Below, piece by piece: positions 1-36,197 of a DNA stretch of 36,197 bases (position 1 is its first letter; the number at the start of each line of letters is the position of its first letter). The DNA is from Nostoc sp. 106C. Its GTDB lineage: Bacteria > Cyanobacteriota > Cyanobacteriia > Cyanobacteriales > Nostocaceae. The translations under genes and the position numbers were made by a program. The notes under the pieces were generated by a model. That model was not told the origin of the DNA. It searched no databases and saw nothing but the letters and a program-made list of their open reading frames with translations. Where the stretch lies: NCBI RefSeq assembly GCF_002154725.1, contig NZ_MTAW01000173.1, forward strand, positions 1 through 36,197, read 5' to 3'.

Positions 1-86
1 TCCGTGCTTGGATGGCTCCTCAAGATCAGCCCCACGAACAATTTGTATTCCCTGAAGAAGTTCTACCTCGTGGTAACGCGCTGTAA
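1..86 (+). CDS. psbD: Photosystem II D2 protein, C-terminal end (partial)
   Basis: Only the last 28 codons plus stop are inside the window; the 5' part lies upstream. The reading frame starting at base 3 ends with WMAPQDQPHE and FPEEVLPRGNAL, which I recognise as the conserved carboxy terminus of the D2 reaction-centre protein. D2 pairs with D1 in the thylakoid membrane and binds the photosystem II pigments and quinone QA. No psbC follows immediately; psbD normally overlaps psbC, so this is probably a separate stand-alone psbD copy, as found in other cyanobacteria with two psbD genes. An intrinsic terminator follows about 55 bases after the stop. Confidence 0.92.
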   Translation, partial: RAWMAPQDQPHEQFVFPEEVLPRGNAL

Positions 87-141
87 TCATGATGAGTTAA
101 TTTCTCTTTAGCATTCATTCATCATTCCCCATTTTTCAATA

Positions 142-169
142 TCCCTCGCCTTTGGGTGAGGGATTTTTT
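142..169 (+). terminator. Intrinsic terminator of psbD
   Basis: TCCCTCGCC (142-150) pairs with the GGGTGAGGGA arm (154-163) across a short loop, with one G-T pair, and is followed directly by six T residues (164-169). It sits 55 bases past the psbD stop and separates psbD from the structured leader downstream. Confidence 0.85.
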
Positions 170-177
170 CTATTGTT

Positions 178-205
178 TTGGTTAATTATTGAAAATTTAT
201 ATGTT
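178..205 (+). promoter_or_regulatory. Possible promoter of the structured leader transcript
   Basis: TTGGTT (178-183), a 16-base spacer and TATGTT (200-205) form a weak sigma70-like promoter that would start transcription shortly before the first hairpin at 229. The match is imperfect and the region is AT-rich, so chance matches are likely. Confidence 0.25.
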
Positions 206-290
206 ATATTTGATGAAGGTTTTAAACCCAGAGTGAAACGCTCTGCCTTATTGAAACTAAGACCACTTAGGCAACAAGGAGGTGATGCCC

Positions 291-362
291 ATGATAGAAA
301 GTAGTAAATGCATGGGTCATCAGGTTGCAGTTAGCCGGCTGTGTGCTGGGGCTGTTCTCTAA
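291..362 (+). CDS. 23-residue small ORF, candidate leader peptide
   Basis: ATG at 291 to TAA at 360-362. It is preceded by AAGGAGGTGAT (277-287), close to a full match to the anti-Shine-Dalgarno end of 16S rRNA, placed 8 bases from GGAGG to the ATG. That site is far stronger than those of most genes here, which is the main argument for translation. The peptide starts MIESSKCMGH and ends RLCAGAVL; it has two Cys and an apolar tail, with no clear signal peptide or membrane helix. I do not recognise it. Codons 10-13 make up one arm of the long-range helix 320-329/445-454, and the start codon lies in a local hairpin, so translation and RNA folding should influence each other. Confidence 0.5.
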   Translation: MIESSKCMGHQVAVSRLCAGAVL

Positions 363-467
363 AGGTTAGTCTTAGTTCTCTTGTAGATACTAAGTTTAAC
401 TCAAGTAGCTAGGCTAAGCTAGGAGTTCCTTCCAGCAGTCTGGTTGCAACCTGAAGACCCGACTAGA

Positions 468-515
468 CCGCTCTGACTTAGATCCACCGATCTAAATCAG
501 AGCGGATAGTTTTTT
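468..515 (+). terminator. Strong intrinsic terminator of the leader/small ORF
   Basis: A 16-base arm at 468-483 pairs with 490-505 with a single C-A mismatch around a 6-base loop (CCACCG), then ATAG and six T residues (510-515). It lies about 140 bases before the dehydratase start codon. It either ends a separate small transcript or acts as an attenuator for the gene at 655. Confidence 0.85.
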
Positions 516-654
516 ATGGGTAGGTAACTTTTAAACAAGGTTTAGGTTTTATCAACGAAGTATCTACAATATCTCAACTAGATACTGTAAAAATACAGAT
601 TCCTTTTACTTGGATAGATGTAGTAAATCTTACATTTTAAATAGATTTTTGAAT

Positions 655-936
655 ATGGCGCAGCTACTCACTGAGGCAGAAATTCAACAACAGGTAAGTG
701 TGCTTTCAGGCTGGACAGTAGAAGACTCGACTTTAAAAACTACCCGTAGCTTTAAAGATTTTATCCAGGCAATTGAGTTTGTGAATAAACTCGTGGAACC
801 AGCTGAGTCCGCAGGACATCACCCTGATATAGTTATTTCTTATAACAAAGTTAAAATTGACTTAACCACACACGATGCTGGTGGTTTAACTCAAAAAGAC
901 TTTGATCTAGCAGAAGTAATTTCCCAAATTAATTAG
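655..936 (+). CDS. Pterin-4a-carbinolamine dehydratase (PCD/DCoH family)
   Basis: The 93-residue protein starts MAQLLTEAEIQ and carries the family signature HHPD (residues ~54-57), then LTTHDAGGLT and DFDLA. PCD enzymes dehydrate 4a-hydroxytetrahydrobiopterin to the quinonoid dihydropterin in the cytosol; some act as general pterin-handling or Moco-related proteins. I chose the ATG at 655 because it gives the normal family length; an upstream in-frame TTG at 610 adds 15 residues unlike the family. In cyanobacteria the partner hydroxylase is often missing, so the physiological substrate is uncertain. A PTPS-family gene lies 5 kb downstream, so pterin functions recur nearby. Transcription must either cross the terminator at 468-515 or start at 516-654. 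Confidence 0.9.
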   Translation: MAQLLTEAEIQQQVSVLSGWTVEDSTLKTTRSFKDFIQAIEFVNKLVEPAESAGHHPDIVISYNKVKIDLTTHDAGGLTQKDFDLAEVISQIN

Positions 937-1357
937 TAATTTCTCTGGAAAAGCTGACTGTAAAAAATACAGCAGGTAGAAGACAATAAATAGTTTTTAT
1001 GCATCATGTACGCAATTCGTACTGATTACTTAGGTGAAGAGGGATTTAGTGATTTCTCTAGCCCTACTCTGAGCTTAAATATATTAGGTTAGTGATGTGA
1101 CAGTTGTTGAGCCGATCGCTCCTATGTTGCCATGTGCTTGAAATGTTCTATAATGATATGCTATGGAGATGTGTTTTTGCATAAGTTAATTACATCGATT
1201 TTTAACATCCAGTTAATCAGTTATTAGCTTGGCAAAAACTAAAATTGTAGTAGTGGCAACTATGCCTCATCCAGAAGTCCCAACAAGATGTCGCATATTT
1301 GAGAATTAGGTGCAACGAACACAATTATCTATACAAGGTGTGAGGAGAAAAGAAAAC
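937..1357 (+). other. Gene-free region: long porin leader
   Basis: 421 bases with no credible ORF. It holds an inverted repeat GTACG-CAATT-CGTAC (1008-1022), and a promoter-like TTGCCA/TATAAT pair (1127-1154) that would give the porin a leader of about 200 bases. No terminator is visible after the dehydratase gene. Confidence 0.6.
1127..1154 (+). promoter_or_regulatory. Predicted sigma70-type promoter of the porin gene
   Basis: TTGCCA (1127-1132), a 16-base spacer and a perfect TATAAT (1149-1154). A start near 1161 would leave a leader of roughly 195 bases before the porin ATG, long enough for post-transcriptional control. Confidence 0.5.
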
Positions 1358-3112
1358 ATGTCTAATATTTTGTGGAAATCCCTGGTCATTAGTCCAGCAG
1401 TTTTAGGAGCAACGTTGTTAGTTTCGACAACAGCAATGGCAGCTCCAAATACCACAACCGAAGTATCACCAGCAGAGAAACAAGCTGCTGCTGAAGTGGC
1501 TCAAAAGCCAGCAGAGATCATAGCTCAAGCAGCACCTGCTAGTGATGACGCTAAAGTTTTAGACCAAGTTACCCGCTACAGCAAAGAGGGTAATAATAAC
1601 ACTCAGGCTCAAGTAACATCGGTTTCTCAATTTTCCGATGTTCAACCAACTGACTGGGCTTTCCAAGCATTACAGTCATTGGTTGAGCGCTATGGTTGTA
1701 TCGCAGGTTATCCAAATGGTACCTATCGCGGTAACCGTGCTTTAACCCGTTACGAATTTGCCGCTGGTTTAAATGCCTGTTTGGATCGGGTTAACGAGTT
1801 GATTGCCACAGCTACAGCTGACTTGGTGACCAAACAAGATTTGGCGACTTTGCAGCGGTTGCAAGAAGAATTTTCCGCAGAACTAGCAACCTTACGCGGT
1901 CGTGTCGATTCCTTAGAAGCGCGTACTGCTGAATTGGAAGCCCATCAGTTCTCTACTACCACCAAACTAGTTGGTGAAGCAATTTTCGCTGTTAGCGATG
2001 CTTTTGGTGGCAATACTGGTAATGTAAACAATACCGTCTTCCAAGACAGAGTACGTATAGGTTTGGAAACCAGCTTTACTGGTAGAGACAAGTTGACAAC
2101 TCGTCTGGCTGCTGGTAACGCCTCCGCTTTTGATATCAGAAACCAAAATAACTTGTCTGTAGATACCAGAGAAGGTACACAAACATATCAAGTTGGTAGC
2201 ACTGGTAACAACAGTGTCAGAATTGACAGATTAACTTATGAAGCTCCCATCGGACCAGCTCAAGTTTATATTGCAGCTGCCGGTGGACGTCATCATCAAT
2301 ATGCTGCTGTCAACAATCCTTATTTCCACGATGGGGATGACGGTGGAAACGGTGCGTTGTCTACCTTTGCCGCTGAAAGTCCTATCTATCGGATTGGTGG
2401 TGGTTCTGGTATAGCACTCAACATACCTTTTAGCAGCGGTGGCAGTATCTTCAAACCCAGTTCCATCACTTTAGGTTATTTAGCTTCAGAAGCGAATAAT
2501 CCTGGAGCAGGTGCAGGCTTATTAAATGGTAACTATTCTGCCTTAGGACAATTGAACTTTGCTGTTGGCGATCGCTTGGCATTGGCTGCTACCTACGTCC
2601 ACGCATATAATGGCACAGGTAGTTCCTTATTTGATTCAGGTATCACTGGTGTTAATGGTGATTCACCAATTGGTGGTGTTGTCGGTACTCGTCAAGCAAA
2701 CCTTCTAACAGCCGCAGCTAATAGTAATTCTTACGGCGTTTCGGCAGCTTTCAGACCTAGCGACAAATTGTCAATTAGCGGCTTTGTCTCTTACCACGAT
2801 GTTAACCAAGTGGGTGCTGGAAATGACTATGAAGCCTGGAGTTACGGTGGTGGAATAGCCTTACCTGACTTTGGTAAGAAAGGTAATGTATTGGGTATCT
2901 TCGCCGGTGCTGAACCTTATGCACGAGGACGTGTAATCCCAGGCGTTACTACTGGTAATACTTTGCCAATCCACGTGGAAGGCTTCTACAAATATCGTGT
3001 ATCGGATAATATCTCCGTTACCCCTGGTGTAATTTGGCTGAGAGCTCCTGGTCAAAACGATGCTGAAGAAAACGCATTCATCGGTACACTCAGAACAACA
3101 TTTACCTTCTAG
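1358..3112 (+). CDS. SLH-domain OprB-type outer-membrane porin
   Basis: 584 residues. An N-terminal signal peptide (residues 1-28, ending AMA-AP) is followed by an Ala-rich linker, an SLH domain (91-150, with FSDVQPTDWA and GYPNGTYRGNRALTRYEFA), a coiled coil (about 160-195), and a Gly/aromatic-rich beta barrel to the end, closing with a terminal Phe (TTFTF). This is the usual architecture of cyanobacterial major porins: the SLH domain and coiled coil cross the periplasm to peptidoglycan-linked polymer and the barrel passes small solutes and ions. The ATG at 1358 is preferred because AGGAG lies at 1343-1347 and the signal peptide starts there; a GTG at 1310 would put 16 odd residues in front. 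The gene has its own terminator at 3171-3193. The substrate cannot be read from sequence. Confidence 0.93.
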   Translation: MSNILWKSLVISPAVLGATLLVSTTAMAAPNTTTEVSPAEKQAAAEVAQKPAEIIAQAAPASDDAKVLDQVTRYSKEGNNNTQAQVTSVSQFSDVQPTDWAFQALQSLVERYGCIAGYPNGTYRGNRALTRYEFAAGLNACLDRVNELIATATADLVTKQDLATLQRLQEEFSAELATLRGRVDSLEARTAELEAHQFSTTTKLVGEAIFAVSDAFGGNTGNVNNTVFQDRVRIGLETSFTGRDKLTTRLAAGNASAFDIRNQNNLSVDTREGTQTYQVGSTGNNSVRIDRLTYEAPIGPAQVYIAAAGGRHHQYAAVNNPYFHDGDDGGNGALSTFAAESPIYRIGGGSGIALNIPFSSGGSIFKPSSITLGYLASEANNPGAGAGLLNGNYSALGQLNFAVGDRLALAATYVHAYNGTGSSLFDSGITGVNGDSPIGGVVGTRQANLLTAAANSNSYGVSAAFRPSDKLSISGFVSYHDVNQVGAGNDYEAWSYGGGIALPDFGKKGNVLGIFAGAEPYARGRVIPGVTTGNTLPIHVEGFYKYRVSDNISVTPGVIWLRAPGQNDAEENAFIGTLRTTFTF

Positions 3113-3170
3113 AATCTAGAGCAATGCTCAAGTTTCGATAAGTGTACATAAAAATTTGAACTCTACTAAT

Positions 3171-3193
3171 CCTCGCCTAATGGCGGGGTTTTT
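3171..3193 (+). terminator. Intrinsic terminator of the porin gene
   Basis: CCTCGCC (3171-3177), loop TAAT, GGCGGGG (3182-3188; one T-G pair) and five T residues. Confidence 0.88.
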
Positions 3194-3303
3194 GTTTTTG
3201 CTGGCAGTGACACATAAACCCCAGTGAGGAACCGGAGTATACTAGAAGAAGCATGAATAATCTTGATCCTTCATGCTTTATTCTTCATTCTTGATTGCTG
3301 CCT

Positions 3304-3741
3304 GTGGAAATATCGTGTAAGTCTGAATACGGAATTCTGGCCTTATTAGAGATGGCAACTAACTATCAAAGCGGTGAACCGATGCAAATTCGGCAAATTG
3401 CAGCACAACAAAACATACCCGACCGCTATTTGGAACAGCTACTAGCAACCTTAAGGCGTGGAGGTATAATTAAGAGCCAAAGAGGCTCTAAAGGTGGCTA
3501 TCTATTGGCACGAGAACCTAAGAAAATTACTCTCTTCGAGATTTTGGAGTGTTTAGAAGGGTTAGATGTACGGACTAGTCAAACAGCCATTAATCATAGA
3601 ACTGTAGACAGTGGTGTTATAGAAGAAATCTGGCAAGAAGCTTGTCAGGCAGCTAACTCAGTGTTCCGAAATTATTCGCTTCAGGATCTTTGTGAAAAGA
3701 GAGATTCTCGGCAACAGTTGGATATTATGTACTACATTTAG
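3304..3741 (+). CDS. Rrf2-family transcriptional regulator
   Basis: 145 residues. The N-terminal winged helix is typical of Rrf2: SCKSEYGILALLEMA, then QIRQIAAQQNIPDRYLEQLL (recognition region) and the wing KSQRGSKGGYLLAR. The C-terminal part has no cluster of three cysteines of the IscR/NsrR kind (only isolated Cys near the end), so an Fe-S cluster is unlikely; this resembles the CymR-like branch. The gene lies 90 bases upstream of cysK on the same strand, and CymR of Bacillus controls cysteine metabolism with CysK as a partner, so control of cysteine synthesis is a reasonable inference. The start is uncertain: GTG at 3304 gives the family-like MEISCKSEY; TTG at 3295 would add three residues. 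Confidence 0.9.
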   Translation: MEISCKSEYGILALLEMATNYQSGEPMQIRQIAAQQNIPDRYLEQLLATLRRGGIIKSQRGSKGGYLLAREPKKITLFEILECLEGLDVRTSQTAINHRTVDSGVIEEIWQEACQAANSVFRNYSLQDLCEKRDSRQQLDIMYYI

Positions 3742-3831
3742 TCAATAGTCATTTTTTCTTTATCAGTGCCCAATGGCTCATAATTATTGTCTATTGGCTA
3801 CTAACAATAACTAAATAACTAAGGAATAATT

Positions 3832-4794
3832 ATGCGAATTGCTAATAACATTACAGAACTCGTGGGACGTACACCTTTAGTAAAATTAAACCGTATTTCC
3901 CAAGCAGAAGGGTGTTTGGCTCAGATTGTAGTGAAATTGGAAAGCATGAACCCATCTGCATCAGTTAAAGATCGCATAGGGGTAAGTATGATTAGTGCTG
4001 CCGAAAAGGAGGGACTGATTACTCCTCAAAAAACAGTATTGGTGGAACCGACTTCTGGCAATACAGGAATCGCTCTAGCAATGGCAGCAGCAGCTAAAGG
4101 TTATCGTTTAATTTTGACAATGCCCGAAACGATGAGTGGAGAACGACGGGCAATGTTGCGGGCTTATGGAGCAGAACTGGAACTAACACCTGGAATTGAA
4201 GGCATGAGTGGGGCAATTCGGCGGGCGCAGGAGATAGTGAACAAGACGCCCCACGCCTATATGTTGCAGCAGTTTCGCAATCCAGCAAATGCTAAAATAC
4301 ATCAAGAAACTACCGCTGAGGAAATCTGGGAAGATACCGATGGTCAGGTAGATATGATTGTGGCAGGAGTTGGAACAGGTGGTACGATTACTGGTGTAGC
4401 AGAAGTAATCAAAGCACGTAAGCCGAGTTTTCAAGCGATCGCTGTTGAACCAAGTAATAGCCCAGTATTATCTGGCGGAAGACCGGGAGCACACAAAATT
4501 CAGGGAATTGGTGCTGGTTTTATTCCCCAAGTGCTGAAGCTAGAATTGATTGATGAAGTGATTACAGTCACAGATGAAGAAGCGATCGCCTATGGTAGGC
4601 GTTTAGCCAGAGAAGAAGGGCTACTATCTGGTATTTCCAGTGGCGCAGCTTTGTGTGCCGCAATTCGTGTTGCCCAACGTCCAGAAAACGAAGGACGTTT
4701 AATTGTAGTTATTCAGCCAAGTTTTGGAGAAAGGTATTTAACTACGCCATTGTTTCAAGACCTGGAGGACAGAGTAGCAGCTAGCATCAGCTAG
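3832..4794 (+). CDS. cysK: Cysteine synthase A (O-acetylserine sulfhydrylase)
   Basis: 320 residues, normal for the family. Makes L-cysteine from O-acetylserine and sulfide with pyridoxal phosphate in the cytosol. Lys46 in SASVKDRIG is the PLP Schiff-base lysine; TSGNTG (74-79) binds the substrate carboxylate; GTGGTITG binds the PLP phosphate; GISSGAA and [10 protein letters not shown] close the fold. The ATG is preceded by AAGGAATAA. The J-domain gene follows after 16 bases on the same strand, so the two may be co-transcribed. The Rrf2 gene upstream may regulate it. Cyanobacteria often carry several cysK/cysM paralogues, so this need not be the only one. Confidence 0.94.
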
Positions 4795-4810
4795 CTATAA
4801 ATTTGGATTA

Positions 4811-5497
4811 ATGGTCGATTATAACCACTACGAAATTCTGAAGGTTAATCCCAATGCCAGCCAAGCGGAGATTAAGCAAGCTTATCGCCGCCAGGTTAAA
4901 TTGTTTCATCCTGATAGTAATCAGGACACAGCAGATAAAGAGCACATTATCCGGATCAATGCAGCTTATGAAGTTTTAGGCGACACTCAAACTCGCTTAA
5001 ATTACGACCAACAATTAAAGAATGCTTCTCAGAAATTAAATAGCAGACAACAGCGTACAGCATCTGCTCAAAGGCATTACCAAGCAACAAGAAAAACAGG
5101 AAAAGATGCTGATGATCAAATTGAAGAATGGCTGCGCCTAGTTTATCAACCAGTAAATCGCTTCCTGGGTAGCATTCTCCATTCATTAGAAGAGCAAATT
5201 GATGAATTAGCCGCAGATCCCTTTGATGATGAATTGTTAGATGAATTTCAAGATTACTTGACTAGTTGTAGAGATGACCTCAAGCAGGCACAAATAACTT
5301 TTCGTTCTCTGCCAAATCCGCCCAGTCTAGCCAGAACAGCTGCTCATCTTTACTACAGCCTTAATCAAGTAGCAGATGGATTGGAAGAGTTAGCTTATTT
5401 CCCTTTAAACTACGATGAGCATTACTTACATACAGGTCAAGAATTATTCCGCATTGCCACAAGATTACACTACGAAGCGCAAGCATCTGTGAAATAG
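4811..5497 (+). CDS. J-domain (DnaJ-like) co-chaperone, type III
   Basis: 228 residues. The J domain spans about residues 4-69: YEILKVNPNASQAEIKQAYR, the HPD tripeptide (FHPDSN) needed to stimulate Hsp70 ATPase, and INAAYEVLGDTQTRLNYD. There is no Gly/Phe region and no Cys-rich zinc domain, so it is a type III J protein. The charged C-terminal 150 residues (for example QIEEWLRLVYQPVNRFLGS) look helical and match no domain I know; they probably choose the client or location. It starts 16 bases after cysK, probably in the same transcript. Confidence 0.88.
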   Translation: MVDYNHYEILKVNPNASQAEIKQAYRRQVKLFHPDSNQDTADKEHIIRINAAYEVLGDTQTRLNYDQQLKNASQKLNSRQQRTASAQRHYQATRKTGKDADDQIEEWLRLVYQPVNRFLGSILHSLEEQIDELAADPFDDELLDEFQDYLTSCRDDLKQAQITFRSLPNPPSLARTAAHLYYSLNQVADGLEELAYFPLNYDEHYLHTGQELFRIATRLHYEAQASVK

Positions 5498-5617
5498 TCG
5501 AGGTCAACGGTCAAGGATCAAGGATTTAGACTCTTGAATCCGCGAAGCGGCTGAAATTAGTTTATGCTGGAAATAGTGAAAGATTAAGAAATTTTAAATT
5601 TTGCTCCCAGTGTACTC

Positions 5618-6490
5618 ATGCAATGCATTGTTAATCGACGTGCTCAGTTTTCGGCAAGTCATCGCTATTGGTTGCCAGAATTGAGTGAAGCTGAGAACAT
5701 TCAGCAGTTTGGTGCTTGCTCTAAATTTCCTGGGCACGGGCATAACTATGTCTTATTTATTTCTCTAATTGGGGAATTAGATGAATATGGCATGGTTTTG
5801 AACTTGTCTGATGTGAAACACGTAATCAAGCGCGAAGTTACCAGCCAACTGGACTTTTCTTACCTCAACGATGTGTGGACAGAATTTCAACAAACTCTGC
5901 CCACTACTGAGAATATTGCACAAGTTATCTGGCAGCGGTTAGCACCCCACTTACCTCTAGTGCGCGTGCAGTTGTTTGAACATCCTGAACTTTGGGCAGA
6001 TTATATGGGAAACTCAATGGAAGCCTACCTCACAACCAGCACTCACTTTAGCGCCGCCCATCGGCTAGCTCACCCCAATTTGAGTAACGAAGAAAATGCG
6101 GAGATTTACGGTAAGTGTGCTCGTACCCACGGGCATGGACATAACTATCATTTAGAAGTTACCGTCAAAGGGGAAATTGACCAACGCACTGGCATGATTG
6201 TGGATTTAGGAGCGTTGAATCAGGTAATAGAAGATTATGTGGTAGAACCATTCGATCACACTTTTTTAAATAAAGATATTCCCTACTTTGCTGAAGTCGT
6301 ACCTACCGCAGAGAATATCGCACTTTACATTAGTAATTTACTGCGATCGCCCATCCAAAAATTGGGAGCCAAGCTTTACAAGGTTAAACTGATTGAAAGC
6401 CCGAATAACTCTTGCGAAATTTACTGTGCAGATTCTGAATCAAATTCAGTCAGTGCAACAGCAAGCCAGCCAATATTAGCCCGGGTTTAA
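5618..6490 (+). CDS. Tandem 6-carboxytetrahydropterin/6-pyruvoyl-tetrahydropterin synthase-like protein
   Basis: 290 residues made of two QueD/PTPS domains in one chain. Domain 1 (about 1-125) has zinc histidines H15, H40, H42 (FSASH, GHGHNY) and Cys34; domain 2 (about 135-275) has H148, H173, H175 and Cys167 (CARTHGHGHNY). Family catalysis uses Cys plus an Asp-His pair: domain 2 has FDHTFLN (D212-H213), but domain 1 has LDFSYLN, with Phe80 in place of His. So domain 2 looks competent and domain 1 impaired or altered. QueD makes the queuosine/7-deazaguanine precursor and PTPS makes biopterin; sequence alone does not decide which, and both are known in cyanobacteria. The start is ATG at 5618. 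A pterin dehydratase lies 5 kb upstream. Confidence 0.87.
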   Translation: MQCIVNRRAQFSASHRYWLPELSEAENIQQFGACSKFPGHGHNYVLFISLIGELDEYGMVLNLSDVKHVIKREVTSQLDFSYLNDVWTEFQQTLPTTENIAQVIWQRLAPHLPLVRVQLFEHPELWADYMGNSMEAYLTTSTHFSAAHRLAHPNLSNEENAEIYGKCARTHGHGHNYHLEVTVKGEIDQRTGMIVDLGALNQVIEDYVVEPFDHTFLNKDIPYFAEVVPTAENIALYISNLLRSPIQKLGAKLYKVKLIESPNNSCEIYCADSESNSVSATASQPILARV

Positions 6491-6565
6491 GTAATGAAAG
6501 ATTTGGTAATTGGTAATAAATTTATTACTTATTATCAATCGCAAAATTTGCTATTGCAAGCTTTT

Positions 6566-7516
6566 TTAAAAATATCGTCGTTGGGCTGAACGTCGCAAAT
6601 AACGATAAATCAGCCATGCCACAACTGCAAAATTTATATTGAGTAAACTTCTACTCAATATAAACCACAAAACATTTGGGTAAAAAAGTTGCGAGAAACG
6701 TAAAGGGCTAAGATTTCTGGACAAGAGAAACAATCCAAAAATTGCATTTCCACCTAACATAAGGGCAAACAGCACTAAACCTCTTTGCCAGTAACGATGC
6801 TGAGGTGTATTGCCAGATATCAAGGTAATGGGCGGTTTACTTTCCACTCTTCGCAGTAATTGTTCCATCCGCCAAAACATCCACAACAGCAATGGAAATA
6901 AGCCATAGCTGAGAACACCCAATGGCAATGGATAACGCCACGCGCTAGATAAGACATTTACTAGGGCATGACAGATGACAGAATTTAGCCAAGCACTAAA
7001 AAGAAAATTTCTATTGTGATTTGACTTAATGCCCAAGGCATAGCCCCAAGGAGCAGAGAACATAGCATGGACGGGAGTTCCAATACTACGATCAAGAATT
7101 GATGCTGTGTTGTAGAAAAGGTAAATCCAGTTTTCTTGGGCGGTAAATCCCAAAGCAACAGCTATGGTAAATAGAAAAACAGTGCTAGGGCGTAATTGAT
7201 ACCTGCGCTGTAAATAAAAGGTTGGGATGAGCACCGTTACCAACTTACAACCTTCTTCAATGGGTCCTATTTCCACAAGTTGCCGCAGCGCAATACCAGG
7301 AAGCGAGTACTTAATCTGCTGCCAGTTGACAACCCAGTTAGCTACAGTTTCAAAAGCCACTTCTAAGCTAAGGGCGACAAAACCAGATATTGCCCCAAAG
7401 ATAAATAACAACAGTAACCTTAATAATGGTGGGGCAGTGATAACACGGTAATAGTAGTAAAAAAGCAGCAGTAGTGGTGGTATGACTGCCCACAGCAGCA
7501 ACAAGGAATCAGCCAC
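6566..7516 (-). CDS. PrsW-family intramembrane metalloprotease-like protein
   Basis: About 316 residues, mostly membrane helices (six to eight by eye). It has the PrsW/CPBP-superfamily type residues: IGPIEEGCKL (EExxK, near residues 87-91), ALGFTAQENWIYL (GFxxxEN) and PVHAMFSAPWGYALG (HxxxSxxxG). PrsW of Bacillus cuts anti-sigma factor RsiW in the membrane; targets of cyanobacterial members are unknown. The start is uncertain: GTG at 7516 (MADSLLLLWAV) overlaps the end of the upstream methyltransferase gene by 8 bases, while TTG at 7528 would add four residues. The overlap suggests translational coupling, though the two functions have no obvious link. Confidence 0.82.
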   Translation of the reverse strand: MADSLLLLWAVIPPLLLLFYYYYRVITAPPLLRLLLLFIFGAISGFVALSLEVAFETVANWVVNWQQIKYSLPGIALRQLVEIGPIEEGCKLVTVLIPTFYLQRRYQLRPSTVFLFTIAVALGFTAQENWIYLFYNTASILDRSIGTPVHAMFSAPWGYALGIKSNHNRNFLFSAWLNSVICHALVNVLSSAWRYPLPLGVLSYGLFPLLLWMFWRMEQLLRRVESKPPITLISGNTPQHRYWQRGLVLFALMLGGNAIFGLFLLSRNLSPLRFSQLFYPNVLWFILSRSLLNINFAVVAWLIYRYLRRSAQRRYF

Positions 7517-8429
7517 GCACCTGAGCAATTACAGTGCGGTGACGAGGGCTGTTGCTGGTAATTGTGGGAGTATGGAAACCCGCATCAACTAGGGCTTGTT
7601 CAATATCTAAGTTGAAGTATTCATCTAGATACGGTTCAGTACTTTTGAGCAGCGTCAAAATATAAGGTGGCATTTTCACAAACGCTTCTGATTTAGGATT
7701 CATATCCATAATCCCCAAGTGACCACCTGGGCGCAACAAACGCCGCGCCTCTGCAAAAATCTGCTTGGTTGGCGACTGGGGTAATTCATGGCAAACCAGA
7801 AAAATCGAAACTAAATCAAATGTTGCATCTGGTAATCCTGTAGTTTCAGCTGGGGCATGAACCCAGTTGATTTGTGAGCTACGTTGCTGTGAGCGATACT
7901 CAGCAACAGCTAAGAAGTAGGGAGATAAATCTAATCCAGTGATTTTGGCTTGAGGATAAAGTGCTTGTAAGGCAAAGGTACTCATGCCCACACTGCATCC
8001 CAAGTCTAAAATATCTTGCGGTTCCTGAGGGATTTGGTTTTTCAAGATATCGTGGTAACTTTGGCGCAACTTTACATCACCTTGCGCCTCAGCACCCTGC
8101 CAAATTTTAGCGTGAACAGCATAAGCAGCAGGTTCTACCTCAAAAGCAGCTTGCCAACTTAAATTTCCGGTTTCGTAGGCGTGGAATGAGGTGAGGTAGT
8201 AGTCTGGGTAGGAAAGCTGAAGATTTTCTACTTTAGCTAACTCGTTTGTCCAATCACGTGCCCGAAGTTTCTGTACTTCTTTCGTCCAAAGTACACCCAT
8301 TTTTTCGGCACGTTTAATCATCATCTGTCTGGCGCGGTGCTTGGCTAGGTTGGCTAAAGGTTTGATTGCCAGTATGCCATTTACCAAACGGGAAGCTAAA
8401 GCAGGAGCATTATTTACAGCAGCAGTCAT
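7509..8429 (-). CDS. Class I SAM-dependent methyltransferase
   Basis: 306 residues. A Rossmann-type methyltransferase core occupies about residues 140-260: motif I ILDLGCSVGMST, the acidic residue ending strand 2 (ITGLDLSPYF), LPDATFDLVSIFLVCHE (motif IV) and RRLLRPGGHLGIMD (post-motif). The N-terminal 130 residues include a basic helical segment and an aromatic LSYPDYYLTSFHAYE stretch of unknown role. The substrate cannot be read from the sequence; a small molecule or lipid is likelier than DNA or RNA. It is transcribed with the PrsW-like gene, overlapping by 8 bases. Confidence 0.88.
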   Translation of the reverse strand: MTAAVNNAPALASRLVNGILAIKPLANLAKHRARQMMIKRAEKMGVLWTKEVQKLRARDWTNELAKVENLQLSYPDYYLTSFHAYETGNLSWQAAFEVEPAAYAVHAKIWQGAEAQGDVKLRQSYHDILKNQIPQEPQDILDLGCSVGMSTFALQALYPQAKITGLDLSPYFLAVAEYRSQQRSSQINWVHAPAETTGLPDATFDLVSIFLVCHELPQSPTKQIFAEARRLLRPGGHLGIMDMNPKSEAFVKMPPYILTLLKSTEPYLDEYFNLDIEQALVDAGFHTPTITSNSPRHRTVIAQVRG

Positions 8430-8614
8430 AGATTAATTTGCGTTCAACAGCCTTTTTTACTTATGACATATTTGCTGATGGTCGGTCTAGGGGCTGGGGA
8501 ATGGAGATTAGGAATTGGGGAAAATGACGTAGACAAAGGAGAAATCAGGGACTTCCAATTAAAAAATATCCAAATTTTAATTGTGAATATTGAATTCCCC
8601 AGAAGGATTAAATT

Positions 8615-9274
8615 TTAAATTGTATCTGGATCTATATTTAATTCTCGCAATTTAGCCGCTAATTTCTCTACTATTTCTTCTGGGGTTGGTACTAGCTTTC
8701 CTGCTGTTGTAAAAAATCGTAAGAGTCCCTGATGAATTCCTAAATATAACCCAAGCTGCTGACTCCAAAGATGTCCTTGGGTAGTTGGTTCTATAGGTTG
8801 GTATTGACCATCAACTAAGTGAAACCCTGCAAATTCTAATGTGTAGGGATCAAACCAAAAATAATCAGGGGTGCGAAAGGTATCTTGATAAATTTTTTTC
8901 TTTAAATCTTTGTCTGTATTAGCTGTTGATTCGGAAAGAATTTCTAAAATTAGATTAGGATATTTGCCATCTTCTTCCCAAACTACCCAACTTTTGCGGG
9001 TTTTGCGTTCCGTGTCTAGCACAACAAAAAAATCCGGTCCTCGAAAGCTTTCTGTTTTGAGTTTATTCAGGCTGTAATAAATAGTAAGATTCCCTGCAGC
9101 ATAGAAATCAGTTCTGTCTCGCCACAACCATTTTAGACATTTAAGTAAGAGCATTATTTGCTCTAGATGCAGTTCAGTTTCCAAGGGAGGCTCATCGCTG
9201 TATAAGTCACCTGGAGGAAGAATAACATCTTCTTGGATGCCTTGGTCAGGGTCTAATTCTTTGGCGAGGGACAT
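8615..9274 (-). CDS. Uma2-family (DUF820) endonuclease-like protein
   Basis: 219 residues. The Uma2/DUF820 core is clear: FRGPDFFVVLD, PNLILEILSEST and DLKKKIYQD, then TPDYFWFDPYTLEFAGF. These give the PD-(D/E)xK-like arrangement (PD, then E-x-x-S and a Lys) of this very large cyanobacterial family, which can number over a hundred copies per genome. The biochemical role is unproven; nuclease activity is predicted from fold. A C-terminal helix with EEIVEKLAAKLRELNID is typical. ATG start at 9274. Stand-alone gene on the minus strand. Confidence 0.88.
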   Translation of the reverse strand: MSLAKELDPDQGIQEDVILPPGDLYSDEPPLETELHLEQIMLLLKCLKWLWRDRTDFYAAGNLTIYYSLNKLKTESFRGPDFFVVLDTERKTRKSWVVWEEDGKYPNLILEILSESTANTDKDLKKKIYQDTFRTPDYFWFDPYTLEFAGFHLVDGQYQPIEPTTQGHLWSQQLGLYLGIHQGLLRFFTTAGKLVPTPEEIVEKLAAKLRELNIDPDTI

Positions 9275-9390
9275 GGCTATGACATTGCGATTTATGGGTT
9301 TATTTTAACGCTGTCATGGTGGAGCGATCGCTTTATGCCAGTCGTTGTATTAATGGGGAATCAACTATCAGTTACATTCCCCAATTTCCC

Positions 9391-11079
9391 TTACTTTGCA
9401 GTTTTCGGTTTGAGAGCTAATAACATTTCCACTTGACTGGTAGATTTGTCAGGACTGGTAGCAGTTACACCTAAACCCCGGATAGAACTCAGAACAGCGC
9501 TGGCTTCCGGCGGTACAGGTTGAGCCACAGCAAAACGATTAACCAAAGTCATTGTTTTGTCCATATCAACGTAGAAGTAGCCACCATTAGGTTTTTGTAA
9601 AGAACCAGTAACCGCTTTAAAGGTGTCGCTATTGTCGAGAGATTGGCTCTTATTAGTTGCGATCGCATCGGCAATCGGACTACCAAGCGCTACAAATAAA
9701 GTATCTTCATCTAGCCACCCATGAGCTAGTAAAGCTCCTTGCTGAGGAATTTGCCATTCAGTGATTTTTTTACCACTGATATCTCTTTGTGCAACGTTGA
9801 GTGATTGCTTTTTCACTAGGTCATCAAGTTTGCTGAGTGTGGCTTCCGCAGTTTTGCGATCGCTGGTGTCAAATAACAAAGCTCCCCCAAAACCTACACT
9901 AGCTAATATCCCTTGATTGGATGGAATCGTTCCTAAAGCAAATTCTCCATCCATCCAGCCGAGAACCTCTTTGTCTAAGTCCAAATTGGCGACTGCTTTG
10001 AGTTGTTGGCGAACTTGTGCGACTGCTTGGTTAAATTCTGGGTAGTCTTTTGACTGTTCTAGTACGGTTGACCAAGTACGACTAATACCTTGTCCGCTTA
10101 CTAAAGCAAAGGTATCAGTGGGGAACTGTCCTACTATCTTCGCAGGAGTATTTTGATACTGGAATTTGTTGAGTTGTGGATCTAAATTAGCGATCGCTTT
10201 TACCCGTAAACCTGCATCATCAACACCCACACCCGCCACCATCGATTTCACCTGCTGCAATTGCTTGAGGGTTTGAGGGGGTAATTGTGTCCCTTGGGGA
10301 TTAGCAGCTGCTAACTGTTGTACCATACCCGCATAATCAGGGATATAAATTTGGGCTAGGGTATTTTTGACATCCACACCTTTGCTGAGAATATTGCTTG
10401 CACCTTCTTTAGTAGCAAACGAAGGCTGCCCTTTAAAGGTGTCAATTGCCTGTTCTACAGCTTGCTTTTCTGGAGCTAATATCAATTGGCTATTATTTAA
10501 AACTACGCTATAGGTCGGTTTGCCTTTATCTGTGGTTTCTGTAATCTTTTCGCCTTTGTAATCAGATTCCTGGAATTTGATACCTTTTTGCGCTTTCAAT
10601 TTGTTACCAAAATTTAAAGCAGCAATTTTGTCTTTAATTCCTACTACTAATAGGATATTTGGTTCCGACTGTAATTTGATGGGTTTATTAGATGCAGCAG
10701 GTGTATTAAATTGTGCAGGTTTAACCGCATTTGGTGGTAGCACAGCAATCATCACACTGCCAGCCCAAGGTTTTATATCTTTTTCATAAGAAATATTGCT
10801 ATCTTTCAACATGTCTTTATTGAATGACTCTAAACCTTTGGCAACTAGTTGTTGTGCTTCTGGAGTGCCAAACTGCTGCAACTTCGCCCACGCTTGGGGG
10901 TCAGTGGTAATATAAGTTGCCATTAATGCTGAAGAAGGCACTACTTTAGCGCTGCCTAGAGCACCTGCACTATCTCCAGCAGGACCTCCTTTAAAATACA
11001 TATAGGCAGCTATACCTCCTGTCAGAACTACAGCCGCGCCAATAGTAGGAATTAAAAACTTTGATTTACTTTCAGGCAT
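9391..11079 (-). CDS. DUF3352-family membrane-anchored protein
   Basis: 562 residues. An N-terminal hydrophobic segment (about 8-27, FLIPTIGAAVVLTGG) acts as an uncleaved anchor; the remainder is a large Gln/Ala-rich extracytoplasmic domain recognisable as the DUF3352 family common in cyanobacteria (for example VVPSSALMATYITTDPQAW near the start). The function is unknown. The ATG at 11079 is chosen because GAGG lies 8 bases upstream; a TTG at 11103 would add eight residues. The gene is monocistronic and divergent from the aminopeptidase gene. Confidence 0.85.
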   Translation of the reverse strand: MPESKSKFLIPTIGAAVVLTGGIAAYMYFKGGPAGDSAGALGSAKVVPSSALMATYITTDPQAWAKLQQFGTPEAQQLVAKGLESFNKDMLKDSNISYEKDIKPWAGSVMIAVLPPNAVKPAQFNTPAASNKPIKLQSEPNILLVVGIKDKIAALNFGNKLKAQKGIKFQESDYKGEKITETTDKGKPTYSVVLNNSQLILAPEKQAVEQAIDTFKGQPSFATKEGASNILSKGVDVKNTLAQIYIPDYAGMVQQLAAANPQGTQLPPQTLKQLQQVKSMVAGVGVDDAGLRVKAIANLDPQLNKFQYQNTPAKIVGQFPTDTFALVSGQGISRTWSTVLEQSKDYPEFNQAVAQVRQQLKAVANLDLDKEVLGWMDGEFALGTIPSNQGILASVGFGGALLFDTSDRKTAEATLSKLDDLVKKQSLNVAQRDISGKKITEWQIPQQGALLAHGWLDEDTLFVALGSPIADAIATNKSQSLDNSDTFKAVTGSLQKPNGGYFYVDMDKTMTLVNRFAVAQPVPPEASAVLSSIRGLGVTATSPDKSTSQVEMLLALKPKTAK

Positions 11080-11103
11080 TGTGGTTATCCTCTTTTCCGC
11101 CAA

Positions 11104-11585
11104 TTGTCGTTGAGGCGGGTAAAAACGTCATTGTAGAGTTTTCAGAATTATTTATAAGTTTTACTAATTCATCGGTATTCACTGATAAAATTAGTATTGC
11201 TATACACCAATAGTTTTAAACTACTCCTAGAATTACTACAACAGAGTCAGCAGCAAATCCGTAAATAGTATGTTGTTTAACTGAAAAAATAGCCCGCTAC
11301 TATTTAGCAGACTATCCTAAGCTATAAAAATACTTAGGAGTATTTGTACTCAAGTGGCATTTATCGAGAACAGACTCTTGATCCGATAGCAACAGAGTGC
11401 AGGATATCAGGTTACATCAGGGGAAGCAAATGCGAGAGAGTGAGGGGGAAGATTGATTTTAATCTTCAACCCCAGAAGGAAATTCTTCCAGACTGCTGAG
11501 TTGATTTGGGCAAGATGCCCGATCGCGCAATTTTTATTCACTACATCCAGCCAGAATTATCAAGATATAAGGTTAGTAAGCATCA
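11104..11585. other. Gene-free divergent promoter region
   Basis: 482 bases between the DUF3352 gene (minus) and the aminopeptidase gene (plus). No ORF is credible. One hairpin is visible: GAAGATT (11448-11454) with AATCTTC (11461-11467), extended by GGGG/CCCC. Both promoters should lie here, but I could not pick convincing boxes. Confidence 0.6.
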
Positions 11586-14183
11586 ATGTCCCATTTTTAT
11601 TTTGATACAGAAAATAACGGTCACAGATCTTTTGAGTTACCAGGGGCAAAACCACATTACAACCCCGATCGCCCCGGACAAGTAGAACATATTTTTTTAG
11701 ATCTCAGCTTAGATATTCCTAATCAAAGTTACTCTGGCAGTTGTAATATTCGCCTGTCGCCAATCCGTACTGGCATTGACAGTTTGACTTTGGATGCCGT
11801 CAACCTGAATATTAAATCTGTGCAGGTGGATGAGGTAGGGCAAGAGTTTGACTATGATGGCGAAAAGCTGACTGTCAAACTTTCTAGTCCAACTCAGGTG
11901 GGTAAGCGGTTATTGATTGCGATCGCCTATTCGGTGGAAAAACCCCAACGTGGGATTTACTTCATTCAACCAGACAAACACTATCCTAAAAAACCCACCC
12001 AAGTCTGGACACAGGGAGAAGACGAAGACTCCCGTTTTTGGTTTCCTTGCTTCGATTATCCCGGACAACTTTCTACTTCCGAAATCCGCGTTCGTGTTCC
12101 CAAACCCCTGGTTGCTATTTCCAACGGCGAACTGATTGATACCCAGGAAGATGGTAAAGATAAAATCTACCATTGGTCACAGCAAGAAATTCATCCTACC
12201 TATTTAATGACATTGGCGATCGGTGACTTTGCCGAAATTCGCGATGAATGGCTTGGGTTACCTGTTACTTACTATGTAGAAAAAGGTAGAGAAGCAGATG
12301 CTAAACGCAGCATGGGCAAAACTCCGCGCATGATCGAGTTTTTAAGTGAAAAGTATGGTTATTCCTATGCTTTTCCCAAATACGCCCAGGTTTGCGTTGA
12401 TGACTTCATTTTCGGCGGGATGGAAAACACCTCGACAACGCTGTTAACCGATCGCTGTTTATTAGATGAACGCGCTGCTTTAGATAATCGCAACACCGAA
12501 AGTTTAGTCGTTCACGAACTAGCACACCAATGGTTTGGCGATTTGGTGGTGATTAAACATTGGTCTCATGCTTGGATTAAAGAAGGAATGGCTTCTTATT
12601 CTGAGGTCATGTGGACAGAACATGAATATAGTAGCCAAGAAGCAGCATACTATCGGCTATTAGAAGCGCGGAGTTACTTTAGTGAAGATAGCGGGCGTTA
12701 CCGCCGTCCGATGGTAACTCATGTTTACCGAGAAGCAATTGAACTTTACGATCGCCACATTTACGAAAAAGGATCTTGTGTATATCACATGATTCGGGCG
12801 GAATTAGGAGAAGAATTGTTTTGGCAAGCAATACACACATTTGTTCAAGATAATGCCCATAAAACTGTAGAAACAGTAGACTTATTACGGGCAATTGAAA
12901 AAGCAACTGGAAGAAATCTTACCTTCCTCTTCGACCAATACGTTTATCGTGGTGGTCATCCTGATTTTAAAGTGGCTTACTCTTGGGATGGAGATGCTAA
13001 CTTAGCGAAAGTTACAATAACTCAAACTCAAGCACAAAAAAATGACAGTAAAGAGTTATTTGATTTAAAAATTCCGATTGGCTTTGGTTATGCCCAATCC
13101 GGAGAATCTCCCCAAATCAAAACTTTTACAGTGAGGGTAAATGAAAAAGAACAAAGTTTTTACTTTCCATTAGAAACAAAGCCACAATTTATTAGCTTTG
13201 ATGTGGGTAATAATTATTTGAAAACTGTAACTTTGGAATACCCAATTCCAGAATTAAAAGCACAGTTAGAATTTGACCCCGATCCTCTTTCCCGCATTTA
13301 TACAGCTGAAGCTTTAGCGAAAAAAGGTGGTTTAGAAGCAACCAAAGCTTTATCTGCGTCCTTAATAAATGATTCATTTTGGGGTGTGCGTGTCGAAGTA
13401 GCTAAACAACTAGCCGAAATCAAATTGGATCAAGCTTTTGATGGGTTAGCCATTGGATTGCAAGATAAAAGTCCTTATGTGCGTCGTGCTGTTGTCGATG
13501 CACTTACTAAAACCAAAACTGCTGAAAGCTATAAAGCTGTGAAAAGATTGGTACAAGATGGCGACGCCAGCTACTACGTAGAATCAGCTGCTTGTCGGGC
13601 GATTGGCGCGATCGCTTCTGCTAATTTAGACGAAAAACCCAGAGAAGAAAAAGTACTCAAACTGCTGAAAACTGTTTTAGAAGAAAGGGCTGGTTGGAAT
13701 GAAGTAGTTAGAAGTGGTGCGATCGCGGGTTTAGCGGAACTCAAAACTTCAGAAGCAGCTTTAAACTTGTTGCTGGAATACACCAAACTCGGTATACCCC
13801 AAGCTTTACGCTTGGCGACAATTCGCGCTTTAGGCAAAATTTCTGTTGGTCAAACTCCAGTCAATTTAGAACGGATTTTAGAAAGATTAGCAGAACTAGC
13901 CAAAGAAACCTTCTTTTTAACCCAAATAGCAGTAGTGACGGCTTTAGGACAAATGGAGACACCCAAAGCCATTGGAATATTGCGATCGCTAGCTGACCAA
14001 ACACCAGATGGGCGTGTACGTCGCTATGCTGATGAAGAGATTACGCGGGTGCAAAGTAATATTGGCACAGACAATGCGCTGCGGACTTTGCGTGAGGAAC
14101 TCGACCAACTGAAGCAGCAAAACCAAGAACTAAGAAGTCGCTTAGAAAATTTGGAGGCTAAGTCCAAGAGTACTGCATCGTAA
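11586..14183 (+). CDS. M1-family zinc aminopeptidase with C-terminal HEAT repeats
   Basis: 865 residues. Zinc site HELAH at 310-314 with the third ligand Glu333 (WIKEG), and the exopeptidase motif FGGMEN at 276-281, a variant of GAMEN. This is the M1 family, which removes N-terminal residues from peptides in the cytosol. After the catalytic domain (to about 450) and a beta domain, residues about 560-830 consist of HEAT-like helical pairs (SPYVRRAVVDAL, DSFWGVRVEVAKQL), and the chain ends in a coiled coil (LDQLKQQNQELRSRLENLE). No signal peptide is seen. Followed by an intrinsic terminator. Close to the aminopeptidase N/leukotriene A4 hydrolase-like group. Confidence 0.93.
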   Translation: MSHFYFDTENNGHRSFELPGAKPHYNPDRPGQVEHIFLDLSLDIPNQSYSGSCNIRLSPIRTGIDSLTLDAVNLNIKSVQVDEVGQEFDYDGEKLTVKLSSPTQVGKRLLIAIAYSVEKPQRGIYFIQPDKHYPKKPTQVWTQGEDEDSRFWFPCFDYPGQLSTSEIRVRVPKPLVAISNGELIDTQEDGKDKIYHWSQQEIHPTYLMTLAIGDFAEIRDEWLGLPVTYYVEKGREADAKRSMGKTPRMIEFLSEKYGYSYAFPKYAQVCVDDFIFGGMENTSTTLLTDRCLLDERAALDNRNTESLVVHELAHQWFGDLVVIKHWSHAWIKEGMASYSEVMWTEHEYSSQEAAYYRLLEARSYFSEDSGRYRRPMVTHVYREAIELYDRHIYEKGSCVYHMIRAELGEELFWQAIHTFVQDNAHKTVETVDLLRAIEKATGRNLTFLFDQYVYRGGHPDFKVAYSWDGDANLAKVTITQTQAQKNDSKELFDLKIPIGFGYAQSGESPQIKTFTVRVNEKEQSFYFPLETKPQFISFDVGNNYLKTVTLEYPIPELKAQLEFDPDPLSRIYTAEALAKKGGLEATKALSASLINDSFWGVRVEVAKQLAEIKLDQAFDGLAIGLQDKSPYVRRAVVDALTKTKTAESYKAVKRLVQDGDASYYVESAACRAIGAIASANLDEKPREEKVLKLLKTVLEERAGWNEVVRSGAIAGLAELKTSEAALNLLLEYTKLGIPQALRLATIRALGKISVGQTPVNLERILERLAELAKETFFLTQIAVVTALGQMETPKAIGILRSLADQTPDGRVRRYADEEITRVQSNIGTDNALRTLREELDQLKQQNQELRSRLENLEAKSKSTAS

Positions 14184-14213
14184 TTGAGCAGGCGACATTT
14201 AAATCATTCAATG

Positions 14214-14248
14214 GTGGGGGAGTTTTTTAATCTGCTTCCCCGCTTTTT
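14214..14248 (+). terminator. Intrinsic terminator of the aminopeptidase gene
   Basis: GTGGGGGAG (14214-14222) pairs with CTTCCCCGC (14235-14243), including two G-T pairs, followed by five T residues. It lies 31 bases after the stop. Confidence 0.75.
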
Positions 14249-14381
14249 AATATTTACCCTAATATTCTAAGCAGCATTACTGAGGTGGAAGTGTATAAAT
14301 AAGCCTTATTTTGGATTTACTTATGCCAAATTATTAAGGTATTCTGTTTCCAATCAAGCCTCAAACAGAAACTTTATTGCT

Positions 14382-15347
14382 TTGAATGTATCGTCTGAAG
14401 ATAAGTTTTCACCTACTCAAAATATACTAAGTCTATCTGAAGTTTCCTTTATAGGGGAGATTTGGGACAAGCATCGAGCCAACGCTGATAAAGTTTCCGA
14501 CTATTACGCTCAAGCAGGCGAAGGCTACTTTAATCGATATGCTTGGCGAGTAAAAATGTGTTCTGAGTGGCTGGAGTTTCAATTAGTATCAGCAAAACCT
14601 GAAGGGATTCTCCAGTTCAAACTATCAGATGCTAAATTTTGTAGAGTTCGTCACTGTCCGGTTTGCCAGTGGAGGCGATCGCTCATGTGGAAAGCAAAGG
14701 CTTATAAAATTCTCCCACAGGTAGTCACCGATCATCCCAAGTACCGTTGGCTGTTTGTGACTTTGACAGTCAAGAATTGCCAAATCGAGGAACTTAGGGA
14801 AACCTTAGATTGGATGAACAAAGCTTTTAAACGATTGACTGAATTAAAGGTATGGCCAGCTAAAGGTTGGGTGAAGTCTATAGAAGTGACTAAGGGTAGA
14901 GATGGAATCTCAGCACACCCGCATTTACACATTTTGGCAATGGTGCAACCTTCATACTTCAGTCATGCCTATCTCTCCCATTCCAAGTGGGTAGCATTAT
15001 GGCAAAAGTGCTTGAGAATTGATTACGAGCCAGTAACTCATATTAGTGTGATCGCAAAGCATCATGACCCTAAAATACTTATCCCAGAAATTCTTAAGTA
15101 TCAGGTTAAAGAGTCAGACTTAATTGGTGATAAAGAATGGTTTTTGGAGTTAACCCGTCAGCTACATAAAACTAGAGCGATCGCTGTTGGGGGACTACTC
15201 AGACACTATATGCGGGAATTAGAAGAGAAAAACCAAGACCTCATTGATGAAAGTGAAGAGACGGATGAGGTTGAATCCAATCACGCTGACTTAACTGTTA
15301 CCGAAAGCTGCAATCCTAAGGCATCGAATAAAGTCATCAGAGAATAA
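14382..15347 (+). CDS. Rolling-circle plasmid replication initiator (Rep_1/HUH) homologue
   Basis: 321 residues from a TTG start. It carries the motifs of RCR plasmid Rep proteins: a zinc-like CRVRHCPVC (87-95) followed by WRRS, motif 1 FVTLTV (125-130), HUH motif 2 HPHLH (179-183), and motif 3 KYQVK with Tyr240 and Lys243 (YxxK), the residue that nicks DNA. All catalytic residues are present, so it need not be dead. It stands alone between core genes; no second plasmid gene and no pC194-like CTTGATA nick site is visible nearby. The frame stays open upstream of the TTG without a better start, so the N-terminus is uncertain. Its end overlaps the convergent antidote gene by 67 bases. Likely a relic or domesticated copy of an integrated plasmid. 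Confidence 0.85.
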   Translation: MNVSSEDKFSPTQNILSLSEVSFIGEIWDKHRANADKVSDYYAQAGEGYFNRYAWRVKMCSEWLEFQLVSAKPEGILQFKLSDAKFCRVRHCPVCQWRRSLMWKAKAYKILPQVVTDHPKYRWLFVTLTVKNCQIEELRETLDWMNKAFKRLTELKVWPAKGWVKSIEVTKGRDGISAHPHLHILAMVQPSYFSHAYLSHSKWVALWQKCLRIDYEPVTHISVIAKHHDPKILIPEILKYQVKESDLIGDKEWFLELTRQLHKTRAIAVGGLLRHYMRELEEKNQDLIDESEETDEVESNHADLTVTESCNPKASNKVIRE

Positions 15348-15580
15348 AAATCTATTTCTGCTGCTTCTGATAACGTCTGGTCAAGTTTTTTATAGCATTG
15401 CTTGACTTGTAATGAAAGTTGATCGATTCCGCCTTGCACCTCAATCACATTTTTGAGTGCTTTGCGTAACATTTTTGGATCGCCTTCTTCTAAAACTACT
15501 TCAATATAAAATGCTGCTTCTAATGGATCTTTGAGGTCTTTAATTAATTCTTCGTGATCACTTGCACTTCTAGGCATCAT
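15281..15580 (-). CDS. HigA-like addiction-module antidote protein (orphan)
   Basis: 99 residues. It resembles the 'probable addiction module antidote' family paired with HigB/RelE-like toxins: DHEELIKDLKDPLEAAFYI, VVLEEGDPKMLRKALKNV, and a helix-turn-helix region QGGIDQLSLQ... LMTLFDALGLQLSV. These proteins repress their operon and neutralise the toxin. No HigB-like toxin is adjacent; the gene directly upstream codes for an unrecognised 178-residue protein. Start: ATG at 15580, or the next codon at 15577; a TTG at 15604 would add eight residues. The 3' end runs 67 bases into the end of the convergent rep gene. Confidence 0.75.
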   Translation of the reverse strand: MMPRSASDHEELIKDLKDPLEAAFYIEVVLEEGDPKMLRKALKNVIEVQGGIDQLSLQVKQCYKKLDQTLSEAAEIDFYSLMTLFDALGLQLSVTVKSA

Positions 15581-15615
15581 CTCTACTCTTAATAGTCTCG
15601 CCAAAATATTTTTTT

Positions 15616-16152
15616 CTAGGAATAGTATCCAGTATCATCCAGGCTAAAGTGGTGGGGATTTTTGAGAATGAATATACCGTTTTCCTTGATTAAGTCACCT
15701 GTGCAGTAAATAGGCAAGCGTTCCTGATAAGCTTTAAGCGCCAGAATGTAGTCCCGGTCAGCTAGTTCAGTATGAATGGGACGCAGTTTCTCAACAACGA
15801 TGCCAAGAAAAGTGATTTTTCCACTGAGTTTATCGGCGTTGGGTGTGGCGATTTGCGTGACAACTGCTTGGATGGTGGTGTTGGGTGCATTTGTAATTAA
15901 TTCACCCAAAATTTCTAATTGCGATTTGGTTTCTGCCAAAGCGAGAGTTTCCACGACTTCGCCCATACGACGAGAAAAGTCGATAATTTCTGGTTTGAGA
16001 GGAAGTAAAATTTCAAAACCGTCTAGAGTCCAAATTGAAGCTTTATCACCCTGACGTTGCTGTTGCTGCCAACCATGCGCGACTAAGTAGGCTTCTACCT
16101 GTAGCGGGTCAAGATATTTGAACTTTTCAACATCCGGGAATATAGCTGTCAT
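15616..16152 (-). CDS. Unrecognised 178-residue protein coupled to DUF4365
   Basis: I do not recognise this family. The start FPDVEKFKYLDPLQVEAYLV is followed by a Gln-rich stretch, WTLDGFEILLPLK and a mixed alpha/beta pattern with no membrane helix or signal peptide. The ATG overlaps the stop of the DUF4365 gene as ATGA (16149-16152), so the two proteins are very likely made together and may bind each other. The antidote gene starts 35 bases downstream. It could be the partner, a regulator or the toxic component of a small module; nothing in the sequence decides this. Confidence 0.75.
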   Translation of the reverse strand: MTAIFPDVEKFKYLDPLQVEAYLVAHGWQQQQRQGDKASIWTLDGFEILLPLKPEIIDFSRRMGEVVETLALAETKSQLEILGELITNAPNTTIQAVVTQIATPNADKLSGKITFLGIVVEKLRPIHTELADRDYILALKAYQERLPIYCTGDLIKENGIFILKNPHHFSLDDTGYYS

Positions 16153-16652
16153 AGGGATTCTCCTACAGCGATGCGTTCCATTATGATTTTGAGTGCGTCG
16201 GGGCTAAATATATTTTGACGAGGAATCTCCACGGTGATGGAAGTCTTGTTATCAATCGGTGGTTGTCCGCGCAAGGATAGCCAGTAACCGCAGCGTTTAA
16301 GACATAAGGATTCTTGGGTTTGAGATAACCAGTCTCTTATCTCTTCTGGCACCAAGACGACTATTAATAGTTGTGGCACGAAAGGGTCGTCTTCACGAAG
16401 TTCATCATAATTTTTAGTGCTGAGTCGGTATTTGATGGATGTTTCTTTGAGAACGTCTTGGGATGTACATTTAATTTGTACGTCAAATCTAGGCAGACGC
16501 TTGGAGTTAATTTTTCCTGGTACAGTGATTGTAGCGTCGATGCCGCTGTCATCTAATCTACGTGTGGCTGCTTGTAGAGAATAGCCAGCAGTTGCGGAGA
16601 TGGCATATACATACGCATAACTGAAATCTTCTTTTTGGGTATTGAGGCTCAT
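16149..16652 (-). CDS. DUF4365-domain protein, nuclease-like
   Basis: 167 residues. The DUF4365 opening KEDFSYAYVYAISATAGY is followed by DDSGIDATI and FDVQIKCTS. The order D-x-G-x-D, then Q-x-K, fits the PD-(D/E)xK nuclease-like pattern (with Gln replacing the usual Glu); DUF4365 has been proposed as related to that fold. Its ATG (16652-16650) overlaps the pdxA stop by one base (TAATG) and its stop overlaps the next gene by four. The function is unknown; defence or DNA processing is an inference from fold and neighbours. Confidence 0.8.
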   Translation of the reverse strand: MSLNTQKEDFSYAYVYAISATAGYSLQAATRRLDDSGIDATITVPGKINSKRLPRFDVQIKCTSQDVLKETSIKYRLSTKNYDELREDDPFVPQLLIVVLVPEEIRDWLSQTQESLCLKRCGYWLSLRGQPPIDNKTSITVEIPRQNIFSPDALKIIMERIAVGESL

Positions 16653-17740
16653 TATTTAGTTTGACTTAGCCTTTGACTCACCAACTCCGCCGCTAACTCA
16701 ATTGCTGCTTTTATACTCGTAGCATCAGCAATTCCCTTACCCGCAATATCAAAGGCTGTCCCATGATCCGGTGAAGTTCTAACAAAAGGTAGACCTATCG
16801 TCGTATTAACTGCACGGTCAAAAGCCATCAATTTCACAGGTATTAAGCCTTGGTCGTGGTAAAGTGCCAGGTAGCCATCAGCAGGGTTTTGGCTTTGAGT
16901 ATTGCCATACCAAGCTTGACCAGGTTTAACCCACATCGTATCTGGTGGTATTGGCCCCTCTAGTTGTAAATTTGGGCGATTTTGACGCTGTTGTTCTAAC
17001 CAGGGAATTAACCAGTCTATTTCTTCAGTTCCCAATTGTCCCTGTTCGCCGCTGTGGGGATTTAAACCCGCGATCGCAATTCTTGCTTTTTCTATGCCAA
17101 AATCTTTCTCTAAACACTCCACCAACAAATCTAGTTTTTTGGTTAGTAACTGCGGTGTTAAGGTGTCTGCTACTTGACGTAAGGGAATATGTGTGGTCGC
17201 TAACAAAGTGCGGATTGTCCAGCCAGTATAAGGCGATCGCGCGACAAATAACATCCCAAAGCGCTCAACCCCCGATTTTTCAGCTAAAAGTTCTGTTTGC
17301 CCTGGATAATTGTATCCCGCAGCTTTCCAAGCCGATTTAGCGATCGGTCCGGTGACAATACCATCAAATTTACCAGCTAGTGTTTGGGCGATCGCATAGT
17401 CCATATAAGCAAAACTAGCCGCACCACTCGCTTGATTACCTGTGCCGATGATAATTTTATCTTTAATTTTTCCAGGCAAAGGCACATCAATAACTGACAA
17501 TTGGGCTGGATTTGCTAAGGGAGTCTGATTATTGATGAAAGTCAATTTTGTGTGAGTTTGTATTAATAAATCTAAATTGCCTATCACTGTCACATCAAAG
17601 TTTTGACTCACATCTGGATCTGTCAAAGCTTTTAAAATCACCTCTGGCCCAATCCCTCCCGGATCTCCTAATGTCAGCGCCAAACGCGGGCGATTTTCCC
17701 AAGATGAATTTACTATCTGATTTTGATTAACTTGATACAT
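16652..17740 (-). CDS. pdxA: 4-hydroxythreonine-4-phosphate dehydrogenase
   Basis: 362 residues. PdxA oxidises 4-phosphohydroxy-L-threonine with NAD in the DXP-dependent pathway to pyridoxal phosphate. Recognised by [20 protein letters not shown] near the start, [26 protein letters not shown] and [14 protein letters not shown], then [16 protein letters not shown]; the His residues in these segments are the metal ligands of the family. The first 19 residues ([14 protein letters not shown]) are an extension. ATG at 17740. It is the first gene of a tight minus-strand unit whose next genes are unrelated to B6 metabolism. Confidence 0.95.
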
Positions 17741-18115
17741 AATAATTAATTTATAGTTTTGTTGTCAGCTTTCACCCCTATAACCCTCTCTCCATCTGGC
17801 AATAGTAGGGTTTGACCACCAAACTGGTTTAAAATTATTTACACTGGTCTAATACAAAAGTGGCTGCTAAGAAGCTCCTAGTAGTCCTAGTTTACCTGAA
17901 CTGCCTCAGGCACTTGGTGAACGTACAACTAAAATACCTGGGTTTTCGGATTGGCAAAATGAGATTAGAGCAGTAAAGTCTAGTCTAAATTAAGCAGATC
18001 AAAAAAACAGGCAAGCTAAAGGGTGACCTTTAGAATCCGCCGTTAGCCACCAAATGCAAACAGGTTTAGCGGCGATAAGTATCAAGTAAACCATTCGCTA
18101 AGGAGAATCACACCA
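17741..18115. other. Gene-free region before petM, with a coding-like remnant
   Basis: 375 bases between divergent pdxA and petM. On the plus strand, 17871-17993 is an open frame of 40 codons ending in TAA without a start codon; the translation contains ELPQALGERTTKIPGF and looks protein-like. It may be the tail of a decayed gene. Promoters for both neighbours should also lie here. Confidence 0.45.
17871..17993 (+). pseudogene. Possible remnant of a gene end
   Basis: Forty sense codons directly after an in-frame TAA and ending in TAA, with no ATG/GTG/TTG near the start. The composition (PELPQALGER, FSDWQNEIRAV) is like a soluble protein, not random AT-rich intergenic sequence. I cannot name the family. 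It could be chance. Confidence 0.25.
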
Positions 18116-18220
18116 ATGGGCGGCGAAATTTTGAATGCAGCTCTGTTGTCCTTCGGTTTAATCTTCGTGGGTTGGGCCATAGGTGCTTTGTTACTGAAAA
18201 TTCAGGGTGCAGAAGAATAA
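18116..18220 (+). CDS. petM: Cytochrome b6f complex subunit PetM
   Basis: 34 residues: [18 protein letters not shown], then [13 protein letters not shown]. This is the single-helix small subunit VII of cytochrome b6f in the thylakoid membrane, recognisable almost along its full length. A Shine-Dalgarno AAGGAG stands about 10 bases before the ATG. It has a terminator of its own at 18279-18307. Confidence 0.95.
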
Positions 18221-18278
18221 ATCTTCAAAGCAACCGATTTTCAGAAGCCAAAGGCTTTCGTCTCTCTAAAGAAATAGC

Positions 18279-18307
18279 TTGTCCGGTTTTCGGACAACGC
18301 TTTTTTT
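18279..18307 (+). terminator. Intrinsic terminator of petM
   Basis: TTGTCCG (18279-18285), loop GTTTT, CGGACAA (18291-18297), then CGC and seven T residues. Confidence 0.88.
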
Positions 18308-18347
18308 CCAAGTTATCTTGGATTAATTCTGAAAATAAATGTAAACT

Positions 18348-18375
18348 TTTGTTTAGTTGGCTATTCTGTTAAAAT
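18348..18375 (+). promoter_or_regulatory. Possible promoter of the ycf39-like gene
   Basis: TTTGTT (18348-18353), 16-base spacer, TAAAAT (18370-18375), lying between the petM terminator and the ATG at 18412. Weak boxes in AT-rich sequence. Confidence 0.35.
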
Positions 18376-18411
18376 TCTTTTCATATAAATTTAAAAATTG
18401 TTACAACCCTC

Positions 18412-19431
18412 ATGACATTATTAATCGTCGGTGCCACTGGCACCTTAGGAAGACAAGTGGCTCGTCGTGCTATCGATGAGGGGTATAAGGTACGCTGTCT
18501 TGTCCGGAGTACCAAAAAAGCTGCTTTTCTTAAAGAGTGGGGTGCAGAACTAGTATCAGGAGATTTATGTTACCCACAAACCCTTCCAAGAGCGCTGGAA
18601 GGTGTAACCGCAATTATTGATGCAGCAACATCTCGTCCAACAGATTCGCTAAGTATCAAACAGGTGGACTGGGATGGCAAGGTAGCATTAATCCAAGCGG
18701 CGAAGGCTGCTGGTGTAGAACGTTTTATTTTCTTTTCAATACTGGAAGCTGATAAGTACCCAGAAGTACCCTTGATGGAAATTAAGCGGTGTACAGAACT
18801 GTTTCTAGCTGAATCTGGCTTGAATTACACCATCTTACGCCTAGCTGGCTTTATGCAAGGGTTAATCGGTCAATACGGAATTCCGATTTTGGAAAACCAG
18901 CCGGTTTGGGTGACTGGTGAGTCTTCTCCTGTTGCCTACATGGATACTCTGGATATTGCTAAGTTTGCGATTCGGGCCTTGAGTGTACCAGAAACAGAAA
19001 AACAATCCTTCCCAGTAGTGGGTACTCGTGCTTGGAGTGCAGAGGACATCATTAGTGTGTGCGAACGTCTATCCGGAAAAGACGCCAGAGTCACCCGTAT
19101 GCCGATCAACTTACTGCGTACCGTGCGGGGTTTTCTCAGGTTTTTCCAGTGGGGATGGAATGTAGCAGACAGACTAGCATTTACAGAAGTCCTAGCTAGT
19201 GGTAAACCTCTGAATGCCTCAATGGATGGGGTATACCAAGTCTTTGGGATAGATCCACAACAAACCACCACCCTAGAAAGCTACCTGCAAGAGTACTTCA
19301 GCCGAATTATGAAAAAACTTAAAGAGCTAGACTACGAGAAAAATAAAACCAAAAAGCAGAAATCTAAAAAAACACCTTTTAAACAACCTTCAAAAATTAA
19401 TAGTCAAGAATCAAGAGTCAATGGTCAATAG
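18412..19431 (+). CDS. ycf39: Ycf39-like NAD(P)-binding protein (atypical SDR), photosystem II assembly
   Basis: 339 residues. A Rossmann nucleotide-binding start LLIVGATGTLGRQVA (GxxGxxG) and the NmrA-like body (VRCLVRSTKKAAFLKEWGAE, GVERFIFFSILEADKYP, MEIKRCTELFL) match Ycf39, which works with High-light-inducible proteins to deliver chlorophyll to newly made D1. The position directly after petM matches the arrangement I recall in other cyanobacteria. The last 30 residues are a Lys-rich tail (KNKTKKQKSKK) that looks disordered. ATG at 18412. Confidence 0.88.
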   Translation: MTLLIVGATGTLGRQVARRAIDEGYKVRCLVRSTKKAAFLKEWGAELVSGDLCYPQTLPRALEGVTAIIDAATSRPTDSLSIKQVDWDGKVALIQAAKAAGVERFIFFSILEADKYPEVPLMEIKRCTELFLAESGLNYTILRLAGFMQGLIGQYGIPILENQPVWVTGESSPVAYMDTLDIAKFAIRALSVPETEKQSFPVVGTRAWSAEDIISVCERLSGKDARVTRMPINLLRTVRGFLRFFQWGWNVADRLAFTEVLASGKPLNASMDGVYQVFGIDPQQTTTLESYLQEYFSRIMKKLKELDYEKNKTKKQKSKKTPFKQPSKINSQESRVNGQ

Positions 19432-19445
19432 TCATCAGACTGTGG
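19402..19445. repeat. Short GTCAATAGTCA-type interspersed repeat
   Basis: Partly within the 3' end of the ycf39-like gene: tandem variants of GTCAAGAA, GTCAATGG and GTCAATAG. The same style of heptamer/octamer run recurs at 3741-3800, 20455-20490 and 24698-24797. These appear to be part of the short tandem repeat families of Nostocales. Confidence 0.5.
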
Positions 19446-19534
19446 ACTTTTGACTTTAAACACATGACTACGTTGTCAAAAATGTGTAAGGATTAGCATA
19501 ATACAGAGCGTCGCCTAAACTTGGATATTTGAAT

Positions 19535-20452
19535 GTGCCGAAAGCAGGCATTATCTACAATGACCTTAAACCGATAGCGACTCGCATCGCTATCGAACTA
19601 AAAGACAAGCTAACCGCTGCCGGTTGGAATGTATGCATCACAACTAGTATCGGTGGCATACTTGGCTACTCTAATCCAGAAAGTCCCGTATGCCACACCC
19701 CAATTGATGGTCTGACGCCACCTGGGTTTGAATCAGACATGGAATTTGCCGTGGTATTAGGGGGAGACGGCACTGTTTTGGCAGCGTCTCGTCAGGTAGC
19801 CCCCTACGGTATTCCACTATTAACAGTGAATACTGGTCACATGGGGTTTTTGACGGAAGCTTACCTAAATCAACTGCCCCAAGCTATGGAACAGGTGATG
19901 ACGGGTGACTATGAAATTGAAGAACGAGCCATGCTTACCGTCAAAGTGCTGCGTGGAGAATCAGTACTTTGGGAAGCACTATGTCTCAATGAAATGGTAC
20001 TGCACCGGGAACCATTGACCTCTATGTGCCATTTTGAAATTGCTGTAGGGCGTCACGCGCCAGTTGATATAGCGGCGGATGGTGTGATTGTTTCCACACC
20101 AACTGGTTCAACAGCTTATTCTTTGAGTGCTGGCGGTCCAGTAGTTATCCCAGGTGTACCCGCATTACAACTAGTGCCCATTTGTCCCCATTCCTTAGCT
20201 TCCAGGGCATTAGTATTTCCAGATACAGAACCAGTCAACATCTACCCAGTTAATATTCCTCGGTTAGTAATGGTCGTAGATGGCAATGGGGGGTGTTATG
20301 TTCTACCAGAGGATCGGGTACATTTAGAGCGATCGCAATATAGTGCCCGGTTTATTCGTCTGCAACCACCAGAATTTTTTCGGATTTTGCGAGAAAAATT
20401 AGGCTGGGGTCTGCCACATATTGCCAAACCCACTTCTGTAGAATTACCTTAG
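19535..20452 (+). CDS. NAD kinase
   Basis: 305 residues. ATP-NAD kinase makes NADP. The GGDGT motif ([13 protein letters not shown]), [13 protein letters not shown], the NE/D region LNEMVLHR and [24 protein letters not shown] are all present. The GTG at 19535 ([15 protein letters not shown]) is preferred; TTG at 19529 would add two residues. Cyanobacteria have two NAD kinases; the paralogue cannot be named surely from this sequence alone. Confidence 0.92.
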
Positions 20453-20839
20453 ACAGTCATTAGTTATTGGTCATTGATCATTAGTTCAGAACTCTGGACT
20501 AAACCCTTACAGCCTGATCTTGTGACTTTTGCCTTTTGCTTTTTTGGGTAATTTCCTTCCAGAATTGCTGGTGTGGTCATAGTATTTGGAACTAGTGGTT
20601 AAAATTGCATCTGCTTAATTTGATGGGTAATACCTGTAAGTGCTAAAACATCTGAAACGGCATATCATACCAAGTTACAGTCAGATACATAACTGATCTT
20701 CATTCTGAGCGCAGCCTTGCCTAGAATGGTAACTTTTGGGATAAAGTCAGGATTCAACATCAAAAACTTGTAAATTACATCTCTAGTTTATGTACGTTAG
20801 TACAATCCAAACTACTGCACTTAACATCGCAATATTGAT
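20453..20839 (+). other. Gene-free region upstream of the response regulator
   Basis: 387 bases. The first 40 hold a GTCATTAG/GGTCATTG-type repeat. Near the end is the palindrome TGTAC-GTTA-GTACA (20791-20804), listed separately. No ORF or terminator is convincing. Confidence 0.55.
20791..20804 (+). promoter_or_regulatory. LexA-like palindrome before the response regulator
   Basis: TGTAC, 4 bases, GTACA, centred about 43 bases before the ATG. The core GTAC-N4-GTAC fits the inner part of the reported cyanobacterial LexA consensus (RGTACNNNDGTWCB) but misses both outer positions. It might equally be an operator for another dimeric regulator. Confidence 0.3.
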
Positions 20840-21526
20840 ATGACAGTTGCTCACAGTCCTTGTGTTTTGGTAATTGAAACCGATGAAAGCTTAGCCAGTC
20901 AGCTTTCTTTTGATTTGCAAGAGGCTGGCTATGACTCGATTTTGGCTCATGATGCCATCAGCGGTTTACAATACAGTCGCGATCGCCAACCAGCTTTAAT
21001 TGTTCTAGACAGGATGCTGGCAGGCGAATCAGGACTCTCATTGTGCAAAAATCTTAGAAACGCTGGTATGCGCTCTCCTGTACTAGTGTTGATGGCACGG
21101 GATACAGTTGATGATCGGGTAGCTTGTCTAGAAGCTGGAGCCGATGACTACATTCTTAAGCCTTATCGCTCAGAAGACTTTTTAAAGTTGATTCGTCTCT
21201 ACTTAAAACCCGATATCGACACCACAGAACAGTTACGTTTTGGAGATTTAGTCTTAGACATAGCAACTCGTCGTGCTATACATAACGGACGGATAATTGA
21301 CTTAACCATGAAAGAATTTGAACTTTTAAAATTCTTGATGGAACATCCTCGTGAAGTGTTAACCCGCGAACAAATTCTCGAAAATGTGTGGGGTTACGAC
21401 TTTATGGGTGAATCAAATGTGATTGAAGTGTACATTCGTTACTTACGCTTAAAAATCGAAGATGAAGGACAAAAGCGTCTCATTCAAACAGTCAGAGGAG
21501 TAGGGTACGTTTTAAGAGAATCTTAA
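20840..21526 (+). CDS. nblR: OmpR-type response regulator, NblR-like
   Basis: 228 residues: receiver domain (about 7-120) and winged-helix DNA-binding domain (about 135-226, LTMKEFELLKFLMEHP, VWGYDF, IRYLRLKIEDEGQKRLIQTVRGVGYVLRES). Asp57 (LIVLDRML) and Lys107 (YILKPY) are present, but the acidic pocket reads E13-T14 where two Asp are usual, and the switch Thr is Met85 (LVLMAR). This pattern fits NblR, the atypical, reportedly phosphorylation-independent regulator of phycobilisome degradation under nutrient stress. The assignment rests on overall similarity I recall; a close paralogue is possible. Followed by a terminator. Confidence 0.72.
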   Translation: MTVAHSPCVLVIETDESLASQLSFDLQEAGYDSILAHDAISGLQYSRDRQPALIVLDRMLAGESGLSLCKNLRNAGMRSPVLVLMARDTVDDRVACLEAGADDYILKPYRSEDFLKLIRLYLKPDIDTTEQLRFGDLVLDIATRRAIHNGRIIDLTMKEFELLKFLMEHPREVLTREQILENVWGYDFMGESNVIEVYIRYLRLKIEDEGQKRLIQTVRGVGYVLRES

Positions 21527-21571
21527 AAGCCAATGGCAGGAGTAACAAAGACTACAGAGCAATTATTCGGC

Positions 21572-21600
21572 AATCCCACCCCTAAAAAGGTGGGATTCTT
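21572..21600 (+). terminator. Terminator-like hairpin after the response regulator
   Basis: AATCCCACC (21572-21580) pairs perfectly with GGTGGGATT (21589-21597) across an 8-base loop; only a short T run (CTTG) follows, so termination may be partial. Confidence 0.6.
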
Positions 21601-21795
21601 GATTGAACGAGTATATTGTGACAGTTGAGTGCAATATAACTTGGAGTTGAAAAAGCCTGAACAGTTAAGGAGTAAGAGTTTGGTTCGTTGTTAAAAGTTT
21701 TATGTACTTTATTCCAGCAAATCTGCTATAAATTGTGAGCTTTCTTGCTTAATATTTTGTAAAATCGAAATCTCAATTACAAAATTGGTACTTTT

Positions 21796-22305
21796 ATGTT
21801 GCGTGGACTTAGTTTGTTTTCAATATTGCTGAGTGTTTTGCTGATGGGCTGTTCTCCACCGACTACAGCTAAACCTCCTACGGCCACATCTGATTCTCAA
21901 GCTCAAGCACCAGTATCAGCTGGTCAAAAACTACCGATTTCTGCCGAAGCTATTGTTCCTAATGGCACTAAAGTACAGTTGGAAGTGGCACAAACCCCGA
22001 AACAGCAGGAAATAGGTTTGATGTATCGGACATCCTTGCCAGATAACCAAGGGATGTTGTTTAAGTTTCCTTCAGCACAACCAGTTAGGTTTTGGATGAA
22101 GAATACGCTCATCCCGCTAGATATAGTCTTTATGCAAAATGGGGTTGTCAAGTATATCCAAACTTCTACTCCTCCCTGCACGAAGGAACCTTGCCCTACA
22201 TACGGTCCCAGCACACTTATTGATACAGTAATTGAACTGCGATCTGGACGAGCTACTGAATTAAAGTTAAAGGTTGGGGATAGTATCAAAATTAATGTCT
22301 TATAA
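21796..22305 (+). CDS. DUF192-domain lipoprotein
   Basis: 169 residues. A lipobox (LLMGC, Cys19) ends the signal peptide, so it is probably a membrane-anchored lipoprotein. The DUF192 domain covers about 55-165: VAQTPKQQEIGLMYR, GMLFKFPSAQPVRFWMKNT, IPLDIVFMQNGVV and CTKEPCPTYGP. DUF192 has no established function. ATG at 21796. Confidence 0.9.
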   Translation: MLRGLSLFSILLSVLLMGCSPPTTAKPPTATSDSQAQAPVSAGQKLPISAEAIVPNGTKVQLEVAQTPKQQEIGLMYRTSLPDNQGMLFKFPSAQPVRFWMKNTLIPLDIVFMQNGVVKYIQTSTPPCTKEPCPTYGPSTLIDTVIELRSGRATELKLKVGDSIKINVL

Positions 22306-22853
22306 TCAGGATATTTACTTAGAAATAAAAGTTTTTAGTCCTTTTTTTAACCGATTGAAAAATCTAAATAAATAATGTAGATGTAAAAAAAATATCACGT
22401 AATCTGGTATAATATGCGATCACAAAGCGATTATTGAATAGATTGCCAATTATTGGAAGCTCTTCTTTCCCCACGGTAGAATCAGAGCTTTAAGGTTTAT
22501 CCCTCAAAGATCTTCCTTTTGGCGTACGTGTAAATAGTCGCTAATAAGAGACTATAAGCTAAGGAATATTTGTTACCACATGTCTAATTAAATAATTTAC
22601 TACCTTTACTAAAAATGAAACCAATTTGACCTGAGAAAAGTGCTGCTGGAGCATTTATCAGGCAATTAGCTCGAGAGTTGAACTTTTCCTCTTCTCTCAA
22701 TCAGAGCAATTTCTTTAAGGTAAATTTAGACAAAATTTGCTGTGGTATTTAAGTATTAATGCCATAGTGACAGATAAGATACTGGCTAATGGCTACTGAG
22801 AAATGGCGAACTGATATATGACAATACACTCTGCACAAGGAGGTGAGATACAA
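22306..22853 (+). other. Gene-free region: promoter and long leader of the DUF2949 gene
   Basis: 548 bases without a credible ORF. An extended -10 box (TGG-TATAAT, 22405-22413) would start a transcript near 22420, giving a leader of over 400 bases. AAGCTCT (around 22457) can pair with AGAGCTT (around 22485). It may hide an sRNA; I could not find a terminator inside it. Confidence 0.5.
22405..22413 (+). promoter_or_regulatory. Extended -10 promoter box
   Basis: TG-G-TATAAT: a perfect -10 hexamer with the TGn extension. No good -35 hexamer stands at the proper distance, which is acceptable for an extended -10 promoter. Confidence 0.45.
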
Positions 22854-23045
22854 ATGTCACCATCAAAGTATTCTCGGCTGATTCATTTTTTGCAAGAAGA
22901 TTTGGCAATTTCTACAGCTTCTTTGTCCGTGGCGTTGCGGCATAGAGAGCAAGATCCAGGCCCTTTACCTATGATACTTTGGCAGTATGGTTTGATTACT
23001 CTCGATCAGCTAGAGCAAATTTATGATTGGCTGGAGACGGCATAG
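22854..23045 (+). CDS. DUF2949-family small protein
   Basis: 63 residues: MSPSKYSRLIHFLQEDLAIS, ALRHREQDPGPLPMILWQYG and LDQLEQIYDWLE. A conserved cyanobacterial family of unknown function, entirely helical by eye. The ATG at 22854 is chosen because AAGGAGG lies 10 bases upstream; an in-frame ATG at 22818 would add 12 residues that include the ribosome-binding site. Ends before a perfect hairpin terminator. Confidence 0.85.
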   Translation: MSPSKYSRLIHFLQEDLAISTASLSVALRHREQDPGPLPMILWQYGLITLDQLEQIYDWLETA

Positions 23046-23437
23046 ATATGAATAGCTCATGTAGGAGAATCGAGGTATGTCAAATCAATTATGCCGATCG
23101 CAAAGGCTAATAGAGAAGGAAACAAACTTTTACCCTAACTATTTGTTTACTTTGAAACTAAAAGAGCGAGTTGAATATTTAACTCGCTCTTTTGATTTAG
23201 TTATGAGTGGTAAGTGCTGCCAAGACAGAACAATCCTCATCACGTATAGTAATTTTAGATTTTAAATTTTGGAATTTGGATTGTGAAAGAGTTAGTGGAT
23301 AAGCTTTTGAGCCATCAATTTGTCACAATGAAAAATGACTGCAACTAAGGCTTGAGCCTTGCGATTGGAAACAGTTAAGTATGGTTTTTTGGGGAGTAAA
23401 GAGGAGTGAACCTCTTTCCTCACCTGCTCAAGAGTTG
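23046..23437. other. Gene-free region between DUF2949 and DUF5340 genes
   Basis: 392 bases. Holds the 13-pair terminator (23160-23193) and two short hairpins, AAGGCT-TG-AGCCTT near 23347 and AAAGAGG/CCTCTTT (23398-23417). An open frame at 23077-23265 spans the terminator and looks spurious. Confidence 0.6.
23160..23193. terminator. Perfect 13-pair hairpin, bidirectional terminator
   Basis: AAAAGAGCGAGTT (23160-23172) and its exact complement AACTCGCTCTTTT (23181-23193) around an 8-base loop. A-rich on one flank and T-rich on the other, so it can stop transcription from either side, mainly that of the DUF2949 gene. Confidence 0.8.
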
Positions 23438-23686
23438 CTATTCAGGAGCAACAGCTTTTTCCGCATGATGGTTGATTGACCAACGATGATCAATCGCTAC
23501 AGAGGAAAACTGGCAAATTTCTTCCAGGTGCTTTTGTTGGACAGCTGCTTTACGCAGAGTAATAATTAGCTGATTCACCTGATGCCGCAAATCCGGATTT
23601 TGACTTACTGCTGACATCGTTTGTCTTTCTAAAAGTTGCAGTATAAGTTCGTAGTGGATAGGTGAGGGCAGAGGAATTTGCTCCAT
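23438..23686 (-). CDS. DUF5340-family small protein
   Basis: 82 residues: MEQIPLPSPIHYELILQLLE, QTMSAVSQNPDLRHQVNQL and a basic tail. A conserved short cyanobacterial protein of unknown function (recognised as DUF5340-like). ATG at 23686. It is just downstream of trpC on the same strand (112 bases), so co-transcription with lpdA and trpC is possible. Confidence 0.8.
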   Translation of the reverse strand: MEQIPLPSPIHYELILQLLERQTMSAVSQNPDLRHQVNQLIITLRKAAVQQKHLEEICQFSSVAIDHRWSINHHAEKAVAPE

Positions 23687-23798
23687 GAAATTGATTGGTT
23701 TTTTAAATAAGGGATTTTTGGATAAGCCAAGGTTTTTTGTTACTAACTAAATTGTTACATAGGCAACTAGTATTTGCTGAAGCCTTAGATAGGTTAGG

Positions 23799-24689
23799 CT
23801 ATAAAAATTTAGCAAAGAGATTGGCAATTGCTAACTCTGGATCTGATTGTTTTACTAAAGACTCACCAATAAGCACAGCAGATGCGCCAGCTGTTGATAC
23901 TAAACTTAAATCATCTGCTTTATGTAATCCTGACTCGCTGACAACCAAGATGTTCCGTTCTTGCAACTGCTGACCTCTTGTTGCCAGTAGTTGACAAGTT
24001 GTTTGCAAGTCTACAGAAAAATTTTCTAAATTGCGATTGTTAATTCCTATTAAAGTGACGCCATCTAAGGCTAACACACGGTCAAGTTCTGCCAAACTAT
24101 GAACTTCAATTAAAGCTGCCATGTTGAGAGAATTGGCAATTTTAACGAAGTACTGCAAATCTCGATCGCTGAGTATTGCGGCAATCAATAAAACTGCATC
24201 TGCCCCCCGAATGCGTGCTAAGTACATCTGATAAGGATAAATGATAAAATCTTTACACAGCAAGGGTAAATCTACTACACCTCGAACCTTGGCTAAATTG
24301 TCAAAGCTGCCTTGAAAGAATTTCTCATCTGTTAGTACAGAAAGACAACTAGCACCGCCTTGTTGATAAGAAAGAGCGATCGCAGCTGGGTCAAAATTTT
24401 CCCTTAAAACGCCTTTACTAGGTGAAGCTTTTTTAACTTCCGCAATTAACGCTGGTTTTGTCTTACCTTGTCGTAGCGCCCCAACAAAATCACGAGTTGG
24501 CGATGCGGTAAGTGCCTGCTTTTGCAATTCTCGCAAAGGCACTCTTTCGCGCATTTGGTCAACTTCTATTTCTTTATGCCAGACAATTTCCTCCAAAATG
24601 TTATTTGGTTCTGCACCTGGCACAGCGACCTGATAACTTAAATAAGAAACAGCAATAGGTGTACTAGGCGAACGGCGACGGATTTGCAT
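23799..24689 (-). CDS. trpC: Indole-3-glycerol-phosphate synthase
   Basis: 296 residues, slightly longer than the usual 260-270 because of an N-terminal extension (first ~30 residues). Ring closure of CdRP to indole-3-glycerol phosphate in tryptophan synthesis. TIM-barrel motifs: [16 protein letters not shown] (catalytic Lys), [17 protein letters not shown] (second Lys), [22 protein letters not shown] and VVSESGL. Lies downstream of lpdA on the same strand, separated by a repeat-rich 110-base gap. Confidence 0.95.
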
Positions 24690-24697
24690 ATTTGTCC

Positions 24698-24797
24698 AGA
24701 GTCAAGGGTCATTGGTCAGTGGTCATTAGTTATTAGTCATTGGTCATTAGTCCTTATTGATTAACCAAGGACTAATGACCAATAACAAAGGACAAAC
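24698..24797. repeat. GTCATTAG-type tandem repeat with perfect 17-bp inverted repeat
   Basis: Runs of GTCATTGG, GTCAGTGG, GTCATTAG and TTATTAG fill the lpdA-trpC gap. Within it, 24739-24755 and 24767-24783 are exact 17-base inverted repeats separated by 11 bases. It could fold in lpdA-trpC mRNA and act as a terminator or processing site. Confidence 0.7.
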
Positions 24798-24799
24798 GA

Positions 24800-26230
24800 C
24801 TAATGAGCGATCGCTCTTTTATAAGCTTCGTCCAGCACTTCTGAAAGTGTAGGATGGGCGTGTACTAAATGAGCGAGGGTATTTACAGATTGGCGGTTAG
24901 CAACGGCTGCTGAGGCTTCGTGGATGATATCTGAGGCGTGTAGTCCAAAGATATGAACGCCTAAGACTTCGCCTGTATCTTTGCGATACACTACCTTGGC
25001 GATGCCGTCTGCTTCATTTTCTGCCAAGGCTTTAGAATTACCTTTGAAGTAACTCTTACTGGTAGCTACTTCAAAGCCCTCAGCTTGACCTAATTCCTTG
25101 GCTGCTGTTTCTGTTAAGCCTACATAGCTAACTTCTGGGTGGGTAAAAGCTGCTGCGGGGATGCTGCGATAATCTACTTGCCGTGGGCGTCCAATGATAT
25201 TTTCTACTGCGACAATGCCTTGAGCAGAAGCGGCGTGGGCCAACATCATTTTGCCATTAGCATCACCAATCGCCCACAGATGAGGCACTACTTCCCCAGA
25301 TGATAATACCGCCATGCGGTCATCGACGGGAATAAAATTTCTGCGGTCGAGTTCCACATCTACAGACTCCAAACCGAGATTTTTTGTGGCTGGAATGCGT
25401 CCGGTAGCTACTAGACAAGCATCCACCTCAATGACATCTAAATCTTCTTTGGTTTTGAAATCTGCTAACTCAATCACCACAGGAGAACCAGGAATGACCT
25501 TTTTGGCGTATATCCCCACTTTCGTTTCGATATCGCGGGGAGTAATCAGCACCCGCTCGGCAAGTTTGGCAATATCGCGGTCAAATCCCGGCATTAGCTG
25601 ATCTAGGGCTTCAATCATCGTGATTTCACTGCCCAAAGCCGAGTAAATATCGGAAAATTCCAAACCAATGTAGCCACTGCCAATAATTGCCACCCAATTT
25701 GGTAGCGATTCTAACTTCACACCTTGGTCACTAGTAAAGACAGTTTTGCCATCTACTTCAATGCCTGGAGGAACAAAAGGCACTGAACCTGGGGAAAGGA
25801 TGATGTCTTTCGCTGTAATGGTTTTTTCGCCACCATCCCCAGTAATACTGACTTTTTGCGTACCAGCTAGTTTTCCCCAACCCTTAATGATATCAACTCC
25901 CAGACGCTTGAGGCTGTTGGTTAAATCGCCTTGGATTTTCGCCACAAGATTGGTAGCATGGTTGGCGATCGCCTGCCGATCAAACTCCACACTGCCAACT
26001 TGAATTCCCAACGACTTGAGGTGGTGGGCATTACGTAAGTCCCGCACACGTCCCGATGCCGCCAACAGGGCTTTTGAGGGAATACAGCCCCGATTGACAC
26101 AGGTTCCCCCCATGTCAGCTGCTTCAATAATCGCTGTTTTCAGACCGCAACTTACGGCGTGTAGGGCTGCTCCATGTCCACCTACACCAGCGCCTATAAT
26201 CACTAAATCGTAATCGAATCCCTGACTCAC
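24800..26230 (-). CDS. lpdA: Dihydrolipoamide dehydrogenase (E3)
   Basis: 476 residues. FAD/NAD flavoprotein of pyruvate dehydrogenase and related complexes. FAD-binding [14 protein letters not shown], redox-active disulfide Cys44/Cys49 ([15 protein letters not shown]), NAD-binding GSGYIGLEF, and the C-terminal catalytic His-Glu region [13 protein letters not shown] are all present. The start is GTG at 26230, with GGGGA upstream and no better ATG. Confidence 0.95.
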
Positions 26231-26578
26231 GTTAGTTTCCCCGTGTGCTCCGCCTATTTATTCTCGACTTGACTAGCAATCAGTGCAACCCCCCTTGAGG
26301 TTCGGGAGTTACTAATTCCAATTTATGATTTACGCTAGCAGGCAAAGGGACTGAATATCTTCAGTATCATAATCAAACTTATATACTCGCTGTATTTTAT
26401 ACTTAGATTGGTCAACTGCTATGCTTTGAATTAAAAATAAGCAAGGTCAGTAAATTATTTTCCTTGTCCTCCTTTTCTCCATTGCCCAACCGTTGAGTTT
26501 CTTTGCAACGTGTTAATTACATAGCCAAGCAAGGTTTAAAATCTTGGCACGCACAGGATTTCTGAAAGCGATCGCTCG
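26231..26578. other. Gene-free divergent region between lpdA and the SWIM-protein gene
   Basis: 348 bases, AT-rich in the centre. No ORF, terminator or clear promoter. A HIP1 octamer (26568-26575) sits three bases before the SWIM-protein ATG, where a ribosome-binding site would be. Confidence 0.6.
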
Positions 26579-28354
26579 ATGTTAATTCCCAAGTTAAGTG
26601 AATTTACTATCCGCCGAAATGCCAACGCCAAATCTTTTCAACGAGGTGAGGCATATTATGAGGCGGATGCTGTGATATCCCTCACCCAACGAGGTAATCT
26701 ACTTCAGGCAGAAGTAGAAGGGAATCAATCTCATCCCTATCAAGTTAGCCTCAGTTTTAATAGTGAGGGATTAACCTCAGTCAAATGCACTTGTCCTTAT
26801 GATGCCGATGGCTGGTGTAAGCATATTGTGGCAACTATGCTCGTCTGTATGCGTCAGCCAGAAAGCATAGAGGAACGTCCTACTTTACAACAACTCCTGG
26901 ATTACCTGGATGAGCGACAAACTCAAAAGTTAATACAACAATTGGTAGCAGAATATCCCAGATTGATAGAAGCTATTGATCGCCATGTTAACTGGATTAC
27001 AACTCCTCCTATCGAACAGCAAACTGGAAAATCTGTATGTCGTCATACTATCGATTCCAAGCCTTTTAAGCAAAAAGTACGCCTGATTCTCCGAGATGCA
27101 GTACGTGCTTGGGAAGATGGTTACGATGATGACCCCATCAGCGAGGAATTGCTCAGTGTAGTGCAAACCGCCATAGATTTTAGCGAACGGGGGGATGGTA
27201 ATAATGCGATCGCTATTTTAGAAGCGATTACTTCTAGTTGTGTAGAAAACTGGGATGATGTGGCAGATTATGGTGCTGATAACTATGAGATTGTCCAAGA
27301 ATTGAATGAGGCTTGGTGTGAAGCAATTCTCACTGCTGAACTTACCCCAGAAGAAAAAGTTGATATCCAAGTCAATTTGGAAGCATGGCAGGATGAATGG
27401 AATGCTGACTTTGACTTAGCTTCCGAAGCTTTGCGCCAAGGTTGGGAATATCAGCCTCTAGTAGAAGTGCTTCAGGGTAACATCCCGGAAAGGGGAGTGT
27501 GGGAAGGAGAAATACCAGACTACGCCGATGATTTGGCATTGATTCGCCTAAAAATTTTGGAACGTCAGGAACGTTACCAAGAATACCTGTACTTGGCAGA
27601 TGCTGAAGGACAAACCGAACAATATCTGACAATGCTGGGGCGTTTAGGCAGAATAGACGAAGCAATAACAGCCGCTCAAGCTCAGATGGACACAATGGAA
27701 GAAGCCTTTGCTCTTGCAAAAACCTTTGGGCAGCAGGATTCATTGTCGGAAGCGCTAGATATTGCCCAAATTGGCTTAAATTTACCAGGAAATTGTCAGT
27801 ATGAATTGGGTATTTGGACAAGTGATTTAGCTCAGGAGTTAGGAAATGGGGAAGCGGCTTTATCGGCACTCAAGGCTGCTTTCCAAGTCAAACCTTCCTT
27901 TGTTGATTACCAAAAGATGGCAGAATTAGCAGGGGAAAACTGGGCAAATATTAAAACAGATCTTCTGCAAATTATCCGTACCTCTGGCGGTTGGGAAACA
28001 GAATCAGCCAAGGTAGATATTTTCTTACATGAGGGCTTAATTGACGATGCGATCGCAATTGTGAATGAACTGCGTTCCTACAATTGTGAGTTCATTTATC
28101 GAGTCATGGATGCTGCAATATCTCACAATCCTGACTGGGTGATTGCTAATGCTTGTCACCGCGCCGAGTCGATTATGGATGCAGGTAAGGCAGAATACTA
28201 TGATGAGGCAGTTCAATGGTTAAAAAAGGCACGCGCCGCCTACTTGGGATCTGGGAGAAAAGCTGATTGGGCTAGTTATAAAGCCAAGTTAATGCAGGAG
28301 CATGGGCGTAAGCGTAAATTGATGGGATTATTCAAGCAACAAGGTATGGAGTGA
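26579..28354 (+). CDS. SWIM zinc-finger protein
   Basis: 591 residues. The SWIM finger (CxCPY...WCKHIVA) lies at about residues 77-95: VKCTCPYDADGWCKHIVATM. The remaining 490 residues are helical, with TPR-like or solenoid pairs (for example AITAAQAQMDTMEEAFALAK and DSLSEALDIAQIGLNLPG). SWIM fingers bind DNA or proteins and often accompany helicases or chromatin-type factors; no enzymatic domain is seen here. The gene stands alone. Function unknown; the name follows the domain. Confidence 0.85.
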   Translation: MLIPKLSEFTIRRNANAKSFQRGEAYYEADAVISLTQRGNLLQAEVEGNQSHPYQVSLSFNSEGLTSVKCTCPYDADGWCKHIVATMLVCMRQPESIEERPTLQQLLDYLDERQTQKLIQQLVAEYPRLIEAIDRHVNWITTPPIEQQTGKSVCRHTIDSKPFKQKVRLILRDAVRAWEDGYDDDPISEELLSVVQTAIDFSERGDGNNAIAILEAITSSCVENWDDVADYGADNYEIVQELNEAWCEAILTAELTPEEKVDIQVNLEAWQDEWNADFDLASEALRQGWEYQPLVEVLQGNIPERGVWEGEIPDYADDLALIRLKILERQERYQEYLYLADAEGQTEQYLTMLGRLGRIDEAITAAQAQMDTMEEAFALAKTFGQQDSLSEALDIAQIGLNLPGNCQYELGIWTSDLAQELGNGEAALSALKAAFQVKPSFVDYQKMAELAGENWANIKTDLLQIIRTSGGWETESAKVDIFLHEGLIDDAIAIVNELRSYNCEFIYRVMDAAISHNPDWVIANACHRAESIMDAGKAEYYDEAVQWLKKARAAYLGSGRKADWASYKAKLMQEHGRKRKLMGLFKQQGME

Positions 28355-28356
28355 AC

Positions 28357-28374
28357 ATATTTATTAATAAATAT
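28357..28374. repeat. Perfect AT-only palindrome
   Basis: ATATTTATTAATAAATAT, 18 bases directly after the SWIM-protein stop; no G or C, so a weak hairpin. Confidence 0.4.
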
Positions 28375-28420
28375 AATCACTTAATAAACCACATCTATTT
28401 TGAGAACCATAGTTTTAAAA

Positions 28421-28475
28421 GTAGTGGGAACATCTTGCTCCCTGCTCTTCGTAGCGGACATCTTGCCCGCACTAC
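28421..28475. repeat. CATCTTG-type cruciform repeat element
   Basis: GTAGTG (28421-28426) pairs with CACTAC (28470-28475). Inside are two related units, GGGAACATCTTGCTCCC (28426-28442) and GCGGACATCTTGCCCGC (28454-28470), each with self-complementary ends. The whole folds as a stem with two arms. Similar CATCTTG units occur between many cyanobacterial genes; I class it as a non-coding interspersed repeat. Confidence 0.6.
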
Positions 28476-28614
28476 TCCAGGTTTCAAAATGGACGAGTTT
28501 TAGATAGGTATTTAAAGTTATTCATACTTGCACTCTGGTGATATATCAAAACTTCTTTCAATCTTTTGAAAGGTTCGTTATTATATTTCCCATAAATTTG
28601 ATCAATATTAACAA

Positions 28615-28980
28615 ATGATAAAATTTCATAAGCTGAAGCATATCTTCCACATTACGCAAGCGGAACAATGGGAAAAAGCAAAAATTCTCGGCAGCTATTG
28701 CGCTGGTTCACTGGATACTGAGGGTTTTATTCACTGTTCGGAAGCTAGCCAAATAATTAAGGTTGCAAAACGATTTTTCTCTAATCAAAAGGGATTGGTA
28801 ATACTATTTATTGATGCTGATAAAGTTAAAGCTGAAGTTCGTTATGAGGAGGCGGAAATAGGTGAGTTATTTCCTCATATTTATGGGGAGTTAAATATTG
28901 ATGCTGTGTTTCAGGTGATTAATTTTGAATCTGGGGAAGATGGTTTGTTTGAGTTGCCACAAGAGGTTGTAGATTTATAA
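28615..28980 (+). CDS. DUF952-family protein
   Basis: 121 residues covering a whole DUF952 domain: IFHITQAEQWEKAK, GSLDTEGFIHCSEASQI, EEAEIGELFPHIYGELNIDAVFQV. The conserved FIHCS and FPHIYG segments are intact. The fold resembles ADP-ribosyl-transferase-like small domains in some analyses, but no function is established. It is 36 bases upstream of the AtzG-like gene on the same strand, probably one transcript. Confidence 0.88.
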   Translation: MIKFHKLKHIFHITQAEQWEKAKILGSYCAGSLDTEGFIHCSEASQIIKVAKRFFSNQKGLVILFIDADKVKAEVRYEEAEIGELFPHIYGELNIDAVFQVINFESGEDGLFELPQEVVDL

Positions 28981-29016
28981 TAACGAACCGCCAAGATGCA
29001 GAGAACGCCAAGAAAG
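28981..29016 (+). repeat. AACGAACCGCCAAG-type interspersed repeat
   Basis: A run of CGCCAAG-like units (ACCGCCAAGATG, AACGCCAAGAAA) of a kind widespread in Nostocales intergenic DNA. It ends just before the AtzG-like ATG at 29017, which argues against the in-frame ATG at 28996 that would translate the repeat. Confidence 0.5.
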
Positions 29017-29205
29017 ATGGAAAGTCAAGAATTTAATGTGGGTGAGTATGTCGATCAAATATCGTTGTTGTTAGATTTGCAATTACGAGATGAGTATCGT
29101 GATGGAGTGGTGGCAAATTTTGAGAGAATTAAAGCGATCGCTCTCTTGGTAAATGAATTCTCCATACCAGAGGAGATTGAAGTTGCACCCATATTTGAAC
29201 TATGA
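29017..29205 (+). CDS. AtzG-like small subunit (DUF4089)
   Basis: 62 residues: FNVGEYVDQISLLLDL, EYRDGVVANFERIKAIALLV and FSIPEEIEVAPIFEL, the DUF4089/AtzG pattern. AtzG is the stabilising subunit of 1-carboxybiuret hydrolase in Pseudomonas, forming a heterotetramer with AtzE. The stop overlaps the start of the amidase gene (ATGA, 29202-29205), exactly as expected for two subunits. Start at 29017; a start at 28996 would lie in repeat DNA. Confidence 0.85.
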   Translation: MESQEFNVGEYVDQISLLLDLQLRDEYRDGVVANFERIKAIALLVNEFSIPEEIEVAPIFEL

Positions 29206-30575
29206 ATGATGCTGTATCAATAGCCGCGGCTGTGCGTGAGGGTAAACTTAGCGCGGTGGAAGTGACTAAAGCTGCGTTAGCCAAAATTGCTGCACGGGAT
29301 CGTGAACTGAATTGTTTTACGGCGGTGATTGCGGAAACGGCTTTAGCAGATGCAGCCAGAATTGACAGCGAAATTGCTCAAGGTAATCATCCTGGTGCGT
29401 TGGCTGGTGTGCCTTTTGCAGCGAAAAACCTTTACGATATCGCTGGTTTGACCACTCTAGCGGGTGCGAAAATTAATGCCGAAAATCCTCCAGCTACCCA
29501 AGATGCAACAGCAGTCGCCAAGTTGAAGCAGGCTGGTGCTGTTTTGGTTGGTGCGTTAAATATGGATGAGTACGCCTATGGGTTTGTGACGGAAAATGCC
29601 CATTATGGTGCTACTCACAACCCCCATGATTTACAGCGCGTGGCTGGTGGTTCATCTGGTGGTTCGGCGGCGGCGGTGGCGGCTGGTTTGGTGCCGTTAA
29701 CGCTGGGATCTGATACTAATGGTTCGATTCGCGTTCCGGCTGCTTTTTGTGGAATTTTTGGTTTAAAACCCACTTATGGACGCTTATCTCGTGCTGGGGT
29801 AGCTTTATTTTCTAGCAGTTTTGACCATGTTGGCCCCTTTGCGCGTTCGGTGCGGGATATTGCGACAGCCTTTGATGTACTGCAAGGAGAAGACGATCGC
29901 GATCCGGTTTGTACAAAACGTCCTTCTGAATTATGTTTACCACAACTCAATCAAGATATCTCTGGGATCAGAATTGCGATTGCTGGCGATTATTTTGTCA
30001 AGGGTGCGGAACCGGAAGCTTTAGCAGCAGTAGAACGAGTTGCCCGTGCTTTAGATGTGAATGAGTACGTTACGATACCAGAGGCGCACCGCGCTAGGGC
30101 AGCAGCATTTATCATTACAGCCACTGAAGGGGCAAATCTGCATTTCGAGAAATTGCGATCGCGTCCCCAAGATTTTGATCATGCCACACGCGATCGCTTT
30201 TTAGCTGGGGCGTTAATTCCGAGTCAGTGGTACATACAAGCTCAAAGGTTTAGAAGATGGTATCGCGATCGCATCCGTGAAATCTTTCAAAATGTGGATA
30301 TAATTCTTGCTCCCACTACACCAATTTCCGCCCCATTAATTGGTCAGCAATCTATGATTGTAGATGGACAAGAAATTCTAGTTCGTCCTCATCTAGGATT
30401 ATTTACTCAACCATTATCTTTTATCGGTTTACCTGTATTCTCAGTGCCAATTCAGCGCCCAAATGTTTTACCTTTAGGCGTGCAATTAATAGCCGCACCT
30501 TACAATGAAGCGTTAATTTTAAAAGTTGCATCTGTCTTAGAAGCCAAAGGTGTAGTATCAGCACTCGTGGTTTAA
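29202..30575 (+). CDS. AtzE-family amidase (1-carboxybiuret hydrolase-like)
   Basis: 457 residues of the amidase-signature family. The Ser-Ser-Lys triad is intact: Lys75 (PFAAKNLYDI), Ser151 (RVAGGSSGGSAAA) and Ser175 (DTNGSIRVPAAF). With the overlapping DUF4089 gene it forms an AtzG/AtzE pair. AtzE in s-triazine degraders removes the carboxy group of 1-carboxybiuret; in organisms lacking the rest of that pathway the natural substrate is unknown. No cyanuric acid hydrolase or allophanate hydrolase is in the window. C-terminal segment IGLPVFSVPIQRPNVLPLGVQLI is typical. Confidence 0.88.
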   Translation: MNDAVSIAAAVREGKLSAVEVTKAALAKIAARDRELNCFTAVIAETALADAARIDSEIAQGNHPGALAGVPFAAKNLYDIAGLTTLAGAKINAENPPATQDATAVAKLKQAGAVLVGALNMDEYAYGFVTENAHYGATHNPHDLQRVAGGSSGGSAAAVAAGLVPLTLGSDTNGSIRVPAAFCGIFGLKPTYGRLSRAGVALFSSSFDHVGPFARSVRDIATAFDVLQGEDDRDPVCTKRPSELCLPQLNQDISGIRIAIAGDYFVKGAEPEALAAVERVARALDVNEYVTIPEAHRARAAAFIITATEGANLHFEKLRSRPQDFDHATRDRFLAGALIPSQWYIQAQRFRRWYRDRIREIFQNVDIILAPTTPISAPLIGQQSMIVDGQEILVRPHLGLFTQPLSFIGLPVFSVPIQRPNVLPLGVQLIAAPYNEALILKVASVLEAKGVVSALVV

Positions 30576-30978
30576 GTAAGGTAGTAAGAAAAATTTAATA
30601 TATATGAATAAATCTAAACTTAATGTAGGGATGTGACACAGCTAAATTAGTACATTAGCGAGAATAAAATGAACCACCGATGAACACCGATAATATGGAT
30701 TTTTATAATACGCGATTTTAGTCGTGTCAGTCCAGTAGGGTGTGTTATGCCGAAGGATAATGCACCTTGAATTATCAATAGACTTCTTGTATAAATAAAA
30801 TTTTTGAATATCGAACCACAGATAAACACAGATGCACACAGATAAATATCTGTGTTTATCGGTGTACCCTACGGGAAGCCACTTCGTGTCTACATCTGTG
30901 GTTTTTTAATTCAGATTTTTACAATAAGTCTAATGTTGCAGTACTCAAGAGCAATAACACATTCTACTCGCATGAATA
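30576..30978. other. Gene-free region with repeats between convergent genes
   Basis: 403 bases. It includes a nested palindrome (30814-30903, listed separately) and relatives of it, such as GAACCACCGATGAACACCG near 30670. No credible ORF. Confidence 0.6.
30814..30906. repeat. ACCACAGATAAACACAGAT-type palindromic repeat
   Basis: Outer arms AACCACAGAT (30814-30823) and ATCTGTGGTT (30894-30903), inner arms GATAAACACAGAT (30821-30833) and ATCTGTGTTTATC (30848-30860). The outer and inner arms share 30821-30823. The right end runs into TTTTTT, so on the plus strand it can also serve as a terminator for the amidase transcript. Confidence 0.65.
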
Positions 30979-31995
30979 TTACCTAAATAAGGGTGAACAG
31001 TTATTGGCTGGAGAAAATTCTTTAGTATACTTCTTAGTTTGGTTAGTAACAGTCACATTTGTATCTAAACTATCACCTGTAGAATATATATAATTCAAAG
31101 CAAATTTGTCATTTAAAATAGTAGCACGCAAGAACAATCCACTCCAACGCCCAATAGTTTCTATTGATGTATTTTGGTCAAGTATTGGTACATTTTTATC
31201 TGCTTTTGCGCCTGTAGGATTGTTAGTATTTGTGATGCCATAGTGGTTCGCACCCAAAATATTAATTAATGTTTTGGGAGGATCTTGAATTTGTTCGTAA
31301 GTTGCCTGCGCTCTAAAAGGAAGAGCTATACTGTCAATGGTTCCCTGTAATAGAGCTACTTTAATGTTGGAATTATTGATAGGGATAAATTTTTGAGTAG
31401 TTTGATTGCGAAGATTTGCACCAAAAAATGCTCCTGCTAAGAGTTCTCTAGGACGGCTAAAGGAACCTTGACATAAAAAAGGTAAGCATAGGTTTGCAAT
31501 AGCAGATAGTCCTACAGCACCTCCTAAAGAGTGACCAAGTAAGCCTAGTTTTTCTGTATTAATAATGTTAGTAACAGGCGAATTAGGGTTTTTATTTTCT
31601 AGCTTCATTTGTGCTAACACAGCTTCTATTTGTGAAGTATCAGCGAAAAGACCTGTACCAACTTTTGGGCGATTTACTTGATGGTTGGGAACAACTACGA
31701 CAAATCCATAGCTAGCTACTATTCGGGCGAAATTTGAGTAATTGGATTTGTCTACATTTGCACCTTGTAATAACAAAGCAATAGGAAATGAGCGTTTACC
31801 TATTTTGTTACCTAATGATTTGGGAAAATAAATATCGGCTATATCATTATTTGCAGATATTTTTGTACTGTATGTATCGACATATTTAAATAGAGGCGCA
31901 GGATTGGATATTTCAGCTTTAGCTATTTTACCAATGCCGCCAATAATCAATACTGCACTAGTCGAGGCTAATGACAAAGCTTTTAAGATAGCCAC
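30979..31995 (-). CDS. Secreted alpha/beta hydrolase (chlorophyllase/PET-hydrolase-like fold)
   Basis: 338 residues. An N-terminal signal sequence (about 1-27, ending AKA) points to export. Catalytic residues by pattern: Ser156 in GLLGHSLGG, Asp221 in LLQGTIDSIALP and His251 in GANHYGITN. The lipase-like Gly-x-Ser-x-Gly and the KTLINILGANHYG context fit the dienelactone/chlorophyllase-like esterases. Substrate unknown. GTG start at 31995, with AAGGAGC about 8 bases upstream (on the minus strand) deciding it. Confidence 0.85.
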   Translation of the reverse strand: MAILKALSLASTSAVLIIGGIGKIAKAEISNPAPLFKYVDTYSTKISANNDIADIYFPKSLGNKIGKRSFPIALLLQGANVDKSNYSNFARIVASYGFVVVVPNHQVNRPKVGTGLFADTSQIEAVLAQMKLENKNPNSPVTNIINTEKLGLLGHSLGGAVGLSAIANLCLPFLCQGSFSRPRELLAGAFFGANLRNQTTQKFIPINNSNIKVALLQGTIDSIALPFRAQATYEQIQDPPKTLINILGANHYGITNTNNPTGAKADKNVPILDQNTSIETIGRWSGLFLRATILNDKFALNYIYSTGDSLDTNVTVTNQTKKYTKEFSPANNCSPLFR

Positions 31996-32146
31996 AAAAA
32001 AAGCTCCTTAGCGTAACTATATTGAGTTATCTTTTGCAAAACTTAACTAAATAACAATATTGTATACAGGTTTTGTAACCAGATAATTCTAATATTTAAC
32101 TCTTTCTTTGAATAATAAAATTGGTGACTGAACCGTCTAGGAATAA

Positions 32147-32653
32147 TTACACTTTCTCAAAAGCTGGTGGATAAACAACTTTTCCCTTGTACCTTTCCTG
32201 ATAACTTTGCAATGGCTTAACCATGAAAAACTCTTCTGGAACTGGGAAGGGAGACTCGATTTCGTAATTAACTGATGGCTCAAACCCAAAGCGACTATAG
32301 AATGGGGGATTGCCTAAAACTATAACTATAGCTTCTCCTCTCGTATCTGCTATTTCTAAACTAGCTTTTACTAGTGCGCTACCAATTCCCTGTCTTTGAA
32401 AACGTGGATGAACAGCCATAGGTGCTAAACCAAGTACTTGTAATGTTTCTTCACCTATCAGGTCAATGTAGCTGAATAAAATGTGACTAACCACTAAACC
32501 TTCAACTTCTGCAACTAAGGAAAGTTCTGGAATATAACGGTTAGAATTGCGAATTTCCTCAACTAACTTAGCCTCATTCTCTTGTCCAAAAGCTAGTACA
32601 TTTACCTCAGCTATTGCTAGATAGTCTGCGATAGTTTCGCTACGGATATTCAT
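32147..32653 (-). CDS. GNAT N-acetyltransferase (YhbS-like)
   Basis: 168 residues. GNAT fold with the acetyl-CoA loop LAPMAVHPRFQRQGIGSALV and the conserved end VLGNPPFYSRFGFEP. The opening MNIRSETIADYLAIAEVNVLAF resembles YhbS/YjbC-type acetyltransferases. The substrate is unknown. Its ATG overlaps the stop of the second GNAT gene by four bases (ATGA, 32650-32653), so the two are translated together. Confidence 0.88.
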   Translation of the reverse strand: MNIRSETIADYLAIAEVNVLAFGQENEAKLVEEIRNSNRYIPELSLVAEVEGLVVSHILFSYIDLIGEETLQVLGLAPMAVHPRFQRQGIGSALVKASLEIADTRGEAIVIVLGNPPFYSRFGFEPSVNYEIESPFPVPEEFFMVKPLQSYQERYKGKVVYPPAFEKV

Positions 32654-33162
32654 GATGTTAAACTCAATTCCATAAAAACCCAGTTATTACGATATTCTAG
32701 AGGAATTTCAGTTTTTTCAAAATATGGTTCAATTTCATAAAAGCCCAGTGAACGATAAAGTGACAATGCTGCTGTGGTAAACGGTGCGGTATCTAATCTT
32801 AATTTTGCGTAACCAATGTGGCTAGCTTCATTGATAATAGCTATTAATAAAGACCGTCCTATGCCTTTTCTTTGAAACTCTGATCTGACATACATCCTTT
32901 TGACTTCGCCAATATTCTTACCAATGTTTCGCAAGCAAGCACAGCCGACTATTTTATTGTCGTACTCTCCCAGAAGTAAACGGCCTGATGGTGGCGCAAA
33001 TTCTTCAAGTTGACTCATGTATTTTTCTAAGAACTGAGATACATCAAAACTAATACCTAATTCATGGGTAAATATTAAGTTAGACCAGTTACAATATTCT
33101 TCCCAAAGTTGATGTAAATGGGATTGATGTTTTTCAATCTCGAATTGGATAATTTTTAGCAA
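32650..33162 (-). CDS. GNAT N-acetyltransferase
   Basis: 170 residues. Acetyl-CoA loop VKRMYVRSEFQRKGIGRSLL and RLDTAPFTTAALSLYRSLGFYEI, typical GNAT motif A/B. Distinct from its neighbour in sequence, so they look like two different enzymes, not a recent duplication. TTG start at 33162 with GGGGGA upstream; no in-frame ATG gives the complete fold. The start lies 37 bases from the divergent oxygenase gene. Confidence 0.85.
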   Translation of the reverse strand: MLKIIQFEIEKHQSHLHQLWEEYCNWSNLIFTHELGISFDVSQFLEKYMSQLEEFAPPSGRLLLGEYDNKIVGCACLRNIGKNIGEVKRMYVRSEFQRKGIGRSLLIAIINEASHIGYAKLRLDTAPFTTAALSLYRSLGFYEIEPYFEKTEIPLEYRNNWVFMELSLTS

Positions 33163-33199
33163 ACTTTATCCCCCTGCTAAATCACAAACTAATCCTAAA

Positions 33200-34117
33200 A
33201 TGGTTGCAATTCCGATAATTAATTTAGCTGCCTTCAGCCAGGATAATACAACAAAGTCAACTATAGTTAAAGAAATTTATCAAGCTTGCCATGAAATCGG
33301 CTTTATGTACTTGCAAAATTATGGAATATCACAAGGATTGATAGAGCAAGTATTCGCACAAAGTCAATCTTTCTTTAATTTACCTTTAGCTGTGAAGCAG
33401 CAGCTAGCTTGGAGTGATGAATTTAGTAATACAGGCTATGTTGGCATAGAAAGAGAACGCCTTGACCCTAACAAACCAGGAGATTTGAAAGAAGCCTTTA
33501 ATATAGGCAAACAAGAAGATAGAGGGAAAGATTTACCTGAGTTATCTTTAAATGTCGCAGGTCAAAACCCTAGTTTTCTTACATTTTATGAAGCTTGTAC
33601 AAAACTAGCTAATACAGTGCTACAAACTTTAGCTTTGGCGTTGGAATTACCAGAAGATTTTTTTACTTCCAAACACAATCACCAAAATCATACTCTGCGA
33701 TCGCTCCACTATCCACCGTTACAAATAACGCCTCAACCCGGACAGATACGAGCTGGTGAGCATTCTGATTATGGCAGTATTACTTTACTGTTCCAAGATG
33801 ACATTGGCGGGTTAGAAGTGCAAACTGCATCTGGAGAATGGATTGCAGCACCGTCGATTCCTGGTACGGTAGTAGTGAATACTGGCGATTTAATGCAGCG
33901 TTGGACAAATCATGTATTTTGCTCAACTAAGCATCGGGTAATGATTCCCAATGACAACAGGGTGAAACAGTCTCGTTATTCTGTGGCTTTTTTCTGTCAT
34001 CCTAATGATGATATAGAAATTGCTTGTCTTGAAAGTTGCCGAAATCATCATTCCCCAATTTATCCTCCCATCCTTGCGGGAAAATATCTGTTGAGCCGTT
34101 TACAAGCAACATATTAA
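33200..34117 (+). CDS. Isopenicillin-N-synthase-like Fe(II)/2-oxoglutarate oxygenase
   Basis: 305 residues. N-terminal non-haem dioxygenase domain (IPIINLAAFS, ACHEIGFMYLQNYGIS), then the double-stranded beta-helix core with iron ligands HSD (GEHSDYGSITLLFQDD) and distal His (STKHRVMIP), and the Arg-x-Ser 2-oxoglutarate/substrate motif QSRYSVAFF. The plant-type oxygenase family (GA oxidases, deacetoxycephalosporin synthase). Stop overlaps the next gene's ATG (TAATG, 34115-34119), so it is coupled to the FAD oxidase. The substrate is unknown. Confidence 0.9.
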   Translation: MVAIPIINLAAFSQDNTTKSTIVKEIYQACHEIGFMYLQNYGISQGLIEQVFAQSQSFFNLPLAVKQQLAWSDEFSNTGYVGIERERLDPNKPGDLKEAFNIGKQEDRGKDLPELSLNVAGQNPSFLTFYEACTKLANTVLQTLALALELPEDFFTSKHNHQNHTLRSLHYPPLQITPQPGQIRAGEHSDYGSITLLFQDDIGGLEVQTASGEWIAAPSIPGTVVVNTGDLMQRWTNHVFCSTKHRVMIPNDNRVKQSRYSVAFFCHPNDDIEIACLESCRNHHSPIYPPILAGKYLLSRLQATY

Positions 34118-35262
34118 TGAAGACTTACGACTGGATTGTTGTTGGTGGTGGAATTACAGGTGCTGCGCTTTCCTACGAATTAGCAAAGACAGGCTTTTCA
34201 GTACTGTTATTAGAGCAAGACGAAACATCACACAACGCAACTCGCTATAGTTATGGTGGGTTAGCTTATTGGTCAGGTACTACACCGCTAACTCGTCAAC
34301 TCTTTGAAGAAGCGATCGCACGTTACCAAATCCTATCTCAAGAGTTAGACGCTGATATTGAATTTCGCGAATTGAATTTATTACTCACTATTCCAGCTGC
34401 TAGCGATCCCAAAGCAGTAGCAGCAAACTATGCTAATTTTGCTATTCCACCCCGATTACTCACTGTTAAAGAAGCTTGTGAATTAGAACCACTGCTAAAT
34501 CGAGATGCGGTTTCAGGTGCTTTAACTGTGAAACACGGTCATATCCACCCAGAGAAAACAACACAAGCTTACATTCAGGCTTTTCTACGTTTTGGCGGCG
34601 AAATGCAGATATCCCAAGTGTTGCAAGTACTATCAAATGGTGTAAAAACTAATACTGCTACTTTCCATAGTGCTAACGTAGTTATTTGTGCAGGTGGACT
34701 CAGTCGCCAGCTATTAAAATCGGTTGGGATTCCCATCAAACTGTATTTCACCCATGCAGAAATCATTAAAACTCCACCTGTAGATGTGCGATTAAGTACC
34801 TTAGTTATGCCAGCCAATCTGCAACGGTTTCAACTAGAAGCTAAATCTACCCAAGTTGATGAGTTATGGGATGAACCAGGTAATCAGCCAGTACCGCCAA
34901 TTTTAGATGCAGGTGCCGTTCAGTTTCAAGATGGTAGTTTGCGCTTGGGTCAAATTAGCCGCACACTTACAGATCCTCATGCGGAAGTAGACTCCCAAGA
35001 AAGTGAAAATTGGCTGCGAGAAAGTATTGGACAAGTTTTACCAGCATTAGCAAATTTACCAGGAACCTGGCATCATTGCTTAGTGGCTTTTAGTTCTAAT
35101 AGCCTCCCTTTAATTGGTGCGATTCCAGAATTTGCAAGCATTCATATTTTTTCCGGGTTCAGTAATCCTTTAGTGCTTGTACCACCTTTAGCACAGCACT
35201 TTGCTAAATTTGTATCTGGCAAAGATGAAATCATCAGCCAGCTATTAAGCGATCGCACTTAA
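34117..35262 (+). CDS. FAD-dependent oxidoreductase (DAO family)
   Basis: 381 residues. Begins with FAD-binding MKTYDWIVVGGGITGAALSY, continues with a D-amino-acid-oxidase-type body (HIHPEKTTQAYIQAFLRFGG, VVICAGGLSRQLLKSVG) and ends near LPLIGAIPEFASIHIFSGF. Such enzymes oxidise amines or amino acids with O2. The ATG at 34117 overlaps the oxygenase stop by one base; an in-frame ATG at 34036 lies inside that gene and lacks FAD-fold logic. Likely acts with the oxygenase on one substrate or intermediate. Confidence 0.9.
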   Translation: MKTYDWIVVGGGITGAALSYELAKTGFSVLLLEQDETSHNATRYSYGGLAYWSGTTPLTRQLFEEAIARYQILSQELDADIEFRELNLLLTIPAASDPKAVAANYANFAIPPRLLTVKEACELEPLLNRDAVSGALTVKHGHIHPEKTTQAYIQAFLRFGGEMQISQVLQVLSNGVKTNTATFHSANVVICAGGLSRQLLKSVGIPIKLYFTHAEIIKTPPVDVRLSTLVMPANLQRFQLEAKSTQVDELWDEPGNQPVPPILDAGAVQFQDGSLRLGQISRTLTDPHAEVDSQESENWLRESIGQVLPALANLPGTWHHCLVAFSSNSLPLIGAIPEFASIHIFSGFSNPLVLVPPLAQHFAKFVSGKDEIISQLLSDRT

Positions 35263-35318
35263 TAAATACAGAATTTCACAAGTTCGTAGTGCGATCGCTC
35301 CCAGCATTGACGAATCCG

Positions 35319-35876
35319 TTATACAGTGCGAATATCAATTTTTATTGAGCTAAGTTTATCAAAAACCTGTTGAGTTCGATGAATAGGCCACCAATCGTAA
35401 AGAAAAATTTCCAATGGTCGCCACATTGCTACCCAACCAACAATCAAAAGCCCTTCTGTGAGAATGTTGGCAAATGTACCATCGCTAAACAAAGTAATTA
35501 GTTTGCTAATACTGGTACACAAGCCTAAAAACAAAAGACCAATTATCAATGAAATCCGACCTCGGCGGAGAGTCTGACGAAGTTCTCTGGCTGCATTATG
35601 CTTCCTGTAATCAAAATAGTTATGAATAGCTTCAGGTAGAATTTGTGTTTCTTGATCTCGACCCTGTTTGGGTAAGTAAAAAACTAGTTTTAAAGGAGTT
35701 TTCAGAGGAAATTCACTTACAGACTGGACAATGTAAGATTCAGCATCTTCATCAAGGTCTTTCTCTAAAAATGGTGATGGATCAAATGAGTTAAATATTT
35801 GACTCACATTACTGAGCCGAATTTCAATTAAGTATGTACCACCTTCATTTTTATAATAGGAATCTAATTCTTTCAC
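35319..35876 (-). CDS. Unrecognised protein with two membrane helices
   Basis: 185 residues, family not recognised. About 100 residues of acidic soluble domain (VSQIFNSFDPSPFLEKDLDE, QSVSEFPLKTPLKLVFYLP) are followed by a basic stretch (RELRQTLRRGR) and two hydrophobic segments (ISLIIGLLFLGLCTSISKLI, ILTEGLLIVGWVAMW) and a short tail with WWPIHRTQQVFDKLS. The GTG at 35876 has AGGAGG 8 bases before it; an upstream TTG at 35894 would put the ribosome site inside the gene. Membrane position is predicted from hydrophobicity only. Confidence 0.7.
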   Translation of the reverse strand: MKELDSYYKNEGGTYLIEIRLSNVSQIFNSFDPSPFLEKDLDEDAESYIVQSVSEFPLKTPLKLVFYLPKQGRDQETQILPEAIHNYFDYRKHNAARELRQTLRRGRISLIIGLLFLGLCTSISKLITLFSDGTFANILTEGLLIVGWVAMWRPLEIFLYDWWPIHRTQQVFDKLSSIKIDIRTV

Positions 35877-36197
35877 ATAAATACCTCCTAACAATTTATT
35901 TGTTTCGGTATTGAGATAAAGCTAGCAATTTTATAGGTGACAAAAAGAGCGAGCGCAATCTTTTTACTCTGTAAGCGCTAAAAGTGAGGCAGGATTTTTT
36001 AGCAAGTGCTTTCAAAATTGTCATTACCAACAAAATTGCTCACCTTAATCTTTAGGTTAGGCAAAAAATTTGAGGAACTTGTGAGAGTTGGGAAAAAAAG
36101 AGCGATCGCATCTCCTGCTACGAGATTATCTGTTAGCATTTAGGTAAGGATTCAGGTCTAATATTGTGGAAGCAAAGAAGGACAAGACAGACTATTA
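35877..36197. other. Gene-free right edge
   Basis: 321 bases. It should hold the promoter of the minus-strand gene at 35319-35876; I see no convincing boxes, one HIP1 octamer near 36102, and no ORF. The next gene lies beyond the window. Confidence 0.55.

Follow-up and report, generated by a model that had tools for sequence, protein, structure and literature searches.

What occupies the gap between psbD and the pterin-4a-carbinolamine dehydratase gene of Nostoc sp. 106C, and does it serve one of these neighbours or stand as a gene of its own? The window, which is the whole stretch of 36,197 nucleotides analysed here, carries in order a psbD tail, the small RNA described below, the dehydratase gene (PF01329) and an SLH/OprB porin gene; the flanking genes in Nostoc sp. 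PCC 7120 are presumably alr4548 and alr4549. The psbD 3′ end lies at the window start, where 27 residues match the end of TIGR01152 with 46.8 bits (NCBIfam), a score below the whole-protein cut-off because the window holds a psbD fragment. The contig edge cuts inside psbD (window 1–86), and many contigs of relatives likewise start a few hundred bases upstream of the RNA; assemblies perhaps tend to break at duplicated copies of psbD. A terminator-like hairpin after psbD (141–164) is the sole listing of a simple terminator scan, and a promoter scan gave no plus-strand promoter-like site upstream of the RNA.

The RNA, 294 nt long, has a computed folding energy of −111.5 kcal/mol with z = −6.2, and none of 200 shuffles is as stable, which bears out the proposal, made in an earlier note on this DNA, of a structured RNA between psbD and the dehydratase gene. 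Its parts are collected in the table. The 5′ region of the relatives reaches z < −2 in 27 of 105 loci versus 8 of 105 for the upstream stretch (mononucleotide shuffles; 105 of the 106 filtered loci). Upstream of the Shine-Dalgarno, an ACCGYTTAGG-like block (window 262–272) recurs, by eye, in many relatives and resembles the ACCGCTC arm of the terminator; it might lie close to a promoter or base-pair with the 3′ end.

Table. Features of the small-RNA gene in the window and, in the last four rows, of related loci with a 17-codon ORF.
Feature	Position	Strand	Evidence or remark
Whole small-RNA gene	216..515	+	Conserved blastn block and covariance-model hits; 5′ end guessed, 3′ end set at the T run
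5′ hairpin	229..245	+	Forms in the fold of the window sequence; sequence varies among relatives
Extended Shine-Dalgarno AAGGAGGTGAT	276..286	+	Near-invariant columns in alignment A1
ORF MIESSKCMGHQVAVSRLCAGAVL*, 23 codons	291..362	+	ATG at 291, stop TAA at 360–362
Open motif GAAAGTAGTAAA, codons 3–6	297..308	+	Alignment A1; AGTAGT nearly invariant
P1, 5′ strand, third base of codon 8 through codon 13	314..329	+	Pair counting, helices 1 and 2
P1, 3′ strand	445..460	+	12 of 15 P1 pairs with double changes
P1b, 5′ strand, codons 15–17	334..340	+	RNAalifold unprompted, then counted
P1b, 3′ strand	437..444	+	RNAalifold, pair counting
P2, 5′ strand, codons 19–21	345..351	+	98.8% of cells paired; 4 of 7 pairs with double changes
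P2, 3′ strand	430..436	+	Pair counting
P2b, 5′ strand, final sense codon, rod apex	357..359	+	Pair counting
P2b, 3′ strand	423..425	+	Pair counting
Variable apical region, no conserved sequence	363..422	+	Alignment A1
UUCCUYCC, partly unpaired side of the rod inner loop	426..433	+	Alignment A1; conserved
Terminator-like hairpin, conserved base CUAGACCGCUC...GAGCGGAUAG and T run	463..515	+	Pattern match in relatives
17-codon ORF in L238	1523..1576	+	
17-codon ORF in L250		-	
17-codon ORF in L251		-	
17-codon ORF in L252		+	

The RNA is single-copy in its own genome by blastn, three further matches (L002–L004) being short, at chance level, and dropped. With positions 225–525 as the query, blastn was run on three nested samples that have genomes in common: at family level 136 of 145 genomes gave a match, at order level 177 of 195 and at class level 212 of 291. 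A covariance model built from 104 sequences then gave matches in 8 of 43 genomes in which blastn had found none, seven end to end with E-values of 3.4e-13 or better and one as a weak partial match (E = 7e-4); three of the seven full-length matches belong to family f46. The 43 genomes are all the listed blastn-negatives, and 59 further blastn-negatives of the class lie outside that set. In a phylum sample of 292 genomes the model, with strict filters, matched 99, and it found nothing convincing beyond the class. Hits in three genomes outside the class (G636, G677 and G740) and in two of the small-genome family f34 (G401 and G444), with E-values of 4e-5 to 8e-3, were treated as chance; the G636 hit (L263), the only one of the five inspected, holds little besides a Shine-Dalgarno and an ATG. 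No strong match was obtained in f34, which is probably Prochlorococcus/Synechococcus, in the reduced genomes G013 and G062 of the family to which Nostoc sp. 106C belongs, or in the four tested genomes of genus g159 of family f49, by blastn or, in the genomes to which it was applied, by the covariance model, so that small-genome lineages appear to have lost the RNA. A pattern scan of named genomes gave at least 118 stretches; among the matches listed, 80 of 80 titles are cyanobacterial, with Microcystis, Trichodesmium, Okeania, Acaryochloris, Fischerella, Chamaesiphon and Thermosynechococcus among the genera. Carriage by phages, plasmids or viruses was rejected, as blastn gave no match in phage and plasmid records and the exact pattern gave none in viral contigs. 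Helices and peptide alike are kept in the relatives, and the loss of conservation that the earlier note had named as evidence against itself was not seen.

For the comparative analysis, 227 loci were scored, after exclusion of L184 as too short. Redundancy and motif-score filters reduced them to 106 loci (L072 was lost on motif score), and removal by hand of L060 and L156, which have long apical insertions, gave alignment A1 with 104 rows, 68 derived from blastn and 36 from the pattern scan. Because the locating pattern of these 36 rows fixes letters in codons 4–6, 9 and 17–20, we ran both the rod test and the codon tests again with the 68 blastn rows only, and the outcome was the same. The 17-codon loci and other divergent loci found by the model are outside A1. 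Rows without ORF insertions or gaps were used for the stop test (220 of 227), the frame test (97 of 104) and the blastn-only codon test (65 of 68).

The central element of the fold is a long rod in which positions 314–359, which cover the ORF from the last base of codon 8 through codon 23, pair with positions 423–460. It was drawn unprompted by RNAalifold on the MAFFT sequence alignment. Over its 32 pairs and 104 sequences, 94.8% of cells are paired versus 88.9% in shuffles, and double changes are seen at 24 of 32 pairs (shuffle mean 11.6) and in 205 cells (shuffle mean 61.9), as raw counts not corrected for phylogeny; none of 500 shuffles reaches any of these measures. In a slide control that retains relatedness, slide 0 was best and a shift by one column lowered pairing to 54–57%. 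The P1 pair of columns 66 and 248, for instance, is AU in 40 rows, GC in 21, GU in 16, CG in 15 and UA in 3. On the 68 blastn rows, the rod has 94.6% of cells paired and double changes at 23 pairs and in 136 cells, again reached by none of 500 shuffles. The long-range helix of 320–329 with 445–454 that had been proposed is real, but its extent was understated, as it forms the middle of this longer rod. Likewise, the expectation that ribosome and fold must compete is upheld by the coincidence of one rod strand with the codons of the ORF. As judged from the alignment, codons and a covarying long-range duplex on the same bases appear to be the new feature found here.

Alternative pairings of the same bases fared less well. 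The hairpin proposed over the start codon (284–293 with 311–321) can be drawn, with 89.3% of cells paired, but is not supported as a covarying element, since only 2 of its 10 pairs show double changes, no excess over shuffles; it would compete with the rod for 314–321. RNAalifold draws a short start-codon hairpin (columns 19–25 with 49–55) beside the rod, in near-invariant letters. A local hairpin within the ORF (335–339 with 345–349) was rejected: 96.9% of its cells are paired, but double changes are few, with 4 cells at 3 pairs, its score is also attained by 4 of 500 shuffles, and RNAalifold places its bases in the rod. The UUCCUYCC segment is complementary to Shine-Dalgarno sequences, and GGAGG:CCUYC complementarity is present in 97.5% of cells, without covariation (slide −1); sequestration of the Shine-Dalgarno by CCUYC in cis was rejected, as it shows no covariation and exceeds a probability of 0.5 in only 2 of the 103 loci tested (of 106). 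A local hairpin of the freed 3′ strand was also discarded, for it does not covary and is improbable with the ORF masked, its outer and inner stems exceeding 0.5 in 1 and 4 of 104 sequences, respectively; taken alone, the 3′ strand shows no more structure than shuffles do, being more stable in 42 of 104. In the masked-folding model, P1 and P1b are lost by construction when the ribosome stands in mid-ORF, as is P2 when it stands at the stop; in the latter state P1 and P1b form with median pair probabilities of 0.91 and 0.60. The median unpaired probability of UUCCUYCC rises in this model from 0.46 to 0.56 with the ribosome at the stop and exceeds 0.8 in 2 of 104 sequences, a change so weak that strong exposure of the segment by a ribosome at the stop was rejected.

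The small ORF behind a strong Shine-Dalgarno that had been pointed out earlier is present as described, with a further in-frame ATG at 285. Among the 227 loci, the start is ATG in 225 and GTG in 2, the stop is TAA in 134, TAG in 88 and TGA in 5, and the ORF has 23 codons in 214, 24 in 11, 25 in one and 27 in one. The locating pattern required a start in frame with AGTAGT, but any failing loci would have been listed: there was none among the 110 loci of the first set, and the five later failures are two GTG starts and 3-nt insertions. Insertions in the ORF occur in 7 of 227 loci and every one is of 3 nt; of 220 loci, 214 have a stop as codon 24, with all three stop codons in use. In four loci of family f37 (L056–L058 and L110), the spacer between Shine-Dalgarno and ATG has diverged, and an SD-like purine run and the ATG are kept. 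Internal stops are absent from frame 0 in all 97 rows and present in 74 and 97 rows in the other frames, column-wise shuffling predicting a frame-0 stop in 8.7% of rows.

The coding signal is graded along the ORF. In codons 16–23, 55.5% of one-base codon differences are synonymous versus 18% and 14% in the other frames, while codons 1–8 (14.5, 16.4 and 12.4% across frames) and codons 9–15 (25.6, 31.6 and 31.2%) carry no coding signal. By parsimony on a FastTree topology, 80 of 135 steps in codons 16–23 fall at third positions, a share of 0.59 as compared with 0.30 in codons 2–8 and 0.35 in codons 9–15; codon 18 gives 36 of the 80, and without it the count is 44 of 79. The blastn rows agree, with 58.2% of differences in codons 16–23 synonymous versus 15.9 and 12.6%, third-position steps of 58 of 101 (35 of 64 without codon 18) and shares of 0.30 and 0.32 for codons 2–8 and 9–15. 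These patterns suggest that the peptide end, RLxAGAVL, is under amino-acid-type constraint and that the first half drifts, and part of the third-position excess could come from constraint on the 3′ strand, not on the peptide. Constraint at the RNA level is what the nearly invariant AGTAGT of codons 4–5, where AGC is rare, looks like: the motif columns read AGTAGTA in 66 and GGTAGTA in 2 of the 68 blastn rows, AGTAGTA being fixed by construction in the 36 pattern-derived rows; L108 (AGTTGT) is in neither listing. In six divergent loci, which make up four groups (L238; L250–L252, read by eye; L260; L261), the ORF stops after 17 codons, without CAGAVL. The stop at codon 18 then falls inside the rod, and these loci are natural variants that bear on whether the C-terminus matters.

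The RNA ends in a terminator-like hairpin, whose stem (468–484 with 489–505) has 16 pairs with one mismatch and is followed by a T run at 510–515; the 16-pair terminator announced earlier is evident both in the letters and in the computed fold. The 468–505 hairpin is absent from the listing of the terminator scan, presumably because ATAG sits between the stem and the T run. Of 110 loci, 104 match the pattern of a GCGGATA-type 3′ arm no more than 400 nt from the stop; among the six others, three (L066, L087 and L103) have near variants and three (L086, L095 and L101) none. The terminator base, CUAGACCGCUC/GAGCGGAUAG, is also missing in the divergent loci L253–L259, L267 and L268, in which the ORF and the rod partner persist. 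The sequence conservation of this base (window 463–473 and 500–509) goes far beyond the need of a terminator, possibly reflecting a protein or RNA contact.

The arrangement recalls TnaC, SecM and the trp leader, leader-peptide or arrest-peptide regulators with which it shares a short ORF, a strong Shine-Dalgarno, a constrained C-terminus near the stop and an RNA structure tied to ribosome position; the difference is that no conserved downstream gene is found here and that no terminator arm takes part in an alternative helix. By tblastn on 110 loci, some of them shortened by contig ends, 43 have both the psbD tail and the dehydratase, 20 have psbD alone, 17 the dehydratase alone and 30 neither. 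Presence of the dehydratase in 60 of the 110 (17 + 43) speaks for an attenuator of the downstream gene, and in L105 and L113 this gene begins just 17 nt past the terminator (L105:2495–2682) and may there rely on read-through out of the RNA gene. Among loci L034–L113, it is downstream on the same strand wherever listed. Yet 50 of 110 loci lack it within the stretch examined, some stretches being short, and in 16 of 68 loci of L034–L113 the nearest scorable downstream ORF, called mechanically at 70 aa or more, runs in the opposite direction; two of these 16 (L063 and L075) also have the dehydratase on the same strand by tblastn. Moreover, the rod ends at 460 and the terminator base starts at 463, so that the two have no arm in common, as the earlier note had itself observed. 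A leader-peptide attenuator, here of the pterin dehydratase, thus seems very improbable, the synteny being too variable, and the cis-attenuator role that had been considered is not a general one. Given the changing neighbours and the terminator-like hairpin, the RNA is most readily viewed as a gene in its own right, one that often sits between psbD and the dehydratase gene.

Is this gene already known? At gathering score, Rfam 15 gave 0 matches in the window and 20 related loci, and a permissive scan of positions 1–900 gave two chance-level matches at 75–173, outside the RNA. As there was also no ARAGORN or Rfam match to tmRNA, identity with tmRNA, tRNA or any Rfam family was rejected; the confident Rfam hit that would have spoken against the earlier note did not appear. 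Among RNAs of regulatory size with a short ORF, RNAIII/hld, SgrS and SR1 are the nearest in kind. In RNAIII, which carries a C-rich segment complementary to Shine-Dalgarno sequences, the coding and pairing regions are separate. The same separation is described for SgrS in the available portion of PMC5126843. In the present RNA, by contrast, the reading frame makes up one of the two duplex strands. Yfr1 is also a phylum-wide cyanobacterial sRNA with a conserved pyrimidine-rich motif but has 54–57 nt, with no ORF or rod described (PMC4734099).

The earlier statement that no named family fits holds for Rfam, but not for the literature, since the sRNA ncl0160 and its predicted peptide are described in PMC4734099. 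This 2016 study, which set the genome of Nostoc sp. PCC 7120 against those of 88 other cyanobacteria and excluded the marine Prochlorococcus/Synechococcus lineage, reports 83 homologs of Synechocystis ncl0160 with a conserved predicted peptide of 23–25 aa. The start there is ATG in most homologs and GTG in some, with a putative ribosome binding site ahead of it, and the stop is TAA in 47, TAG in 34 and TGA in 2. Our RNA resembles it as a Cyanobacteria-wide sRNA with such a peptide behind a ribosome binding site, and shows the same features: wide cyanobacterial spread, an ORF of 23–25 aa, a ribosome binding site, and ATG or rare GTG. Since the stop proportions also match (TAA/TAG/TGA 59/39/2% here versus 57/41/2%), the RNA is very probably a homolog of ncl0160, the two being compared by description, not by sequence. 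The available text of PMC4734099 mentions a predicted structure for ncl0160 (Figure S2), and contains no covarying rod, coding gradient or function. Within the available parts of the papers from a search on small RNAs by psbD, dual-function sRNAs and small ORFs, no further paper on this RNA was recognised, and the rod is unreported as far as the literature was searched, Figure S2 of PMC4734099 holding a predicted structure.

What might such an RNA do? Comparison of relatives points to a conserved RNA and rod, to a preserved start, stop and frame, and to independence from any one neighbour; transcription, translation, switching and an action of the freed segment are what we infer. The very strong Shine-Dalgarno would recruit a ribosome to the 23-codon ORF, of which codons 1–7 would lie in an open region and the end of codon 8 to codon 23 in the rod, paired with the 3′ segment just before the terminator. 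Because the 5′ strand of the rod is made of codons 8/9–23, with the stop codon at the apex, a ribosome reading the ORF must melt the rod, and would do so stepwise, freeing the 3′ segment with UUCCUYCC. Ribosome transit, or a pause at the ORF end, would then set whether the 3′ segment is masked or free, and the freed segment would act on a partner or alter the stability of the RNA. The RNA is most likely such a translation-gated switch; as a complete account, a translated riboregulator with its own gene, whose rod is opened by ribosome transit, is put forward tentatively, at a little under an even chance. The gating is motivated by the anatomy, and its candidate outputs would be trans pairing, RNA decay, protein binding and peptide activity. 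Arrest peptides act while still in the ribosome and have a constrained C-terminus adjoining the stop. As this trait is shared, a pause at the ORF end is plausible here; a phylum-wide translation sensor, in which the nascent peptide pauses the ribosome at the rod apex and ribosome position sets the exposure of the 3′ strand, is nevertheless unlikely in its full form.

Three other readings give one half of the molecule the leading part. If the RNA were the mRNA of a functional micropeptide, with a rod that only stabilises the message or slows the ribosome, the strong Shine-Dalgarno, the preserved start and stop and the amino-acid-type constraint on codons 16–23 would be accounted for. Such a reading fits less easily with codons 2–8 and 9–15, which lack a coding-type pattern (third-position shares of 0.30 and 0.35), with the loci in which a 17-codon ORF lacks the C-terminus, and with a rod laid just over codons 8/9–23, which exceeds the needs of stability; we consider it somewhat unlikely. 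A trans-acting sRNA with UUCCUYCC as a seed aimed at Shine-Dalgarno regions, for which translation of the ORF would be secondary, draws on the conservation of this segment, its partly unpaired position in the rod, the 97.5% GGAGG complementarity and the lack of structure in the isolated 3′ strand (more stable than shuffles in 42 of 104). The seed alone leaves the start, the stop and RLxAGAVL unexplained, and without a ribosome on the ORF 430–433 take part in P2, so that this proposal appears quite improbable. The least probable reading is a purely structural RNA with an incidental ORF: variation in codons 2–15 does ignore codon position, and that in codons 9–13 follows the pairing, but start class, stop class, frame and the third-position excess of codons 16–23 are all preserved, and SD-like sequence and ATG stayed in place where the f37 spacer diverged.

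The RNA is thus present in most of the cyanobacterial genomes sampled, yet without an Rfam 15 family. Its rod is a concrete and mutable design, in which recoding can separate the contributions of the peptide, the pairing and ribosome transit. If family f46 corresponds to the Gloeobacterales, the RNA would date to the deepest cyanobacterial branches. Should the reading as a translation-gated switch prove true, oxygenic phototrophs would possess a built-in readout of translation; should it prove false, the RNA would still be a phylum-wide micropeptide gene.
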